From Mycobacteroides chelonae CCUG 47445 (GTDB taxonomy: Bacteria; Actinomycetota; Actinomycetes; Mycobacteriales; Mycobacteriaceae): a stretch of DNA of 64,000 nucleotides. This document shows, one piece after another, positions 1 to 64,000 of this stretch. Below the pieces are notes generated by a model. It ran no database searches. It had not been told where the DNA came from and worked only from the letters and a program-made list of their open reading frames with translations. The stretch lies in contig NZ_CP007220.1 in NCBI RefSeq assembly GCF_001632805.1, positions 2,976,001 through 3,040,000 on the forward strand, written 5' to 3'. Positions within the stretch are counted from its first letter, which is position 1, and every line of letters starts with the position of its first letter. The position numbers and the translations under genes are program-made.

Positions 1-1
1 G

Positions 2-2728
2 ATGGTCGCCAAACCATGGCTGAGGGCCGACACCCTGAGCTCCAAGGCCGAGATTCCGTTGATCAACCTCAACTTCATGCCGATGAGCCATGTGATGGGA
101 CGCGGCAGCCTGGTCACGGCCCTGGCCTGTGGTGGTCTTGCGTACTTCGCGGCATCCAGCGATATGTCCACCCTGTTCGAAGACATCACCCTCACCCGGC
201 CCACGGTGGTGACGCTCGTTCCCCGCGTGTGCGACATGCTCTTTCAGCGATACCGCAACGAAGTCGAACGCCGTGCGGGGCTGGACTCCGCGGCCGACCT
301 GGCCACCCTCGATGCCGAAGTCAAGAACGATATCCGTGAAAACCTTTTCGGCGGACGCGTTTTGACAATCGTCTGCGGATCAGCACCACTATCCGAAGAA
401 CTGGCGGCATTCATCGAATCCTGCCTGGACGCCCGCATCACCGACGGCTACGGCTCCACCGAGGCCGGAGTCATCGTCCGGAACGGACGCATCCAACGTC
501 CCCCCGTCATCGACTACAAGCTCGTCGATGTGCCCGAGCTGGGCTACTTCTCCACCGACAAGCCGCACCCGCGAGGTGAGCTGCTGGTGAAAGCCGAGTC
601 AGTGTTCGGCGGCTATTTCAAGCGTCCCGACGTCACCGCCGATGTGTTCGACCCGGACGGTTACTACAAGACCGGGGATATTGTCGCCGAGCTGGAACCC
701 GACAAGATCCAGATCGTGGACCGGCGCAACAACGTGATCAAGCTGTCGCAAGGCGAGTTCGTCGCGATCGCCAACCTCGAAGCCGAGTACGCCAACAGTC
801 CACTGGTGCAACAGATTTGTGTCTACGGAAGTAGCGAACGGTCCTACCTGCTGGCCGTGGTGGTACCCACCGCCGAGGCCTTCGACCAAAGCCATGGAGA
901 TGACGAACTACTCAAACGCCTGATTGCCGAGTCGCTACAGCAGGTCGCCCGCGAAGCCCAGCTGCAGCCATACGAGGTACCGCGCGACTTCCTGGTGGAG
1001 ACCGAACCGTTCACCGCCGCCAACGGCCTATTGACCGGTATCGCCAAGCTGGCCCGGCCGAAGTTGCACGAGAAGTACGGCGCCCGTCTGGAACAGCTGT
1101 ATTCCGATATCGCGAGTGCCCAGGCGCTCGAACTACAAGCACTTCACGCCGCCGGACACGAGGGCAAGCCGGTCCTTGAGACCGTGCAACGTGCGGTCAC
1201 AGCACTGCTGGGCCTATCCGTAGCCGAGGTGGGCCCGGACTCGCACTTCATCGACCTCGGCGGCGATTCTCTTTCGGCGCTGTCCTTCTCGGATCTACTG
1301 CGGGACATCTTCGGTGTCGAGGTTCCCGTCGGAGTCATCGTCAGTGCCGCCAACGATGTGGCGGCCATCGCGAGCATCATCGAAAAGCACCGTGAATCGG
1401 GATCACTCCGGCCCACCGCCGACACGGTGCACGGCGCCGGGCACACCGAAATCCGTGCCGCCGACCTGACTCTGGACAAGTTCATCGACGAGGCCACCCT
1501 GCGCGCCGCCCCCACACTCCCGAGAGCGACGGGGACCCCGCAGACCGTGTTACTGACCGGAGCCAATGGCTACCTAGGACGGTTCCTAGCGTTGGAATGG
1601 CTTGAGCGCCTGGATAAAACCGGCGGCAAGCTCATCGCTGTCATCCGCGGCAAGGACTCCGACGCCGCCTACCAGCGCCTGGAGGAGGCGTTCGATAGTG
1701 GCGACGCCGGACTGCTGACGCATTTCCGCACACTGGCCGACAAGCACCTGGAGGTGCTCGCCGGCGATATCGGTGACCCGAACCTGGGACTGGACGCCGA
1801 CACCTGGCAACGCCTGGCCGACACCGTGGACGTCATCGTGCACCCCGCAGCCCTGGTGAACCACGTGCTGCCCTACAACCAGCTGTTCGGCCCGAATGTC
1901 GTTGGCACCGCGGAAATCATCAAACTGGCACTGACCACCAAAATCAAACCCGTCACATACCTGTCCACCGTCGCCGTGGCGATCTCGGTGGACCCCAAGG
2001 TATTCGACGAGGACTCTGACATCCGCACCATCAGTGCGATCAGGCCCCTCGACGAGGGATACGCCAACGGGTACGGCAATGCCAAGTGGGCCGGTGAGGT
2101 GCTGCTGCGGGAGGCGCACGACCTGTGCGGCCTGCCCGTCGCGGTGTTCCGCTCCGACATGATCCTGGCCCACAGCCACTACACCGGCCAGCTCAACGTC
2201 CCCGACCAATTCACCCGCCTCATCCTGAGCCTGATCGCCACCGGCATCGCACCCGGCTCCTTCTACCAGCCACAGGCAACGGGCGAACGCCCACTTGCCC
2301 ACTATGACGGGCTGCCCGCCGATTTCACGGCGTCGGCCATTACCTGCCTCGGCATCACGGTCGCCGCTTCCGAAAGCTTCCACACGTACGACTCCGTGAA
2401 CCCGCATTCTGACGGTATCTCGCTGGACAACTTCGTCGACTGGCTCATCGACGCCGGATATCCCATCCAGCGCATCGACAACTACGGCGACTGGTTCGAC
2501 CGCTTCGACACCGCCATCCGCGGCCTGCCCGAAAAACAAAAGCAGCACTCCCTGCTGCCACTACTGCACGCGTACCGGTATCCGCAGCACGCACACAACG
2601 GCGCATTCCTCCCCGCGATCAGATTCCGCGAGGGCGTCCAGACCTCCCAGAACACCGATATTCCCCACCTCACCCGGGAGCTCATCGTCAAGTACGCCAC
2701 GGATCTGCGGCAGCTCGGACTGCTGTAG
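2..2728 (+). CDS. car: carboxylic acid reductase, 5' end outside the window
   Basis: ATP- and NADPH-dependent enzyme that reduces carboxylic acids to aldehydes through an acyl-AMP and an acyl-phosphopantetheine thioester. The visible 908 residues hold the C-terminal half of the adenylation domain ([10 protein letters not shown] near residue 145, YKTGD near 220, [14 protein letters not shown] near 240), a carrier domain with the attachment serine in GGDSLSAL near residue 423, and a thioester-reductase domain with the Rossmann motif GANGYLGRF near 520 and the YGNAK catalytic Tyr/Lys near 691-695. Family members (FadD9 type) have about 1170 residues, so roughly 260 residues lie to the left. The first visible ATG is therefore not the start. 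Function needs a phosphopantetheinyl transferase, not seen here. Confidence 0.95.
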
Positions 2729-2818
2729 CCGCACGAATTTCTGTGCGCCGCTTTCAATTCCGATTTGATACCGCCGAAAGCCCGGATTCGGAATGAACGG
2801 TGGTGTTAGGGTCCCGCC

Positions 2819-3319
2819 ATGGGACAGTGGTCACGCGACGAGCTGCAGAGCATGTTCGACCATCACCTTCGGGTGGTCGATGAGATAGGCCCCAAGGGCG
2901 AGTGGGCCAAGTATGCGGATCTTTTCGCCGAGGACGCCAGCTACATCGAACCGACCTATGGCACCTTCGAGGGCCGGGAGGCCATCCGCGAGTCCATGGT
3001 CCAAACCATGTCGGAGTTCCCCGGGGCTGAGATGCCGCACTACTTCTCCAACTGGCACGTCGTCGACGAGGATCACGGCTGGGTCATCTGCGAGCTGGTC
3101 AACCGGATGAGGGACCCGGGCGACGGAAGTATCTGGGAAGCAACAAATATCAGCATCTTTCGCTACGCAGGCGACTACCAGTGGGCCAACGAGGAAGACG
3201 TCTACAACCCCATGCAGTTCATGACGGCGATCCAGGGTTACGTGCAGCGCAGCAGCGAGCTGGGTTCGCTATCCCCCGCCGCCCAGACGTTCGGGAAGAA
3301 CATGGGCTGGCTCGGCTAG
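2819..3319 (+). CDS. SnoaL-like / NTF2-fold protein
   Basis: A 166-residue protein of the SnoaL-like (NTF2-fold) group: an N-terminal helix (residues 5-35), then the FAEDASYIEPTYGTFEGREAIRESM segment typical of these cone-shaped folds, and a conserved beta-sheet half with several Trp. Such proteins are small polyketide cyclases, hydratases or ligand-binding proteins; the substrate cannot be read from sequence. The ATG follows AGGGT. It lies 90 bases behind the carboxylic acid reductase on the same strand, so co-transcription is possible. Its TAG stop overlaps the stop of the convergent amidohydrolase within a single CTAG. Confidence 0.75.
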   Translation: MGQWSRDELQSMFDHHLRVVDEIGPKGEWAKYADLFAEDASYIEPTYGTFEGREAIRESMVQTMSEFPGAEMPHYFSNWHVVDEDHGWVICELVNRMRDPGDGSIWEATNISIFRYAGDYQWANEEDVYNPMQFMTAIQGYVQRSSELGSLSPAAQTFGKNMGWLG

Positions 3320-5058
3320 CTCGTGGCGAGGAACCTGCCCGCCTTGACCGTACTGCCGAAGCCCTCGACGAAGGTGCCATAGGAGTACACCCGCTGGCCA
3401 CCGACAACCGTGGCCGCGATGGCCTTGTCGTTGCGGCACACCTGCCGGGACACCCCGAACTCCTCCATGTACTGCTCGTGGTAATCCTCCAGCGAATCAT
3501 CAAGGCCCGCAGGGTCAATCACCGCGATATCGGCGGTGTCGCCGATACGCAGGCACCCCGCGTCCAATCCATACCATTCGCCGAGCTCGCCGGTGAGCCG
3601 ATGCACCGCGGCCTCCAACGGCATGAACGGCTTACCTGCCTCGCGCGCCTCTTTGACGCGCTTGAGTAACCGCAGCCCCGCGTTGTAGAAGGACATATTG
3701 CGCAGGTGCGCCCCGGAGTCGTTGTTACCCAGCTGGAAATGGCGGTACTTGATGGCCTCGTTGAGCACATCGGTTCGGTCATTGGCGATCGTGGTATGCC
3801 AGCGCACCTTTCCGGGGTACTCGGACACCAGGTCCAGGAAGGCGTCCACGGGCTGGACCCCGCGCGCATCGGCCACCTGACCGAACGACTTGCCCACCAC
3901 AGATTCATCGGGGCATCCGACGATCTCGGTGTCGTACATGTCGCGGTTCCAGGCCACCACTCCGTACTTCTGGGCCATCTCCTTGCGGAACCGGCGACGA
4001 TATCCCTCATCCTTGATCAGGTCGACGCGCTGGAGCTGATCACGGATATCCAATGCCGCCGTGCCCGAGGCGAACTCCTCAAAGATCACCAAATCCATAC
4101 CGTCGGAATACAAATGGAAGGGCACCGCCAGGAGCTGGAAGTTCACCCGGGAGCGCAGCAGCGGGTTGAGGCCACCGGTGGCCGCCTTGAGAAGCTTGAT
4201 CACCGACCTGTTGCTTTTCAGGTCGAAGGCCGCCAGCAGGGTTGTCTTGAGCGAGCGACGCCACGGGCGGGCACCACTGAGCAGGAAGTGCATGACGGTC
4301 TCGGGCCGCTTCTCCACGTCGAGATTCGACTGCACCACGGCGCCACGCCGGCGCACCACGTCATACAGTGCGCCGTACTCACGCCAGGTCGCATAGGTAG
4401 ACGGCAATTGTCGACCGGCGAACCGAGTGCCCTCCAGCTTGGAGAACCGCAGCCGGTCGGTGGACAAGCCGACGAAACCCGCGTCGAGCGCATCGCTCAC
4501 CATGGTGCGCATCCGCGCCAGTTCCTCGGATGTGGGGCGCTCGTCGTAGTCGGTTGCCCGCGCAAGTCCCATGACCGCGGCACGGATATCAGAGTGTCCG
4601 ATCAGCGTTGCGACATTGGCGCCCAACGGAAGTGACTCGATGAACTTGCGGTACCCGCGTGGCCCGTCCCAATCCTTGTGCTCCTTGAGCGCCGAGTGAA
4701 CAGCGTCCCACGGCAGGGCCTCCACCCGGGCGAATAGATCTGCGACATCTTCGGGGTCGGCGTACACCGCGGACATCGAGCAGTTGCCGTAGATGACGGA
4801 GGTGACACCGTGCCGCACCGATTCGCCCAGTCCCGGGCTGACCAGCACCTCGGCGTCGTAGTGGGTGTGCACGTCGACCATGCCGGGAATGACCCACTTG
4901 CCCTGGGCATCGATGACCTCGTCGGCCTCGGCACTGGACAGATCCGGTGCCATGGCTACCACTGTGCCGCCGCGCACCCCAACGTCCAGCACTTGGCCGG
5001 GCGCACCCGTCCCGTCGAACACCAGGCCCCCGCGCACCAGCAGGTCAAATGTCGCCAT
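3316..5058 (-). CDS. N-acyl-D-amino-acid deacylase-type amidohydrolase
   Basis: 580 residues of the metal-dependent amidohydrolase superfamily, closest in layout to D-aminoacylases. The small beta-domain is followed by GMVDVHTHYDAEV with metal ligands His64 and His66. GNCSM places Cys93 where D-aminoacylases have a metal-binding Cys, and LIGHSD and the C-terminal NNDSGAHLRN supply further ligands. The C-terminus returns to the beta-domain (GDTADIAVIDPAGL). Likely cytosolic hydrolysis of an N-acyl bond; the actual substrate is unknown, and mycobacterial genomes carry several such genes. The ATG at 5056-5058 starts a full-length family protein. It is separated from the upstream ferredoxin operon by a strong hairpin at 5116-5149. 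Confidence 0.85.
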   Translation of the reverse strand: MATFDLLVRGGLVFDGTGAPGQVLDVGVRGGTVVAMAPDLSSAEADEVIDAQGKWVIPGMVDVHTHYDAEVLVSPGLGESVRHGVTSVIYGNCSMSAVYADPEDVADLFARVEALPWDAVHSALKEHKDWDGPRGYRKFIESLPLGANVATLIGHSDIRAAVMGLARATDYDERPTSEELARMRTMVSDALDAGFVGLSTDRLRFSKLEGTRFAGRQLPSTYATWREYGALYDVVRRRGAVVQSNLDVEKRPETVMHFLLSGARPWRRSLKTTLLAAFDLKSNRSVIKLLKAATGGLNPLLRSRVNFQLLAVPFHLYSDGMDLVIFEEFASGTAALDIRDQLQRVDLIKDEGYRRRFRKEMAQKYGVVAWNRDMYDTEIVGCPDESVVGKSFGQVADARGVQPVDAFLDLVSEYPGKVRWHTTIANDRTDVLNEAIKYRHFQLGNNDSGAHLRNMSFYNAGLRLLKRVKEAREAGKPFMPLEAAVHRLTGELGEWYGLDAGCLRIGDTADIAVIDPAGLDDSLEDYHEQYMEEFGVSRQVCRNDKAIAATVVGGQRVYSYGTFVEGFGSTVKAGRFLATS

Positions 5059-5115
5059 AGTCGATCCACCTCATCCGATCAGCAGATCCTCAGCTTATCC
5101 CTGCTGATTCATGCC

Positions 5116-5149
5116 CACCCGTGAAGGCCCGGCTGCGCCTTCACGGGTG
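5116..5149 (-). terminator. strong hairpin downstream of the ferredoxin operon
   Basis: A perfect 13-bp stem (CACCCGTGAAGGC at 5116-5128 with its complement at 5137-5149) and an 8-base loop, 24 bases after the ferredoxin stop codon. There is no clear U-tract, which is common for mycobacterial terminators. It probably ends the minus-strand ferredoxin transcript before the amidohydrolase gene. Confidence 0.65.
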
Positions 5150-5173
5150 CGCCACAACGCACGAGGATCTTGC

Positions 5174-5494
5174 TCACGCATCGAAAAAGATGTGTACCCG
5201 ATCGGATTCCGGGAGCGTCTGGCACGCCAGCGTGAACCCCTCGGCCACCTCGCTGTCGATGAGAGACTCGTTCATCAGCATCCGCGTCTTGCCCGATTGC
5301 ACCGAACACATGCAGGTGGCGCAGGCGGATTCGCGACACACGTACGGCGCGTCGATGCCCGCATCCAACAACACGTCGAGCAGCTTCTTACCCGGTGGCC
5401 AGTCCAGAATGTGTGTGCTGCCGTAGATTTCGACCTCCAGGACGGTGTTCCCGGTGGCATCGCTACTAGCGACTCGGATGGCTTCGGCTGTCAC
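5174..5494 (-). CDS. [2Fe-2S] plant-type ferredoxin
   Basis: 106-residue electron carrier. The cluster-binding cysteines are Cys53, Cys58 and Cys61 in CRESACATC plus Cys91 in LACQT, the C-x4-C-x2-C...C pattern of plant-type ferredoxins and of the C-terminal domain of Rieske-oxygenase reductases. There is no flavin domain, so it must take electrons from a separate reductase. Its start overlaps the stop of the upstream metal-dependent hydrolase by four bases, so the two are translationally coupled and the ferredoxin probably serves that protein. The likely partner is inferred from the overlap only. Confidence 0.9.
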   Translation of the reverse strand: MTAEAIRVASSDATGNTVLEVEIYGSTHILDWPPGKKLLDVLLDAGIDAPYVCRESACATCMCSVQSGKTRMLMNESLIDSEVAEGFTLACQTLPESDRVHIFFDA

Positions 5495-6399
5495 TGGCCC
5501 ACCGCGCGACGGCCCGGCAGTCGATCATTCAGCTCACCCTCGGAACCGAAAAGGATTCCCTGCCACTTTTCGAGCAGCTCCTCGGTGTCCACATCGTCCG
5601 GATGAAATCCAGGCCGCATGTACTCAGCGATATCGCGCATCAAACCCTTGACCAGCGGGCCTCGGTACACATCGATGGTCTGCCGCAGCACCGCCAGCGG
5701 CTTCCATCCGCTCGGATCGGTGAGGATCGATGCCAGGACGGCCAGCGTCATCAAGGGCAGCGTGCCCGCCCAAATCAGCGACATCACACCAATGCGCACT
5801 GACTCCGGGCCACCCACCGAGCGATAGACATCGAAGGCCACGGACTTGTGCTCCATCTCCTCCATGGCATGCCAGTTCAGCAGATGGTGCACCTCGGCGG
5901 ACATCGGAATCTCTTGCAGCTCAGCACTGGAGAGCACCCGCTGGGCAAGCACCGCCGTGTAATGCTCGGCGGCCGCCGTCATGGCCAGATGCGCGATCTT
6001 GGGTGCACGTTTCTCCAGCGCGATGAGGAACTTCTCGCGTCGGCTGCCCTCCTCGAAATTCATGATCCGGACCAAGGGGTAGCCCATGTCGATGATCTGC
6101 TCGTTGAGCTTGCGATGTTCGCGGCCGTGCATGGCCTCCTGCCCGATGAAGCCCGCTACCCGCTTCTTCAACACCGGGTCGGTGATCTGGTCGGCGTAGT
6201 TACGCACGGACCTGATGAAGGATTCCTCGCCGGGAGGAAACGCGCCGGAAAGGAGCGACACCAAGTGACTGAAGACGATGTCGCCCTCGACGTAGTGCTT
6301 CTTCATGGGGGCCGGATCACCGAACCGGAAGTTCATCCGGCGCACCTTGGGCAACTCGCGCGCCGCGACACCTCGCCGGCCCTGCTCGACAACAGCCAT
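5491..6399 (-). CDS. putative metal-dependent hydrolase / di-iron-type protein (PF10118 family)
   Basis: 302 residues matching the PF10118 predicted metal-dependent hydrolase family. Helical with metal-ligand-like motifs: IGQEAMHGREHRKLN near residues 88-103, AAAEHYTA near 143 and WHAMEEMEHKSVAFDVY near 178-195. This arrangement of E-x2-H pairs on helices resembles ferritin-like di-iron enzymes. A hydrophobic stretch near residues 205-230 may lie in or on the membrane. Coupling to a [2Fe-2S] ferredoxin favours a redox (oxygenase or desaturase-like) role over hydrolysis; that is inference. Divergent from a TetR gene, with paired inverted repeats in the shared promoter region. Confidence 0.75.
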   Translation of the reverse strand: MAVVEQGRRGVAARELPKVRRMNFRFGDPAPMKKHYVEGDIVFSHLVSLLSGAFPPGEESFIRSVRNYADQITDPVLKKRVAGFIGQEAMHGREHRKLNEQIIDMGYPLVRIMNFEEGSRREKFLIALEKRAPKIAHLAMTAAAEHYTAVLAQRVLSSAELQEIPMSAEVHHLLNWHAMEEMEHKSVAFDVYRSVGGPESVRIGVMSLIWAGTLPLMTLAVLASILTDPSGWKPLAVLRQTIDVYRGPLVKGLMRDIAEYMRPGFHPDDVDTEELLEKWQGILFGSEGELNDRLPGRRAVGQ

Positions 6400-6453
6400 G
6401 ACGGAACTCCTTCCTGAGACGTCTCCATTGACGTCTGACCTGGCGATTCATAT

Positions 6454-6479
6454 TAGTACTCTGAGTACTACTGGTAGTA
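6454..6479. promoter_or_regulatory. two overlapping inverted repeats, likely TetR operator
   Basis: TAGTACT-CTG-AGTACTA (6454-6470) is a perfect 7-bp inverted repeat, and TACTAC-TG-GTAGTA (6466-6479) is a second perfect one overlapping it. Both lie in the 189-base gap between the divergent metal-hydrolase and TetR genes, the usual position for an autoregulating TetR operator. Confidence 0.6.
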
Positions 6480-6588
6480 TCCATACCGAACCGCGTGAGC
6501 ACAATAGGCAGCACGCGTGTGTCGCCCGAACCGGCAAACCACGGGCCAGGCACACGTACCATCACTGGTGATGAGAGGCGTGGAGAGT

Positions 6589-7308
6589 GTGAGTACAGCC
6601 ATCGCGTCGAAAGTCGGCCCCGTCGCCGCCCGGCGTGGCGACCGCCGCAAGGTTGCCCGAGAAGAGTTGTTAGACGCCGCGTTTCGTGCCATCGACGCGA
6701 ACGGCTCCACCGTCAGCATGGACGACATCGCCCGAGAGGCAGGAGTCGCCAAACCCAAGCTGTACCGGTATTTCGAAGACAAGGCCGACCTGCACAGTGC
6801 CGTATTGGAACGCGTGCAGGACATGGTGTGGAACGCGGCCATGGATCGGATCAATCTGATGACCGACTCGGCTCGCGAGTTGGTTGAGCACGGCGCCAAC
6901 GAGTACGCCCGCATGATTTCTGATCACCCGAATGTGTTGCGCTTCATCGTGCACGGTCATTTCGTCAATTCCAGTGACGGCACCGAGCGTCTGGTGGAGA
7001 CCGCGCAGCAGATGACGCACGACATCGCGGAGATACTGTCGAATGCGATCGATGACGAGACGGTGGACATCGACGACGCCGACCTGGCGGTCACCTCTGC
7101 CGCGGGCGCCATCGGCACCGCCACCGAATGGTTCCTGGGCCCCAATCAGCAACGTGCCGAACCAATGCCCATCGAGAGGTTCGTCGAGTACCTGACCACG
7201 GTGCTATCCGGACTGGCCGCGTCGATCGCCGAGTTCAACGGGCTGACGCTTGATCCGGACCAGCCGCTACACCTGGCGTTCACCAGCACACGCGGCGGCA
7301 CCGCATGA
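6589..7308 (+). CDS. TetR-family transcriptional regulator
   Basis: About 239 residues. The N-terminal helix-turn-helix is clear (REELLDAAFRAIDANGSTVSMDDIAREAGVAKPKLYRYFEDKADL), followed by a helical ligand-binding domain. I chose GTG at 6589 (VSTAIASKVG), preceded by AGAGG; ATG at 6571 would add six residues and has no better ribosome site. It probably represses the divergent metal-hydrolase/ferredoxin operon and itself through the inverted repeats at 6454-6479. Its stop overlaps the start of the ABC1-kinase gene (ATGA), so both are in one operon. The ligand is unknown. Confidence 0.9.
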   Translation: MSTAIASKVGPVAARRGDRRKVAREELLDAAFRAIDANGSTVSMDDIAREAGVAKPKLYRYFEDKADLHSAVLERVQDMVWNAAMDRINLMTDSARELVEHGANEYARMISDHPNVLRFIVHGHFVNSSDGTERLVETAQQMTHDIAEILSNAIDDETVDIDDADLAVTSAAGAIGTATEWFLGPNQQRAEPMPIERFVEYLTTVLSGLAASIAEFNGLTLDPDQPLHLAFTSTRGGTA

Positions 7309-8675
7309 CCGACGGGATCCCCCTGGCACGCATCACCCGCGGCCGTGCACTGGGCAAGCTGGCGGCCGGACAGGCGGTGCGTACCGCAAGCAATCGCATC
7401 TCCATGATCGGGCGATCCGAAAAGGCGCGCGCGCTACTCGCGGAACGATCCACCCTGCAGGCAGCCGATCAGCTCGTAACCGTGCTGGGCAGCCTCAAAG
7501 GTTCGGCGATGAAGCTCGGCCAGCTGCTTTCGATGCTGGAAGTGGACATGGTGCCTGAGGCTCATCGCGAACGCTTCCGGCAGAAATTGGCGCGACTGCG
7601 CGATCAGGCTCCACGCGAACCGTTCACGGTGATGCTGCCGATCATCGAGTCCAATCTGGGGAAGCTGAACAAGAGCTTCCGCGATTTCGACGAGACTCCG
7701 GTCGCCGCCGCCTCCATCGGCCAGGTATACCGAGCAGTCCTGCACGATGGCCGCGAGGTCGCGGTGAAGGTCAAGTACCCCGGCGTGGACGACGCGGTAC
7801 GCGCGGACATGCAGAATCTGGCACTCTTTACCAAATTCTGGCGCAAAGCGGTACCGACGCTGTCGAATTCGGCCTTCATGGAAGAGATCTCCATGAATTT
7901 GGAAAGCGAACTCGATTACCTGCGGGAGGCACGCACGCAACACGAGATCGCCGAACGCTATCGCGGACACCCCTTCATCGTGATCCCCGACTGTGTATCC
8001 GAGATGTGCACATCACAGGTTCTCGTGACGGAGTTCCTGGACGGCCAGTCGTTCCCTGTCATGCAGACACTCCCCGAGGATGAGCGCAACCGGATCGGTG
8101 AGCTGATTTTCCGGTTTTATATCGGATCGCTGTTCCAGGACAATGACTTCTGTGGCGACCCGCACCCGGGGAACATCCTGCGGTCGGCCGACGGCACCAT
8201 CGGATTCGTGGACTTCGGTCTGTACAACCGGATGAACCCCGAACACGTTGACTTCGAACGGCACATCATGCGCGCCGCCACCGAAGGCCGCGCCGAGGAC
8301 ATGTATGAAGCGATGGTGTCGCGCGGGATCATCGACCCGCATGCAGACGTCAGCCCACAGGACTGTCTGGAGTACTGCCACGCGGCTTCGGGATGGAACC
8401 TCGTCGACGAGGAGATGACCATTACCCCAGAAATTGCTTCCAGCGCAATGATTCTCGCGGTCGACCCGCGTTCCAGCGAGTTCTCCGGCATGCGCCGCCA
8501 AAACCTGCCTCCCGAGCACATCTTCTCTCGCCGTGCGGATTTCTACACCTTCGGCGTACTCGGACAGCTCAATGTCACCGGCAACTGGCATCGCATCGCC
8601 CGCGAGTGGATCTACGGCGAGCCACCCGTCACGGAGATCGGTACCGCCATCGCCAAGTGGCGCGCCGCGCGCTAG
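7305..8675 (+). CDS. ABC1/AarF (UbiB-like) atypical kinase
   Basis: 456 residues of the ABC1/UbiB atypical kinase family. Seen: the KxGQ-type motif MKLGQ at residues 69-73, the A-rich nucleotide loop AAASIGQVYRA, the lysine in VAVKVKYPGV, the catalytic-loop segment FCGDPHPGNIL and the DFG motif in GFVDFGLYN. UbiB-like proteins act as ATPases linked to lipid or quinone metabolism; the bacterial substrate is not settled. No C-terminal membrane helices are obvious here. Translationally coupled to the TetR gene. Confidence 0.85.
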   Translation: MTDGIPLARITRGRALGKLAAGQAVRTASNRISMIGRSEKARALLAERSTLQAADQLVTVLGSLKGSAMKLGQLLSMLEVDMVPEAHRERFRQKLARLRDQAPREPFTVMLPIIESNLGKLNKSFRDFDETPVAAASIGQVYRAVLHDGREVAVKVKYPGVDDAVRADMQNLALFTKFWRKAVPTLSNSAFMEEISMNLESELDYLREARTQHEIAERYRGHPFIVIPDCVSEMCTSQVLVTEFLDGQSFPVMQTLPEDERNRIGELIFRFYIGSLFQDNDFCGDPHPGNILRSADGTIGFVDFGLYNRMNPEHVDFERHIMRAATEGRAEDMYEAMVSRGIIDPHADVSPQDCLEYCHAASGWNLVDEEMTITPEIASSAMILAVDPRSSEFSGMRRQNLPPEHIFSRRADFYTFGVLGQLNVTGNWHRIAREWIYGEPPVTEIGTAIAKWRAAR

Positions 8676-9103
8676 CGCAGCAATCGGTCGATCGCGCGGC
8701 CGAACATCCACTGCCCGCCTATCTTCGCCAATCGGTCGAAGACCCGGGGCAGACCTCGAACATTCACATCCTCGGTCCAAACCACACGTGCACCGCCGCC
8801 CTGGGCATGCACCTCGATCTCGGCCCACCCCAGGATCAGGCTCCCCGTCTTCTCCAATCGGCAACGACCGGGACTCCCCGAGCGCGGCGGCTCCCATCGG
8901 GTAACTGTCATCGGGTCGTCAAAACCTATGGCCCCTAACCCTGTTCGCCCCACGAACGTGGTGCCGACCCGCGCCGGCGGATCGCTGGTCACCGACACCG
9001 TTGTCAGCGGGATGTGCTCGCTATGCCGTGGCCAGTCGGTGATGCGCGCGAACGCTTCAGCCACGGACAGCGCGCTGGTGCGCTCTATTCGGAGAAGGGC
9101 CAT
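8672..9103 (-). CDS. SRPBCC (START-like) family protein
   Basis: 143 residues with the polyketide cyclase/START-like layout: an N-terminal strand (LRIERTSALSVAEAFARITDWPRHSEHIPLTTV), central sheet (GTTFVGRTGLGAIGFDDPMTVTRWEPP) and a long C-terminal helix. Such proteins bind hydrophobic ligands in a groove. The first codons overlap the end of the upstream dehydrogenase-like gene by 19 bases, so the two form one operon. The stop overlaps the convergent ABC1-kinase stop by four bases. Confidence 0.75.
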   Translation of the reverse strand: MALLRIERTSALSVAEAFARITDWPRHSEHIPLTTVSVTSDPPARVGTTFVGRTGLGAIGFDDPMTVTRWEPPRSGSPGRCRLEKTGSLILGWAEIEVHAQGGGARVVWTEDVNVRGLPRVFDRLAKIGGQWMFGRAIDRLLR

Positions 9104-10107
9104 AAGCCAAACAACTTCGAGGTCGCCTTCTGTCCACGCAACGCAATGATGGTGTCTGCCAAAGTTTCTCCCGGATCGCGGTAGGTTATCCCGAGTTCGC
9201 GCTCACTGGGCGAGTCGTCGGACGCGGGCATCTGTGTGTAGTACTGCATGCCTGCCTCGGTCATCGGGGTACCCAGCGGCACATATCGGCCGACCTGATC
9301 CATCACCGTTCCCGCCACGCGCAGCACGGAGTCAGGCACCGGAACGGCCAGCACCGTACTGCCCGCCGCCTCGGTCAACAGATTCACCAACTCGTCCACC
9401 TCCAGCCGATGACCCCCCGCGGTGTAGCGCCGCGGGCCGTGCCCGGTCTCCAGCAGAGCGGCATGCAAGGCGGCCAGATCTCGGACGTCGACCACCAACC
9501 ACGCCGCACTGCGTCCCGGGACCGACCTCATCAACAGTGCCCAGCGCACGCCCTCGGCCGCCTCACCGAACTGATCCCCGGCGGGAGGTCCGAGCACCAT
9601 GCCCGGGTAGGTGATGGTCACCGGTGCGCCAGAGGCCTGCAGCTCGCGCACGTACAGCTCGACCCGCGCCTTGGACTGCCCGTATCCGTCGCTGCCTCCC
9701 GCGGCGGGCAGGTCGGCCTCGAACGTCCGCAGACCCGGCCGGAACAACGCAGTGATGCTCGAAACGTGCACTATCGGGTCCAGACCACGATCAACAGCCG
9801 TGCCAAGAACGTTCTGGGTGCCCTCCAGATTGATGGCCATCATCCGGTCGGCTTCGGTGGGATCGGTGCTGACCATGGCCGCGCTGTGCAGCACCGCATC
9901 GCACCCGTCGAGCGCGGTCTCGACCGACTCCCGGTCGGTGATGTCGCCGACGGTGTAGTCGGATACATCGACCCCCAGCGTCGCCACCGTGGTGTGCAAC
10001 CGGGCTTCCTTGCGCACCAGAAAACGGACCTGATGCCCGGCATCGGCAATAGCCTTCGCCGTCCACCCGCCCACGAATCCGGTACCGCCCGTGACCAATA
10101 CGCGCAT
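9085..10107 (-). CDS. NAD(P)-dependent epimerase/dehydratase (extended SDR)
   Basis: 340 residues, extended short-chain dehydrogenase. It begins MRVLVTGGTGFVGGWTAKAI, the TGGTGFVG Rossmann motif; HSAAMVSTD and the catalytic YGQSK motif follow. The open frame extends about 80 residues further upstream, but that part lacks family character and the ATG at 10105-10107 has a strong GGAGGGG eight bases or so before it, so I use that start. The substrate is not identifiable; similar mycobacterial proteins are annotated as sterol or dihydroflavonol-type reductases. Operon with the START-like gene downstream. Confidence 0.85.
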   Translation of the reverse strand: MRVLVTGGTGFVGGWTAKAIADAGHQVRFLVRKEARLHTTVATLGVDVSDYTVGDITDRESVETALDGCDAVLHSAAMVSTDPTEADRMMAINLEGTQNVLGTAVDRGLDPIVHVSSITALFRPGLRTFEADLPAAGGSDGYGQSKARVELYVRELQASGAPVTITYPGMVLGPPAGDQFGEAAEGVRWALLMRSVPGRSAAWLVVDVRDLAALHAALLETGHGPRRYTAGGHRLEVDELVNLLTEAAGSTVLAVPVPDSVLRVAGTVMDQVGRYVPLGTPMTEAGMQYYTQMPASDDSPSERELGITYRDPGETLADTIIALRGQKATSKLFGLWPFSE

Positions 10108-10151
10108 CCTCACGTCCCCTCCGGCTTGGCGGACCGCTCCAATCAGGACAT

Positions 10152-10176
10152 GGTAGGTCCTCGGCGACCTCCTACC
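10152..10176. promoter_or_regulatory. imperfect 25-bp palindrome in divergent promoter region
   Basis: GGTAGG (10152-10157) mirrors CCTACC (10171-10176), and the centre TCG-G-CGA is also symmetric. Nine of twelve base pairs are symmetric. It lies between the divergent SDR and MPT63-like genes and may be an operator; no regulator gene is adjacent. Confidence 0.35.
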
Positions 10177-10195
10177 GGGCGAATACGGAAGAGCC

Positions 10196-10732
10196 ATGTG
10201 GCACCGTCCCCGGCACGGCGTGTGCCAAGATCGCTGGGTGCGTCTACGCCCCGCCCTCCAGCTCCTCGCCGTTCTCGCCGCCATAGCCATGGCCTGGGCG
10301 CCAACCGCGACTGCGCAACCCGAGCGCGTGGCGCCCATCGGGCACATCGGCGAGACACTGCATTTCGATTACGGCACCATCGGCGCCGATGTCACCGTGC
10401 ACAACATCGAACCCACCGGGGTTCCTGCCGGAATGGCTCCCCCGCGCGGCATCATCTGGAAGGCGTACGTCACCATCCGTCCGACCAAGGTGCCCAACGC
10501 GTACGCGTTGCTGATGGCACTCAAGCTCGGCGGCATCTCACCGGAGACGGGCGATGCCTACGAGCCGCAACGCACCGATGAGCCTGACGATCTGAACTAC
10601 GCGCTGCGCAACGCCCCGCAGGGTTCGACCGTGAGCGGAGCGGTGTACTGGGATGTTTATCGCGGACCGGTACGCCACATCGTGCTGCGGTCGTCTCAAA
10701 CCCAGGTTCACCTGGCCCAGTGGGACCTCTGA
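10196..10732 (+). CDS. secreted MPT63-like (DUF1942) protein
   Basis: 178 residues. A hydrophobic signal segment (LQLLAVLAAIAMAWAPTATAQP) with a cleavage-like AxA is followed by about 135 residues resembling the MPT63/DUF1942 secreted immunoglobulin-like family: an early GHIGETLHFDYGTIGADVTVHNI, then GIIWKAYVTIRPTK, LNYALRN and the strands SGAVYWDVYRGPVRHIVL ending in AQWDL. MPT63 is a secreted antigen of unknown function. The ATG is preceded by GGAAGAG; GTG at 10238 would give a shorter, more typical signal peptide and is a fair alternative. Confidence 0.7.
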   Translation: MWHRPRHGVCQDRWVRLRPALQLLAVLAAIAMAWAPTATAQPERVAPIGHIGETLHFDYGTIGADVTVHNIEPTGVPAGMAPPRGIIWKAYVTIRPTKVPNAYALLMALKLGGISPETGDAYEPQRTDEPDDLNYALRNAPQGSTVSGAVYWDVYRGPVRHIVLRSSQTQVHLAQWDL

Positions 10733-10751
10733 TACACCGCGCGCGAGCTGC

Positions 10752-11507
10752 TCAGCGGGGCTGGAACAGGTAATTCCGGAAGGTCTCGGTGACCTTGTCC
10801 ACCGGCCGCCAAGAGTCGGCGCTCCACACCGACATCCGGTAATCCCGCGCCGTGAACCACGCGACAATGTCCTCGGCGGTGCGCCCGAACCGCTCCATGT
10901 GGCGATCCTCGACCTCCAGCATCATCGCCGGTCGGGTGCGCTCAAGGGTCTTCTCGCCGCTGACCAGAACGTCAAGTTCGGCGCCCTCGACATCGATCTT
11001 CACGAAATCGATCCGCTTGATGCTCAGCCGGTCACAGAACCCGTCGAACGTCTCGGTGTCGACAACCACTCGGATGTGCTCATCGAACTCGGCGTTTGAG
11101 CCCAGCCCGTCGGCCCCGGCATCGACGAAGGACCGGCCGGTAATGGGCTTGCCGTTGCGCAGCGGAACGCTCATGACCTGTTCACCTGGATTGGTCCCCA
11201 GCGCCACGGCATGCCGGCGCACGTTCTGCGCACTGCGTAGACCCAGGGCCGCCGACGAGGTGGCATGGGCGAACCGCAGCGGCTCCAGGCTGTACACCAG
11301 ACCATCGGCACCCACCAGGCGCGCCAGCTCCGCCGTGTAGAAACCGGCAGCCGCACCCACGTCCAGACACACATCCCCGGGCTTGACCACCTGTGCGATA
11401 CCCACCAGCTCGGTTTCCACCCAGGGGGTGGTGCGGGCGAGTGTGCGCAGGCCCTGCCCCACCACGGCGTCACGAATCTCGCCGAAGGCCGTCACGCGCC
11501 GCGTCAT
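10752..11507 (-). CDS. FkbM-family SAM-dependent methyltransferase
   Basis: 251 residues. The SAM-binding motif is DVGAAAGFYTAELA, and the later KRIDFVKIDVEGAELDVL with LEVEDRH is the FkbM signature (VKIDVEGxE). FkbM enzymes usually O-methylate sugars or polyketides; in mycobacteria, glycolipid methylation is a reasonable guess. I start at ATG 11505-11507 because GAGGAG sits six bases upstream; the frame stays open 26 codons further. Divergent from the acetyltransferase gene. Confidence 0.8.
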   Translation of the reverse strand: MTRRVTAFGEIRDAVVGQGLRTLARTTPWVETELVGIAQVVKPGDVCLDVGAAAGFYTAELARLVGADGLVYSLEPLRFAHATSSAALGLRSAQNVRRHAVALGTNPGEQVMSVPLRNGKPITGRSFVDAGADGLGSNAEFDEHIRVVVDTETFDGFCDRLSIKRIDFVKIDVEGAELDVLVSGEKTLERTRPAMMLEVEDRHMERFGRTAEDIVAWFTARDYRMSVWSADSWRPVDKVTETFRNYLFQPR

Positions 11508-11583
11508 ATGGTGCTCCTCAGGGTTGGTCATCAACATGGGTCGCAGTCTCGGAACCGCGCCAAGTATAGGTAGCGTGCCGGTC

Positions 11584-12132
11584 ATGCCGATTCAGGTCAG
11601 CACCGCGACGGCTGCCGACAGCGCTGAAGTCGCGGCCGTCGCCGCCCGCACCTTCCCGCTCGCCTGTCCCCCCTCCTCGACCCCGGAGGACATCGCGGCA
11701 TTCATCGCGGCCAATCTCAGCACGAGCAACTTCGACGAGTACATCCGAGAACATCGGGTACTGGCAGCACGCGAGAACGACGTCATCGTCGGGTACGCGA
11801 TGCTCGTGGACGGCGTCGCCGAGGATCCCGACGTGCAGCGGGCCGTCACCCTGCGGCCCGCGATGCAGCTCTCCAAGATGTATGTGCTGCCCGAATTCCA
11901 TCAGGCCGGTGTGGCGGGCGCGCTGATGGACGCGGCACTTACCGAAGCCGCCGCGCGCGGCGCGACGGGAGTCTGGCTGGGCGTCAACCAGGAAAATGAA
12001 CGCGCGCAGCGCTTTTACGCCAAACACGGCTTCAACCGCAGCGGTACCAAAACATTCCAGGTGGGTGAGCGTCTGGAGAAGGACTACGTGATGCAGCGGG
12101 TCATAGAGAACTCGGTAGCGGCGCCGCGCTGA
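11584..12132 (+). CDS. GNAT-family N-acetyltransferase
   Basis: 182 residues. The acetyl-CoA-binding part reads QLSKMYVLPEFHQAGVAGALMDAALTEA, followed by WLGVNQENERAQRFYAKHGFNRSG, the two C-terminal signature blocks of GNAT enzymes. The acceptor is unknown. I start at ATG 11584 (MPIQVSTATA); GTG 11578 would add two residues. Its 3' end overlaps the convergent AFG1-type ATPase gene by 32 bases. Position matches Rv2669 of M. tuberculosis (recalled synteny). Confidence 0.85.
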   Translation: MPIQVSTATAADSAEVAAVAARTFPLACPPSSTPEDIAAFIAANLSTSNFDEYIREHRVLAARENDVIVGYAMLVDGVAEDPDVQRAVTLRPAMQLSKMYVLPEFHQAGVAGALMDAALTEAAARGATGVWLGVNQENERAQRFYAKHGFNRSGTKTFQVGERLEKDYVMQRVIENSVAAPR

Positions 12133-13147
12133 GCGCCAATAGCCGCGAGGTGGCACGCAGGTACTTCTTGCGGAAACCGCCGGCCACCATCTCGTCATCG
12201 AAGATCGTGTCCAGCTTCGCCCCCGAGGCCTCGACCGGAATGCCCGCGTCGTACAGACGGTCCGTCAGGGCGACGATCCGTAGCGCCACCGCCTGATCGT
12301 GCACCTGCTCCACGCCCGCGATGAACACCGCTGTCACCCCTTCGATCAGCGTCAGATACCGCGACGGATGCATGCTCGCCAGGTGCCGGCACAGATCGTC
12401 GAACTGGTCGAAAGTGGCACCGTCGATGGATGCCGCCAGCTCACGAAGCTCGTCATCGGTGTGGGGCTCGGGAGCCGGCGGTAGGTCGCGGTGCCGGTAA
12501 TCGGGCCCCTCGACCCGCACCGTGTTGAAGATCGCCGACAGCGTGTTGATCTCACGCAGGAAGTCCTGTGCCGCGAACCGACCCTCACCGAGCTGCTCGG
12601 GCAGCGTGTTGGAGGTCGCGGCGATCGACACGCCGCGCGCCACCAGCTCCGAGAGCAGCCGCGACACCAGCGTGGTGTTGCCCGGGTCATCCAGCTCGAA
12701 CTCATCGATGCACACCACCGTGTAGTCCGACAGCAGCTCGATGCACTCCAGGAAGCCGAAAACGCCCGCTACCTGTGTCAATTCCCCGAAGCTCGCAAAC
12801 GCCTTGGGGCCGGGAACGGTGTGATAGATGGACGCCAAGAGGTGCGTCTTACCGACACCGAACCCGCCGTCGAGATAGATCCCGACCCCGGGCAGCACCT
12901 CGCGCTTGCCGAACAGCTTCTTCTTACCCGCACGGCGGGTCGTCGCCTCCTGGGCGAAAGCGCGGCACGATTCCACCGCTGCGGCCTGCGTCGGCTCGTT
13001 GGGGTCGGGCCGGTACGAGTCGAAACTCACCGAAGTGAACGTCGGAGGCGGCACCAGCTGGGCAATCAGCCGCTCGTTGGAGACGGTGGGGTGCCGGTCA
13101 GCAAGGTGCTGGAGGGTCAATGCGGCACCGGATTGCGGATCAGTCAC
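12101..13147 (-). CDS. zapE: AFG1/ZapE-type ATPase
   Basis: 348 residues of the AFG1-like P-loop ATPases (ZapE in E. coli, a division-linked ATPase). Walker A is GGFGVGKTHL near residues 94-103 and Walker B is VVCIDEFELDD; a sensor-like ATSNTLPEQLG follows. GTG at 13145-13147 (VTDPQSGAALTLQ) is taken as start since upstream codons lack conservation character. Only 33 bases separate it from the divergent RibD-like gene. Position fits Rv2670c (recalled). The mycobacterial role is not established. Confidence 0.85.
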   Translation of the reverse strand: MTDPQSGAALTLQHLADRHPTVSNERLIAQLVPPPTFTSVSFDSYRPDPNEPTQAAAVESCRAFAQEATTRRAGKKKLFGKREVLPGVGIYLDGGFGVGKTHLLASIYHTVPGPKAFASFGELTQVAGVFGFLECIELLSDYTVVCIDEFELDDPGNTTLVSRLLSELVARGVSIAATSNTLPEQLGEGRFAAQDFLREINTLSAIFNTVRVEGPDYRHRDLPPAPEPHTDDELRELAASIDGATFDQFDDLCRHLASMHPSRYLTLIEGVTAVFIAGVEQVHDQAVALRIVALTDRLYDAGIPVEASGAKLDTIFDDEMVAGGFRKKYLRATSRLLALSAAPLPSSL

Positions 13148-13180
13148 ACGGGCAGCGTAACGGCGTGTTGAGATCTTCTT

Positions 13181-13963
13181 GTGGCCGACAGTGACGGTGA
13201 ACAGGTGATTCGGGGCCCGGCTGGGATACAGCTCACACAGCTGACCACCGGTGCGCCCGCGGATCCCAGCGAGCTGGCAGACCTGTACGACTACCCCGAC
13301 GGCAATGCACTTTGCGTGCGCGCCAACATGATTGGCAGCCTGGACGGCGCGGCGACGATGACCGGATTGTCCGGCGGACTGGGCGGCGACGGCGATCGCG
13401 CGGTGTTCGCGGCCATGCGCGCCAACGCCGATGTGATTCTCGTCGGGGCGGGCACCGTGCGGGCCGAGCGGTATCACGGCGCGCATCTGCCGGTCGGCCT
13501 GCGCCAGCGCCGCCAGGCCCGCGGGCAGGGGGAGGTTCCGGTGATTGCCGTGGTCACGGGTTCGGGAACGGTGGACCCAAGCACTCCCCTGTTCACCGAG
13601 TCGGAGATCGCGCCCATCGTGGTGACCACAGCGTCCGGAGCAGCGAACGTCGCCTCCCGCGTGTCCGGTGCGCAGGTCCTCGTTGCCGAGCATGCCGGGA
13701 AGGTCGACCTGCGCGCCGCGTTGGCGGAGCTGCACCGTCGCGGTCTGTCCCGGGTGCTGTGTGAGGGCGGTCCATCACTGCTCGGCACCCTGCTCGCGGC
13801 CGAGCTCGTCGACGAGCTGTGCCTGACGGTGGCGCCCACCACGGTCGGTGGCGGTGGGGCCCGGATCGTGTCCAGCCCCACCGAGGTACTCACGTCGTGG
13901 CGGCGGGTGTTGCTGCTCGCAGATGCGGACGGCTACCTCTTCACGCGGCACGTCCGGGCTTGA
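13181..13963 (+). CDS. RibD C-terminal-domain reductase
   Basis: 260 residues of the RibD reductase (DHFR-like) fold without the deaminase domain. Seen: RANMIGSLDGAATMTGLSGGLGGDGDRAVFAAMRANADVILVGAGTVRAE, then LCEGGPSLLGTLLAAELVDELCLTVAPTTVGGG, both classic for this family. It could reduce the riboflavin pyrimidine intermediate or act as a DHFR-like reductase; in M. tuberculosis the syntenic Rv2671 (ribD) can bypass DHFR when overexpressed (established knowledge, recalled). Start is GTG 13181. It is followed after 28 bases by the lipoprotein hydrolase. Confidence 0.85.
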   Translation: MADSDGEQVIRGPAGIQLTQLTTGAPADPSELADLYDYPDGNALCVRANMIGSLDGAATMTGLSGGLGGDGDRAVFAAMRANADVILVGAGTVRAERYHGAHLPVGLRQRRQARGQGEVPVIAVVTGSGTVDPSTPLFTESEIAPIVVTTASGAANVASRVSGAQVLVAEHAGKVDLRAALAELHRRGLSRVLCEGGPSLLGTLLAAELVDELCLTVAPTTVGGGGARIVSSPTEVLTSWRRVLLLADADGYLFTRHVRA

Positions 13964-13991
13964 GGAACATTCACCCGATACTGTGGTCGGC

Positions 13992-15533
13992 ATGCGTGCA
14001 CGGCTGACGGGGGCGATGGCGGTTGCCGTGATACTGGCTGGGTGTGCTCCCGGCCCCTCGGCGGGACCGCATTTCGCCATGGACGAGGGCCACGGAAATG
14101 TCGGCCCCGCCACCACAGCGCCGCCGGACGGCCCGCCGTCCATCGACAAGCCGAAGGTCGACCTGTCCTGGCAGGACTGCACCCGTGAGGTGCTCGGCAG
14201 CGCCAACATCACCACGTCGCCGACATTCACGCTCGAATGCGCCGAGTACAAGGCCCCGCTGGATCCGATCAACGGCGCACCGGGCAGCGTGACCCTGGGC
14301 GCGGTGCGTGCCAAGACCTCGCAGACACCTGCCGACGCGGGCCCCCTGGTGTTCACCACCGGCTCGGATCTCCCCTCCTCGGTGCAGCTGGCGACATGGC
14401 TCAATGGCCCCGGTGCACAGGTGCTCAAGCAACGTCCCGTCGTCGCGGTCGATCGCCGCGGTATCGGACGATCCGACGCCATCACATGCCGTGACACCTG
14501 GGATCTGCGGGATATGCGGGACTTGGCGCAAAACCGTGGCGGAGACGATCCGGTAGCGAGTCTGGGCAAGATCGTCGAGACGGCGACCACCAACTGCACC
14601 GACACCATCTCCCCCGGCGACTCCGCCTACAACGACGCGCACGCCGCAGAAGACCTGGAGGCGCTCCGCGCCCAATGGGATGTGCCCAACCTGGCGCTCC
14701 TCGGCATCGGCAGCGGTGCCCGAGTCGCACTGGCGTACGCGGGATCCCATCCCAACAAGGTCGCCCGGCTGATGCTCGACTCGCCGGTGGCCGCCGACAT
14801 CACCGCCGAGGCCGCCGCCGAGCAGCGACTCAAGGGCCAGCAATCGGCATTCGACGCATTCGCGGCCCAGTGTGTGGCGAACAACTGCCCACTGGGACCC
14901 GATCCCGCGGGTGCCGTCGGCGACCTGCTGAACCGCGCTCAGAACGGCGGACTGCCGTGGTCGCGGGCGACGGTTGTCAGGGCGATCACCACCGCGTTGG
15001 CATATCCGGTCGGCGACGGCACCGCCGTCGTGCAGAACCTCGCGAATGCGCTGAACGCAGCGCGCGGCCCCGATAGCGGCGCGCTCACCCCGCTGGTGGA
15101 CCGGGCCAACGCGCTGCGCGATTCCGACGGGCAGTTCGTGAACTCGTGCAGTGACTCGCTGGCACGGCCCACCCCCGACCGGGTACGCGAGCTGGTGGTG
15201 GCCTGGGGCAAGCAGTACCCGCTGTTCGGGCGCACGTCCGCCCTCGAACTGGTGAACTGCCTGCAATGGCCCAGCGGATCCAAGCCGAACCCTCCGCAGG
15301 ACCTGAAGATCAACGTGCTCATCCTGGGCGGGCAACACGACCCGATCTCCGGCAGCGAGGGCGTCTCGGCGACCGCCGCGGTGATCATCAACGCCAAGGC
15401 GGCCAGCAAGCGCGTCATGTGGCAGGGCATCGGCCACGGCGCGATTGTCTACACCGGATGCGCACAGCCGCCCGCCCTGGCATATCTCAACGACGGAAAG
15501 CTCCCCGAGACCGACACGTTCTGCCCGGCCTAG
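13992..15533 (+). CDS. exported alpha/beta-hydrolase lipoprotein (TAP-like C-terminus)
   Basis: 513 residues. The start MRARLTGAMAVAVILAGC is a lipoprotein signal with lipobox LAGC (Cys18). The hydrolase core has DRRGIGRSD (oxyanion region), the nucleophile in GIGSGARVAL, and a C-terminal TAP-like segment with LGGQHDPISG and GIGHGAIVYTGC supplying Asp and His. It belongs to the group of secreted mycobacterial peptidases/esterases that includes CaeA/Hip1. Six or more cysteines in the mature part suggest disulfides outside the membrane. Syntenic to Rv2672 (recalled). Substrate unknown. Confidence 0.85.
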   Translation: MRARLTGAMAVAVILAGCAPGPSAGPHFAMDEGHGNVGPATTAPPDGPPSIDKPKVDLSWQDCTREVLGSANITTSPTFTLECAEYKAPLDPINGAPGSVTLGAVRAKTSQTPADAGPLVFTTGSDLPSSVQLATWLNGPGAQVLKQRPVVAVDRRGIGRSDAITCRDTWDLRDMRDLAQNRGGDDPVASLGKIVETATTNCTDTISPGDSAYNDAHAAEDLEALRAQWDVPNLALLGIGSGARVALAYAGSHPNKVARLMLDSPVAADITAEAAAEQRLKGQQSAFDAFAAQCVANNCPLGPDPAGAVGDLLNRAQNGGLPWSRATVVRAITTALAYPVGDGTAVVQNLANALNAARGPDSGALTPLVDRANALRDSDGQFVNSCSDSLARPTPDRVRELVVAWGKQYPLFGRTSALELVNCLQWPSGSKPNPPQDLKINVLILGGQHDPISGSEGVSATAAVIINAKAASKRVMWQGIGHGAIVYTGCAQPPALAYLNDGKLPETDTFCPA

Positions 15534-15579
15534 TCGTACTTGCCGGAACTGCACTGGGCGCTCAAGGTACGGTGCCTGC

Positions 15580-16944
15580 GTGGTGTCAGTCGATACGTTC
15601 ATTTCGGGCTTCAAGAATTCGTTGAAACCTCCGACCGCACCGCCATCGGTCGCGACGATCCTGCGGTCGGTGCTGTGGCCCGTCGCGATCATGTCGATCA
15701 TTCACCGCGCCTACGTGCTGGGCACCAACGGCTACATCACCGACGACTTCGGGCCGGTATACCGGGCCGTCATCGCCTTCAAACGACACCAGCCGGTGTA
15801 CAACGAGAACTTCAGCTACGTCGATCCGCATTACATCTATCCACCCGGCGGCACACTGCTGCTCTCCCCGTTCGGATATCTGCCCGTTGACGCGTCGCGG
15901 TACTGGTTCATCAGCATCAACGCCGTCGCCATCGTGATCGCGGCCTACTTCCTGCTGCGGCTGTTCAACTTCACGCTGGCCTCCGTGGCCGCGCCTGCGC
16001 TACTACTGGCCATGTTCTGCACCGAGAGTGTCACCAACACACTGGTTTTCACCAACATCAACGGCGTCATGCTGCTGCTCGAGGTGCTGTTCTTCCGCTG
16101 GCTACTGAATGGGAACGCGAAGTCCGATTGGCTGGCCGGTGTCGCGATCGGGCTGACACTGGTGATCAAACCGCTGCTGTTACCGCTGTTGTTGTTGCCG
16201 CTACTCAACCGGCAGTGGCGGGTGTTCGTGGCTGCTATCGGCATCCCCGCGTTCTTCAACGCGGTAGCGATGTTCGGCCCGCACAAGGTCAGGATCGTCG
16301 ACGGTTGGGACTACTTGCGGCGCACCGTGAAATACCTGGGTGAAACCCGCGATTACTTCAACAGCTCCATTGCCGGAAACGCGGTGTACTACGGGCTTCC
16401 CGCACCCTTGACCGCCCTGCTGCGCGTCGCGTTCCTACTGATCGCCCTGGTGAGTGTGTGGCTCCTCTACAAGTACTACCGCCGCCGCGACCCCAGGTTC
16501 TGGGCGCTGACCACCGGTGGTGTGGTGCTGACGGCCTCGTTCCTGTTGCTGGGGCTGGGGCAGGGCTACTACTCGATGGCGCTGTTCCCGTTCGTGATGA
16601 CGATCGTGCTGCCCAATTCGGTGTTGCGGAACTGGCCGGCCTGGCTGGCGATCTACGGGTTCTTCTCCATGGACCGCTGGCTGCTGGTGCATTGGCCCAC
16701 CACGGGCCGCGCCCTGGAATATCTGAAGATCACCTACGGATGGTGCTTGCTGCTGATCGTCGTAATGATGGTGCTGGTGCTTCGGTATCGGGATGCCAAG
16801 GCCGCTGGCACACTGGATAGCGGGCTAGATCCAGACTGGATGAGCGCGGCGATAGGCACTAAGGAGTCAGCGGACGATGACGACATCGAACGACCCGAAG
16901 GTGAATCTGACCGACGAGCAGTGGCGGGAGCGGCTGACTCCTGA
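15580..16944 (+). CDS. aftC: alpha-(1->3)-arabinofuranosyltransferase AftC
   Basis: 454-residue polytopic GT-C glycosyltransferase (GT87/DUF2029 layout) that adds the alpha-1,3 branch of arabinan in arabinogalactan and lipoarabinomannan from decaprenyl-phospho-arabinose. It shows about ten hydrophobic segments and the first-loop acidic motif ITDDFGPVYRA followed by YIYPPGG. The identification rests on this architecture plus gene order next to msrB (Rv2673-Rv2674, recalled). GTG at 15580 or 15583 is the start; the larger frame upstream overlaps the lipoprotein gene and is not membrane-like. The last 68 bases overlap msrB. Confidence 0.85.
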   Translation: MVSVDTFISGFKNSLKPPTAPPSVATILRSVLWPVAIMSIIHRAYVLGTNGYITDDFGPVYRAVIAFKRHQPVYNENFSYVDPHYIYPPGGTLLLSPFGYLPVDASRYWFISINAVAIVIAAYFLLRLFNFTLASVAAPALLLAMFCTESVTNTLVFTNINGVMLLLEVLFFRWLLNGNAKSDWLAGVAIGLTLVIKPLLLPLLLLPLLNRQWRVFVAAIGIPAFFNAVAMFGPHKVRIVDGWDYLRRTVKYLGETRDYFNSSIAGNAVYYGLPAPLTALLRVAFLLIALVSVWLLYKYYRRRDPRFWALTTGGVVLTASFLLLGLGQGYYSMALFPFVMTIVLPNSVLRNWPAWLAIYGFFSMDRWLLVHWPTTGRALEYLKITYGWCLLLIVVMMVLVLRYRDAKAAGTLDSGLDPDWMSAAIGTKESADDDDIERPEGESDRRAVAGAADS

Positions 16945-17296
16945 CGAGTTCGCGGTGCTGCGCCGCGCCGGCACCGAACGCCCTTTCGTCGGTGAATACA
17001 CCGACACCAAGACCGAGGGCGTGTACGCCTGCCGAGCATGCGGGGCCGAACTATTCCGCAGCACCGAGAAGTTCGAATCCCATTGCGGCTGGCCGTCGTT
17101 CTTCGACCCGACCAACTCGGACGCGGTGATCCTGAAGCCGGACAAGTCGCTGGGCATGCGTCGCGTCGAGGTGCTGTGCGCCAACTGCCACAGCCACCTG
17201 GGGCACGTATTCGAGGGCGAGGGATATCCCACGCCCACCGATCAGCGCTACTGCATCAACTCCATCTCGCTGCGCCTGCAGCCCGCCGAAACCTAG
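16877..17296 (+). CDS. msrB: peptide-methionine (R)-S-oxide reductase
   Basis: 139 residues. MsrB repairs R-methionine sulfoxide in proteins. Zinc-binding pairs are CRACGAELF and CANCHSHLGHVF; substrate-site GWPSFFDP and the C-terminal catalytic RYCINSISL are complete. The ATG has GGAG 12 bases upstream and lies inside aftC (68-base overlap in another frame), so translation of the two is probably linked. Cytosolic; no signal peptide. Confidence 0.95.
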   Translation: MTTSNDPKVNLTDEQWRERLTPDEFAVLRRAGTERPFVGEYTDTKTEGVYACRACGAELFRSTEKFESHCGWPSFFDPTNSDAVILKPDKSLGMRRVEVLCANCHSHLGHVFEGEGYPTPTDQRYCINSISLRLQPAET

Positions 17297-17353
17297 GTTG
17301 GGGCGGTTTCGTCTCGCACAAATTCGCCATAACCTCGGTCTCGGCGAAATGGT

Positions 17354-18049
17354 CTAGGGCAGGCGGGCGACGAGTTCCTCGGCGGAGACCCGCGGGCCGG
17401 TGAAGAACGGCGTCTCCTCGCGCACATGCAACCGTGCCTCGGTGGCACGCAGGTCGCGCATCAGGTCGACGATGCGATACAGCTCGGGTGCCTCGAAGGC
17501 CAGCAGCCACTCGTAGTCGCCGAGTGCGAAGGCGGGCACGGTGTTGGCACGCACATCCTTGTAGGCACGCGCGGCGATACCGTGATCGGCGAGCATCTTG
17601 CGCCGCTCCTCATCGGGCAGCAGGTACCAATCGTAGGAGCGCACAAAGGGATACACGCAGATGTAGGCGCCGGGCTCCTCCCCCGCGAGAAACGCCGGGA
17701 TGTGGCTCTTGTTGAACTCGGCGGGCCGGTGCAGGGCCGCATTGCTCCATACCGGGGTGCTGGCCCGGCCCAGGGCGGTGGTGCGGCGGAAATCGCTGTA
17801 CAGCGCCTGCAGCTTCTCGATGGACTCGGCGTGCGACCAGATCATGAAGTCGGCGTCGGCGCGCAGGCCTGCCACGTCGTAGATGCCACGAACCACGACA
17901 CCATCGTCCTCATGCCGTTTGATCAGGGTGGCCACCTCGTCGGCGGCACCGTCGCGGTCCTCGCCCAACCCTCCTTCGCGCACCTGGAACACCGAGAACA
18001 TCAGGTAGCGAATGGTCGAGTTGAGGGTGTCGAAATCGAGGCTAGCCAT
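17354..18049 (-). CDS. hemQ: coproheme decarboxylase (HemQ/ChdC)
   Basis: 231 residues of the chlorite-dismutase-like family. In Gram-positive bacteria this protein converts coproheme III to protoheme, the last step of the coproporphyrin-dependent pathway. Typical blocks: [61 protein letters not shown], and [35 protein letters not shown] 18047-18049 overlaps the end of hemY by eight bases. Last gene of the hemE-hemY-hemQ operon. A short inverted repeat (17323-17328 with 17343-17348) between it and msrB could end both transcripts, but it is weak. Confidence 0.93.
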
Positions 18050-19418
18050 GCCCCCATCGTGCCACGCTGTCCTGTGCCGCTCGAGAGGCGGAGGACACAC
18101 AAGCCGGTACTCCGATGCCATCCAGGTACGAGCCGGCCACGGCGATCCCCGGCGGCAACCCGCCGCGGATGACGTCGGCGACGTCGGCGTGGCCGGGTCC
18201 GTACTGCGGCATGGCGTCGATCCATCGGGCCAGTGCCGTATCGATGGGCGTCACCGACGCGCCCAGCACGGTTTCGAGGTCGGTGACGGCCCAGTGCAGC
18301 AGCTGCTCGTCGCTGGTGGCTCGCGCCACGGTGTCGCCGAAACGGCCGTAGGACAAACGCACCACCTGGGTGCTTCGTCCGCGCATTCCCCATTTACCGG
18401 TCGAGAACGTCAAAGCCTTGGTGTGTAGGGCTTCTCCGGATGCGACGAGCACGCCCGAGTTGGCCGGAATGGGGGCATCGCCGGGCAACGTCATTGCCAC
18501 GACCACCGAGGACGCCACCGGCACGGCGCGCGCAGCCTCCGCTGATTCGGGTGCCACCGCATCGAGGATGTCCGCGGCGCGAGGCGCGGGCACCGCGACA
18601 ATGACCACGTCCGCGTGCTCGGATGCGCCGTCGCCGGTGACCGCCCAACTCTCACCGTCACGCGCGATGCCGGTCACCGCGAGCCGCCGGTGTTCGGCGC
18701 GGGCGCGGCGCCAGAGTGCTTCCACCAGCACCGCGTAGCCGCCGTCGATGGCACCGAAGATGCCGGTGGCCGATATTGGCGGCAATGCTTGGCGGGCAGC
18801 GACCAGCAGGCTGCCCGCCCCCTCGTCGAGGGCCCGGGCTATCCCGGGCGCGGCCGTCCGCAGGCCGGTCGTCGCGGCCGAACCCGCGTACACGCCACCG
18901 AGCAGGGGGTCGACGAGCCGCGCGACCACCTGCGGCCCGAATCGCAACGAGACCAGATCGGCAACGGTGGGATCGGCTCCCACAGTCCAGTGCATATCGC
19001 GCTCAGGCTCGCTGTCGATGCGCGCCACGGTCTCCTCGTCGACGAGGCCGACCACCGAGGACCCCGAGGCCGGGATGCCGTTCACCGTGCGCGCGGGCAG
19101 CGGGTGCAGACTGCCGCCGGCGTAAATGAGCGGCCGCGCACCGGTGGTATCGATCCGGCGGTCGGCCAGGCCCAGTTCATCCAGGAGATCCAGTACCTCG
19201 GGGCGCCGGGTGATGAATGCCTCGGCGCCGATATCGACCCGGTGCTCACCCAGGGTGATGGTGCGAAGGATTCCACCCAGCTGCTCGGCGGGGTCGTACA
19301 CGGTGATGCGCGGACCATCTCCGAGTTCGCACCGCAGCCGATATGCCGCCGTCAGCCCCGAAATACCGCCCCCCACAACGGCAATGGAGGGTGAAGACGA
19401 CCGCGCCGCTGAGGTCAC
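18042..19418 (-). CDS. hemY: coproporphyrinogen III oxidase (HemY/CgoX)
   Basis: 458-residue FAD enzyme. The dinucleotide site is [17 protein letters not shown] at the N-terminus; [16 protein letters not shown] and the C-terminal FAD-contact region ([21 protein letters not shown]) are typical. In actinobacteria with HemQ, HemY oxidises coproporphyrinogen III rather than protoporphyrinogen IX (established for this pathway). Start overlaps hemE stop by four bases; the stop overlaps the hemQ start. Cytosolic or peripheral on the membrane. Confidence 0.93.
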
Positions 19419-20497
19419 AACGAATGCACCAGCGCCACCGCATCGGTGAGGACTACCGGATCGGTATCCGGCAGCACGCCGTGTCCCAGATTGAAGATAT
19501 GTCCGGCGGCACCGTCGGCCACTGCCTGGCGACCCTCAGCGACGATCCGGCGCACCTCGCGCTCCACCACGGGCCACCCGGCCAGCAGTACCGCTGGATC
19601 AAGGTTGCCCTGCAAGGCTTTTCCAGCGCCGACCCGACCCGCCGCCACATCCAGTGGGGTGCGCCAGTCCACACCGACCACACTGGCGCCGGCCTCTCCC
19701 ATGGCGCCCAATAGCTCGGCGGTGCCCACTCCGAAGTGCGTCATGGGCACGCCCTCATGGGCGAATTCATCGAAAATCCTTGTGCTGTGCGGCAACACGG
19801 CCGAGCGGTAGTCGGCCAGCGACAACGCGCCGGCCCACGAGTCGAACAGCTGCAGCGCGTCCACACCGGCGTCGAGCTGTGCACGCAGGAACGCGATGGT
19901 GACATCGGTCAACGCGGTCATCAACGCATGCCAGGTCTGCGGATCGCCCTGTAGCAGCGCCTTGGTGCGCTGATGGTGGCGACTCGGGCCGCCCTCGACC
20001 AGATAGGAGGCCAGCGTGAAGGGCGCACCGGCAAAACCGATCAATGGGGTCGCACCCAGCTCGGCGACCAGCAGTCGCACGGCGTCACTGACGGCCTCGA
20101 CCTGTCCGGGTTCCAGGCGCGGCAGCTTCGCCACATCGGCGGTGGTGCGCACCGGGTTGGCGATCACGGGACCCACATCGGGAACGATGTCCAGATCGAT
20201 CCCGGCCGCCTTGAGCGGGACCACGATGTCGGAGAACAAGATGGCGGCATCTACCTGGTGCCGGCGGATCGGCTGCAGCGTGATCTCGCAAACCAGTTCA
20301 GGATTAAAACAAGCGTCCAGCATGGCGTGGTCGGCGCGCACCGCGCGGTACTCGGGCAGCGAACGCCCGGCCTGCCGCATGAACCACACCGGGGGGCGGC
20401 TGGGGGCTCTTCCAGCGGCAGCCGCCAGATAGGGAGAAAGCGGCAGCTCACGACGGGTTTTTGCCTGCGTCGCGCGATCTTCATTCAATCCGGTCAT
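19415..20497 (-). CDS. hemE: uroporphyrinogen decarboxylase
   Basis: 360 residues. Removes the four acetate carboxyls of uroporphyrinogen III. The signature [20 protein letters not shown] near residues 35-55 and [17 protein letters not shown] are intact. ATG 20495-20497 gives the family length; the frame is open a further 55 codons upstream but without conservation. First gene of the haem operon, divergent from the DUF3000 gene. In M. tuberculosis echA15 lies beside hemE (recalled); no such gene is here. Confidence 0.95.
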
Positions 20498-20576
20498 CAC
20501 TGCCCATGCTGCCATGGCAACCTTGCACGGCGCGCCTGCGGGAGCATGTCGGCCCAGCGCGCTACCGTCCATTGCT

Positions 20577-21158
20577 GTGACGTCTGCCGAACCAGCCCCG
20601 TTCCGCGCGGCGGTCGACGCGATGAACTCCGTGACCGTGCGTCCGGAGATCGAGCTGGGCACTATTCGTCCCCCGCAGCGATTGGCTCCGTTCAGCTATG
20701 CGCTCGGCGCGGAAATCAAGCACCTCGACACCGATAACGTGCCCGAACAATCCGAAGGTGATGCGTTTGGCAGGCTAATCCTGCTGCACGACCCGGAGGG
20801 TGATGAGGCGTGGAACGGCACGATGCGGCTGGTCGCCTACATCCAGGCCGATCTGGACGCCACCGAGGCTGTGGACCCGTTGCTGCCGGAAGTTGCGTGG
20901 AGCTGGCTCGTGGATGCCCTGAACACCCGCACCACGGATCTGACGGCGCTGGGTGGAACCGTGACCGCAACCACCTCGGTCCGCTATGGCGATATCGCCG
21001 GCCCGGGGCGCGCCCATCAGTTGGAGCTGCGGGCGTCCTGGACCGCCACCGGCACCGATATCGAAACCCACGTCGAAGCATTTTGCGAGGTGCTGGAGCA
21101 TGCGGCGGGCCTACCACCGGTAGGTGTGACCGACCTGGGGTCGCGCCACCGCGCTTAG
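20577..21158 (+). CDS. DUF3000 family protein
   Basis: 193 residues of an actinobacterial family of unknown function, syntenic with Rv2680. Begins [47 protein letters not shown]; later [30 protein letters not shown]. No signal peptide or membrane segments. GTG 20577 is favoured; ATG 20514 would add 21 residues with no family character. Followed after 22 bases by the RNase D-like gene, so probably co-transcribed. Confidence 0.75.
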
Positions 21159-21180
21159 CGCCTACGCTGCTGACTCAGAT

Positions 21181-22383
21181 ATGGACACCGACTCCGAGCT
21201 TCCCGAACCGACACCACTGCTTCGCCCCGCCGAAGGGGTGCCGCCGATCACCGCCTCAACGGATGAGATCCGTATGGCGGCTAAACGTTTGGCATCCGGG
21301 ACGGGCGCATTTGCGGTCGACGCGGAGCGGGCCTCGGGATTCCGGTACTCCAACCGGGCCTACCTGATCCAGATACGCCGCCGCGGAGCCGGAACCGTGC
21401 TGCTGGATCCGACCAACGTTCCGGACGCACTCGGGCCAATCGTCGAGGTGCTGGGTGCCGACGAGTGGATCTTGCACGCCGCCGACCAGGATCTGCCCTG
21501 CCTGGCCGAACTGGAAATGAGACCGCCGTCGCTCTATGACACCGAATTAGCCGGGCGGCTGGCCGGTTTCGAGAAGGTGAACCTGGCCGCGATGGTCCAT
21601 CGACTGCTGGGACTGGGTCTGGCCAAGGGACATGGCGCCGCCGACTGGTCTAAACGTCCGCTACCGGACGATTGGCTCAACTACGCGGCGCTGGACGTCG
21701 AGGTGCTCGTCGAGCTACGCGAGAAGATCGCAGAGGTTCTGGCCGAACAAGACAAGACCGAGTGGGCCCGGCAGGAATTCGAGTACCTGGCCCACACACC
21801 GGCCTCGGCGACCCGACGGGACAACTGGCGTCGCACCTCCGGAATCCACAAGATTCGCAAGCCCGGACAGTTGGCGGCGGTACGCGAATTATGGCTCAGC
21901 CGTGACGAACTGGCCCGGGCACGCGATGTGGCCCCCGGACGTACGCTGCCCGATTCGGCAATCGTGGAAGCTGCCATGGCAGATCCGAAGACACGCAACG
22001 AACTGATCGCTCTCCCGGTCTTCGGCGGCCCCCGGCAGAAACAGCAGGCCGACCGATGGCTCGCAGCGCTGGCGAAGGCACGCAACGCAGACGCCCCGCC
22101 GCCGGTCAATGAACCCACCACCGGTCCACCGCCGGTATCGCGGTGGTCGCGACGCAAGCCCGAGGCCTACGCCCGCCTGGAAGCCGCGCGCACGGCCCTG
22201 TCGGCGCTCTCCGAGCAGATCTCGGTACCCGTGGAAAACATCGTCACCCCGGAAATCGTGCGGCGGCTCTGCTGGGACTGGGACGGCAACGGAGACGTCG
22301 AGGAACTACTCGCCGGCCACGGCGCCCGCCCATGGCAGCGGGCACTGACCGTGCCGATACTGACCGAAGCGCTGACCGACTGA
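21181..22383 (+). CDS. RNase D-like 3'-5' exonuclease with HRDC domain
   Basis: 400 residues. DEDD-type exonuclease: FAVDAERASGFRYSNRAYLIQIRR (first acidic motif, DxE), WILHAADQDLPCLAEL (motif II Asp) and LNYALDVEVLVELREK-type motif III around 'YAALDVEVL'. The C-terminal part (RELWLSRDELARARDVAPGRTLPDSAI) is an HRDC domain that binds nucleic acid. Likely processes or degrades structured RNA in the cytosol. Syntenic to Rv2681 (recalled). The gene ends just before the low-GC T7SS-like insertion. Confidence 0.85.
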   Translation: MDTDSELPEPTPLLRPAEGVPPITASTDEIRMAAKRLASGTGAFAVDAERASGFRYSNRAYLIQIRRRGAGTVLLDPTNVPDALGPIVEVLGADEWILHAADQDLPCLAELEMRPPSLYDTELAGRLAGFEKVNLAAMVHRLLGLGLAKGHGAADWSKRPLPDDWLNYAALDVEVLVELREKIAEVLAEQDKTEWARQEFEYLAHTPASATRRDNWRRTSGIHKIRKPGQLAAVRELWLSRDELARARDVAPGRTLPDSAIVEAAMADPKTRNELIALPVFGGPRQKQQADRWLAALAKARNADAPPPVNEPTTGPPPVSRWSRRKPEAYARLEAARTALSALSEQISVPVENIVTPEIVRRLCWDWDGNGDVEELLAGHGARPWQRALTVPILTEALTD

Positions 22384-22433
22384 GCAGGCGATTCACGCCA
22401 GGCTCGTCGATGTGCACAGCTCCGAACTTTCAT

Positions 22434-22460
22434 GGAACCAAATAACCCCGGGGCCCGTCG
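22434..22460 (+). promoter_or_regulatory. ECF (SigM-like) promoter for the EspC-like operon
   Basis: GGAAC (22434-22438), 17 bases, then CGTCG (22456-22460). This agrees with the consensus I recall for mycobacterial SigM (GGAAC-N16-18-CGTCR), a sigma factor reported to control Esx secreted-protein genes. The expected start site leaves a leader of about 37 bases with GGAG before the ATG at 22504. Confidence 0.5.
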
Positions 22461-22503
22461 TAGTAAGTAATCAACGACTTATGTCCCGGCCAGGAGAACA
22501 CCC

Positions 22504-22800
22504 ATGACTCTGCGCACGAACCCGGAGAGCTTGCGCGATCTGGCAACACGGTTCGATGAGATCGCCGGCAACATCACCTACATCGCTGGGCAGTACGACG
22601 CTTCCGGCGCCACCGGCGCCCTCCCAGGCAGTAAAGCTGGTGTAACGGCAGCAGCGACGACACAACCCGTACGAGAGGCGTACGAAGGCACCGCGAAGAA
22701 ACTGCAATCAATGGCCACGACCACACGTGCAAACGCCGCCAACTTCGAAAGCTTGGAAGGTGCCAACACCGCGGCAATACGCGGGGCAGCACAACGATGA
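22504..22800 (+). CDS. EspC-like / WXG100-type small protein (T7SS-associated)
   Basis: 98 residues, helical, resembling the EspC (DUF2580) group of ESX-associated proteins: MTLRTNPESLRDLATRFDEIAGNITYIAGQYDASG, a Gly/Ala turn, then a second long helix to the end. There is no WxG and no clean YxxxD/E at the C-terminus, so it is more EspC-like than ESAT-6-like. AGGAG precedes the ATG. Its stop overlaps the start of the 553-aa gene (ATGA). In known systems such a protein pairs with or escorts a larger substrate through a type VII secretion system; that role here is inferred from gene order. Confidence 0.75.
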   Translation: MTLRTNPESLRDLATRFDEIAGNITYIAGQYDASGATGALPGSKAGVTAAATTQPVREAYEGTAKKLQSMATTTRANAANFESLEGANTAAIRGAAQR

Positions 22801-24458
22801 GCCTTACCGTTTCGCAAGCGCGCGCATGGGACCCGTCGTTTCTGGACAAGTTAGCCACCGGACTCGAAAACGGAAACACCAGCTACGAAGGCCAACTCGA
22901 TAAGGCCCTGCGCGAAGCCGAGGAAGAGCACAGCCGAGGCAGTGGCAAGGAGGCCGACGCCCGTCTGGCGGCCGCACAAAAAGAACACTCAATGGGCATG
23001 CGGATCGCCAAGGCGATTGATGCCGGTGTCGCGTCGTTACGGGCGGGGGCGACCCGCATGGGCGATGCCCGCAACGTGGCTTTGGCCCGCGTGGATGACG
23101 CGCTACACGAGCAGTTCGAGGTTTCCGATGCGTGGAAGGTTTCCCTGTCAGCGGCGCAGGCCAATGACAAGAACGCGCCCGCACGCCGCGATCATCATCA
23201 AGCACTCGTTGAGGACGGACGGCACAAACTCGTCGAGGCGGACGAAGCCGTGTCCTTCGACCTCGATGCCAAGTTCGACGAGATCAAGGCTTGGTCAAAA
23301 GACGAGGCCCAGGGTGATGACTACGAACCTCCTTCCCTGCAAGGAAAGTCGCGGGAGGAAGTCGCCCAGATCGTCAAATCCGCAGAGTTCCAGGAGTGGA
23401 TGAAGGAGCATCCGGATGCGGCCAAACCAATCCTCGATGCCGCATTCGATGCGGGACAACTGGACCCCAACGACCCCATGTATAAGAATTTCCTTCAGGG
23501 ATACTGGCAACGAGAGGCGTTAGAAGCGGCGGGAATTGACCCGTCGACATGGGATCCTTCCAAGGGCGCCCAAGCGAATGCGGACACCATCCGCAAGGTG
23601 TACGAGTACTACGGCAAGTTGTTCCTAGACCATCCGGAGCTTCAGTGGGCGGGCATGGCCAACATGATCGGCCCGTCCTTCGCCGGGGCGTTCTACGACT
23701 TAGATCAAATGCAGCAAGTGGCTAAGCAGATAGAAGCGAACCTCCCGAACATCCCAGGGATTCCGGACCAGATCAAAGATAGAATCCACCAGCTCGCGAA
23801 CATGCCTGCAAGCGAGCTGCAGTTCTACCAAACAACCCTGCTGTCCATGCAGAAGGAAATCTTCATGGACCAAGCCGCCATGCATGAGGCGTATCTGAAC
23901 GGCGGCACCGCCGAGACGGACAGATTGTTCAGAGCAGGTTTGTTGGACCCGCCCACCCAAAAAGCCTGGCATGAAATCGCCGATGGAGCAGCAACAGGGA
24001 ATCCAGAGCTCATTGCCAAGGGAAACACGCAACTTCTACATCGTGAGCAGTGGGACATAATCGCCGATGACTACGACCGCATGCGCAACCATCCGGGCAC
24101 AGGCGGCGTGGTCACTTGGGGTATGACCATGCTGGGAGCCCCATCGATACCGGGTGCGCATTCATACGCCGAATTGTTCCCGGAGACATTCAAATTCGAC
24201 CCGCCGGGCCCCGGCTCGATCGAAGTGAAGACACCATTCCCCAACGGAAACATCTCGTACGCCGACCAACGCTGGAACCTCATCACTCAGGACACCCTGC
24301 CCGCTTATCAGAACCTGCTGCGTGACAATCCGGACCTCGCGCGCCAAATCATTGAGTCGAACTTTAATCAACGCATGGAAAGTCAGCGGCTTGGCAACCA
24401 AATCGATGACATCGTGAAGCGCTTCATCGACGGCTGGAAAGTTGAGATCCACCGATGA
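22797..24458 (+). CDS. large helical protein, candidate T7SS substrate/effector
   Basis: 553 residues, no signal peptide. The start MSLTVSQARAWDPSFL followed by about 150 charged residues of predicted helix/coiled coil resembles the N-terminal domain of mycobacterial proteins encoded next to EspC-like genes (I recall Rv2082 starting MTLTVADIERW). The middle part (QVAKQIEANLPNIPGIPDQIKDRI) and the C-terminus (SYADQRWNLITQDTLPAYQNLL...DGWKVEIHR) match nothing I recognise. Only one YxxxE occurs (YWQRE, internal). Bases are less GC-rich than neighbours (30 of 60 at 23701-23760). Effector function is a hypothesis. Confidence 0.7.
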   Translation: MSLTVSQARAWDPSFLDKLATGLENGNTSYEGQLDKALREAEEEHSRGSGKEADARLAAAQKEHSMGMRIAKAIDAGVASLRAGATRMGDARNVALARVDDALHEQFEVSDAWKVSLSAAQANDKNAPARRDHHQALVEDGRHKLVEADEAVSFDLDAKFDEIKAWSKDEAQGDDYEPPSLQGKSREEVAQIVKSAEFQEWMKEHPDAAKPILDAAFDAGQLDPNDPMYKNFLQGYWQREALEAAGIDPSTWDPSKGAQANADTIRKVYEYYGKLFLDHPELQWAGMANMIGPSFAGAFYDLDQMQQVAKQIEANLPNIPGIPDQIKDRIHQLANMPASELQFYQTTLLSMQKEIFMDQAAMHEAYLNGGTAETDRLFRAGLLDPPTQKAWHEIADGAATGNPELIAKGNTQLLHREQWDIIADDYDRMRNHPGTGGVVTWGMTMLGAPSIPGAHSYAELFPETFKFDPPGPGSIEVKTPFPNGNISYADQRWNLITQDTLPAYQNLLRDNPDLARQIIESNFNQRMESQRLGNQIDDIVKRFIDGWKVEIHR

Positions 24459-25108
24459 GGAAGTTGCAGTGCCTCCTACTCATCACAACGATGCTGGTCA
24501 GTGGTTGCGCTGGCTGGATCCGAGAAGGGAAAGAAGTGACCGGACCTACTGTCAATGACCAGGGATTTTCACTGCTTACCGAGGCCGGTATCGCCGAAAT
24601 CGAACGCAGTAAACACGCCCGGTTTGACTTAAGAAACCGGGAACTCACCAGACAAGCCGTGGGACTCGCGGGTTCAAAAAGCGAGCCGATGATTGGCACC
24701 CCCGGCGGCGCCGAACTCACATTCACCTTCTTGGGGCCCTCCGCCGAGGAGAACGTTGTCACACAGAACATAACGTTCGCATCCACCGATCTAGCAGACA
24801 CACTTGACCTCATCGTTTGGTTCAGCGCGCCAGCCACTATCGAGGATGCCCACGCCGAGCTGCGCTCTGGGATCTACCGCTGGGGATTCCGACCAGAAGA
24901 TGTTCAGCGCTGGATCACAAACTCGACCAAACGCGACGACGATAAGGAGTTTCTAGGCATGGGAGTCGGCCTCGCGGGACTAATCGTCGGTGTCACCGCA
25001 AGGAGAAAGAACGGCAACGATGTTTACGAGTACCAGCTCTACCTCGACCCGGCGTTGTACACGGCCGATGCGATAGACGCCATCAAGAAGACCGGCAAGC
25101 ACATTTGA
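24455..25108 (+). CDS. lipoprotein, possible partner/immunity protein
   Basis: 217 residues. MRKLQCLLLITTMLVSGC is a lipoprotein signal with lipobox VSGC and Cys18. The mature part has mixed alpha/beta character (LTFTFLGPSAEENVVTQNITFASTDLADTL; YRWGFRPEDVQRWI; VYEYQLYLDPALYT) and no recognised domain. It overlaps the 553-aa gene by four bases. A lipoprotein after an EspC-like/large-protein pair recurs in mycobacteria; if the large protein is a toxin this would be the natural antidote, but that is inferred. Sampled lines are 32 of 60 GC, clearly below the core. Confidence 0.75.
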   Translation: MRKLQCLLLITTMLVSGCAGWIREGKEVTGPTVNDQGFSLLTEAGIAEIERSKHARFDLRNRELTRQAVGLAGSKSEPMIGTPGGAELTFTFLGPSAEENVVTQNITFASTDLADTLDLIVWFSAPATIEDAHAELRSGIYRWGFRPEDVQRWITNSTKRDDDKEFLGMGVGLAGLIVGVTARRKNGNDVYEYQLYLDPALYTADAIDAIKKTGKHI

Positions 25109-25155
25109 CAGAATCTCGATAGCTCGCAGAACGCGCCGAAAGGCGGGACTCAGAG

Positions 25156-27081
25156 TTAGTCGACCTGCTGCGTGGCCGGGTTCACGGTGCTCTCCCCGAT
25201 CTCGCGGCTCATCGCGGCCACCCAACCGGTGATCTTGCGGGCGATGTGCTGGTCGGTCAAACCGAGCTGCTCAAGAACCTGTCCGCGCGATGCGTGATCC
25301 AGGAACTGTTGCGGCACACCAATGTTCCGGGCCGGAATGTCGACATCGGCATCCTGCATCGCCGCCGTCACCGCGCTACCCGCTCCGCCGTGCACGCCGC
25401 TGTCCTCCAGGGTCACCACCAACCGGTGCTGGCGAGCCAGCTCGATCACATGGCCGGGCACCGGAAGCACCCAGCGCGGATCGACGACGGTCACGCCAAT
25501 CCCCTGCTTACCAAGCCTCTCGGCCGTCGCCAACGCCGTCGAGGCGAACGAGCCGACCGCCACCAACAGCACATCGGCATGCAATCCGCTGAGCGGCCGC
25601 GCCAATATGTCGACACCATCGCGCCGCTCGACCGCCGGGATATCCTCCCCGACTTCGCCTTTCGGGAACCGCAGCGCGGTCGGTCCGTCATCGACCGCCA
25701 GCGCCTCGGTCAGCTCCTCACGCAGCCGCGACGCATCACGCGGCGCCGCGACCCGCATCCCGGGCACCACGTTCAGGATCGACAGGTCCCACATGCCGTT
25801 GTGGCTGGCCCCGTCGCTTCCCGTGATACCGGCCCGGTCCAGTACGAACGTCACCGGAAGCTTGTGCAGTGCAACGTCCATCATCACCTGATCGAACGCA
25901 CGGTTCAGGAAGGTGGAATAGATCGCGACCACCGGGTGCAGGCCGCCCATCGCGAGCCCGGCCGCGGAGGTGACGGCGTGCTGCTCGGCGATACCGACGT
26001 CGAACAGCCGGTCGGGAAAACGCTCACCGAACTTGCTGAGCCCGGTCGGGCCCGGCATGGCTGCGGTGATGGCCACGATGTTGCGGTGCTCGCTGGCCAC
26101 CTCGATGAGCGAGTCGGAGAACACCGATGTCCAGCCCGGCGCCGACGCCTTGATGGAGCGGCCCGTCTTCGGGTCGATGATGCCGGTGGAATGCATCTGC
26201 TCGGCCTCGTCGTCCTCGGCCGGCGCGTACCCCATCCCCTTGCGAGTGATCACGTGCACGATGACCGGGCCACCGTAGCCACGGGCACGGCGCAACGCGT
26301 CCTCTACCGCGTGCTCGTCGTGGCCATCAACGGGCCCAACGTATTTGATGCCCAGATCGGTGAACATCACCTGCGGCGACACCGCGTCCTTGACCCCCAC
26401 CTTGAGGCTGTGCATCAAGGCGTACGCCAGCGGTCCGACCACCGGCATGCCGCGCAGCAGCTTCTTACTCTCGTCGAGCACCTTCTCGTATGAGGGGGTG
26501 AGCCGCAGCCCGGCCAGGTGCGAGGCGAGCCCACCGATGGTCGGCGCATAGCTGCGCCCATTGTCGTTGACGACGATGATGATGCGCCGATGCGCAGCGG
26601 CGGCGATGTTGTTCAGGGCCTCCCAGCACATGCCGCCGGTGAGCGCGCCGTCGCCGACCACCGCGACCACATGCCGGCGGCGTTGGCCGGTCAGCTCGAA
26701 TGCCTTCGCGAGTCCATCGGCGTACGACAGCGCGGTCGAGGCGTGGCTGGATTCCACCCAGTCGTGTTCGCTTTCGGCGCGCGAGGGATATCCGGACAAG
26801 CCGTCCTTCTGCCGCAGCGTGTCGAAGTCGCCGGAACGCCCGGTGAGGATCTTGTGCACGTACGCCTGATGACCGGTGTCGAAGACAATCGGGTCATACG
26901 GGGACTCGAAGACACGATGCAGGGCCAGAGTCAGCTCGACGACGCCCAGGTTGGGTCCAAGGTGGCCGCCGGTCGCGGCGACCTTATGGATCAGGAACTC
27001 ACGGATCTCGTCGGCGAGTAAGTCCAGCTCTCGCTTCGAGAGACCCTGCAGGTCACCCGGTCCTCTGATGTCGTCAAGCAT
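25156..27081 (-). CDS. dxs: 1-deoxy-D-xylulose-5-phosphate synthase
   Basis: 641 residues. Thiamine-diphosphate enzyme that joins pyruvate and glyceraldehyde-3-phosphate in the first step of the MEP isoprenoid pathway. Complete: [14 protein letters not shown] near the N-terminus, TPP-binding [18 protein letters not shown]...NDN, and the second-half [24 protein letters not shown] and [16 protein letters not shown]. Syntenic to Rv2682c. Supplies decaprenyl-phosphate carriers for arabinan synthesis, among others. Confidence 0.97.
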
Positions 27082-27102
27082 CAGGTCAGTCTACGCAGCG
27101 AT

Positions 27103-28401
27103 TCAGATTCGGTCGCTTGGAGCGGAGCCAAAAACATCGGGCACTCCATCGTGATCTGCGTCAAGGGTCTCCTTGGCCTCGATCCGCCGATACGCGCGGT
27201 TACGCAGCCGCAGCACCACGGAGGCAACTGCCGCCGAGGTCAACGATCCGGCTAGTACTCCGACCTTGACGTGCTCGGCAGCCAACCCGGTGCCGAACGC
27301 CAGCTCGCCGATGAGCAGCGACACCGTGAAGCCGATGCCCGCCAGCAGCGCCACGCCGGCGATGTCGAGCCAGCTGAGGTCGTCGTCGAGATTGGCACGG
27401 GTGAATCGCGCCAGCAGGTAGGTGGTGAGGAAGATGCCAATCGGTTTACCCACCAGCAGGCCCAGCACCACGCCCAGCGCCACCGGATCCAGCAGCGCCT
27501 GCCACAGACCGGCGAACCCGCCCAGGGTGACACCCGCGGCGAAGAATGCGAACACCGGCACCGCCACACCCGCGGACACCGGTCGCATCCGATGCTCGAA
27601 TCGCTCGGCCATCCCGTGTACGTCGGTACGGCCATCACGCCTGAGGACGGGAACGGTGAATCCCAGAAGCACACCCGCCACCGTCGCGTGCACCCCCGAG
27701 GCGTGTACCAGTGCCCAGGTCGTCAGCGCCAGCGGTACCAGCAGCCACCATTCCCGGCGACGGCGCTGCACCGCCACCCCGAACAGCGCGAGCGGGATGA
27801 GCGCCAGGCCCAGCGGCGCCCAGTGCAGCTCATCGGTGTAGAACACCGCGATGACGATGACGGCCAGCAGGTCGTCAACCACCGCCAGGGTGAGCAAGAA
27901 GGTGCGCAGCGCCGAGGGCAGATGGGTAGAAATCACGGCGAGCACAGCGAGCGCGAAGGCGATATCGGTGGCCGTCGGTATCGCCCAGCCACGCATGGCC
28001 TCGCCACCACCGGATGCGTTGACCGCAAGATAGATGGCGGCAGGAACGAGCATGCCGCCGACCGCCGCGACGATCGGCAACGCGGCTCGTCCCGGGTCGC
28101 GCAGATCGCCCGCCACGAACTCGCGTTTGAGTTCGACGCCCACGACGAAGAAGAAGATGGCCAACAGCCCGTCGGTCGCCCAGCCCGCCAAGGTGAGATT
28201 CAGGTGCAAGCGCTCCGGCCCGACTGTGATGGCCCCCAGCCGGTAGTACCAGGAGCTCCACGGCGAGTTGGCCCACAGCAGTGCGGTCACCGCGGCCACG
28301 ACCAGCAGCACACCACCGACGGTTTCCTTGCGCAGGATCTCCGCGGCACGAGAGGACTCCGCCCACGATCCGCGGGTGAAGACGCGTTGGCGCAGGCGCA
28401 T
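27103..28401 (-). CDS. nhaA: Na+/H+ antiporter NhaA
   Basis: 432-residue integral membrane antiporter with about twelve helices. Seen: [35 protein letters not shown] (a family signature), the ion-binding pair region [18 protein letters not shown] and [15 protein letters not shown] with the two adjacent aspartates, and LIGELAFG near the end. ATG at 28399-28401 follows AAGGA at some distance; the open frame continues 20 codons upstream. Only 21 bases separate it from dxs, so it may read into dxs. Confidence 0.93.
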
Positions 28402-28502
28402 GGCTCGGTGTCCGTTCCTTGTGGCAGGGCAAAGTTCCGCCGACCAGACTTCCCGGCACACCTAGGGCCCTACTTTATAAGATCTTTACGCCTGCCGCTG
28501 TC

Positions 28503-29669
28503 TCATCGGGTGAGCAGCGCAAAGCTTTCGATGTGGTGCGTCAGTGGGAACGCATCGAAGAGCCGCAGCTCACGCACCCGATATCCACGTTCCAGGTACA
28601 AGCCCACATCGCGCGCGAATGCCGCTGCCTCACAACCGATATGGATAACCCTTGGTACGCCCGCCTCGGCAATTCGCCCGATGACATCACGGCCGGCACC
28701 CGCCCGGGGCGGGTCCAGCACGGCGACATCGGCCTTACCCAGGTCACGCAGGGCGTGACGTACCGATCCGCAGATCATGCTGACCTGTCGCAGGTCTCCC
28801 AGGGCATTCTTGGCGCTGCGGAATGCCGGCCGGGAGGTGTCGACGCTGACCACACGCCCCTTGGTTCCCACCCCTTCTCCCAGTGCCGCGGCGAAAACCC
28901 CGACGCCACCGTACAAATCCCAGGCGGTCATGCCCGGTTCCAGCTCGGCCCACTCGGAGACCAGCCGGCTGTAGGTGTTCGCCGCGTCGCGGTGCGCTTG
29001 CCAGAAAGCCGTTACCGGCACCAACCAGTGCCGGTCCCCCACTTTCTGGACCGCTACGTCTTCACCCTCGACCACCGAACGTCCACGCAGAACATGCCGG
29101 CGCCCCTGATCATCCATCACCGCGTGCAGCGGCCCCTCCGCACCGAGAGCCGGTTCATCGAGCCCGTCGAGCAATCCCGGCACTACCTGGGCACAGCGCA
29201 GGTCGGTCACCAGTTCGTCACTGTGATACCGGTGAAAACCGGGTTGGCCCAGGGCATTTACATCCAAGCGCACCCGAGTACGCCACCCGGTGGAATCTCC
29301 ATCTCCCAGCTGTTCGGCCGCGCCCTGCCACTCGTACTTGCCCAGGCGCGCCAGCTGCTGGCTCACCACATCGCCCTTGAGTTCACGCAGATACGCCGGG
29401 TCGACGAAAGACAGGTCACAGCAACCAGATTCGCCACTACCGTGCGCGATGGGGCATATCGGGTCGATGCGGTGCGGTGACGGGTCGAGGACCTCTATGG
29501 CGGCGCCATGCCAGAAGCTGGCCTGCCGGTCATCGGTGATCTGGACACGTACCCGCTCGCCCGGTAACGCGTATCTGACGAAGATGACGCGCCCGTCGTG
29601 CCGGGCCACCACGCTGCCCCCGTTGGCCGGCCCGCCGGTCTGGACTTCGAGAATTTCGCCGATCGCCAT
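28503..29669 (-). CDS. TrmA/RumA-family RNA (uracil-5) methyltransferase
   Basis: 388 residues. An N-terminal TRAM-like beta-barrel (ILEVQTGGPANGGSVVARHDGRVIFVRYALPGERVRVQI) precedes the SAM-binding domain (WDLYGGVGVFAAALG). DPPRAGAGRDVIG and HIGCEAAAFARDV contain the catalytic Cys of the family. A cluster-type CPIAHGSGESGCCDLSFV follows the TRAM domain. Which RNA position is modified cannot be told. The ATG directly abuts the stop of the upstream permease (TAG then ATG). Syntenic to Rv2689c (recalled). Confidence 0.85.
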   Translation of the reverse strand: MAIGEILEVQTGGPANGGSVVARHDGRVIFVRYALPGERVRVQITDDRQASFWHGAAIEVLDPSPHRIDPICPIAHGSGESGCCDLSFVDPAYLRELKGDVVSQQLARLGKYEWQGAAEQLGDGDSTGWRTRVRLDVNALGQPGFHRYHSDELVTDLRCAQVVPGLLDGLDEPALGAEGPLHAVMDDQGRRHVLRGRSVVEGEDVAVQKVGDRHWLVPVTAFWQAHRDAANTYSRLVSEWAELEPGMTAWDLYGGVGVFAAALGEGVGTKGRVVSVDTSRPAFRSAKNALGDLRQVSMICGSVRHALRDLGKADVAVLDPPRAGAGRDVIGRIAEAGVPRVIHIGCEAAAFARDVGLYLERGYRVRELRLFDAFPLTHHIESFALLTR

Positions 29670-31676
29670 CTAGGAGTCGAACCCTCGCCGCGAGTCGCCG
29701 GGTGCGGACTGCCTGTCGAGTTCGCGGCGACGTTCGGACGAGTCAAGCTGCCACGGAACGGATGTGACCATCACATTGGGGACGAACAGCAGGCGTCCCT
29801 TGAGTCGCAGCGCACTTTGGTTGTGCAGCACCTGCTCCCACCAGTGCCCCACCACATACTCGGGGATGAAGATGCAGACAACCGTGCGCGGCGCTTCCTT
29901 GCTGATGCGCTTGACGTAGTCGAGGATCGGCCGGGTGATTTCTCGGTATGGGGACGCGATCACCTTCAGCGGGGTGCTGATATCGCTTGTCTCCCAATCC
30001 CTGACGAGCTCGCGGGTGTCTCGGTCATCGACGCTGACGGTGACCGCTTCCAGTGCGTCGGGGCGGGTGGCCCGCGCGTAGGCCAGGGCGCGCAGCGTGG
30101 GCTGATGCACCTTGGAGACGAGGACGACGGCATGGGTGCGGCTGGGCAGCACCACCTCACCCTCGTGATTGTCCAGCTCGCGCGCCACCGTGTTGTAGTG
30201 CTTGTGGATCATCTTCATGAGCACGAACAGCAGACCCATCGCCAGGATCGCGATCCACGCTCCGGCAAGGAATTTGGTGACCAGGACGACCAGCAGCACT
30301 GCCCCGGTCATGATGAAACCGATGGTGTTGATGATGCGCGAGCGGATCATCTTACCGCGCACCGCCGGGTCGGTCTCGGTCTTGAGCAACCGGGTCCAGT
30401 GCCGCACCATGCCAATTTGACTGAGCGTGAAGGACACGAAGACACCGACGATGTAGAGCTGGATGAGGGCGGTCACCTCCGCCTTGAACGCCACCACGAA
30501 CAGGATGGCGACGGCCGACAAGAAGATGATGCCGTTGGAGAATGCCAGCCGGTCACCGCGCGTGTGCAGCTGGCGCGGCAGGTAACGGTCCTGCGCCAAA
30601 ATCGATCCGAGCACCGGGAAACCGTTGAACGCGGTGTTGGCGGCCAGCACCAAGATGAGCGCCGTCACCACGGTGATGAACAGGAAGCCGATCCGGAAGT
30701 CACCGAACACCGCCTCGGCCAGCTGGGCGACCAGGGTCTTCTGGTGGTAGTTGGCGGGCGCACCCACCAATTGCGTGGCGGGGTCCTCGGCGATCTTGGC
30801 TCCGGTGCGCTCGGCCAGCAGGATGATGCCCATAAAAAGGGTGATGGCGATGCCGCCGAGGAGCAACAGCGTCGTGGCCGCGTTGCGTGACTTGGGTTTC
30901 CGGAAGGCGGGCACGCCGTTACTGATCGCTTCCACACCCGTCAATGCCGCGCAACCCGACGAGAAAGCCCGCGCGACAAGGAACACCAGCGCGAAGCCCA
31001 GGATGCCGCTGCCTTCGCCATGCATCTCGAAGGAGGCCGACTCCGCCTTCAGCGGGGTGCCGAGTACGTAGATCTGGAACAGCCCCCAGCCCAACATGAG
31101 GTACATGCTGACCATGAAGGCGTACGTGGGAATCGCGAACGCGGCGCCTGATTCGCGGACTCCGCGCAGATTCATCGACATCAGGATCACGATGGCGACC
31201 ACTGCGAAAGTGACCTTGTGCTGCGCGACAAGCGGAATGGCCGAACCGATGTTCGACATCGCCGAGGACATGGAAACGGCAACGGTCAACACGTAATCCA
31301 CCAGTAGGGCGCTGCCGACTGTCAGGCCCGCGGTAGGCCCCAGATTGGTGGTGACCACCTCATAGTCACCACCACCGGACGGGTAGGCGTGCACGTTCTG
31401 CCGGTAACTCGCCACCACCACCATCATGACGGCGGCGACCGCGAGCCCGATCCACGGCGTCATCGCATAGGCGGACATCCCCGCGACCGACAGCACCAGG
31501 AAGATTTCCTCGGGCGCGTACGCCACCGAGGACAGCGCGTCGGAGGCGAAAACCGGTAGCGCGATGCGCTTCGGCAGCAGGGTATGGCCAAGGCTGTCGC
31601 TACGAAACGGTCGGCCGATTACCAGGCGCCGAGCCGCCGTCGACAGCTTGGAAAGCGTAGACACGAACGCCAACAT
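29670..31676 (-). CDS. APC-superfamily permease
   Basis: About 668 residues with twelve hydrophobic segments and a C-terminal cytosolic tail of roughly 200 residues containing the basic/acidic region after HYNTVARELDNHEG. The N-terminal ALPVFASDALSSVAYAPEEIFLVLS matches KUP/APC-like permeases. The substrate may be potassium or an amino acid; it lies divergent from the TrkA genes ceoB/ceoC, which makes a K+-transport link plausible but unproven. ATG 31674-31676 is taken as start. Syntenic to Rv2690c. Confidence 0.85.
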   Translation of the reverse strand: MLAFVSTLSKLSTAARRLVIGRPFRSDSLGHTLLPKRIALPVFASDALSSVAYAPEEIFLVLSVAGMSAYAMTPWIGLAVAAVMMVVVASYRQNVHAYPSGGGDYEVVTTNLGPTAGLTVGSALLVDYVLTVAVSMSSAMSNIGSAIPLVAQHKVTFAVVAIVILMSMNLRGVRESGAAFAIPTYAFMVSMYLMLGWGLFQIYVLGTPLKAESASFEMHGEGSGILGFALVFLVARAFSSGCAALTGVEAISNGVPAFRKPKSRNAATTLLLLGGIAITLFMGIILLAERTGAKIAEDPATQLVGAPANYHQKTLVAQLAEAVFGDFRIGFLFITVVTALILVLAANTAFNGFPVLGSILAQDRYLPRQLHTRGDRLAFSNGIIFLSAVAILFVVAFKAEVTALIQLYIVGVFVSFTLSQIGMVRHWTRLLKTETDPAVRGKMIRSRIINTIGFIMTGAVLLVVLVTKFLAGAWIAILAMGLLFVLMKMIHKHYNTVARELDNHEGEVVLPSRTHAVVLVSKVHQPTLRALAYARATRPDALEAVTVSVDDRDTRELVRDWETSDISTPLKVIASPYREITRPILDYVKRISKEAPRTVVCIFIPEYVVGHWWEQVLHNQSALRLKGRLLFVPNVMVTSVPWQLDSSERRRELDRQSAPGDSRRGFDS

Positions 31677-31795
31677 TAGGCCACGCGAGCAATCGCGGTA
31701 CGGTCTCACTTGACATCGCTGTGTCGGGTGCCGTGACGCGGCGTTCAGTATTGCGACTGGTACTAAGACGAACGCCTACCCAGAAAGGTCTTCCG

Positions 31796-32485
31796 GTGCG
31801 AGTAGTGGTGATGGGCTGCGGGCGCGTAGGCGCCGCGCTGGCCGGAGGCCTGGCCAGAATCGGCCACGAGGTGGCGATCATCGACAAGGAAGCCTCCGCC
31901 TTCAACCGGCTCAGCCCCGAATTCACCGGCGAACGCATCGTCGGCATGGGTTTTGATCGCGACGTTCTATTACGGGCAGGGATCGAGCGGGCACAGGCCT
32001 TCGCCGCGGTCTCCTCCGGTGACAACTCGAACATCATCTCGGCCCGGGCGGCCCGTGAGACCTTCGGCGTCGAGCGTGTGGTGGCCCGTATCTACGACGC
32101 CAAGCGTGCCGCCGTCTACGAGCGGCTGGGCATCCCCACCGTCGCCACCGTGCCGTGGACGACCGATCGTCTGCTGCACGCCCTCACCAGGGAAAGCGAC
32201 ACCACCAAGTGGCGTGATCCGTCTGGTTCGGTCGTGGTTACCGAACTGGCTCTGCACGAAGAATGGATCGGTAAGCGCATCACGGCGCTGGAGACTGCCA
32301 CCGGTGCGCGGGCGGCCTTCATCATCCGGTTCGGCACGGGCCTGCTGCCCGACGCCAAGACAGTCATCCAGGACAGCGACGAGGTGTACGTCTCTGCGGT
32401 GTCGGGGCGCGCCGCCGAGGCGATGGCGATCGCGGCGCAGCCACCGGGCGAGGATGCCGACGATGACCACGGGGGTGCCCGATGA
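31796..32485 (+). CDS. ceoB: TrkA potassium-uptake regulatory protein CeoB
   Basis: 229 residues. RCK-N domain with the Rossmann motif VVVMGCGRVGAALAGGLARIGHEVAIID and FTGERIVGMGFDRDVLLRAGIERAQAF, then an RCK-C segment ending near residue 215. Peripheral regulator of a K+ channel/transporter that senses NAD(H). GTG 31796 has AGAAAGG upstream and gives the known family length. Overlaps ceoC by four bases. Confidence 0.92.
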   Translation: MRVVVMGCGRVGAALAGGLARIGHEVAIIDKEASAFNRLSPEFTGERIVGMGFDRDVLLRAGIERAQAFAAVSSGDNSNIISARAARETFGVERVVARIYDAKRAAVYERLGIPTVATVPWTTDRLLHALTRESDTTKWRDPSGSVVVTELALHEEWIGKRITALETATGARAAFIIRFGTGLLPDAKTVIQDSDEVYVSAVSGRAAEAMAIAAQPPGEDADDDHGGAR

Positions 32486-33138
32486 AGGTCGCTATCGGAG
32501 GCGCAGGCGCCGTCGGGCGCTCCATCGCGCGCGAACTCATCGAGAGCCGGCATGAGGTCACCCTGCTGGAACGCAACCCCGAGCACATCGACCCCGAGGC
32601 GGTACCCGAGGCCCATTGGCGGCTCGGTGACGCCTGCGAGATCAGCCTGCTGGAAGCCGAAGAGCTGCACACCTTTGATGTGGTGATCGCCGCGACCGGT
32701 GATGACAAGGCCAACCTGGTGCTGAGCCTGCTGGCCAAGACCGAGTTCGCGGTACCGCGCGTCGTGGCCCGCGTGAACGATCCACGCAACGAGTGGCTCT
32801 TCGACGATGCCTGGGGCGTCGATGTCGCGGTATCCACCCCGCGCATGCTGGCCTCCCTCGTCGAGGAGGCCGTCGCCGTGGGTGACGTGGTGCGCCTCAT
32901 GGAGTTCCGGCGCGGCCAGGCCAATCTGGTGGAAATCACCCTCCCCGATGACACCCCGTGGGCCGGTAAGCCGGTGCGAAAACTGGAACTCCCCCGCGAC
33001 GCGGTGCTGGTGGCGATTCTGCGCGGGTCACGGGTTATTCCGGTACAGCCCGATGAGCCCCTCGAAGGCGGCGATGAGCTGATCCTGGTCGCCACCGCGG
33101 ATATCGAGGACGAGCTCCACCGCGTCGTGCTCGGTTAG
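32482..33138 (+). CDS. ceoC: TrkA potassium-uptake regulatory protein CeoC
   Basis: 218 residues, paralogue of CeoB: MKVAIGGAGAVGRSIARELIESRHEVTLLERNP, ATGDDKANLVLSLLAKTEFAVPRVVARVND, and an RCK-C domain (MEFRRGQANLVEITLPDDTPWAGKPVRKLELP). Translationally coupled to ceoB. The two probably form a heteromeric ring on the permease. Its stop overlaps the stop of the convergent DUF3159 gene by four bases. Confidence 0.92.
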   Translation: MKVAIGGAGAVGRSIARELIESRHEVTLLERNPEHIDPEAVPEAHWRLGDACEISLLEAEELHTFDVVIAATGDDKANLVLSLLAKTEFAVPRVVARVNDPRNEWLFDDAWGVDVAVSTPRMLASLVEEAVAVGDVVRLMEFRRGQANLVEITLPDDTPWAGKPVRKLELPRDAVLVAILRGSRVIPVQPDEPLEGGDELILVATADIEDELHRVVLG

Positions 33139-33872
33139 AGGCCGCTCGGGGATTCCTCGAGCGCGTTGTCGGTGTGGCGGCGTACGTAGCGGATCACCAG
33201 CAGGGTGATCAACGCCCCGACGGCCGTCAATGGCCAGCCCATTGCGATCTTGGTGCCGCCCAGCCAGGCTGTGTTACCCGCGAGATACAGCCACTGCTGC
33301 ACCACAAATCGGGTGGCGAACAGCACGATCCAGGACACCGTGGCGATATCGAAGGCCATCACGATGCGCCGGTTGGCGCGCCATGACATGTCGCCGCCGG
33401 TCGCCCAGCTGTACGCATAGCCGACGATCGGTCGGCGAATGATGACCGACACCAGGAAGACGGTGCCCCAGAAGAAGTTGGCCCAGATCCCAATGAGGAA
33501 GTAGCCCTTCGCTTCTCCGAGAAGGTAGGCGATCAGCGCGCTGATACCAACGCTGATAAACCCGGAGAACGCCGGTTGTAGCGACTCGCGCCGGATCAAG
33601 CGCCAAATCAGGATCAGGGTCGCGGCGACCAGGGCCGAAACGATCGCGGGCATCAGCGAGGACACGCTGACCGCGACTACGAAAACGATGACCGGAATCG
33701 ACGAGTAGACGATTCCCTGCCAACCCCCGGCCTGATGCCACATTTCGTGCAGCGGCGAGCTTCCCGGCTCCTCGGGCTTGGTCCCGGGCACGCTGATCCT
33801 CAGATGCGGGCCCTCCTGCGCGTCGGAATCAGCCGAGCCTTCCTGAGGCTCGTGCGATGGGGTTTCCGGCAC
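33135..33872 (-). CDS. DUF3159 membrane protein
   Basis: 245 residues. A 45-residue acidic, polar N-terminus is followed by about six hydrophobic helices (IVYSSIPVIVFVVAVSVSSLM; IVSALVAATLILIWRLI; FSGFISVGISALIAYLL; FFWGTVFLVSVII; TVSWIVLFATRFVVQ; PLTAVGALITLLVIRYV). Actinobacterial family of unknown function, syntenic to Rv2693c. The GTG start abuts the stop of the upstream OB-fold gene, so they share a transcript. Confidence 0.8.
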   Translation of the reverse strand: MPETPSHEPQEGSADSDAQEGPHLRISVPGTKPEEPGSSPLHEMWHQAGGWQGIVYSSIPVIVFVVAVSVSSLMPAIVSALVAATLILIWRLIRRESLQPAFSGFISVGISALIAYLLGEAKGYFLIGIWANFFWGTVFLVSVIIRRPIVGYAYSWATGGDMSWRANRRIVMAFDIATVSWIVLFATRFVVQQWLYLAGNTAWLGGTKIAMGWPLTAVGALITLLVIRYVRRHTDNALEESPSGL

Positions 33873-34244
33873 TTAGCGCTGAATCTCGTAGTACGGGTTG
33901 TGAATCACCTTGCCGCCGTTCTCGAGCTTGCCGAGCCGACCGCGCACCAGCAGGGTGCGACCCGACTCGATACCCGGAATGCGGCGCTGACCCAGCCAGA
34001 CCAGCGTCACGGTGTCGGTGCCGTCGAATAGCTCGGCCTTTACGCCGGCCACGCAGCCCTTGGAGTTGGTTTCCACTGTGCGCAACGTTCCACACATGGT
34101 GACCTCTTGGCCGCGCTGACAATCGATGACGCGCTGAGCACCGGTGGCGGCGGCGTCGTCACCGATTTTCTCGGCGTCTACTTGCTCCAGGTCCTCTGTC
34201 AGCCGACGAGTTAGTCGACGCAGATAACCGCCTGTGGTAGCCAC
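33873..34244 (-). CDS. OB-fold nucleic-acid-binding domain protein
   Basis: 123 residues. After a helical start (GYLRRLTRRLTEDLEQVDAEKI) comes an OB-fold: GQEVTMCGTLRTVETNSKGCVAGVKAELFDGTDTVTLVWLGQRRIPGIESGRTLLVRGRLGKLENGGKVIHNPYYEI. Such domains bind single-stranded DNA or RNA; here the exact role is unknown. GTG 34242-34244 with GGACGAGAA upstream gives the same length as Rv2694c (recalled); the long upstream open frame is not coding. Divergent from the small hydrolase gene. Confidence 0.8.
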   Translation of the reverse strand: MATTGGYLRRLTRRLTEDLEQVDAEKIGDDAAATGAQRVIDCQRGQEVTMCGTLRTVETNSKGCVAGVKAELFDGTDTVTLVWLGQRRIPGIESGRTLLVRGRLGKLENGGKVIHNPYYEIQR

Positions 34245-34401
34245 TTCTCGTCCTGGCCTCTCAACATGCCCGATCGTGTGATCGCTCGTGGAGCCTCTTT
34301 GGCGCAAGCGGCTCATCGGTGCAACCGCCACGGTAGACCTTTGCACGCCCCGATGCCAGGCGGCCCCCGGGGTGTCCCGCACACCGGGCAAGATCAGGTG
34401 C

Positions 34402-35133
34402 GTGACGCCCACCAACGGTCTCGCCGCACACGGCCCATCCCCCGAACTGGAGGGCCACACGGCGGTTCTCATGCCCGGCACGGGCTCCGACGACGACTTC
34501 ATCACCAGGGCGTTCGGCCCCGCGCTCAGCGATGCGGGCGCCGCCCTGATCGCGGTACGTCCGGAGCCGAATGACCTGGTCAACGGCTACCTGCGGGCAC
34601 TCGATCAGGCAGCCCGCAAAGGCCCGATCGTTGTCGGCGGGATGTCCATCGGCACCGCCGTGGCGCTGACGTGGGCGCTGCAGAACCCCGGGGCCACGGT
34701 GGCGGTGCTGGCAGCGATGCCCGCGTGGACGGGCAAGCCGGAAAACTCGCCGGCTTCGGTGTCTGCCCGGGTCACGGCGGAATCGCTGCGCGCCGACGGA
34801 TTGGCAGCGGTGACAGCCGCGATGCAGGCCAGCAGCCCTGCCTGGCTGGGCGCTGAGCTCGCCCGCTCATGGGCCGCCCAATGGCCCGGCCTGCCCAACG
34901 CCATGGATGCGGTGTCGGGCTTTGTGAACCCGACTGCCGACGACATCCGTGGATTGGTGGTGCCGCTGGCAGTGGCAGCGGCCACCGATGATCCGATACA
35001 TCCGCTTGCGGTCGGCCAGGACTGGGCGTCCTGGGCACCGCGGGGGGCACTGCGCACGTTCGCCCTCGATCAGCTGGGCGCGGACCCGTCCTGCCTGGGG
35101 CAGGCCTGCGTCGGTGCACTGAGCGATATTTGA
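34402..35133 (+). CDS. small alpha/beta-hydrolase-fold protein
   Basis: 243 residues syntenic with Rv2695. The motifs fit an alpha/beta hydrolase without its lid: TAVLMPGTGSDDDF (oxyanion region), GGMSIGTAVALTWAL with the nucleophile Ser in GMSIG, and VAAATDDPIHPLAVGQDWA with Asp and His near the end. GTG 34402 is the start; the frame is open upstream. Substrate unknown. It converges on the ECF sigma gene with one base between the stops. Confidence 0.7.
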   Translation: MTPTNGLAAHGPSPELEGHTAVLMPGTGSDDDFITRAFGPALSDAGAALIAVRPEPNDLVNGYLRALDQAARKGPIVVGGMSIGTAVALTWALQNPGATVAVLAAMPAWTGKPENSPASVSARVTAESLRADGLAAVTAAMQASSPAWLGAELARSWAAQWPGLPNAMDAVSGFVNPTADDIRGLVVPLAVAAATDDPIHPLAVGQDWASWAPRGALRTFALDQLGADPSCLGQACVGALSDI

Positions 35134-35134
35134 G

Positions 35135-36013
35135 TCAGAGTCCTCGTGCCGCCGGGTCGGCCGTGGCCTCGATCTTGAGCACTAGGCCGTCGCGCACCGT
35201 CAAGGTGACGACCGCGAAAAGCTTGCGCTGCATGAAGGCCAGCAGAACCGGTTGCCCGAACGGCCCGCCCACCAGGGTGGCGCCGTGGCCCAGGTACATG
35301 AGCAGATTCGTGGAGACATCGGTGCGTCCGTGGTTGACCTGCGGCGCCGGTGCGGGGTCTCCGATGATGGTGCCGATCCCCCAGACGCTGGAATCCAGCA
35401 CCTCCATCAGTCCGGTCAGATCGCCATTGGCGCAGGCGGTCACGAACTTTTCGATCAGCTCCCGGTGCTCAGCACCGGCGACATCACCGGTACGCGATGG
35501 GGACTGCTGGAATCTGGCCCGGGCGCGCCGGGCAAGCTGACGGCACGTGCCCACCGGGCGGCCCACCGTGGAAGCGATCTCCTCGAACGGCACTCCGAAT
35601 ACGTCATGCAAGACGAACGCGACCCGCTCGCCGGGACTGAGCGCTCGTAATACTTCCCAGAGGGCACCTCGTACCTCGTCGTCCAGAGTGACCCTGTCGA
35701 CCGGATCTGCGGTCGCCGAAAAATACAGCGGTGCACCGGATTCCACTATCGATGCGATGCCCGTCTGCTCGCGGCGCATGCGTGCCGAACGCAGCTGGTC
35801 CAGGCACAACCGACCGGTCACCACCGATAACCACGCACGCGGCTCGTCGATCTGCGTCTCATCCGCGCGGGCGAGCCGCACGAACGCCTCTTGGACGCAG
35901 TCCTCGGCGTCGCCGACATCTCCGAGCATCTGATAGGCGAGATTGACCAGGTAGGGGTAATGCTCGCGCCAGGCCGCAGCCACCAGCGCGTCGTGCGTGG
36001 ACGAGGAACTCAT
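35135..36013 (-). CDS. ECF sigma factor with C-terminal SnoaL-like domain (SigI-like)
   Basis: 292 residues. Region 2 (AWREHYPYLVNLAYQMLGDVGDAEDCVQEAFVRLARA) and region 4 (LSPGERVAFVLHDVFGVPFEEIASTVGRPVGTCRQLARRARARF) are complete, then an NTF2/SnoaL-like domain (FVTACANGDLTGLMEVLDSSVWG...). This layout and many blocks match M. tuberculosis SigI as I recall it. In such sigmas the C-terminal domain replaces a separate anti-sigma factor and tunes activity. ATG 36011-36013 lies only eight bases after a promoter -10-like CGTC, so the mRNA may be leaderless. Probably drives itself and the divergent NmrA operon. Confidence 0.88.
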   Translation of the reverse strand: MSSSSTHDALVAAAWREHYPYLVNLAYQMLGDVGDAEDCVQEAFVRLARADETQIDEPRAWLSVVTGRLCLDQLRSARMRREQTGIASIVESGAPLYFSATADPVDRVTLDDEVRGALWEVLRALSPGERVAFVLHDVFGVPFEEIASTVGRPVGTCRQLARRARARFQQSPSRTGDVAGAEHRELIEKFVTACANGDLTGLMEVLDSSVWGIGTIIGDPAPAPQVNHGRTDVSTNLLMYLGHGATLVGGPFGQPVLLAFMQRKLFAVVTLTVRDGLVLKIEATADPAARGL

Positions 36014-36021
36014 GCCACTAC

Positions 36022-36047
36022 GACGATTCCGCGGCCCGGAAAGTTAC
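36022..36047 (-). promoter_or_regulatory. predicted ECF promoter of the sigma gene
   Basis: Read on the minus strand: GTAAC (36047-36043), 17 bases, CGTC (36025-36022), then eight bases to the ATG of the sigma gene. The -35-like element is the left arm (36037-36047) of an 11-bp perfect inverted repeat shared with the divergent promoter. A start 6-8 bases after CGTC would give a leaderless transcript. Confidence 0.5.
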
Positions 36048-36068
36048 CAAGCCAACCGGGTAACTCAC

Positions 36069-36094
36069 GTAACTTTCCGCGCTCGCGTCCCGTC
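36069..36094 (+). promoter_or_regulatory. predicted ECF promoter of the NmrA/DUF385 operon
   Basis: GTAAC (36069-36073), 17 bases, CGTC (36091-36094). It is the mirror image of the element at 36022-36047, with the same -35 (GTAACTTTCCG), spacing and -10. A further GTAAC sits at 36060-36064. Transcription would begin near 36101-36103, about 60 bases before the NmrA start codon. Confidence 0.5.
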
Positions 36095-36162
36095 CTACTC
36101 ATGTGGCCGCTTTGGCCAAAACATGCAGAGCCATCCGAACCTCCCGAATTGGAGTATCCGAC

Positions 36163-37023
36163 ATGACAATTCTCGTCACCGGCGCAACAGGCAATGTGGG
36201 GCGCCCGCTGGTGGACCTACTGGTAAGAGCCGGCGCCGAGGTGCGCGCCGTCACCCGACACCCCGAGCACGCGAACTTCTCTCCGCAGGTGAAAACCATC
36301 GAGTCGGCGCGCGCCGGTATCAGCGGAGCCACCGCCGTCTTCCTGAACTCCCGGGCTTTAGGGGAAGATCTCGCCGATTTTGTGGATCAGGCTGTACGCG
36401 AAGGAGTTACCCGCCTGGTTGCCCTCTCGGCGATCAACTGCGACGACGACTTCTCCCGGCAACCGTCACGGTTCCGTGGCGACCGAAACAAGGAGGTGGA
36501 ACAGTACGCCGTCGATTCCGGAGTGGAGTGGGTGAGCTTGCGCCCAACCATCTTTGCGTCGAATTTTCTCGGGATGTGGGCGGGCCAGCTCACAGCGGGC
36601 AACCTGGTCCGCGGACCGCATGCGTCCGCCTCAAGCGCCCCGATCGCGGACCGCGACATCTCCGAAATCGCCGCGCACGCGCTGCTCACAGACGACCTCG
36701 TCGGGCAACGCATTCCGCTGACCGGTCCGCAGGCATTCACTAACACCGACCTCGTCGCGGTACTCGGGGATGTTCTGCATCGGCCGTTGGAGTACCTGCA
36801 GGTTCCCGACGATCTCGTGCGCCGGCACTTCGCGGGCCTGGGGTTTGCGACCGAGTTCGCCGACGCGTACCTGGCGATGCAGGCCGCCACGGTCACGGTG
36901 CCGGCGGTGGTCACGCGGGAGGTGAACCGGATACTCGGGCGTCCCGCAGAGACCTTCGCCGCCTGGGCCGACAGATTCCGGGCCGAATTCACGCGCACCG
37001 AGTCCGCACCGCAGAACCGGTGA
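36163..37023 (+). CDS. NmrA-like NAD(P)-binding protein
   Basis: 286 residues of the atypical SDR/NmrA group: MTILVTGATGNVGRPLVDLLVRAGAEVRAVTRHP is the Rossmann entry, VRLVALSAIN-type strand follows (TRLVALSAINC), and the YxxxK pair is not conserved. Such proteins act as quinone/NADPH-sensing regulators or reductases. ATG 36163 has GGAG eight bases before it; a GTG at 36103, at the predicted transcript start, would add 20 unlikely residues. Stop overlaps the next gene. Probable target of the divergent ECF sigma factor. Confidence 0.8.
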   Translation: MTILVTGATGNVGRPLVDLLVRAGAEVRAVTRHPEHANFSPQVKTIESARAGISGATAVFLNSRALGEDLADFVDQAVREGVTRLVALSAINCDDDFSRQPSRFRGDRNKEVEQYAVDSGVEWVSLRPTIFASNFLGMWAGQLTAGNLVRGPHASASSAPIADRDISEIAAHALLTDDLVGQRIPLTGPQAFTNTDLVAVLGDVLHRPLEYLQVPDDLVRRHFAGLGFATEFADAYLAMQAATVTVPAVVTREVNRILGRPAETFAAWADRFRAEFTRTESAPQNR

Positions 37024-37466
37024 CAACCATGACCAGCATCCCGCCGCGGTGGCTCAAACCGATGAACAAGGTGGTGCGGGCATTTCACCGCATCGGCATC
37101 CCGACCGGCCCGGCGATGGTGCTGACCGTGCCCGGGCGTACGACGGGCCGTCCCCGTCCCACACCCATCACACCGTTCGACATGGACGGTCACCTCTACG
37201 CGGTCGGGGGCTATCCGGGCTCGGATTGGCCGCGTAATGCCGCGGCGGCCGGCTCAGGAACCCTCACCCGGCGGCACCGTGTCCAGCACGTCAGGATCAT
37301 CAGCGTGCCGCCCGAGGTAGCGCGGCGTGCGCTGCGGGTATTCGCCGTGAAGGTGCCCGTGGGCGTGCGGTTCGCGAAAAACGCCGGACTGGTGCGCCAC
37401 GGCACTCCGGATGAGTTCGAGGCGCTGGCCGGAACGTTGTCGGTGTTCCGGTTCGATCCCGACTAG
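37020..37466 (+). CDS. F420-type nitroreductase-family protein (DUF385/Ddn-like)
   Basis: 148 residues of the deazaflavin-dependent nitroreductase (Ddn/DUF385) family, a split-barrel: GPAMVLTVPGRTTGRPRPTPITPFDMDGHLYAVGGYPGSDWPRNAAAAGSGTL. Members use coenzyme F420H2 to reduce quinones or nitroaromatics. GTG 37020 overlaps the NmrA stop; ATG 37029 is an alternative. Operon with the NmrA gene suggests a quinone or redox-stress role under the ECF sigma; this is inference. Stop overlaps the convergent DUF3710 gene. Confidence 0.85.
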   Translation: MTTMTSIPPRWLKPMNKVVRAFHRIGIPTGPAMVLTVPGRTTGRPRPTPITPFDMDGHLYAVGGYPGSDWPRNAAAAGSGTLTRRHRVQHVRIISVPPEVARRALRVFAVKVPVGVRFAKNAGLVRHGTPDEFEALAGTLSVFRFDPD

Positions 37467-38215
37467 CCGCCGGTGATCGTGGACCGCAGCTGCTGCATGG
37501 CCGATCCCGAGACGCTGCGGCGGGCCGCCGGCGTCGGATCGTCCTGCGGTGCGGGCTCCTGAGCGACGGTCTCGGCTTCGGCCTGGGCCATCGCCTGTGC
37601 CTGCGCCGCCTGCAGCTGCTCCAGCATCGGTTCGGGTAGCGCGACCGGCAGCGGGGTCCGCACGGGGTACGGGCTGTCATCGCGACGGACGACGGTATCG
37701 GCCACCGCGTCGCGGGCCTCCTGGGCCAGTGCGTCAAAGGTCTCGGCAGGACCCTGCAGCACGCAGCGGATCATCCATCGGTATCCGTCGACGCCAATGA
37801 AGCGCACGGAGCCTCCCTCGGCGACTCCGACGACCTCCCGGCCCCACGGACCATCGGCGATGGAGACCTCGGCGGCCTCCTTGCGGAGCGATTCAGCCAA
37901 CTCACCCGCGATCTCGCGCCACAGACCCGCGGATTTCGGTGCGGCGTACGCGGCCACCGAATAGCGCCCGTTGGGCGTGAGCACGAAAACCGCGCCGGGG
38001 GTGCCCGCGGCGGTCAGTTCGACCTGAATCTGGCCGGCCTCGGGCACCGGGATGAGTACCGAACCCAGGTCCAGGCGTCCAACCCCGGCGTCTTCAGGGC
38101 TGTCGAAATCCTCGATCTCGTATGGGCCGTCGAACGATTCGTCCGAACCCGATGCGGAGGCGTCGGCCGAATCGTCCAGGTCGTTGAGACCACCACTACG
38201 GTGTAAAGCCATCAC
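37463..38215 (-). CDS. DUF3710 family protein
   Basis: 250 residues. Acidic, disordered N-terminus ([32 protein letters not shown]), then a folded DUF3710 domain ([17 protein letters not shown]...[20 protein letters not shown]...[31 protein letters not shown]) and a Gln/Ala-rich, likely disordered C-terminus. Actinobacterial, unknown function, syntenic to Rv2696c. GTG 38215 or ATG 38212 starts at the dut stop, so the two genes are coupled. Confidence 0.8.
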
Positions 38216-38682
38216 AAACTCGCATGTCCGCCGCTGGACCCGTGACCACCCGTGCCACGGGTGGTCACCGCCAGACCGGCCTCGTCAAAAGAATCCACTT
38301 CAACCAGCTCCGGTAGCTCGACCTGCTGAACCAGCAACTGGGCGATCCGGTCGCCACGGGCAATGACGATAGGGGCCTCGGGGTCCAGGTTGATCAGGCT
38401 GAGCTTCACCTCGCCACGGTACCCGGCGTCAATGGTGCCGGGACTGTTAACGATCGAAAGACCCACGCGCGCAGCCAGACCCGAACGGGGGTGCACCAAC
38501 CCGACCATCCCGGATGGGATAGCCACGGCGATACCAGTGCCCACCAGCGCCCGGCGACCGGGTTCGATCACGACGTCTTCGGCGCTATAGAGATCTACTC
38601 CCGCATCATCGGCATGCGCGCGGGAGGGCAGAGGCAGTTCGCGGTCCAGGCGAACGATGGCCAATCTCGTAGGTGTGGGCAC
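38212..38682 (-). CDS. dut: dUTP diphosphatase
   Basis: 156 residues, trimeric dUTPase that hydrolyses dUTP to dUMP, keeping uracil out of DNA. All motifs present: [59 protein letters not shown] and the C-terminal arm [13 protein letters not shown] 38680-38682 gives the family length; the frame is open upstream. Followed directly by DUF3710. Confidence 0.95.
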
Positions 38683-38707
38683 GATCGCCCAGACTACCCT
38701 TGGCCGC

Positions 38708-39187
38708 GTGACGGACTCCCCCAGCGACGCGCCACCCATCCGCTACTCCGAGCGGCTCTGGGTTCCATGGTGGTGGGCGCTGCCCGGCTTCGGCGCGGCA
38801 ACGCTGCTCGCGCTCGAGATCAACCAGAGCATGCGGCAGCTGCCCACCTGGGTGCCGTACCCGATCCTGTTCGCGATTGTCGCGGGAGTCTTGTTGTGGT
38901 TCAGCAGAATCCGCATAGAGGTGACGACGGGCCCGGACGGAGCACCCGAGCTCCGCGCGGGCTCGGCCCACTTACCGGTCAGCGTCATCGCCAAGTCGGC
39001 GGCTATCCCGGCCAGCGCGAAAAGTGCGGCGCTCGGCCGCCAACTCGATCCGGCGGCCTTCGTCGTGCACCGCGCATGGATCGGCCCGCTGGTTTTGGTG
39101 GTACTCGACGATGCCGACGATCCCACCCCCTACTGGCTGGTGAGCAGCCGCCACCCCGATCGGGTACTGGCGGCCCTGCGGAGCTAG
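38708..39187 (+). CDS. DUF3093 membrane protein
   Basis: 159 residues. Two adjacent hydrophobic helices ([35 protein letters not shown]) sit behind a short N-terminus with YSERLWVP; the C-terminal half is a small soluble domain ending [11 protein letters not shown]. Actinobacterial family of unknown function, syntenic to Rv2698. GTG 38708 is the start. Divergent from dut with 25 bases between start codons. Confidence 0.8.
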
Positions 39188-39218
39188 TACGCGACTGAGC
39201 CGCGACTAGCGCCGAACC

Positions 39219-39521
39219 TCAGGCCGCGCAGTCGGTGCAGATCAGCTGGCCGTTCTTCTCACTGGCCAGCCGGCTGCGGTGGTGCACCAGGAAGCAGCTC
39301 GAACACGTGAACTCGTCGGCCTGCTTCGGGATAACCCGAACCGAAAGTTCCTCGCCGGACAGGTCGGCACCTGGTAGCTCGAACGATTCGGCGGTTTCCG
39401 CCTCATCGACATCGACCACCGCCGACTGTGCTTCGTTACGACGAGCCTTGAGCTCCTCTAACGAGTCCTCTGACACATCGTCGGCGTCGGATCGCCTCGG
39501 AGCGTCGTAGTCGGTAGCCAT
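39219..39521 (-). CDS. DUF4193 zinc-ribbon-like protein
   Basis: 100 residues. Acidic N-terminal half (SDADDVSEDSLEELKARRNEAQSAVVDVDEAETAESFEL) and a C-terminal four-cysteine ribbon (CSSCFLVHHRSRLASEKNGQLICTDC). Conserved in actinobacteria with unknown function, syntenic to Rv2699c. A CRP-type site lies in its divergent promoter region shared with cei. Confidence 0.82.
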   Translation of the reverse strand: MATDYDAPRRSDADDVSEDSLEELKARRNEAQSAVVDVDEAETAESFELPGADLSGEELSVRVIPKQADEFTCSSCFLVHHRSRLASEKNGQLICTDCAA

Positions 39522-39638
39522 GCGTCCATCCCCTTATCAACATCTCGTCATCAAGCTTCTGCATAGGCGCAGCAAGGCTTTGTACCAGGCTGAAACGGAC
39601 ATCACAAACTATTAGTGCCCGGATCTCGTCGGTTCTTT

Positions 39639-39656
39639 GTGTGATTTGCATCACAC
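39639..39656. promoter_or_regulatory. CRP-type binding site
   Basis: GTGTGAT-TTGC-ATCACAC, a perfect 7-bp inverted repeat that fits the mycobacterial CRP consensus TGTGA-N6-TCACA exactly. It lies in the 201-base gap between the divergent DUF4193 and cei genes, ending 66 bases before the cei start codon and 117 bases before that of DUF4193. Confidence 0.65.
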
Positions 39657-39722
39657 GGTAGTGGACGCCCGGTCTATTTCGTCGTCTGTCGCCTGGAAGT
39701 CCGCTGGCCTAGAGTGCCATCC

Positions 39723-40370
39723 GTGGTCGCAGACATCACCGAGGGCACCTCGGTAGACAAATACGGGCGCCCGTTCCGCCGCCGGAACTATTTGCCAGCC
39801 CTATGCGTAGGGATAGCGCTCCTGGTCGTCACCGTGTTCGTCTGGGCCTCGGCGCTCACCCGGGAAGCGCCGGTCAAAGAGGCGACGGCATGTAACCCGC
39901 CCGCTCAACAGACCGAACCCGGCTCCGGGACCATCGGTAAGCCGGTGTCGCGGTCCGCGCTGTCAGGAACCAGCCCCGCCATGCTCAACGACGTCAAGGC
40001 GCGTGTCCTCAACGCCAACGGCCAGGCCGGTCAGGCCGGGGACGTATCCGCCACGCTGCGCGACCTGGGATTCCCCTCACCGACCGCCGATAACGACCCG
40101 TTCTACCCCAGCGGATCCCGCCTGAACTGCGTCGGACAGATCCGATTCGGGGAGTCCGGGTACGCCAACGCGCTGACGCTTTCGCTAGTCGCGCCGTGTG
40201 TGGAATTCATCGAAGACAACCGATCCGACAACTCGGTGGATCTCGCCCTTGGCAGTGAGTTCACCGAGCTTGCCTCAGGCAATGCGGTCACCTCGGCGCT
40301 CAACAGCCTCAAGTCCGGTAACCAGGCCAACTCCGACCTCATCACCCGGGCTCGCCAGAGCACCTGCTAG
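39723..40370 (+). CDS. cei: envelope integrity protein Cei
   Basis: 215 residues. Short cytosolic N-terminus with RPFRRRNY, one transmembrane helix (LPALCVGIALLVVTVFVWASAL), then an extracytoplasmic LytR_C-type domain (ARVLNANGQAGQAGDVSATLRDLGF...RLNCVGQIRFGESGYANALTLSLVAPCVEFIED). Syntenic to Rv2700, called Cei because its loss weakens the envelope (recalled). GTG 39723 is the likely start. Stop overlaps the convergent suhB stop. Confidence 0.85.
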   Translation: MVADITEGTSVDKYGRPFRRRNYLPALCVGIALLVVTVFVWASALTREAPVKEATACNPPAQQTEPGSGTIGKPVSRSALSGTSPAMLNDVKARVLNANGQAGQAGDVSATLRDLGFPSPTADNDPFYPSGSRLNCVGQIRFGESGYANALTLSLVAPCVEFIEDNRSDNSVDLALGSEFTELASGNAVTSALNSLKSGNQANSDLITRARQSTC

Positions 40371-41218
40371 CCGGGAATCGGAGCCATCGCGCCGATATCG
40401 GCGAGGAGCTGACCGAACTCCTCGGCGATTCCAGGGGCCGCGGCCGAGATGAGGGCGCCGTCGGCGCTCACCGCATCCTTGCCCGGCAACACCAGCACGG
40501 CGCCGGCCTCACGTGCGATGAGGGCGCCTCCCGCCCAGTCCCACGGTCCCAGCCCATGTTCGTACTGGGCATCGACACGGCCCTCGGCCACCGCACACAG
40601 ATCCAGCGCTGCAGACCCGATCCGCCGCACGTCACGCACTTTGGGCAACACCTGGGCGACCAGCTGTGCCTGACGTTCTCGCCGCACCGCCGAATACGCG
40701 AAGCCCGTGGCCACCAGGGCAAGCCGCGTCTCCCGGATCGGATTGCACTCCAACGGCCACTGCAGGCCATTGGCCTCACGCACCGTGGCACCGTGGCCTG
40801 ACGCCGCCGAGAAGACGCGATCGGCCGCGATATCGGCCACCGCAGCCGCCACCGTCACTCCGTCGACCTGTGCGGCCACCGACACGGCGTAGGCAGGAAT
40901 GCCGTAAACGAAGTTCACCGTCCCGTCGATCGGGTCGATCACCCAGCGCACGTGCCCCGCGCCGGCCTCCAGCGACGAACCGCCTGTCTCGCCGTCCTCC
41001 TCGCCCAGGATGGAGTCATCGGGGCGCAACGCCGATAGCCGGCGGCGCAGCAGCCGTTCACAGTCTGTGTCCACCAGGGTCACCGGATCGGTATCGGAGG
41101 TCTTGGTCCGTACGGAGGACGCCCAATCGGCGCTTCCCCGACGATGCCGCACGAATTCGGCGGCCTCCGAGGCCAGCCGTACCGCCACCGAACGCAGCGC
41201 TCCCGCTTCGATTCCCAC
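40367..41218 (-). CDS. suhB: inositol-1-monophosphatase-family phosphatase
   Basis: 283 residues. Mg2+-dependent phosphatase: GEEDGETGG (metal ligand Glu), WVIDPIDGTVNFVYG (the DPIDGT signature) and LGPWDWAGGALIAREAGA are intact. Produces inositol from inositol-1-phosphate for phosphatidylinositol and mannosides of the envelope. Syntenic to Rv2701c. Confidence 0.93.
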   Translation of the reverse strand: MGIEAGALRSVAVRLASEAAEFVRHRRGSADWASSVRTKTSDTDPVTLVDTDCERLLRRRLSALRPDDSILGEEDGETGGSSLEAGAGHVRWVIDPIDGTVNFVYGIPAYAVSVAAQVDGVTVAAAVADIAADRVFSAASGHGATVREANGLQWPLECNPIRETRLALVATGFAYSAVRRERQAQLVAQVLPKVRDVRRIGSAALDLCAVAEGRVDAQYEHGLGPWDWAGGALIAREAGAVLVLPGKDAVSADGALISAAAPGIAEEFGQLLADIGAMAPIPG

Positions 41219-41355
41219 GCGTCTATCGCAGCACAGGCGCGAGCAACACGCGCGGCGTCCCCCGGGGCATTAGGGTGTCACTCGCATTCCGTGCATTCCG
41301 GCTGTGTTCGCGGCCCGATCCGCGAACCAGATAGACCCAGAACCAAGGAGCGCCG

Positions 41356-42159
41356 ATGACCGCCACCGAATCCGGACTGGCCGCACCCGCGACGGGAGCC
41401 GGCACGTCCGAGCAGCGCGGTTTCGGAATCGACGTCGGCGGCAGCGGCATCAAGGGCGCGATCGTGGACCTGACAACCGGCGAGATGATCGGCGAGCGGG
41501 TGAAGTACCCGACTCCCCAGCCCGCCACGCCGAAGGCCGTCGCAGAGACCATCGCCACAGTCGTGCGTGATTTCTCGTGGACCGGACCCGTCGGTGTGAC
41601 CTACCCGGGTGTGATCGTGCATGGCGAGGCACGCACCGCCGCGAACGTCGACAAATCATGGCTGGGCGTCAACGTCCACGACATCATCAGCGCCGAATTG
41701 GGTGGCCAAACCGTTGCCGTGCTCAATGACGCCGATGCCGCCGGGCTCGCCGAGGATCGGTACGGCGCGGGCAAGGATCAGTCGGGCGTCGTCGTGCTCT
41801 TGACGTTCGGAACCGGGATCGGATCCGCGGTCTTGCACAATGGAATCCTGTTGCCCAACACCGAGTTCGGACACATCGAGGTCGGCGGCATGGAGGCCGA
41901 GCATCGTGCCGCGTCGTCGGTCAAGGAAAAGAACGACTGGAGCTACAAGCAGTGGGCGCCCGAGGTCACCAAGGTCTTGGAGGCGGTGGAGAACGCACTG
42001 TGGCCCGACCTGTTCATCGTGGGTGGGGGCATTAGCCGTAAGGCCGACAAATGGGTGCCGCTGCTGACCAATCGCACCCCGGTGGTGGCCGCCGCTCTGC
42101 AGAACACGGCGGGAATCGTCGGCGCGGCGATGGCGGCACACGCTGGCGTTTCACCTTAG
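41356..42159 (+). CDS. ppgK: polyphosphate glucokinase
   Basis: 267 residues of the ROK-type strictly polyphosphate/ATP glucokinase. Phosphate-binding [17 protein letters not shown], catalytic-base [15 protein letters not shown] and [29 protein letters not shown] are all present. Uses polyphosphate or ATP to phosphorylate glucose. Syntenic to Rv2702, directly ahead of sigA. Confidence 0.95.
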
Positions 42160-42163
42160 CTTT

Positions 42164-42194
42164 TTCACAGGTTCTGCGGTGTTGTCGTTACAAT
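42164..42194 (+). promoter_or_regulatory. predicted sigA promoter
   Basis: TTCACA (42164-42169) and TACAAT (42189-42194) with 19 bases between, in the 163-base gap between ppgK and sigA. The -10 is strong, the spacing rather long. The leader to the GTG at 42323 would be about 120 bases. Confidence 0.4.
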
Positions 42195-42322
42195 GGCAGA
42201 CAGCGATGTAACACCTAGCCGCACGCGGGTCCCCCACGTTCGCGGCGAACATCAAGCAGACAGCCGAATTCTCGATTTTGCATGCCCATGCTCGTCGACG
42301 AAGCAGCCAGGAAAGGGCGTCA

Positions 42323-43693
42323 GTGGCAGCCACGAAAGCAGCAGCTCCGGAAACCGAAGCGGCCAAGAAGGCACCGGTGAAGGCTGCCGTCAAGGCACCG
42401 GCCAAGAAGGCACCGGCCAAGAAGGCGCCCGCGAAGGCTGCGACCAAGGCCCCCGCCAAGAAGGCCGCGCCCGCGAAGAAGGCAGCACCCGCCAAGAAGG
42501 CCGCGGCCAAGGCAGTCGATCCCTCCCTCGAGCCGCAGGGCAGCCCCGAGGACGCCGACATCGAGCCCGGCGAGGATCTGGACCCCGACCTCGCCGACGA
42601 CGTGGACATCGAGGCGGACCTCGCCGAGGTTGCCGCCGATCCCGAGCCCGAGGCTGAGGCTGAGGCCGAAGGTGACGAGCCCTCCGAGAAGGACAAGGCC
42701 TCAGGCGATTTCGTCTGGGACGAGGAAGAATCCGAGGCGCTGCGCCAGGCCCGTAAGGACGCCGAGCTCACCGCTTCTGCGGACTCGGTGCGCGCCTACC
42801 TCAAGCAGATCGGCAAGGTGGCCCTGCTCAACGCCGAAGAGGAAGTTGAGCTGGCCAAGCGGATCGAGGCAGGCCTTTACGCCACCCAGATCGTCACCGA
42901 GCTGACCGAAAAGGGCGAGAAGCTTCCGGCCGCACAGCGCCGTGACATGTCCTGGATCTGCCGTGACGGCGATCGCGCCAAGAACCATCTGCTGGAGGCC
43001 AACCTGCGCCTGGTGGTTTCGCTGGCCAAGCGCTACACCGGTCGCGGCATGGCGTTCCTGGACCTCATCCAGGAAGGCAACCTGGGTCTGATCCGCGCGG
43101 TCGAGAAGTTCGACTACACAAAGGGTTACAAGTTCTCGACGTACGCGACCTGGTGGATCCGTCAGGCCATCACCCGCGCGATGGCCGACCAGGCCCGCAC
43201 CATCCGTATCCCGGTGCACATGGTCGAGGTCATCAACAAGCTCGGCCGCATTCAGCGTGAGCTGCTCCAGGACCTGGGCCGCGAGCCCACACCCGAAGAG
43301 CTGGCCAAGGAAATGGACATCACGCCCGAGAAGGTGCTGGAGATCCAGCAGTACGCGCGTGAGCCCATCTCGCTGGACCAGACCATCGGCGACGAGGGCG
43401 ACTCGCAGCTCGGCGACTTCATCGAGGATTCCGAAGCCGTGGTCGCGGTGGACGCGGTGTCCTTCACCCTGCTGCAGGATCAGCTGCAGTCGGTGCTGGA
43501 GACGCTTTCCGAACGTGAGGCCGGCGTGGTGCGTCTGCGGTTCGGTCTCACCGACGGCCAGCCGCGCACGCTCGACGAGATCGGTCAGGTGTACGGGGTG
43601 ACCCGTGAGCGCATCCGGCAGATTGAGTCCAAGACCATGTCGAAGCTGCGCCACCCGAGCCGTTCACAGGTGCTGCGCGACTACCTGGACTAG
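42323..43693 (+). CDS. sigA: principal sigma factor SigA
   Basis: 456 residues, housekeeping sigma-70. A lysine/alanine/proline-rich N-terminus with repeated [11 protein letters not shown] motifs (about residues 10-65) and an acidic stretch precede region 1.2 ([31 protein letters not shown]), region 2 ([57 protein letters not shown]) and region 4.2 ([41 protein letters not shown]). GTG 42323 with GAAAGGG upstream is preferred over the GTG/ATG further up. Recalled M. tuberculosis SigA is longer, the difference being in the N-terminal low-complexity part. Confidence 0.97.
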
Positions 43694-43725
43694 GTCCTTT
43701 CCGCTCTGCGCGGGGACGGGACCTA
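43691..43725 (+). terminator. hairpin at the end of sigA
   Basis: TAGGTCC (43691-43697, including the stop codon) pairs with GGACCTA (43719-43725), with an inner CCGC/GCGG stem (43701-43704 with 43710-43713). No U-tract. A plausible transcript end. Confidence 0.45.
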
Positions 43726-43858
43726 CGGGTCTCACAGTGGGCTGACAGCACAGTCACAGGTTTCGATCACGGTAAGAACAACTGGCGAATTCGGAACCTG
43801 TCACCTCTACTGTCGAAACTCCTGCTAGACGCACAAATATCCGCGAGGAGCCCGTCTC

Positions 43859-44824
43859 GTGATCAAACTTCTCATCTTTACCCTTGTGGGTCTTGGCGCC
43901 CAGATCGTCGACGGAACGCTCGGGATGGCGTTCGGGGTCACGGCGACGACCCTGCTGGTGTTCACCGGAGTCGGTGCTGCCCATGCGAGCGCCGCCGTAC
44001 ATTTCGCGGAGGTCGCCACCACCCTCGCGTCAGGTGTTTCGCACTGGCGGTTCGGCAATGTCGACAAGCGAGTCCTGCTGCGGCTGGGCGTACCCGGCGG
44101 CATCGGCGCGTTCCTCGGTGCGACCGTGCTGTCACGGTTGTCCACAGAATCCGCAGCCCCGATCACGGCGGGGATTCTGCTGGCCATCGGCGTCTACCTC
44201 ATCTACCGATTCAGCACGAACCCGCCGCGTGGCAACTACGCGCCGACGACGCCGTTCTCGGCGAGGTTCCTGGCCCCGTTGGGTCTGTTCGGCGGATTCA
44301 TCGACGCCTCCGGTGGCGGCGGCTGGGGGCCCATCACCACAAGCACCTTGCTCACTAGCGGGAAGGCCGCACCCCGCACGGTGATCGGCTCGGTGAGCGC
44401 ATCGGAATTCATCGTTGCCGTCTCGGCGAGCATCGGATTCCTGTTCGGCCTCGGCTCCGAGTTCTTCAACAACCTGATCGTGATCGCCGGGCTGGCCCTG
44501 GGCGGTGTGATCGCCGCGCCCATCGCGGCCTGGCTCGTCTCGCGCGTCAACTCGGTGGTGCTAGGCACCGCAGTCGGCGGCATCCTGGTGCTCACCAACG
44601 CCCGCACCCTGCTGCGGTACTTCGACACTCCCGACTCGGTGCGTGCACCCATTTACCTGGCGATTGTCATCGCCTGGGTGGCACTGGTCGCGTACACGTG
44701 GCGCAAGGCCACACTCACCCCTGCCGAAGCCTCGGGAGATCTCAGCGAGATCGCAGCGGGTGCCGAATCCCAAGGGGCGCTGGCGGACACGCCCGGCGAG
44801 GACATCGCTCCCGCACCCAAATAG
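43859..44824 (+). CDS. TSUP (TauE/SafE) membrane permease
   Basis: 321 residues with about eight hydrophobic helices in two homologous halves: LGAQIVDGTLGMAFGVTATTLL in the first and LFGGFIDASGGGGWGPITTSTLL in the second, the hallmark repeat of sulfite/anion exporters of the TSUP family. Acidic cytosolic tail. Substrate probably an oxyanion or sulfonate. GTG 43859 follows GCGAGGAG. The 165-base upstream gap holds an imperfect inverted repeat (ACAGGTTTCGA at 43756-43766 with TCGGAACCTGT at 43791-43801) and a TCGAAAC at 43813-43819 that may bind a regulator. No such gene lies beside sigA in M. tuberculosis (recalled). Confidence 0.85.
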   Translation: MIKLLIFTLVGLGAQIVDGTLGMAFGVTATTLLVFTGVGAAHASAAVHFAEVATTLASGVSHWRFGNVDKRVLLRLGVPGGIGAFLGATVLSRLSTESAAPITAGILLAIGVYLIYRFSTNPPRGNYAPTTPFSARFLAPLGLFGGFIDASGGGGWGPITTSTLLTSGKAAPRTVIGSVSASEFIVAVSASIGFLFGLGSEFFNNLIVIAGLALGGVIAAPIAAWLVSRVNSVVLGTAVGGILVLTNARTLLRYFDTPDSVRAPIYLAIVIAWVALVAYTWRKATLTPAEASGDLSEIAAGAESQGALADTPGEDIAPAPK

Positions 44825-44958
44825 CACAGCCCACAACCAGACCCGCACAGATCGAAGCGCGAATGGAGTAGCCCGCTACGCATGTCGAGCGGATGCCCAC
44901 TCGCACAGCATGGTGCCACCCCGGTGACAGTCATCGGGCTGGAATCGAAGGACACACC

Positions 44959-45897
44959 ATGACCGCAACACTGGAGAAGGAAGTGACCGCGCCGGCGCCC
45001 CTGGACGGCGAGGTCGCCGACCGGCGCAGCAAGTTTCGCAAGCTGACTGCCGAGACCGCCAAGGACCCGTACGCAGAACGAGCCTTCCTGGCATCGAAGC
45101 TGGCTGTGCTGCAATCACATCCGAAGCTTTCGGCGGCCACCCGCCGCGAGGCCGAGGAAACACTGGCCGAGGCTGCCGGAGTGGCGGACATCGCCGAACT
45201 AGCTGCGGGGATAACCCCACCTCCGGGCGGTGTCGGCTACGGCATGTTCTACACGAACAGCTTTCGTACCCGCTTCGCCCGCGGTACCTCGTTCTACTAC
45301 GAGATCGTCTGCCCGCACCAGCCCGGTGGAAACGTCGCCGACTACCTGTATCTGACCGCCACCAACCGGGCACAAAAGGGCGTCGAGGCGTTCGTTTCCT
45401 ATCACGCGCAGGACATCGCCCGCTTCAAGGTGTTCGACTGGGCACGGTCGGATCACTGGCAGACCGACATTCCGTTCGCGAACCTGACGGCGTACCTGCG
45501 CAGCACCTCGTCGCACGGCTGGGGTCTGCAGACCCTGCTCGTCTGGAATCAATCGTTCGAAATCGCACCGAACCGGTGGCGCAACGAGGTGCTGCTGCAC
45601 AACCGTGCGGCCAACCGTTGGGATCTGGTGTACCGCTTCGACTATCAATCCACGACCGCCGAACAGACCTCCGGCTGGGTGGGCAGCTGGGGACCGATCG
45701 TCGAGACGTTCCAGAACAGTTACACCAATACTCGCTGGCTGGGATTCCTCAACACGATGCTGGTGGGCCGCGATGCGGCCGGAACCTGGGGCCAATGGGC
45801 GCTGCTGCGCGCAGCCGACTCGACGATTCGCAATGACGGACATGGATTCTCGCCACTGTTCCTGGACCCGAATTACTCTTTCGTGGTGAAGAGTTGA
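44959..45897 (+). CDS. unrecognised protein with helical N-domain and beta-rich C-domain
   Basis: 312 residues, no signal peptide or membrane helix. Residues 15-75 form a charged helical module (VADRRSKFRKLTAETAKDPYAERAFLASKLAVLQSHPKLSA). Residues 90-312 are rich in beta-forming and aromatic residues with many Trp/Tyr (GYGMFYTNSFRTRFARGTSFYYEIVCP, SSHGWGLQTLLVWNQSFEIAPNRWRNEVLLHNR, GWVGSWGPIVETFQN) and one Cys; I recognise no family. ATG 44959 has GAAGGA upstream. The stop overlaps the reading region of the next gene by proximity (20 bases), and the next protein copies the helical module, so the pair is one unit. Function unknown. Confidence 0.7.
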   Translation: MTATLEKEVTAPAPLDGEVADRRSKFRKLTAETAKDPYAERAFLASKLAVLQSHPKLSAATRREAEETLAEAAGVADIAELAAGITPPPGGVGYGMFYTNSFRTRFARGTSFYYEIVCPHQPGGNVADYLYLTATNRAQKGVEAFVSYHAQDIARFKVFDWARSDHWQTDIPFANLTAYLRSTSSHGWGLQTLLVWNQSFEIAPNRWRNEVLLHNRAANRWDLVYRFDYQSTTAEQTSGWVGSWGPIVETFQNSYTNTRWLGFLNTMLVGRDAAGTWGQWALLRAADSTIRNDGHGFSPLFLDPNYSFVVKS

Positions 45898-45917
45898 TCG
45901 AGCAGGAGCAGCTGATC

Positions 45918-46127
45918 ATGAGTGATAACGGATCACCTCCCCCTCCCGGTACCGGGCCCATCGCCGACCGGCGGCAGGAGTTCGAAGAACTCAGCCGCCG
46001 GCACCGGGAAAGGGCGGATGAGCGCGCGTTCATCGAGCACAAGATCGAGATCGTCACGAGCGATCCCGATCTCAGCGCCGAGGAAAAGGCTGCCGCGATC
46101 GCGGAGCTGCGGCGCGCGCTGGACTGA
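45918..46127 (+). CDS. small protein related to the N-terminal module of the upstream protein
   Basis: 69 residues: MSDNGSPPPPGTGPIADRRQEFEELSRRHRERADERAFIEHKIEIVTSDPDLSAEEKAAAIAELRRALD, all of which after residue 15 is predicted helix. It aligns with one single-residue gap to the 312-aa protein (shared ADRR..F..L, ERAF...K, V..S.P.LSA, A..L..A). ATG 45918 with GGAG upstream decides the start; an in-frame TTG at 45894 overlaps the preceding stop. Followed by a hairpin at 46151-46184. Function unknown. Confidence 0.7.
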   Translation: MSDNGSPPPPGTGPIADRRQEFEELSRRHRERADERAFIEHKIEIVTSDPDLSAEEKAAAIAELRRALD

Positions 46128-46150
46128 CGGTCGCGACACCCCACGGCGCG

Positions 46151-46184
46151 GACCCACCGGCGACAACAACCTTGTCGGTGGGTC
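46151..46184 (+). terminator. hairpin after the small protein gene
   Basis: Left arm 46151-46166 (GACCCACCGGCGACAA) pairs with TTGTCGGTGGGTC at 46172-46184 with a two-base bulge and a CAACC loop. Twenty-three bases after the stop codon. Its right arm is also the beginning of the 32-bp direct repeat; the second copy near ogt lacks the left arm, so only this copy can form the hairpin. Confidence 0.6.
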
Positions 46185-46204
46185 CGGCCATACTGGGCAG
46201 CGTG
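46173..46204. repeat. 32-bp direct repeat, left copy
   Basis: Bases 46173-46204 are identical to 48752-48783 over 32 bases (start TGTCGGTGGGTCCGG, end GGGCAGCGTG). The flanks differ at both ends. Together they bound the low-GC island. Confidence 0.9.
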
Positions 46205-46256
46205 GACGCCAAGAGCCTTGCAGCATTACAACTCCCGAGCGTGACGATGAGAGCCA
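46202..46256 (+). pseudogene. remnant of an ogt 5' end
   Basis: After the left repeat, whose last three bases are the GTG of ogt in the right copy, 46223-46256 aligns with 48859 onward of intact ogt (27 of 35 aligned columns match by eye: GC.TT.CA.CT.CCCGAG..TGACGATG...GCCA), corresponding to the ALQLPENDDA part of the protein. The intervening stretch is 18 bases here and 75 in ogt, and a base is missing after the CT, so the frame is broken. Read as a decayed copy of the ogt start, left behind by the island. Confidence 0.5.
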
Positions 46257-46284
46257 GTCTCCGAACAACGCTGCCAAGCCTCGC

Positions 46285-47559
46285 TTAGTCCACGGCCGCT
46301 TCATCCGTCAAGTACGGTCTCCATACTCCGTGGCTCCCCAAGCTGCGCAGCAACGGCGAAACCAGCTCTCCAACAATGGCTAGTGGTCGGCACTGCAACT
46401 CAAGCAGCGAAACCGTCGTCACGCGATCGTAGTTCGGTGCGGTGTACCGCTGGCCTCTGCCGAGCCCAGACCGTTCGTACAAGGTGTAAGAGCCGACGTC
46501 ATTCAAACCCCACACGACAAGTGCAATTCTCCAGGAGCCATGAAAGTTGAATTCATCTGCAATCAAACGCAATAGGCGAACCAATAGATCGATATGACCG
46601 ATGATCATGGTCTCGAATGCGACAGTGATGCTCGGATTGGGCGACACAACAGTTCTTTCCAACATCAGTGCGATGGTCCCGGATTCATTGAAGACAAGCT
46701 CCGCAGCATCGCCCCCGCCAACGAACCGCTCTCCGCCGAACATGCCGACAGAGCAGGACACCCCTCCCGCGCGGCGGAGAAATGTGCTCGGACGACGAAG
46801 GGTCGGCGCGAAATTCTGAATTTCGGGGATTGCAGCTCCGGTTGTCAGCCTCAGAACCGTCTTTTCCCAGTTTTGGTCATCGCTCAAGGGGACTAGGAAC
46901 TCCGAGCGCGCGCCCACTGGCTCGGCCCGGACCATCATCAGATCCGAATCGGTTGTCGCGCCCGATGCCTCAGCAAGCATCGCGTTGCGCGCTTTGAGAA
47001 GGATGTCGTCCTGCTCAGCGACTCGCATTTCATGAAGTCGCACCACTTCAGCATTGGGTAATTGCCGGTTGGTCTTGTCCCCGCGACCGTAGTAGCGGCC
47101 ATCAGCCATGTGCGGGGCGCGAGGTGATGGCGGAACATGCACAACAAGATAACCACGCCCTGAATCTTCAGCCGATGGGATGCACGTCGCGGAGAGCATT
47201 ACCGGTTCATCCACTTTCAGGCGCGCGATCTGCTCTACACGTTCAGGTAGACCACTCAAGTCATTGGGGTGCAGTGACGGCGGCACTGTGTCCTCATCAA
47301 CGCCGATGAGGATCGTCCCACCGTCGAGCGCGAACGCTGCGATGTCCTTCGCGAGCCCCTTGTTGGCGCTGTCCCCCTTCGCAACTTCTCGTTTCAGATC
47401 GAGGTAATGCGTCTCCTCGAGAAGCCCGCTCTCGGCGGCACCCCGAATCTCTTCTTCCGTACGCAGGTTCCAGATATTACCGGGAGTCTCCACGTAACCA
47501 GTATTGCAGGGAGCCTGACTAACACTACTCGAACTGGCCAGTTCACTGTGGGCCTCCAA
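46285..47559 (-). CDS. AlbA_2 (Schlafen-type) putative DNA/RNA-binding protein
   Basis: 424 residues (402 if GTG 47491-47493 is used). The region LRTEEEIRGAAESGLLEETHYLDLKREVAKGDSANKGLAKDIAAFALDGGTILIGVDED is the AlbA_2/Schlafen divergent AAA_4-type domain, with the E-x-x-x-LDLK and G-G-x-ILIGV hallmarks. VVHVPPSPRAPHMADGRYYGRGDKTNRQL closes it. The C-terminal 250 residues are not recognised. Such proteins bind nucleic acid and occur in regulators and defence islands. The gene is on the opposite strand to its neighbours and lies with the DUF2971 gene 108 bases upstream in the island. Confidence 0.75.
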   Translation of the reverse strand: MEAHSELASSSSVSQAPCNTGYVETPGNIWNLRTEEEIRGAAESGLLEETHYLDLKREVAKGDSANKGLAKDIAAFALDGGTILIGVDEDTVPPSLHPNDLSGLPERVEQIARLKVDEPVMLSATCIPSAEDSGRGYLVVHVPPSPRAPHMADGRYYGRGDKTNRQLPNAEVVRLHEMRVAEQDDILLKARNAMLAEASGATTDSDLMMVRAEPVGARSEFLVPLSDDQNWEKTVLRLTTGAAIPEIQNFAPTLRRPSTFLRRAGGVSCSVGMFGGERFVGGGDAAELVFNESGTIALMLERTVVSPNPSITVAFETMIIGHIDLLVRLLRLIADEFNFHGSWRIALVVWGLNDVGSYTLYERSGLGRGQRYTAPNYDRVTTVSLLELQCRPLAIVGELVSPLLRSLGSHGVWRPYLTDEAAVD

Positions 47560-47667
47560 CTTCGCACATTGATTCTCAACATTAGCTCGATGAGAACTTT
47601 CATGCCATCCGACACCGAAGTATTACTCACGGATACCCAGGATCGAGACGAAGGGCGTTGGTGTGCT

Positions 47668-48708
47668 TCACCAATCACGGAACGGAATCGTGGAATTCCA
47701 GATATCGGGTGCAATTTCGCTATCAGGGGCCATACCATCACGCTTCTTAAAACGTACTGCTCGCGTGTAATCAAACAAAGAAAGAAGTTTGAGTTCTTTG
47801 TGGGCCGTGGGACCTATAGTTATCGACTCGATACAGCCATCCGGAATCGGGATGAAAATCTGCGGCACCATTCCGTATCGATGCGGGGTGAACGTATCTG
47901 GCTTGCCGTTGACTTCGACGATTCGGACTTCGCATTCTTCTCGGAAGCTCCCATCTTTCAGAAAGGCGGCGTGCACAGTCAGATCTTTGGATAGCATCCA
48001 CCGGCGTAGCTCGTCGTCACAGTCCGCAACGAACGGAAGTAATCGCTGGCGGAGGGATTTCGCATAGTTAACAACTTCATTTGCATATGCTTCATAGCGA
48101 TTTTCGTTTTCGTCAACATTTATGCGCTCATCACCATCCGCGGGGTAATGCACCCTCCGCATAACTCTGTTTTCTCCAAGACTTTCCAGGAGCATCTGCG
48201 TATTGAATCCGATGCAGTAACCCTCTCGCGCATATCCACGCCACTGACTTAGCTGGTCCCGCTTTTCTGATAGGCACGCGATATGGCAGTGCATATATCT
48301 TTCAGCCTCTTTGGTGGCGAGGCTAATTTCGTCCAACTCTGCTATTTCTGCCCTATTTGCAGATTTCGAGGCGTCGATGATGTCACTAACCATTGGAGGT
48401 TCTCCCTCCTCCAAAGCACGTTTCAGATTGTCGAGATTCTCCTGCGCAAGCTCAGCCTGACGACGCGCCACCGTCCCCCGGACAACTAAGACACCAAGCT
48501 TGAGTTCTGAAGTGTCGTTTAGGAAGCGAGAACCGGTGGCCCAGAGCTGTCCGCTCTCCCAAATACCGTGCAGACCAACTATGTCCGTGTAGTGGTACAC
48601 GGACTTCGGCAAGTCTGTATCAGACGTGACTTCTAAGGGGCGACTATTCTCTGACATCGGTGCGGATGCTATCTGCATGAGTGACTCCAGACACGACCTT
48701 GCCGTCAA
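47668..48708 (-). CDS. DUF2971 family protein
   Basis: 346 residues. Layout typical of DUF2971: YHYTDIVGLHGIWESGQLWATGSRFLNDTSELKLG at the start (YHYT and a F-LNDTSE motif), ACLSEKRDQLSQWRGYAREGYCIGFN in the middle (S-x-QWRGYG-type motif) and RYGMVPQIFIPIPDGCIESITIGPTAHKE toward the end. Function unknown; members occur in accessory regions. Start may be ATG 48655-48657 (MSENSRPLEV) rather than the first codon. GC and codon use are strikingly different from the core genes, which marks it as foreign. Confidence 0.8.
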   Translation of the reverse strand: MTARSCLESLMQIASAPMSENSRPLEVTSDTDLPKSVYHYTDIVGLHGIWESGQLWATGSRFLNDTSELKLGVLVVRGTVARRQAELAQENLDNLKRALEEGEPPMVSDIIDASKSANRAEIAELDEISLATKEAERYMHCHIACLSEKRDQLSQWRGYAREGYCIGFNTQMLLESLGENRVMRRVHYPADGDERINVDENENRYEAYANEVVNYAKSLRQRLLPFVADCDDELRRWMLSKDLTVHAAFLKDGSFREECEVRIVEVNGKPDTFTPHRYGMVPQIFIPIPDGCIESITIGPTAHKELKLLSLFDYTRAVRFKKRDGMAPDSEIAPDIWNSTIPFRDW

Positions 48709-48751
48709 CGAGCAGCCTGATTTGACTCGAGGTCATAACTCTAGGGCTTGG

Positions 48752-48783
48752 TGTCGGTGGGTCCGGCCATACTGGGCAGCGTG
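48752..48783. repeat. 32-bp direct repeat, right copy
   Basis: Identical to 46173-46204. Its last three bases (48781-48783) are the GTG start of ogt, so the repeat carries the gene's ribosome-binding region. Confidence 0.9.
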
Positions 48784-49314
48784 AGCACTGTCGGCCATTG
48801 CTTCTTCGACACCGCCATTGGCGCCTGCGCCATCGCGTGGAGCGACAACGGCATCGTCGCGTTGCAGCTGCCCGAGAATGACGATGCGGCCACCCTGGCC
48901 AGGATCCGGCGTCCCCCGGGGAGCGAACTTACGCCGCCGCCCTTCGTGGCCGAGGCGATCGACGGCCTGACGCGAGTCCTTGACGGTGAGGACGACGACC
49001 TGCAGTGGGTTCAACTGGACCTTGACGGCATCACCGATTTCGATCGCGAGGTCTACGCGGTGACAAGGGCCATCGGCCCCGGCTCGACCCGCAGCTACGG
49101 TGAGGTGGCGGCAGCCGTCGGTGCACCTGGCGCAGCACAGGCCGTCGGACAGTCATTGGGCCGCAATCCGATTCCGTTACTTGTCCCCTGCCATCGTGTG
49201 CTCGCCGCCGATCACAGCCTGCATGGCTTCTCCGCCTACGGCGGTGTCGTCACCAAGCGCGAACTACTCAGACTCGAACACGCCCCGGGTTTCGACGACC
49301 CGACACTGTTCTGA
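48781..49314 (+). CDS. ogt: methylated-DNA-[protein]-cysteine S-methyltransferase
   Basis: 177 residues. Suicide enzyme that takes the alkyl group off O6-alkylguanine. N-terminal ribonuclease-H-like half (CFFDTAIGACAIAWSDNGIVALQLPENDD), helix-turn-helix with YGEVAAAVGAPGAAQAVGQSLGRNPIPLLVPCHRV (active Cys in PCHRV) and HGFSAYGGVVTKRELLRLE. GTG 48781 is the start; the island ends immediately before it and supplies or repeats its leader. Confidence 0.92.
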   Translation: MSTVGHCFFDTAIGACAIAWSDNGIVALQLPENDDAATLARIRRPPGSELTPPPFVAEAIDGLTRVLDGEDDDLQWVQLDLDGITDFDREVYAVTRAIGPGSTRSYGEVAAAVGAPGAAQAVGQSLGRNPIPLLVPCHRVLAADHSLHGFSAYGGVVTKRELLRLEHAPGFDDPTLF

Positions 49315-49382
49315 CGCAAAAGCCACCCTGCGGGTCTACGCTCTAGCGCATCAAGCTCCAGCCAAACGCATCGGGAGACCTC

Positions 49383-49865
49383 ATGACCGGTTTGTATGTA
49401 GCTGCACTTCTCATCGGTATCGTCGCGGGCCTGCGCGCGATGACGCCACTTGCCGTTTTGAGCTGGGCAGCATTCGCCAAATGTCTTCTGGTGGAGGGTA
49501 CCTGGGCATCGTTCTTGGCGAGCCTGATCGTCGCCATCATCGCCACGGTGCTGGCCGTCGGCGAGATCGTCAACGACAAGCTGCCCAAGACGCCGAGCCG
49601 CAAGGCGCCGCCCGCGTTCGCGGCACGGGTGGTGCTGGGCGCCTTCTACGGGGCGGTCCTCGGCACCCTGGCGGGCGGCACCTCTCCCGGACTCATCATC
49701 GGTCTGGTGCTCGGCGCCATCGGTGCGGTGGTCGGCACCCTGGGCGGGGCCTGGGCTCGGGGCAAGCTGGCCGAAGCCTTCGGTAAGGACCTGCCCGCCG
49801 CCCTGACCGAGGATGCGATCACGGTTGCGGCGGCCGTGGCGATCACCCTGGTGCTCGCCACGTGA
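49383..49865 (+). CDS. DUF4126 membrane protein
   Basis: 160 residues with four to five hydrophobic helices and the DUF4126 look: LYVAALLIGIVAGLRAMTPLAVLSW, VNDKLPKTPSRKAPPAFAARVVLGAFYGAVLG, GLVLGAIGAVVGTLGGAWAR. Unknown function. Its stop overlaps the start of the flavin oxidoreductase (GTGA), so the two share an operon. Confidence 0.78.
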   Translation: MTGLYVAALLIGIVAGLRAMTPLAVLSWAAFAKCLLVEGTWASFLASLIVAIIATVLAVGEIVNDKLPKTPSRKAPPAFAARVVLGAFYGAVLGTLAGGTSPGLIIGLVLGAIGAVVGTLGGAWARGKLAEAFGKDLPAALTEDAITVAAAVAITLVLAT

Positions 49866-51238
49866 GCACACATTTTGACGCCGTCGTCGTGGGCGCCGGC
49901 CAGGCCGGCCCGTCCTTGGCCGCCCGCCTACGCAGCGCGGGGATGACGGTGGCGATCGTGGAACGCCATCTATTCGGCGGCACCTGCGTGAACACCGGCT
50001 GTCGCCCCACCAAGGCGCTCGTCGCCAGCGCGCATGCCGCCCATATGGCACGCGATGCCGCGCGGTGGGGCGTGGTCGTCGATGGCGCGGTGAGCATGGA
50101 CATGGCCCGCGTGCGCGAACGCAAGGATTCGGTGATCCTGCCGTCCCGCAATGGCGGTGAGAAGTGGCTCAAGGATCTGGGCTGCACTATCTACCACGAG
50201 CACGCACGCTTCATCTCCCCCACCGAGCTCGCCGTCGGCGACGAAATCATCTCCGCCGACAAGGTGTTTCTGAATGTCGGCGGCCGGGCGGTCGTGCCGG
50301 ACTGGCCCGGTGTCGACGATGTTCCGCTGTTGACCAACAGCTCACTCATCGAATACGACGGCATCCCCGAACATCTCGTCGTCATTGGCGGCAGCTATGT
50401 CGGGCTGGAATTCGCGCAGATCTATCGCCGGTTCGGCAGCCAGGTCACCGTGGTGCACCGCGGGCCACGGCTCGTGGAACGTGAAGACCCCGACGCCTCG
50501 GCGATCATCCAGGAAGTCCTGGAGCGTGAGGGAATCTCCTTCCGGCTCAACGCCTCCTGTATCAGCCTGTCCCGCACGAACAATGGAGTCGGGGTCGGCG
50601 TCGACTGCACACAGGGCGCGCCCGAAGTGGTCGGCTCTCATGTGCTTGTCGCGGTCGGGCGCCGGCCCAACACCGACGACTTGGGTCTGGAGAACGCCGG
50701 CGTCATCACCGACGATCGTGGATACATCACGGTCGACGACCAGCTGCGCACCAACGTGCCGGGCATCTGGGCCCTGGGCGACTGCAACGGCCGCGGGGCG
50801 TTCACACACACCTCATACAACGACTTCGAGATCGTGGCCGCGAATCTGCTCGACGACGATCCGCGACGGGTCACCGACAGACTGCCCTGCTATGCCCTGT
50901 ACACCGATCCGCCGCTGGGGCGCGTCGGCATGACCGAGACGCAGGCGCGCACTTCGGGACACTCCGTACTCGTCGGCCGCAAGCCGATGAGTCAGGTCGG
51001 CCGCGCCCTCGAAAAGGGCGAAACCGACGGCTATATGCAGGTTTTGGTCGATGCCGACACCGATCTCATCCTGGGCGCAACCATCCTCGGGGTGGGCGGC
51101 GACGAGGTGGTGCACTGCCTGCTCGACACCATGCAATACGGGGTGCCCGCACGACAACTTCAGCGCACCGTGCACATCCATCCCACGGTGGCGGAGTTCT
51201 TGCCGACGATTCTGGGTGATCTCCAACCGCTCGCTTGA
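49862..51238 (+). CDS. FAD-dependent pyridine nucleotide-disulfide oxidoreductase
   Basis: 458 residues of the class-I disulfide oxidoreductase family. FAD-binding VVVGAGQAGPSLAARL (residues 8-23), redox-active GGTCVNTGCRPTK (Cys42 and Cys47), NAD(P)-binding VVIGGSYVGLEFAQIYRRFG, and a C-terminal dimer domain with VHIHPTVAEFLPT supplying the catalytic His. Close in layout to mercuric reductase but without a metal-binding N-terminal domain or a C-terminal Cys pair, so a soluble disulfide or quinone reductase is more likely than MerA; no mer genes are near. GTG 49862 is the start. Confidence 0.85.
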   Translation: MSTHFDAVVVGAGQAGPSLAARLRSAGMTVAIVERHLFGGTCVNTGCRPTKALVASAHAAHMARDAARWGVVVDGAVSMDMARVRERKDSVILPSRNGGEKWLKDLGCTIYHEHARFISPTELAVGDEIISADKVFLNVGGRAVVPDWPGVDDVPLLTNSSLIEYDGIPEHLVVIGGSYVGLEFAQIYRRFGSQVTVVHRGPRLVEREDPDASAIIQEVLEREGISFRLNASCISLSRTNNGVGVGVDCTQGAPEVVGSHVLVAVGRRPNTDDLGLENAGVITDDRGYITVDDQLRTNVPGIWALGDCNGRGAFTHTSYNDFEIVAANLLDDDPRRVTDRLPCYALYTDPPLGRVGMTETQARTSGHSVLVGRKPMSQVGRALEKGETDGYMQVLVDADTDLILGATILGVGGDEVVHCLLDTMQYGVPARQLQRTVHIHPTVAEFLPTILGDLQPLA

Positions 51239-51271
51239 TCTCAAGTGAACATGAGGCCATAGCGTGGCGTC

Positions 51272-51943
51272 ATGAAGATTCGCGATGTACAGATCACCGC
51301 CACCGACGTAGTCTCGGCCGCACGTTTCTATGCCGAAACCCTGGAATTGCCGGTACAACTCGACGGGAACCGCGCCACGGTCCGCATCGGGAGCAGCACC
51401 CTGACGATGGTTCCGGGTAGGGCATATCACGGCGCGCATCACATCGCCTTCACAATCCCTGCGGGGAGCCTGCCTGCCGCCAAGGAGTGGCTCTCGGCAC
51501 GGGTCCCCTTACAGACCGACAACCAATGGCATGACGAATTCGACTGCGCGCCCCATTGGCAGGCCCGCAGCATCTACTTCGCCGGCCCCGACAACGCCGT
51601 CCTCGAACTCATCGAACGCAACATCCTCGACAACCGCATCGATCGTCCATTCGGCGTCGGCGATATCCGTTCACTCAGCGAGGTCGGCTTCGGGGTATCC
51701 GATGTGCTGGAGACTCAGCGGCTTCTGCGCGACACACTGGGTCTGCTGCCGTTCGGTGAACCCGCGCCGGGCTTCGGCCCGGTGGGCGATCATGACGGCC
51801 TGTTCATCCTGGTGCCCTCCGATGTCACGTGGCGCCCCGAGAATCGGCTCCCACCTGCCGCCGCGCCCACCGTGGTGACCGCAGATGTACCCACCCCGCT
51901 GGAGATCGGCGAGCACTACCTGATTCAACCGCTAGGAGCGTGA
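51272..51943 (+). CDS. VOC-family (glyoxalase-like) protein
   Basis: 223 residues: two vicinal-oxygen-chelate domains. First: MKIRDVQITATDVVSAARFYAETLELPV...AYHGAHHIAFTI; second begins IRSLSEVGFGVSDVLETQRLLRDTLGLLPFGEP. Likely metal-dependent lyase, dioxygenase or ligand-binding protein; substrate unknown. Its end overlaps the convergent LLM oxidoreductase gene by 12 bases. Confidence 0.82.
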   Translation: MKIRDVQITATDVVSAARFYAETLELPVQLDGNRATVRIGSSTLTMVPGRAYHGAHHIAFTIPAGSLPAAKEWLSARVPLQTDNQWHDEFDCAPHWQARSIYFAGPDNAVLELIERNILDNRIDRPFGVGDIRSLSEVGFGVSDVLETQRLLRDTLGLLPFGEPAPGFGPVGDHDGLFILVPSDVTWRPENRLPPAAAPTVVTADVPTPLEIGEHYLIQPLGA

Positions 51944-52774
51944 ATCGCGCCAGGCCAGCGGGGCATCGAGTACCGAGAGGTCGTAATCGTTGTCGGCGTC
52001 GATGCCCACGGTGAACAGCCTTGCACCCACCTCGGCATAGGCGTCGGCCTCCGCGGCCGTCAACCCGCGTGCGGGGTCCAGCCCCCAGCTGGTCGAGCGT
52101 TCGATTTCATTGTGGTCACGTCCGATTCGTTCGGCCTCGGCGATCAGGATGTCGTTCTTTCGCCGGTAGGTGTCCACATCGGCGAACGCGTGCCAGATGT
52201 GGGCGTGCCGGGCCACCAGTGGAATGGTGCGCTTCTCTCCCCCACCACCTATCAAGATCGGGATGGGACGCACGGGCGACGGCAGCAACTGACCCAACCG
52301 GTTCTCGATGCGTTCCAGACTCTCCTCGAACAGATCGAATCGAGAACCCGCCGTACCGAACTCATATCCGTAGGTGGTGTAGTCCCTTTCGTACCAGCCG
52401 GCGCCGACCCCGAGAATCAGCCGACCGTCGCTGATGTGATCGACGGTGCGGGCCATATCGGCCAGCAGATCGGGATTGCGGTAGCCCACTCCCGTCACGA
52501 GCAGCCCTATCTCCGCCCGCGAGGTGACCTCGGCCCATGACCCCAGGGCGGTCCAGCCCTCGAAGTTGTTGACGTCGGGCTGTACCTCGTCGAGCACCAC
52601 TCCCTCGCTGCTGAGGGTTCCTGCGGGCCAATGGAAGTGGTCATAGCCGAAGATGACGTCCACTCCCTTGTCTTCGGCGCGCAGCACGGCGTCGCGCCAC
52701 TGTTTGTAGTTCTGCGCCTTTGCGGGCCGCAGCTGAATTCCGATGCGTATGCGTCCGGTCACATCGCAGTGCAA
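51932..52774 (-). CDS. LLM-class F420-dependent oxidoreductase
   Basis: 280 residues (275 from GTG 52757-52759) of the luciferase-like TIM-barrel group: IRIGIQLRPAKAQNYKQWRDAVLRAEDKGVDVIFGYDHF, LLVTGVGYRNPDLLADMARTVDHISDGRLILGVGAGWYERDYTTYG. Mycobacterial members of this size normally use coenzyme F420 rather than FMN. Substrate unknown. Confidence 0.85.
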   Translation of the reverse strand: MHCDVTGRIRIGIQLRPAKAQNYKQWRDAVLRAEDKGVDVIFGYDHFHWPAGTLSSEGVVLDEVQPDVNNFEGWTALGSWAEVTSRAEIGLLVTGVGYRNPDLLADMARTVDHISDGRLILGVGAGWYERDYTTYGYEFGTAGSRFDLFEESLERIENRLGQLLPSPVRPIPILIGGGGEKRTIPLVARHAHIWHAFADVDTYRRKNDILIAEAERIGRDHNEIERSTSWGLDPARGLTAAEADAYAEVGARLFTVGIDADNDYDLSVLDAPLAWRDSRS

Positions 52775-52818
52775 TTAATCGATCGCCGCCGGTATTCCCC
52801 GCCGCTTACGCTGCCGCC

Positions 52819-53220
52819 ATGGAACGCGTGAACATTTCGTCAGGCGGCGAATGGGAAGCAGCCGTCGGCTACTCGCGTGCGGTGCGGGTCGGCCCGCACG
52901 TCGCCGTCGCCGGCACCACGGCGGCACGTCAGGGCCAAGCGCCCGTCGGCGGTGACGACATCGCCGAACAGACCCGCGAGGCGCTGCGCCGAATCGAGTC
53001 GGCACTTAGCCAAGCGGGCGCCACCCTGGGCGATGTCATACGCACCCGCATCTTCGTCACCGATATCGGGCGGTGGCGTGAGGTCGGTTTGGCCCACGGC
53101 GAGTTTTTCGGCGATATCTGCCCGGCAGCCACCATGGTCGAGGTGTCGGCGCTCATCGATCCAGCGCTGCTGGTCGAGATCGAGGCCGATGCCATCACAT
53201 TAAATTGGTCAGACCACTAG
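52819..53220 (+). CDS. ridA: RidA/YjgF-family protein
   Basis: 133 residues, Rid family: MERVNISSGGEWEAAVGYSRAVRVGPHVAVAGTTA, DDIAEQTREALRRIESALSQAGATLGDVIRTRIFVTDI, CPAATMVEVSALIDPALLVEIEADAI. Members hydrolyse reactive enamine/imine intermediates; the catalytic Arg that usually sits in the RTRIFVTD block is present. Syntenic to Rv2704 (recalled). A FadR-type operator overlaps its stop codon. Confidence 0.87.
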   Translation: MERVNISSGGEWEAAVGYSRAVRVGPHVAVAGTTAARQGQAPVGGDDIAEQTREALRRIESALSQAGATLGDVIRTRIFVTDIGRWREVGLAHGEFFGDICPAATMVEVSALIDPALLVEIEADAITLNWSDH

Positions 53221-53246
53221 ACCTCTTACCAATCGCGGTGCTACCG
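53206..53246. promoter_or_regulatory. pair of FadR-type operators
   Basis: TGGT-CAG-ACCA (53206-53216) matches TGGT-N3-ACCA, the FadR consensus, and CGGT-GCT-ACCG (53236-53246) is a second site of the same shape. Their centres are 30 bp apart, three helical turns. The second ends seven bases before the ATG of the GntR gene. Likely autoregulatory. Confidence 0.6.
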
Positions 53247-53253
53247 TGACGGC

Positions 53254-53994
53254 ATGGCACTGCAGCCGATCGCCCGGCAGTCGATACCCGATGAGATATT
53301 CAGCCAGCTCGCGGCGCAGGTCCTCACCGGTGACCGCACCCCGGGTGACACGTTGCCCAGCGAGCGCGCCCTCGCCGAAGCCCTCGGAGTGTCTCGCACA
53401 GCGGTCCGCGAAGCGCTGGGCCGACTGGAGCGCTCGGGCCTGATTCACATCCGCCAGGGCGGGTCCACGGTGATCCGGGATTACCGCAGCGACGCCGGCT
53501 TCGACGTGCTACCACTACTGCTCGCCTACGGCGGAGATGTGGATCGCCGCACACTCGCGAGCGTCATCGAGGCCCGGGCCATCATCGGCCCCCAGGTGGC
53601 ACGCTTGGCCGCACAACGATCTCACCAGAATCCCGGCGTCGCAGATCAGCTGCGCACAATGACCGCCGACCTGGAAGCGGAAAACGATCCGCTACAACGA
53701 ATGTGGCAAGCACTCGGGTTCTGGGAGCTAGTCATCGATACCGCCGACTCGATTGCTTTCCGGCTGGTGTTCAACACCATGCGCGACTCTTATGTGCGGG
53801 CGCTGGATGTGCTCGTCAACGTGATGGCCGCCGAAGTCGGCGACATCGGCCACTACCGCGCGCTCGCCGATGCCATCGCCACACAAAATCCAGACGCCGC
53901 GCAAGAGGCCGCCGTTGCAATGCTTGCCTTGGGCACCAAGGCCTTTGACGAACTCCTGGAGGAACTCATGGACGAATCGGAGAACCAGAAATGA
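53254..53994 (+). CDS. GntR/FadR-family transcriptional regulator
   Basis: 246 residues. Winged helix-turn-helix (IFSQLAAQVLTGDRTPGDTLPSERALAEALGVSRTAVREALGRLERSGLIHIRQGGSTVI), then an FCD domain (EARAIIGPQVARLAAQRSH...LGFWELVIDTADSIAFRLVFNTMRDS). FCD members bind small organic acids or acyl-CoA. Its stop overlaps the hydroxylase gene start, so it controls its own operon through the two TGGT-N3-ACCA-like sites upstream. Confidence 0.9.
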   Translation: MALQPIARQSIPDEIFSQLAAQVLTGDRTPGDTLPSERALAEALGVSRTAVREALGRLERSGLIHIRQGGSTVIRDYRSDAGFDVLPLLLAYGGDVDRRTLASVIEARAIIGPQVARLAAQRSHQNPGVADQLRTMTADLEAENDPLQRMWQALGFWELVIDTADSIAFRLVFNTMRDSYVRALDVLVNVMAAEVGDIGHYRALADAIATQNPDAAQEAAVAMLALGTKAFDELLEELMDESENQK

Positions 53995-54653
53995 CCCGTG
54001 CCGCACGTAAGTCGATGACTCTGCGCGATGCCCTTGTCGAATTCGTCAAGCACCCCACCCCCTGGATGCTTGTCGTATGGTCCGCCGCTCTACTCGGTGC
54101 GCGACTCGCCGTCGGTGACTGGACAATCGCCGATGCCATCACACCCGTTGTGCTGGTAGCGATCTCGCCTATCGCCGAGTGGCTCATCCACGTAGGAATC
54201 CTGCACTGGCGCCCGCGCTCGGTGGGGCCGGTGAAAATCGACTCGCGGCTCGCCCGTGATCACCGCCTGCATCATCAGGATCCGCGGGACATCCCGCTGG
54301 TGTTCATCCCCTGGCCAAGTCTGGTCGTGGTGATCATCGGATTGACCCTGGCCGCACTCTTTGCGTTCCCGCGCACGGGACTTGGGCTCACCTTCGCACT
54401 CACAGTGGCGTTGTTCCTGGTGTTCTACGAGTGGACGCACTACCTCGTCCATACCGACTACAAACCCCGCCACGCGATCTATCGCGCGGTCTGGCGAAAC
54501 CACCGGTACCACCACTTCAAGAATGAGAACTACTGGTTTACCGTCACCAGCTCGGGAACCGCAGACCGCCTACTCGGAACCTATCCGGATCCACAACAGG
54601 TGCAATCTTCACCGACGGTGCGAAACCTGCACGCGTCCAGCATTACTGGCTAG
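53991..54653 (+). CDS. fatty acid hydroxylase / sterol desaturase family protein
   Basis: 220 residues, membrane di-iron enzyme. Helices at about residues 17-55, 95-130; iron ligands in WLIHVGILHWRP, RDHRLHHQDP, EWTHYLVHTDYK and WRNHRYHHFKNENYWF, the histidine clusters of this family. Introduces a hydroxyl group or double bond in a lipid. Coupled to the GntR gene, so its expression is probably ligand-dependent. Its TAG stop shares bases with the stop of the convergent 56-aa gene. Confidence 0.87.
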   Translation: MTRAARKSMTLRDALVEFVKHPTPWMLVVWSAALLGARLAVGDWTIADAITPVVLVAISPIAEWLIHVGILHWRPRSVGPVKIDSRLARDHRLHHQDPRDIPLVFIPWPSLVVVIIGLTLAALFAFPRTGLGLTFALTVALFLVFYEWTHYLVHTDYKPRHAIYRAVWRNHRYHHFKNENYWFTVTSSGTADRLLGTYPDPQQVQSSPTVRNLHASSITG

Positions 54654-54820
54654 CTCCCGGCATCCGGCCCGTAACTGGCGCCCGAGTATCCGGTCTGTTG
54701 ATGATCCGGGGCATCAGGGTCGTTTCGCGGCCGACTACCCGAATTGGTCACCACCAGGAATCCCAGCCCGACGACCAGCAGCGCTGCCACCGTCACTATG
54801 ACGATGACAGCGGTCATCAT
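54650..54820 (-). CDS. small single-pass membrane protein of the MNIO operon
   Basis: 56 residues, too short for usual gene-length cutoffs. One transmembrane helix at the N-terminus (AVIVIVTVAALLVVGLGFLVV), then a polar tail (GSRPRNDPDAPDHQQTGYSGASYGPDAGS). No Cys. It overlaps the stop of the 145-aa partner gene by four bases (ATGA), as in a coupled operon. It could be a substrate, an anchor or an unrelated passenger; nothing in the sequence decides. Two adjacent ATGs (54818-54820 and 54815-54817) are possible starts. Confidence 0.6.
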   Translation of the reverse strand: MMTAVIVIVTVAALLVVGLGFLVVTNSGSRPRNDPDAPDHQQTGYSGASYGPDAGS

Positions 54821-55254
54821 GCCTCAGCCCGCTCCGGCCGTAATGCGAAGTAACGCAGCTTCTTTCCAAATGCGATCTGAAGCTCCCGCCGACCACCACG
54901 ACGCACTAGGGCGATCCGGCGAAGCCCCTCGGCGACCTCGCGGTCCATCATCCAGTCGCGCAGACGCGGCAGTTCGTAGCTGTATGTGCGGAACTCTTTG
55001 GCGTCACACAGCACGCAGCACCGCATGGAGTGCAGGCGCGCGTACTGCTCGAATTCGTACTCCCAGTTGGGCAGTTCAGCAAGCCACGGCACCGCGTTGG
55101 CGACGTCGAAACGCCGCTTACTCCGCAGCTGCACACCGGCGGTCAGCGCCGTGTACTCGTCGAAACCCGACGGGGCATTACCGGCAAGCAGGTCCGACAG
55201 CACCGACAGTTGACGACGCCGCAAGACCTCGCGGTTGTCAAGCATGAACAACAC
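54817..55254 (-). CDS. partner protein of the DUF692 enzyme, unrecognised
   Basis: 145 residues (142 from ATG 55243-55245). Helical, with VLRRRQLSVLSDLLAGNAPSGFDEYTALTAGVQLRSKRRFDVANAVPWLAELPNWEYEFEQYARLH, then a cluster RCCVLCDAKEFRTYSYELPRLRDW and a basic end. In known MNIO systems the neighbouring protein (DUF2063 in BufC/TglI-type) recognises the substrate; this one is not clearly DUF2063 but occupies the same position. Start overlaps the DUF692 stop. Confidence 0.6.
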   Translation of the reverse strand: MLFMLDNREVLRRRQLSVLSDLLAGNAPSGFDEYTALTAGVQLRSKRRFDVANAVPWLAELPNWEYEFEQYARLHSMRCCVLCDAKEFRTYSYELPRLRDWMMDREVAEGLRRIALVRRGGRRELQIAFGKKLRYFALRPERAEA

Positions 55255-56134
55255 CGGCCTTGATCGCCTGGCGGACCACCGAAAGGTCGGCGCTCACGCT
55301 GGCTTCGTCGATCGATCCATCGCGTTCGATCAGCACGCCCAGGCCGCGGCCCGAGGTGAGCACCACGAACTCGGTGAGCAGATCGGCCACCGGATCGATG
55401 ATCGTGTCGGAGTGGGTATCCCAGTACAGATCGCCCTCGAACCGGCCACCGGCGATGTGCACGTACGCGACACGCTCGATCGGGAAACGGCGCAGCATCG
55501 CGATGGGATCAGTGCCCGAGGCCACCGCCGTCGCATACAGGTTGGGCACGTCGAGCACCAGCCAACAGCCGGTGCGCCGGGATAGTTCCCGCAGGTAGTC
55601 GGGCTCGCTCAGCTCGTTCTCGGGCCACTGCAAGGTGGTCGCCACATTCTCCAGCGCCAACGGCACACCGAGGTCGTCTTGCACTCGGGAAACGTTGTCC
55701 ACCAACACATCCAAAGCCAATGTGGTGCGCGGCGGAGCCACCAGGTGCCCCGCCTCTAGGACGCCGTGCTGGCCTCCACTTTCGAAGCCTGCCCGCACGA
55801 ACGCGACATGCTCGCTGACCATCGGAGCATTGAGCTCCGCGGCGAGGGCGGCCAGGTGCTTGACGCGCTTGGCGTCTGGCAGATCGGCTCCGGCAAGACC
55901 CAATGACACGCCGTGCGGCACGACGACGGTGCCCGCCTCACGAAGGCGCGTCAGTTCGACGGGCAGCGCTCCGGGGCGAAAGTTCTCGGCGACGATCTCG
56001 GTGAAGGCGAGGCTCAGGGCGTCGTCGGTGACGGCCCCCTGGTTGAACATCGCAGCAAGCTCTGGACGCCACGAGGCGCCAACCGCGGGCTCATCGGCCA
56101 GCACGGTCTTAAGCGGGTGATTTGAAGAGGCCAC
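55238..56134 (-). CDS. DUF692 / MNIO-family multinuclear iron enzyme
   Basis: 298 residues of the DUF692 TIM-barrel family (BufB/TglH/MbnB, multinuclear nonheme iron-dependent oxidases). The expected ligands are present: Glu50 (IVAENF), His74 (PHGVSLGL), His109 (SEHVAF), Glu162 and Asn163 (ALENVA), Asp195 and Asn198 (LVLDVPNLY), His226 (AYVHIAGG), Asp239 and His241 (DTHSD) and Glu270 (LIERDG). Characterised members modify Cys or other residues of a short peptide with partner-protein help. No peptide precursor with a typical Cys-rich core is seen within the operon. GTG 56132-56134 follows AAGGGGG. Confidence 0.87.
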   Translation of the reverse strand: MASSNHPLKTVLADEPAVGASWRPELAAMFNQGAVTDDALSLAFTEIVAENFRPGALPVELTRLREAGTVVVPHGVSLGLAGADLPDAKRVKHLAALAAELNAPMVSEHVAFVRAGFESGGQHGVLEAGHLVAPPRTTLALDVLVDNVSRVQDDLGVPLALENVATTLQWPENELSEPDYLRELSRRTGCWLVLDVPNLYATAVASGTDPIAMLRRFPIERVAYVHIAGGRFEGDLYWDTHSDTIIDPVADLLTEFVVLTSGRGLGVLIERDGSIDEASVSADLSVVRQAIKAGVVHA

Positions 56135-56176
56135 CGCGGTTACCCCCTTATCTCAAGACCGACGAACTACGCCAGT

Positions 56177-56575
56177 CTAGCTACCACGTTGATAGCTTAG
56201 GAAGTGCTTAGGTGCCAGCGGCTCAAAAAAGCCATCCGATCCCGGCCGGAAGTTCGCCACGGAAGTAACTGCGGCGATCGGCAGCGGTCCGTATAGATGA
56301 GGGAACAGCATCGATTCGGGGTCGCTCGGCACGCCCGGTTCCCAACGTACCGGAGAGTCCAGCAGATTCAGGGCAACAGACAATACGACCAGATCACACC
56401 TTCCGCGATACAAGCGGTTGGCCGGAAGGTGAACCTGGTACGGCTCGGAAAGATGAACAAATCCCGTTTCGGCCAGTGACGTGGGGCGATGCTCCCCCTG
56501 TTCACCCGCCAACGCCCACTCCTCGACGGAACAGATGTGAACGAGTTCGGGTTCACCCGGCGGCATCGACTGCAT
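56177..56575 (-). CDS. DUF952 family protein
   Basis: 132 residues: PGEPELVHICSVEEWALAGEQGEHRPTSLAETGFVHLSEPYQVHLPANRLYRGRCDLVVLSVALNLLDSPVRWEPGVPSDPESMLFPHLYGPLPIAAVTSVANFRPG. This is the DUF952 pattern (HI, W, GFIH(L)S, FPH(L)YGPL). Function unknown; the fold is related to ADP-ribosyl-binding or RNA 2'-phosphotransferase-like domains in some comparisons, which I cannot verify. ATG 56573-56575 or 56564-56566 is the start. It lies 42 bases before the DUF692 gene on the same strand. Confidence 0.75.
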   Translation of the reverse strand: MQSMPPGEPELVHICSVEEWALAGEQGEHRPTSLAETGFVHLSEPYQVHLPANRLYRGRCDLVVLSVALNLLDSPVRWEPGVPSDPESMLFPHLYGPLPIAAVTSVANFRPGSDGFFEPLAPKHFLSYQRGS

Positions 56576-56736
56576 CACACCAGCCTGCCTCAACGCTGTA
56601 ACGCCCTCGACGTGAGCCGCGACACACCGGACACACGCGGGGAACAACCGAAACCCCCCAAACGTCTGACAAAGTACATACATAGGCGCCGAGCGGTTCA
56701 CCGGACCGCAAAGCTCAGGAGAGATACGGAGGAGCC

Positions 56737-56931
56737 ATGAACGCAACTCTGACCAGTCCAGAGCTGACGAAGGCTGACCGCTGCGATCGTTGCGGTGCGG
56801 CTGCTCGAGTCCGCGCCACACTCCCGTCGGGAGCGCAGCTGCTCTTTTGCCAGCACCACGCCAATGAGCACTCCGAGAAGCTGAGTGCGATGTCGGCTGT
56901 GCTGTACATCAGCGGTCCGGACGAGGATTAG
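56737..56931 (+). CDS. small zinc-ribbon-like protein (DUF7455)
   Basis: 64 residues: MNATLTSPELTKADRCDRCGAAARVRATLPSGAQLLFCQHHANEHSEKLSAMSAVLYISG. CxxC and CxxH pairs form a zinc ribbon-like site. Strong ribosome site GGAGGAG before the ATG. Conserved small actinobacterial protein of unknown function. Confidence 0.75.
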   Translation: MNATLTSPELTKADRCDRCGAAARVRATLPSGAQLLFCQHHANEHSEKLSAMSAVLYISGPDED

Positions 56932-56987
56932 TCACCGCGGTTTCACCCCCGGTAAGTACTGCTGACCATCCCATCAGGAATGCTGGT

Positions 56988-57968
56988 GTGGCCATGAGTG
57001 ATAAGCCACGCCATTTCTCGTTCGGTCGAGACGTCTTGCACGTAATGCGCCGCACGGCCGTAAAGAGTTGGGACGACTCGATTTTCGCGCAGTCGGCGCA
57101 GGCCGCCTTCTGGCAGGTGTTGTCACTACCGCCGCTTCTTTTGGGGATCCTGGGGAGTCTGACGTTCGTCGGGCCGCTGTTCGGACCGGACACGCTGCCC
57201 GAGATCCAGGAGCGAATCCTGCGGGTGGCCAACAGTGTTTTCAGCAAGAGCGTGGTCACCGAGATCATCGAGCCCACCATCGTCGACATCATGCGCGACG
57301 GGCGCGGCGAGGTGGTCTCCATCGGATTCGTCATCTCACTGTGGGCAGGGTCCTCGGCGATATCTAGCTTTGTGGACTCCGTGGTGGAGGCGCACGACCA
57401 GACACCCCTGCGCCATCCCGTGCGCCAGCGGTTCTTTGCGCTGGGCCTGTACGTCGCCGCGCTGGCGATGGCGGTGGTGACCTTGCCGGTGATCGCCCTC
57501 GGACCCAAACGGATCGCCGAGGTGGTACCCGACTCGTGGAATGCGGTGCTGCGTTACGGCTACTTCCCGCTCTTCGGCATCGCACTGGTGGCCCTGGTGA
57601 CGCTGCTGTACCGGGTATCCCTACCGCGGCCTCTTCCTTCGCACCGGCTGTGGATCGGTGCGCTGCTGGCGGTGACGTTCTTCGTGATCGCCAGCCTGGG
57701 GCTGCGGTTCTACCTGAACTGGATCACCCGCACCGGATACACCTACGGCGCGCTGGCGACCCCCATCGCGTTCTTGCTGTTCGCGTTCATGCTGGGATTC
57801 GCGATCGTACTGGGCGCCGAGCTGAATGCCGCGATCGAGGAGAACTGGCCGGCCGGGGCCACCCACGCCCGGCAGCTGCGGGAATGGCTGAGCCCCCAAA
57901 ACGGCGGCAACACCGCCCCGAGCAGCCCCGACGAGGCGGCTCCGGAGAAAGCCCCTGAAGGCTGCTAG
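56988..57968 (+). CDS. YihY/BrkB-family membrane protein
   Basis: 326 residues with about six hydrophobic helices (AFWQVLSLPPLLLGILGSL; FFALGLYVAALAMAVVTLPVIAL; YFPLFGIALVALVTLLY; WIGALLAVTFFVIASLGL; TPIAFLLFAFMLGFAIVLGAELNAAIEE). The GAELNA near the end is the family signature. Not a ribonuclease despite the old RNase BN name. Syntenic to Rv2707. GTG 56988 or ATG 56994 starts; AGGA is nine bases before the GTG. Its stop overlaps the convergent DUF3039 gene by four bases. Confidence 0.85.
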   Translation: MAMSDKPRHFSFGRDVLHVMRRTAVKSWDDSIFAQSAQAAFWQVLSLPPLLLGILGSLTFVGPLFGPDTLPEIQERILRVANSVFSKSVVTEIIEPTIVDIMRDGRGEVVSIGFVISLWAGSSAISSFVDSVVEAHDQTPLRHPVRQRFFALGLYVAALAMAVVTLPVIALGPKRIAEVVPDSWNAVLRYGYFPLFGIALVALVTLLYRVSLPRPLPSHRLWIGALLAVTFFVIASLGLRFYLNWITRTGYTYGALATPIAFLLFAFMLGFAIVLGAELNAAIEENWPAGATHARQLREWLSPQNGGNTAPSSPDEAAPEKAPEGC

Positions 57969-58198
57969 TCCTTCTTCATCATTTCGTAGATGCGCTTGCA
58001 GTCGGGGCACACCGGTGAGCCGGGTTTGGCCGACTTGGTGACCGGAAAAACCTCACCGCACAGGGCGACCACATGGTTTCCCATGACCGCGCTCTCCACG
58101 ATCTTGTCCTTCTTGACGTAGTGAAAGACCTTCGGCCTGTCACTGTCGGTGCTCTCGTCGACGGTGGTGTCCGGACGCTCGAGCGTCTGCGTGTCCAT
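57965..58198 (-). CDS. DUF3039 family protein
   Basis: 77 residues. MDTQTLERPDTTVDESTDSDRPKVFHYVKKDKIVESAVMGNHVVALCGEVFPVTKSAKPGSPVCPDCKRIYEMM: a disordered start and a small Cys-ribbon (C, CPDC). Conserved in actinobacteria, syntenic to Rv2708c. ATG 58196-58198 chosen; 25 more codons upstream are open but not conserved in character. Confidence 0.82.
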   Translation of the reverse strand: MDTQTLERPDTTVDESTDSDRPKVFHYVKKDKIVESAVMGNHVVALCGEVFPVTKSAKPGSPVCPDCKRIYEMMKKD

Positions 58199-58223
58199 CC
58201 CTACATTGTGACATCCTGGAGAT

Positions 58224-58616
58224 ATGAGAAAAGAGCTGTCGTTCGATGACGACGGCCACCCTGTACTCATCACAGCGGCCGCGGTCTCGGTCGAAGAACA
58301 ACACCGCGCCCGGGTACGCCGCTATTTGACGCTGATGGCGTTCCGGATCCCGGCACTACTGGGCGCCGCCTGGGCCTACAGCGTGTGGCACAACGGATGG
58401 ATCTCGCTGGCGATCTTGGCGGCATCGATCCCACTGCCCTGGATGGCGGTGCTCATCGCCAACGACCGTCCGGCCCGCAAGGCCGAGGAACCGCGGCGAT
58501 ACGGGCCCCAGGAACATCGGCACTCGCTGTTTCCCACGGCGGAACGCCGAGCGATTGATCCCGCGCCTCCGCCGCAACCGCGCACCCCTCCGGAAGGCTC
58601 CGCTGGCCCGTCTTAG
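58224..58616 (+). CDS. DUF3099 membrane protein
   Basis: 130 residues. N-terminal ITAAAVSVEEQHRARVRRYLTLMAFRIPALLGAAWAY then two helices (YLTLMAFRIPALLGAAWAY; WISLAILAASIPLPWMAVLIAND) and a Pro/Arg-rich cytosolic tail. Actinobacterial family of unknown function, syntenic to Rv2709, just ahead of sigB. Confidence 0.82.
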   Translation: MRKELSFDDDGHPVLITAAAVSVEEQHRARVRRYLTLMAFRIPALLGAAWAYSVWHNGWISLAILAASIPLPWMAVLIANDRPARKAEEPRRYGPQEHRHSLFPTAERRAIDPAPPPQPRTPPEGSAGPS

Positions 58617-58630
58617 GGACAGCTATGTCA

Positions 58631-58649
58631 ATTCTCAGGACATTCTCAG
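58631..58649 (+). promoter_or_regulatory. MprA-type box upstream of sigB
   Basis: ATTCTCAG (58631-58638), three bases, ATTCTCAG (58642-58649): two identical 8-bp direct repeats in a 19-bp motif. This is the arrangement I recall for MprA, the response regulator reported to control sigB directly in M. tuberculosis. 114 bases before the sigB ATG. Confidence 0.65.
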
Positions 58650-58699
58650 CTGCTAACTCGAAATCCGCAGGTCAGTGACGGCGCCATTTGGGAACCTCA

Positions 58700-58725
58700 G
58701 GAACTTTCTGGGCCACCCGGGCGTT
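58700..58725 (+). promoter_or_regulatory. ECF (SigE/SigH-type) promoter of sigB
   Basis: GGAACT (58700-58705) and CGTT (58722-58725) with 16 bases between, matching GGAAY-type -35 and CGTT -10 elements of SigE/SigH. A start near 58732 gives a short leader with AGGAGG before the ATG. Confidence 0.65.
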
Positions 58726-58763
58726 GCAACTCATGAGACCTACGGATCAACTAGGAGGCAGCG

Positions 58764-59735
58764 ATGGCAAACGCCACGACCCGTCCGGCCCGTACTACTG
58801 AGTCCGACGATCTGGACACCCAAAGTCCAGCCGCCGACCTCGTGCGGGTGTATTTGAACGGCATCGGCAAGACTGCTCTGCTCACGGCGGAGGACGAAGT
58901 CGAGCTGGCAAAACGGATCGAGGCGGGGCTGTACGCCCAGCACCTTCTGGACACCAAGAAACGCCTCGGCGAGGCCCGCAAGAAGGATCTGGCAGCCATC
59001 GTGCGGGAAGGTAGCGCCGCGCGCAGCCACCTGCTGGAGGCCAACCTGCGGCTGGTGGTGTCGCTGGCCAAGCGCTACACCGGACGCGGAATGCCGCTGC
59101 TGGACCTCATCCAGGAGGGCAACCTGGGCTTGATCCGCGCTATGGAGAAGTTCGACTACGCCAAGGGGTTCAAGTTCTCGACCTACGCCACCTGGTGGAT
59201 CCGTCAGGCCATCACCCGCGGCATGGCCGATCAGAGCCGCACCATCCGCCTGCCAGTGCACCTGGTGGAGCAGGTGAACAAGCTGGCTCGCATCAAGCGT
59301 GAGCTGCACCAGCGGCTTGGCCGCGAGGCCAGCGACGAGGAACTGGCCGAGGAGTCCGGCATTCCCGTGGAGAAGATCGGGGATCTGCTGGACCACAGCC
59401 GGGATCCGGTAAGCCTGGACATGCCGGTTGGTACCGACGAAGAAGCGCCGCTTGGCGACTTTATCGAGGACACCGAGGCCATGTCGGCGGAGAACGCCGT
59501 CATCGCCGAGCTACTGCACTCGGACGTGCGCAGCGTGCTGGCCACTCTCGACGAGCGTGAGCAGCAGGTCATCCGGCTTCGGTACGGACTCGATGACGGA
59601 CAGGCCCGCACACTCGACCAGATCGGCAAGCTGTTCGGACTGTCTCGCGAGCGGGTGCGTCAGATCGAGCGTGAAGTCATGACGAAGCTGCGCCACGGCG
59701 ACCGCGCAGAACGCCTGCGTTCGTACGCGAGCTAG
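58764..59735 (+). CDS. sigB: principal-like sigma factor SigB
   Basis: 323 residues, group-2 sigma factor for stress and slow growth. Region 1.2 ([34 protein letters not shown]), region 2 ([57 protein letters not shown]) and region 4.2 ([41 protein letters not shown]) complete; it lacks SigA's long N-terminus. Strong AGGAGG site. Followed by a strong terminator and ideR. Confidence 0.97.
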
Positions 59736-59755
59736 TTGACCTACTACCCTGCCCT

Positions 59756-59788
59756 CGGGGCGCTGCGTTCTGGAAGCGCAGCGCCCCG
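59756..59788 (+). terminator. terminator between sigB and ideR
   Basis: Perfect 12-bp stem: CGGGGCGCTGCG (59756-59767) with its complement at 59777-59788, nine-base loop, then ATTTGCGTT. It lies 21 bases after the sigB stop. Confidence 0.75.
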
Positions 59789-59836
59789 ATTTGCGTTGTA
59801 GATCGGTAGACTAAGCACGACCGTAAGGGGCGAGTG

Positions 59837-60523
59837 GTGAACGATCTTGTCGATACGACAGAAATGTATCTGCGAACGATCTACGACCTCGAAGAAGAGG
59901 GCGTGGTGCCGCTGCGTGCCCGCATTGCCGAAAGGCTCGAGCAGAGCGGCCCGACCGTGAGCCAGACGGTGGCGCGGATGGAACGCGACGGCCTGCTGAA
60001 CGTCGCCGGCGACCGCCACTTGGAACTCACCGACAAGGGCCGCGCACTGGCGGTCTCGGTGATGCGCAAGCACCGGCTGGCCGAGTGCCTGCTGGTCGAC
60101 ATCATCGGGCTGCCCTGGGAAGACGTGCACGCCGAGGCTTGCCGTTGGGAACATGTGATGAGCGAGGATGTCGAGCGCCGACTGCTCACCGTGCTCAACA
60201 ACCCGACCACTTCCCCGTTCGGTAACCCCATTCCCGGTCTCTCCGAGCTGGGTGTCGCCCCTGACCGGTCCGAGAATGCGAGCGCCGTGCGGCTCACCGA
60301 GATTGCCGGGGGCTCACAGGTTGCCGTGGTGGTGCGCCGCCTGGCCGAACACGTGCAGGCCGATACCGATCTGCTGACGCGCCTTAAGGACGCTGGCATC
60401 GTGCCGAATGCGCGCGTCACCGTGGAGTCCTCCTCCGAGGGCGTCATCATCGTCATTCCCGGCCATGAAAGTGTCGAGCTGCCGCATGAGATGGCGCACG
60501 CCGTCATGGTGGAGAAGGTCTAG
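59837..60523 (+). CDS. ideR: iron-dependent regulator IdeR
   Basis: 228 residues, DtxR family. Winged helix (VDTTEMYLRTIYDLEEEGVVPLRARIAERLEQSGPTVSQTVARMERDGLLNVAGDRHLELTDKGRALA), dimer and metal-binding domain (RKHRLAECLLVDIIGLPWEDVHAEACRWEHVMSEDVERRL, the C/E/H ligands present) and a C-terminal SH3-like domain. Represses siderophore genes when loaded with Fe2+. GTG 59837 (VNDLVDTTE) fits known proteins; an extra GTG at 59834 is equally read. AAGGGG precedes. Confidence 0.97.
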   Translation: MNDLVDTTEMYLRTIYDLEEEGVVPLRARIAERLEQSGPTVSQTVARMERDGLLNVAGDRHLELTDKGRALAVSVMRKHRLAECLLVDIIGLPWEDVHAEACRWEHVMSEDVERRLLTVLNNPTTSPFGNPIPGLSELGVAPDRSENASAVRLTEIAGGSQVAVVVRRLAEHVQADTDLLTRLKDAGIVPNARVTVESSSEGVIIVIPGHESVELPHEMAHAVMVEKV

Positions 60524-61569
60524 CTCACAGGTCGGACTTGCCTGGGCGGCAGGCTGATTCCCAGCTCGTGAGCCAGCCGGAAGCCGGTATCGGCCAGCGC
60601 ACGAATCTCATCGGGGCGCATACCGGAGTGCAGCGCCGACATCAGGAGCTGTCCCAGACGATGGTCCGGCCGGGCCGTCAGCGCGGCATCCAGCGCGACA
60701 CCAGCCAGTGGACCGTCGCCGCGCACATAGGCACTAAATCCCAACAACACCAACGCTTCCGCACGCCAGGGGTCCGGGAGCAATCGACTCAGCGCCAGCC
60801 ACAACCGTTCCACATCGTCGGACAGCACACCGACAGCCAAGGCACACAGCGTGTCTCGAACCCGCACGACCGTCAGGGAGCGAGCTATCGCCAGCAGCTC
60901 ACGGTTGGACAGTGAGCGGAGTTCCGCTGTTTGGCACGCCGCCCGCATCACTCGATTGACGGCACGCCGGTCCACCACGGCCCCGTCGCCCTGTCCCTGA
61001 GACGGCCGCCGCAAGGAAACCGCCAGCGCGCAGGTGCGCGCGGTGTCGGTGGGCGCGATCAGCGCCACGAGATCCTCCCTGCGGCGATGCACGGTCCTGC
61101 CGGCCAGTACCGCCGCCGCGGTCAGCGGCGAGCATTCCGGATCGTCGACGGGCCCGCCTGCGCCGCATCCGTCATAGCACCGCCACCAGCCCTGGGGCCC
61201 GACACGGTCTACCGTATGGCCGGCGATTAACGAAATACCCTGACGTTCCAAATGTTTCGCTAGTCGCCGGATGATGTCACCGGCCTCGTGCTCGTCCATG
61301 TCCGCGCTGATGACCACTGCGATCACCGCATCGGCTGGCCCCGGGCCCAATACCTCTGCTAACACCTCGAATGCCGCGTAGTCGGTGCCGTCCAGGTCGT
61401 GCAGATCCCTACGCAGTATCGCTTCGATGAGCCCACCGGCGAGTGTGACCACGACAAGGGAATCTTCCGGAATGAACCCCAACATCGCCGGTAACGCGGC
61501 GATCAGTGCAGAGGGCCGATTCAATCGAAAGTCGGGACGACCGAGTGGTCCGGGAATCAGTGATGTCAT
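60520..61569 (-). CDS. DUF4192 family protein
   Basis: 349 residues of the actinobacterial DUF4192 family: PDFRLNRPSALIAALPAMLGFIPEDSLVVVTLAGGLIEAILRRDL at the start, later DPWRAEALVLLGFSAYVRGDGPLAGVALDAALTARPDHRLGQLL, a repeat-like helical C-terminus. Unknown function; syntenic to Rv2712c. Overlaps the convergent ideR stop by four bases. Upstream gap 61570-61831 leads to the DUF1611 gene. Confidence 0.82.
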   Translation of the reverse strand: MTSLIPGPLGRPDFRLNRPSALIAALPAMLGFIPEDSLVVVTLAGGLIEAILRRDLHDLDGTDYAAFEVLAEVLGPGPADAVIAVVISADMDEHEAGDIIRRLAKHLERQGISLIAGHTVDRVGPQGWWRCYDGCGAGGPVDDPECSPLTAAAVLAGRTVHRRREDLVALIAPTDTARTCALAVSLRRPSQGQGDGAVVDRRAVNRVMRAACQTAELRSLSNRELLAIARSLTVVRVRDTLCALAVGVLSDDVERLWLALSRLLPDPWRAEALVLLGFSAYVRGDGPLAGVALDAALTARPDHRLGQLLMSALHSGMRPDEIRALADTGFRLAHELGISLPPRQVRPVS

Positions 61570-61806
61570 GTCCGCACCGTGACAGCCAGGACCGTCAATG
61601 CCGCCACGGCGACCTCACGTTGTGACAGCGCCGCCGGGAACCTGTGGATGCCGCCGCGATTGTGGACAACGTACCCAGGGCCACCGCCGAAAACAGGGCC
61701 GTCATTGCCGATCGGGTAGCATCAAGGCGTCGGTAATCTTGCCGACCCTCAGGGCAGACCACTCGCTGGATGTTGGGCTTACCGCCTCACCTCGATCCCG
61801 TCGCCT

Positions 61807-61826
61807 CCTCTGAGACTTCTCAGAGG
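61807..61826. promoter_or_regulatory. 20-bp palindrome over the DUF1611 ribosome site
   Basis: CCTCTGAGA-CT-TCTCAGAGG, a perfect 9-bp inverted repeat with a two-base centre. Its right arm contains AGAGG, the likely ribosome-binding site, five bases before the ATG at 61832. Operator or mRNA hairpin that could block translation. Confidence 0.6.
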
Positions 61827-61831
61827 ATTCC

Positions 61832-63007
61832 ATGTCGTCACTCACAAGCGGTACCCCCTTTCTCGGTGCCTCCGAACGCAGCGAAGGCATCCTTCCCGCG
61901 GCTCCCTTCCCAATGCCTGTTGGCTCCACCGCGATCGTCTACTGCGAGGGACAATTCGGTGAGCAGGACGGCAAGACCGCCAACGGCCTAGTGCGGCACT
62001 CGGAGAAGTACGAGATCCTCAGTGTCATCGACAGCCTCCGGGCCGGAGTCGATGCCGGAAAACTCCTCGACGGCACGGCGAACGGTATCCCGGTGCTGGC
62101 ATCGCTGGCCGAGTCCGTCGCTCACGCAGGCCGCGTACCCGACTACCTGATCTGTGGGCTGGCGCCTGCCGACGGCCTACTGTCGAACGAGCAGCGGCTC
62201 GTACTGCTAGACGGCATCGCCCGCGGGATGCACATCATCAACGGCCTGCACGAGTTCCTCAACGACGATGCCGAATTCGTAGCAGCAGCTGTGATCGCCC
62301 GAGTCACCATCACCGATGTACGCCAACCGAAGTCCAAGCGCGACCTACACCTGTTCTCCGGCCGGATCTTCGACATCACCTGCCCAAGAATCGCGATCCT
62401 GGGTACGGACGGGGCGATCGGGAAACGCACCACCGCCACCTTGCTGGTCCAAGCATTGAATGCACGCGGCATCAGGGCGGTCATGGTCGGCACCGGTCAG
62501 ACCACCCTGATCCAGGGCGGGAAGTACGGCGTGGCGCTGGACGCGCTGGTCCCCCAGTTCTGCTCGGGTGAAGTCGAGCACCAGGTCGTCGCCGCGTCCG
62601 AGGGTGAAGACCCTGACGTGATCGTGGTCGAGGGCCAGGGCGCGCTGAGCCACCCCGCGTACATCACGTCGGCCCACATCCTGCGGGGCAGCCGCCCGGC
62701 CGGCGTGATCGTGCAGCACGCACCAAAACGTAAGGTGCTCGGCGACTTCCCCATGGTGCCGATGCCGACCGCAGCCAGCGAGATCGCACTGATCGAGGCG
62801 TTCGCCGATACTCGCGTCATCGGGGTCACGATCAACCACGAGGAAATGACCGGCGACGAGCTGAACGATGCGATCTCCGAGCATCATTCGGAGCTCGGCC
62901 TCCCGGTTACCGACCCGCTGACACGCCCCGCTTCGGAGCTGGTCGAGATGGTGCTGTCGGCTTTCCCTGTCCTCGCTGGGAAAGCCAACGCGACCACCCC
63001 AGTGTGA
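61832..63007 (+). CDS. DUF1611 family protein (DgcN-like)
   Basis: 391 residues. N-terminal Rossmann-like domain with VRHSEKYEILSVIDSLRAGVDAGKLL, then a P-loop domain with ILGTDGAIGKRTTATLLVQAL, VMVGTGQTTLIQGGKYGVALDALVPQFCSGEVEHQV and VVEGQGALSHPAYIT. One DUF1611 member, DgcN, is a D-glutamate N-acetyltransferase paired with DgcA in D-glutamate breakdown (recalled). Coupled by a GTGA overlap to a PLP racemase-type gene, which fits a D-amino-acid pathway. The exact substrate is unproven. Confidence 0.8.
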   Translation: MSSLTSGTPFLGASERSEGILPAAPFPMPVGSTAIVYCEGQFGEQDGKTANGLVRHSEKYEILSVIDSLRAGVDAGKLLDGTANGIPVLASLAESVAHAGRVPDYLICGLAPADGLLSNEQRLVLLDGIARGMHIINGLHEFLNDDAEFVAAAVIARVTITDVRQPKSKRDLHLFSGRIFDITCPRIAILGTDGAIGKRTTATLLVQALNARGIRAVMVGTGQTTLIQGGKYGVALDALVPQFCSGEVEHQVVAASEGEDPDVIVVEGQGALSHPAYITSAHILRGSRPAGVIVQHAPKRKVLGDFPMVPMPTAASEIALIEAFADTRVIGVTINHEEMTGDELNDAISEHHSELGLPVTDPLTRPASELVEMVLSAFPVLAGKANATTPV

Positions 63008-64000
63008 CACTTCGGCTCGAGACCGATCTCGACAAGGTCGAGCAGAACACGCGGATCCTGGTTGATCGGCTTACCGGGGTGGGCATCCGGGTCACCGGCA
63101 TCACCAAGGCAGTGTTGGGCTCGCCGGGTGTCGGTGCGGCGATGCTGCGCGGCGGCGCCCGCGGACTCGGTGACTCACGGATACCGAACCTCGCTCGGCT
63201 GGCCGGCCTCGACTGCCTACCGCTACGCACGTTGATCCGCTCACCCATGCTCAGCCAAGTGGCACAGATCGTTGACATCGCCGATGTCAGTCTGAACACC
63301 GAGGCCGTCGTCCTGGCTGCGCTCGATAAGGCCGCGTCCCAACAGAACCGGGTACATGCCGTCGTGCTCATGGTTGAACTGGGCGACCTGCGTGAGGGCA
63401 TCGCGCTGGACGACGCCCCCGAAGCTGCGCGGGCCGTTCTTGGCCACTCCTCGTTGCGGCTCGCCGGGCTCGGTGCCAACCTCGCTTGTCAGAGCGGCGT
63501 CGTGCCCGACGACCGGAACATGGGCATCCTTACGGAGCTCGCGAACCACATCGAGGCACTGCACGGGATCTCGCTCGAGGTTGTCTCAGGCGGCAACTCT
63601 GCGAACCTGAACTGGGCGCTGCACACACACGACGTCGGCCGGATCGACGAACTCCGGCTCGGTGAAGCCATTCTTCTCGGCGTCGACCCGCTGTACCGAA
63701 CACCGATCCCCGGCCTGCACACGAATGCCTTCACCTTGAGTGCAGAAGTCATCGAGGTCGCGATGAAACCCGCTCAACCCTGGGGGCATCGTGCTCAGGC
63801 GGCATTCGGCGAAGCACCGGCCCGCACCGGCAGTGCGACTGTGCGCCAGGCAATCCTGGCCCTCGGCCGCCAGGACGTGGACCCGGATGGCCTGCAGCCA
63901 CCCGAGGGCATCATGGTCCTCGGGATGAGCAGCGACCATCTGGTGGTCGACCTCGGTGATCACCAGGCGGTTGTCGGAGACGAGATCGCCTTCGGTATCG
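63004..64000 (+). CDS. alanine/ornithine racemase-family PLP enzyme, 3' end outside the window
   Basis: 332 visible codons of a PLP-dependent alanine-racemase-fold protein: VTLRLETDLDKVEQNTRILVDRL with the PLP lysine in GITKAVLGSPG, VHAVVLMVELGDLREGI, LGANLACQSGVVPDDRNMGILTELANHIEALHG and EVVSGGNSANLNW with DELRLGEAILLGVDP toward the end of the barrel. It most resembles ornithine-racemase-like members, not Alr. GTG 63004 overlaps the DUF1611 stop. The gene continues beyond the right edge. Confidence 0.85.
   Translation, partial: MTLRLETDLDKVEQNTRILVDRLTGVGIRVTGITKAVLGSPGVGAAMLRGGARGLGDSRIPNLARLAGLDCLPLRTLIRSPMLSQVAQIVDIADVSLNTEAVVLAALDKAASQQNRVHAVVLMVELGDLREGIALDDAPEAARAVLGHSSLRLAGLGANLACQSGVVPDDRNMGILTELANHIEALHGISLEVVSGGNSANLNWALHTHDVGRIDELRLGEAILLGVDPLYRTPIPGLHTNAFTLSAEVIEVAMKPAQPWGHRAQAAFGEAPARTGSATVRQAILALGRQDVDPDGLQPPEGIMVLGMSSDHLVVDLGDHQAVVGDEIAFGI

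Follow-up and report, generated by a model that had tools for sequence, protein, structure and literature searches.

Two genes on DNA of low G+C content lie directly upstream of ogt, the DNA-repair gene for a methylated-DNA--protein-cysteine methyltransferase, and the same 32 bases border this island on both sides. How did the island come to be positioned at the start of ogt, and how did ogt stay whole? The initial annotation had answered that the ogt start may be an integration site that regenerates the gene, in the manner of islands that target tRNA genes. The question was addressed in a 64-kb window, meaning the whole stretch of DNA that was analyzed, which covers positions 2976001 to 3040000 of a genome that consists of one contig with 5,029,817 bases and has Mycobacteroides as the nearest named relatives. 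All coordinates given below are those of the window.

The island and its two 32-bp cores

The repeats at positions 46173 to 46204 and 48752 to 48783 had been described as identical, and 32 of the 32 bases indeed agreed, without a mismatch. This pair was the longest exact repeat of the window, compared to 15 to 19 nt in 20 first-order Markov resamples. Other direct repeats of at least 24 nt in the window, found with a 16-base seed, were just a 300-nt pair and a three-copy 24-nt repeat at positions 42449 to 42508. The 300-nt pair (42985 to 43284 and 59027 to 59326, 85% identity) probably represents two paralogues, since the first copy is located inside an open reading frame (42278 to 43693) that we take, by eye, to encode a protein like a primary sigma factor. 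When the genome was searched with a 20-base piece of the core and up to three mismatches allowed, the two known copies were the only matches; the reversed control yielded three.

The island between the cores (46205 to 48751) comprises 2,547 bp with 54.7% G+C, compared to 64.7% in the remainder of the window, and the segment with the lowest G+C content among 1,230 segments of island length started at position 46201, which agrees with the low-GC island of the initial annotation. On the forward strand, the left, attL-like core holds the hexamer CATACT at positions 46189 to 46194 and a GTG at 46202 to 46204. The right, attR-like core holds CATACT at 48768 to 48773 and ends with the start codon of ogt, as annotated before, which is the GTG at 48781 to 48783. 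The left inner end of the island (46205 to 46256, forward strand) follows the left core. The right inner end (48709 to 48751, forward strand), now upstream of the ogt core, was absent before ogt in the aligned relatives.

A comparison of the two 60-base inner ends revealed no exact inverted match of at least 6 bases and a single direct match of 6 bases, and no terminal inverted repeats of the island were recognized. No integrase or transposase family was recognized by Pfam in the open reading frames of the island. The statement of the initial annotation that integrase, transposase, and terminal inverted repeats are missing inside the island could thus be upheld. A transposition-like insertion with an unusually long target-site duplication of 32 bp would leave an exact duplication of a unique target with one copy at each end, just as seen here, but the island differs from an insertion sequence or transposon in having neither terminal inverted repeats nor, in the scanned open reading frames, a transposase family, which makes this explanation quite improbable. 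Target-site duplications of about 32 bp are rare for known transposons.

Empty sites in the relatives

The search for ogt in the genome collection yielded 339 relatives, the best 80 of which were kept. Six of these 80 were records of Mycobacteroides or close Mycobacterium, and the 74 non-Mycobacteroides loci were left out of the empty-site alignment. A second search covered 396 genomes of the genus, the own genome included, and the DNA of this ogt was matched over its full length in only 10 of them, again including the own genome. Five of the resulting 10 distinct relatives (L014, L015, L016, L017, L018, L019, L094 of genome G104, L097, L100, and L101) were present in both collections. Among the 40 closest-listed relatives plus the own genome, the full-length match occurred in the own genome only. 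At the protein level, ogt relatives beyond Mycobacteroides came mostly from Nocardia and Rhodococcus among the matches listed.

In all 10 distinct relatives, ogt directly followed a single copy of the core or a diverged form of it, without the island. The end of the upstream operon was collinear over about 1.2 kb in 7 of the 10; only the last 42 bases of it matched in L015, and no upstream match was obtained for L100 and L101. The core was identical in L014, L017, and L094, and carried 1 to 7 changes in L016, L018, L019, and L100. An ungapped scan for the core was negative in L015 and L097 with a one-base deletion and in L101 with a stronger divergence. A second core copy was found within the compared locus of none of the 10 relatives, and DNA matches to either island gene were absent from all of these loci. 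The flanks of the window, when joined at the core, aligned with the relatives save for a single additional base immediately to the left of the core. This base, a T at position 46172, is missing wherever the aligned relatives have the corresponding flank and is possibly a scar at the junction.

The simple reading is that the island was gained in the lineage of the window at the ogt start, because 10 of 10 relatives have no island and carry the core directly before ogt. This is the outcome that the initial annotation had named as confirmation of an insertion, one ogt and one 32-bp copy in relatives lacking the two genes, and the opposite outcome, both repeats in such relatives, did not occur in the 10 loci. 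Both core copies likely represent the ancestral sequence, judged from the identical core in L094, L014, and L017. Other cargo at the ogt start, which the initial annotation had suggested looking for, was carried by none of the 10 relatives.

The opposite history, an ancestral arrangement from which the two genes were lost independently in the relatives, is conceivable and has nothing beyond this in its favor. It is extremely improbable, since the site is empty in all of the relatives with the core directly before ogt and the G+C content of the island is the lowest in the window. Moreover, the best other matches of the island proteins in the 396 genomes of the genus, own genome included, were at 46% for the one (DUF2971) and at 53% over most of the length, with fragments up to 66%, for the other (SLFN).

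The ogt target site

The ogt gene itself (48781 to 49314, forward strand) is intact, with a PF01035 match at an E value of 2.4e-27 and a TIGR00589 match above the cut-off. Its DNA is 94% identical to that of the relative G104. The first 88 or so bases are 99% identical, compared to 91 to 98% for the upstream flank and 91 to 96% for the following bins of ogt, so that the 5' end of the gene displays no sign of replacement. The suggestion that the start of ogt had been replaced is not supported by this comparison; ogt looks native, and the duplicated part looks as if it consists of the promoter region and the start codon only. Of the further claim of an ancestral left flank and an altered right one, the first half holds, given a native hairpin on the left, and the second does not, as the right flank is native too.

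This terminator-like hairpin (46149 to 46186, forward strand) follows the upstream operon with a 15-bp stem formed by positions 46149 to 46163 and 46172 to 46186, so that its right arm enters the left core, as the initial annotation had noticed. Its RNA was predicted to fold with -39.1 kcal/mol (z score of -4.8, equaled by 0 of 200 shuffles), and it also folds in L094 (z of -3.4) and L016 (z of -3.1), where the two arms differ in step. The right core copy has no such hairpin (z of 0.06). A run of T residues after the hairpin is absent, and a terminator scan found none.

The core may also contain the promoter of ogt. All 10 relatives possess the motif NATACT followed by a potential start codon 6 or 7 nt downstream. 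In Mycobacterium tuberculosis, a TANNNT -10 motif was reported to be centered 7 to 12 bp upstream of 73% of the primary start sites, and 26% of the genes with a primary start were leaderless (PMC3898074). The CATACT of the core has a C where TANNNT begins with a T, and a scan for sigma-70 consensus sequences between 46000 and 49000 indicated no promoter; a leaderless ogt promoter that was duplicated intact is consequently no more than inferred. Such a promoter, together with the GTG inside one core, would explain how ogt survived the insertion.

An ogt-like stretch behind the left core

The initial annotation had recognized a decayed ogt copy behind the left core. Positions 46207 to 46256 align to about bases 60 to 109 of ogt, with the order of ogt retained. 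The best alignment, with L100 as the selected best of the relatives tried, reached a score of 38, compared to a background maximum of 36 that occurred three times in 4,472 scores (2,236 for each strand; the stretches overlapped). Against the own ogt of the window, an equally good score was obtained for 4 of 2,000 shuffles. The corresponding numbers of 2,000 shuffles for the relatives were 0 for L095 and L100, 1 for L094 and L098, 38 for L019, 81 for L097, 119 for L016, 136 for L096, 202 for L099, and 1,791 for L101. Its best score against ogt of the window or of L095 was also attained by two of 1,118 further 100-base segments taken from the window. When translated frames were scored apart, the result was not significant, with scores as good for 381 of the 3,000 shuffles and for 353 of the 2,795 stretches taken from the window. 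The decayed copy is no more than suggestive. If real, the stretch would be an eroded remnant of ogt that arrived with the element. Decay after the duplication would not account for its divergence, given that the neighboring core is unchanged at all 32 bases.

Such a fragment would have a different meaning if the island had arrived by homologous or homology-facilitated capture, with an ogt-start segment of a related species that came in beside the two genes and led to a partial duplication. The ogt-like stretch would then be the donor ogt, which agrees with its order, and the repeat is situated in a region that is conserved among the relatives. Capture nevertheless appears unlikely. The identity of the two copies ends sharply after exactly 32 bases, whereas an ogt tract from a relative should be 80 to 94% identical throughout, and the stretch that would represent the donor is short and, with frames scored apart, not significant.

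Cargo genes

Both genes of the island are oriented leftward, on the reverse strand. The first is a Schlafen/AlbA_2-domain gene, SLFN (46285 to 47559), with a longest open reading frame of 424 aa and a PF04326 match at an E value of 1.4e-10. Its start may be near 47493, because the database cluster P0121 has 402 aa. The second, a DUF2971 gene by Pfam (47668 to 48708), has a longest open reading frame of 346 aa and may start near 48657, because cluster P0001 has 329 aa. Five further open reading frames of 92 aa or more, four of them inside the island and the fifth overlapping its left end, had no Pfam match. NCBIfam had a name for neither island protein, and a sequence search of solved structures gave no match at an E value of 0.01 or lower for either of them; five unrelated-looking solved chains appeared for the DUF2971 protein at E values up to 10.

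Homologues of the SLFN protein were about 53% identical over 90% of its length, and four of seven Foldseek hits at E values of 0.001 or lower were Schlafen chains, with low TM-scores. The structural model of the DUF2971 protein shows a resemblance to ADP-ribosyltransferases, and the protein is a candidate for the ART fold. It matched the PADLOC candidate defense family PDC-S31, and the SLFN protein matched no PADLOC family. Both proteins had matches in PHROG, to a family of unknown function (E value of 1.3e-20) and to one labeled helicase (5.8e-8), neither of which is structural or an integrase. The two genes were found side by side only in this genome among the compared loci, most of which had 1.5-kb flanks. 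The cargo may function in phage defense; a predicted ADP-ribosyltransferase-like gene and a Schlafen-like gene are located together on one mobile-looking unit and form a candidate phage defense pair. A narrow literature search found no link of DUF2971 to schlafen or to anti-phage activity.

Relatives of the SLFN protein were detected by tblastn in 19 plasmid records and those of the DUF2971 protein in 142, and neither in phages; viral contigs contained 31 distant relatives of the DUF2971 and 4 of the SLFN protein. The island DNA matched 12 plasmid records, covering part of the SLFN gene only among the matches listed. Two mycobacterial plasmids, NZ_CP085946.1 (L224) and NZ_CP043475.1 (L225), share the gene order recombinase, hypothetical gene, SLFN relative.

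When the surroundings of other SLFN or DUF2971 genes were scanned for direct repeats, L146 had a pair of 19 nt, and L167 and L170 had a terminator pair of 24 nt. Plasmids carried the latter terminator as well, in 21 records with one occurrence each; 20 of these records are mycobacterial, and the terminator appears to belong to the plasmid backbone. Close to SLFN genes of plasmid-like contigs (L166, L167, L170; G406:C246, G166:C5), a terminator hairpin is found repeatedly. On G166:C5, a 24-nt part of the hairpin is directly repeated at a distance of 1,175 nt around an SLFN fragment, and this fragment is itself present twice on the contig.

Search for a recombinase and for other insertions

The genome contains eight PF00589 matches, none of them in the window and none tied to the ogt site. 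Seven of these eight were used as integrase seeds, which found one another as a positive control. Searched at an E value of 1e-2 against 89 ogt loci (84 distinct places) with upstream flanks of 1.5 to 9 kb, they produced one weak hit, in L053 at a distance of 8 kb from ogt (1.5e-4), and no integrase homologue near ogt at 1e-4. ARAGORN predicted no tRNA or tmRNA gene between 44000 and 51000, and Rfam had no match between 45800 and 49400. Neither exact nor degenerate patterns of the core matched viral contigs, and phages contained no match to the island or to the core plus left end. In plasmids, the core plus left end gave one match in Polaromonas (E value of 0.03), which was rejected as chance-like. 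No ogt was present among 10 candidate stretches of viral contigs. Overall, the phages, plasmids, viral contigs, and other genomes searched (396 genomes of the genus) yielded no integrase and no attP that could be linked to the ogt site, and no second insertion there.

Proposed mechanism

We consider it fairly probable that the element integrated site-specifically within the 32-bp core at the ogt start and is now a unit without integrase, flanked by attL and attR, similar to a CIME. In this process, a 2.5-kb element with the Schlafen-type and DUF2971 genes would have entered by site-specific recombination in a 32-bp sequence with three features: one arm of the hairpin behind the upstream operon, a promoter that is likely leaderless, and the ogt start codon GTG. 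One full core would be left at each end, so that ogt would keep its -10-like hexamer and start codon. A tyrosine-type integrase may have been responsible, which would have acted from another element or have since been deleted, leaving a CIME-like remnant. The presence of SLFN relatives on mycobacterial plasmids is a point in favor of site-specific insertion. As each end of the island carries a copy of the promoter-like hexamer and the start codon, ogt stays whole.

A more general possibility, which we regard as doubtful, is that small cargo units without integrase exist as a class that uses a leaderless promoter plus start codon as core. Each insertion would then copy the promoter, the host gene would stay expressed, and integrases of other elements would exchange the defense genes at this site.

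Comparison with known systems

The kind of island is known; a narrow search of main texts found neither the ogt site nor the element described in the literature. The locus adds a well-bounded insertion site in a protein-coding gene to the abscessus-chelonae group. It also suggests how a gene can remain unharmed by an insertion on its likely leaderless promoter: a single 32-bp core has room for both the promoter and the start codon.

A CIME is a cis-mobilizable element that has lost its genes for integration and transfer and kept attL and attR (PMC5704250). The island likewise has att-like direct repeats at both ends, one copy of which is present in empty sites, and no integration or transfer genes were recognized in it (only AlbA_2 and DUF2971 by Pfam). 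It differs in having two genes only. No sister ICE or IME was found at ogt in the 10 relatives, so that descent from such an element by decay is conjectural.

In Mycobacterium abscessus, the cores of the tyrosine-integrase prophages located at attB-12 and attB-13 cover the ribosome-binding site and start codon of protein-coding genes, and M. abscessus prophage cores are reported to comprise 25 to 76 bp at tRNA sites and typically 3 to 25 bp at non-tRNA sites (PMC8092301). The 32-bp core is within the first range and longer than the second. Seven of 23 tyrosine-integrase sites of M. abscessus are outside tRNA or tmRNA genes, and attB-29 is used by a serine integrase (PMC10654092). The main texts of both of these papers do not mention ogt. 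As described there, attB-12, attB-13, and attB-29 are situated at genes other than ogt and each hold a complete prophage that encodes an integrase, whereas neither an integrase nor phage structural genes were recognized in the island.

Like islands that target tRNA genes, the insertion left its target gene whole by duplication of the core; unlike them, it used the promoter and start of a protein-coding gene, with no tRNA found nearby. The comparison of the initial annotation with tRNA islands consequently holds for the insertion and the intact gene and not for the kind of target. The closer parallels are the start-codon prophage sites of M. abscessus, in the same clade, where the core or insertion likewise overlaps the translation start of a protein-coding gene.
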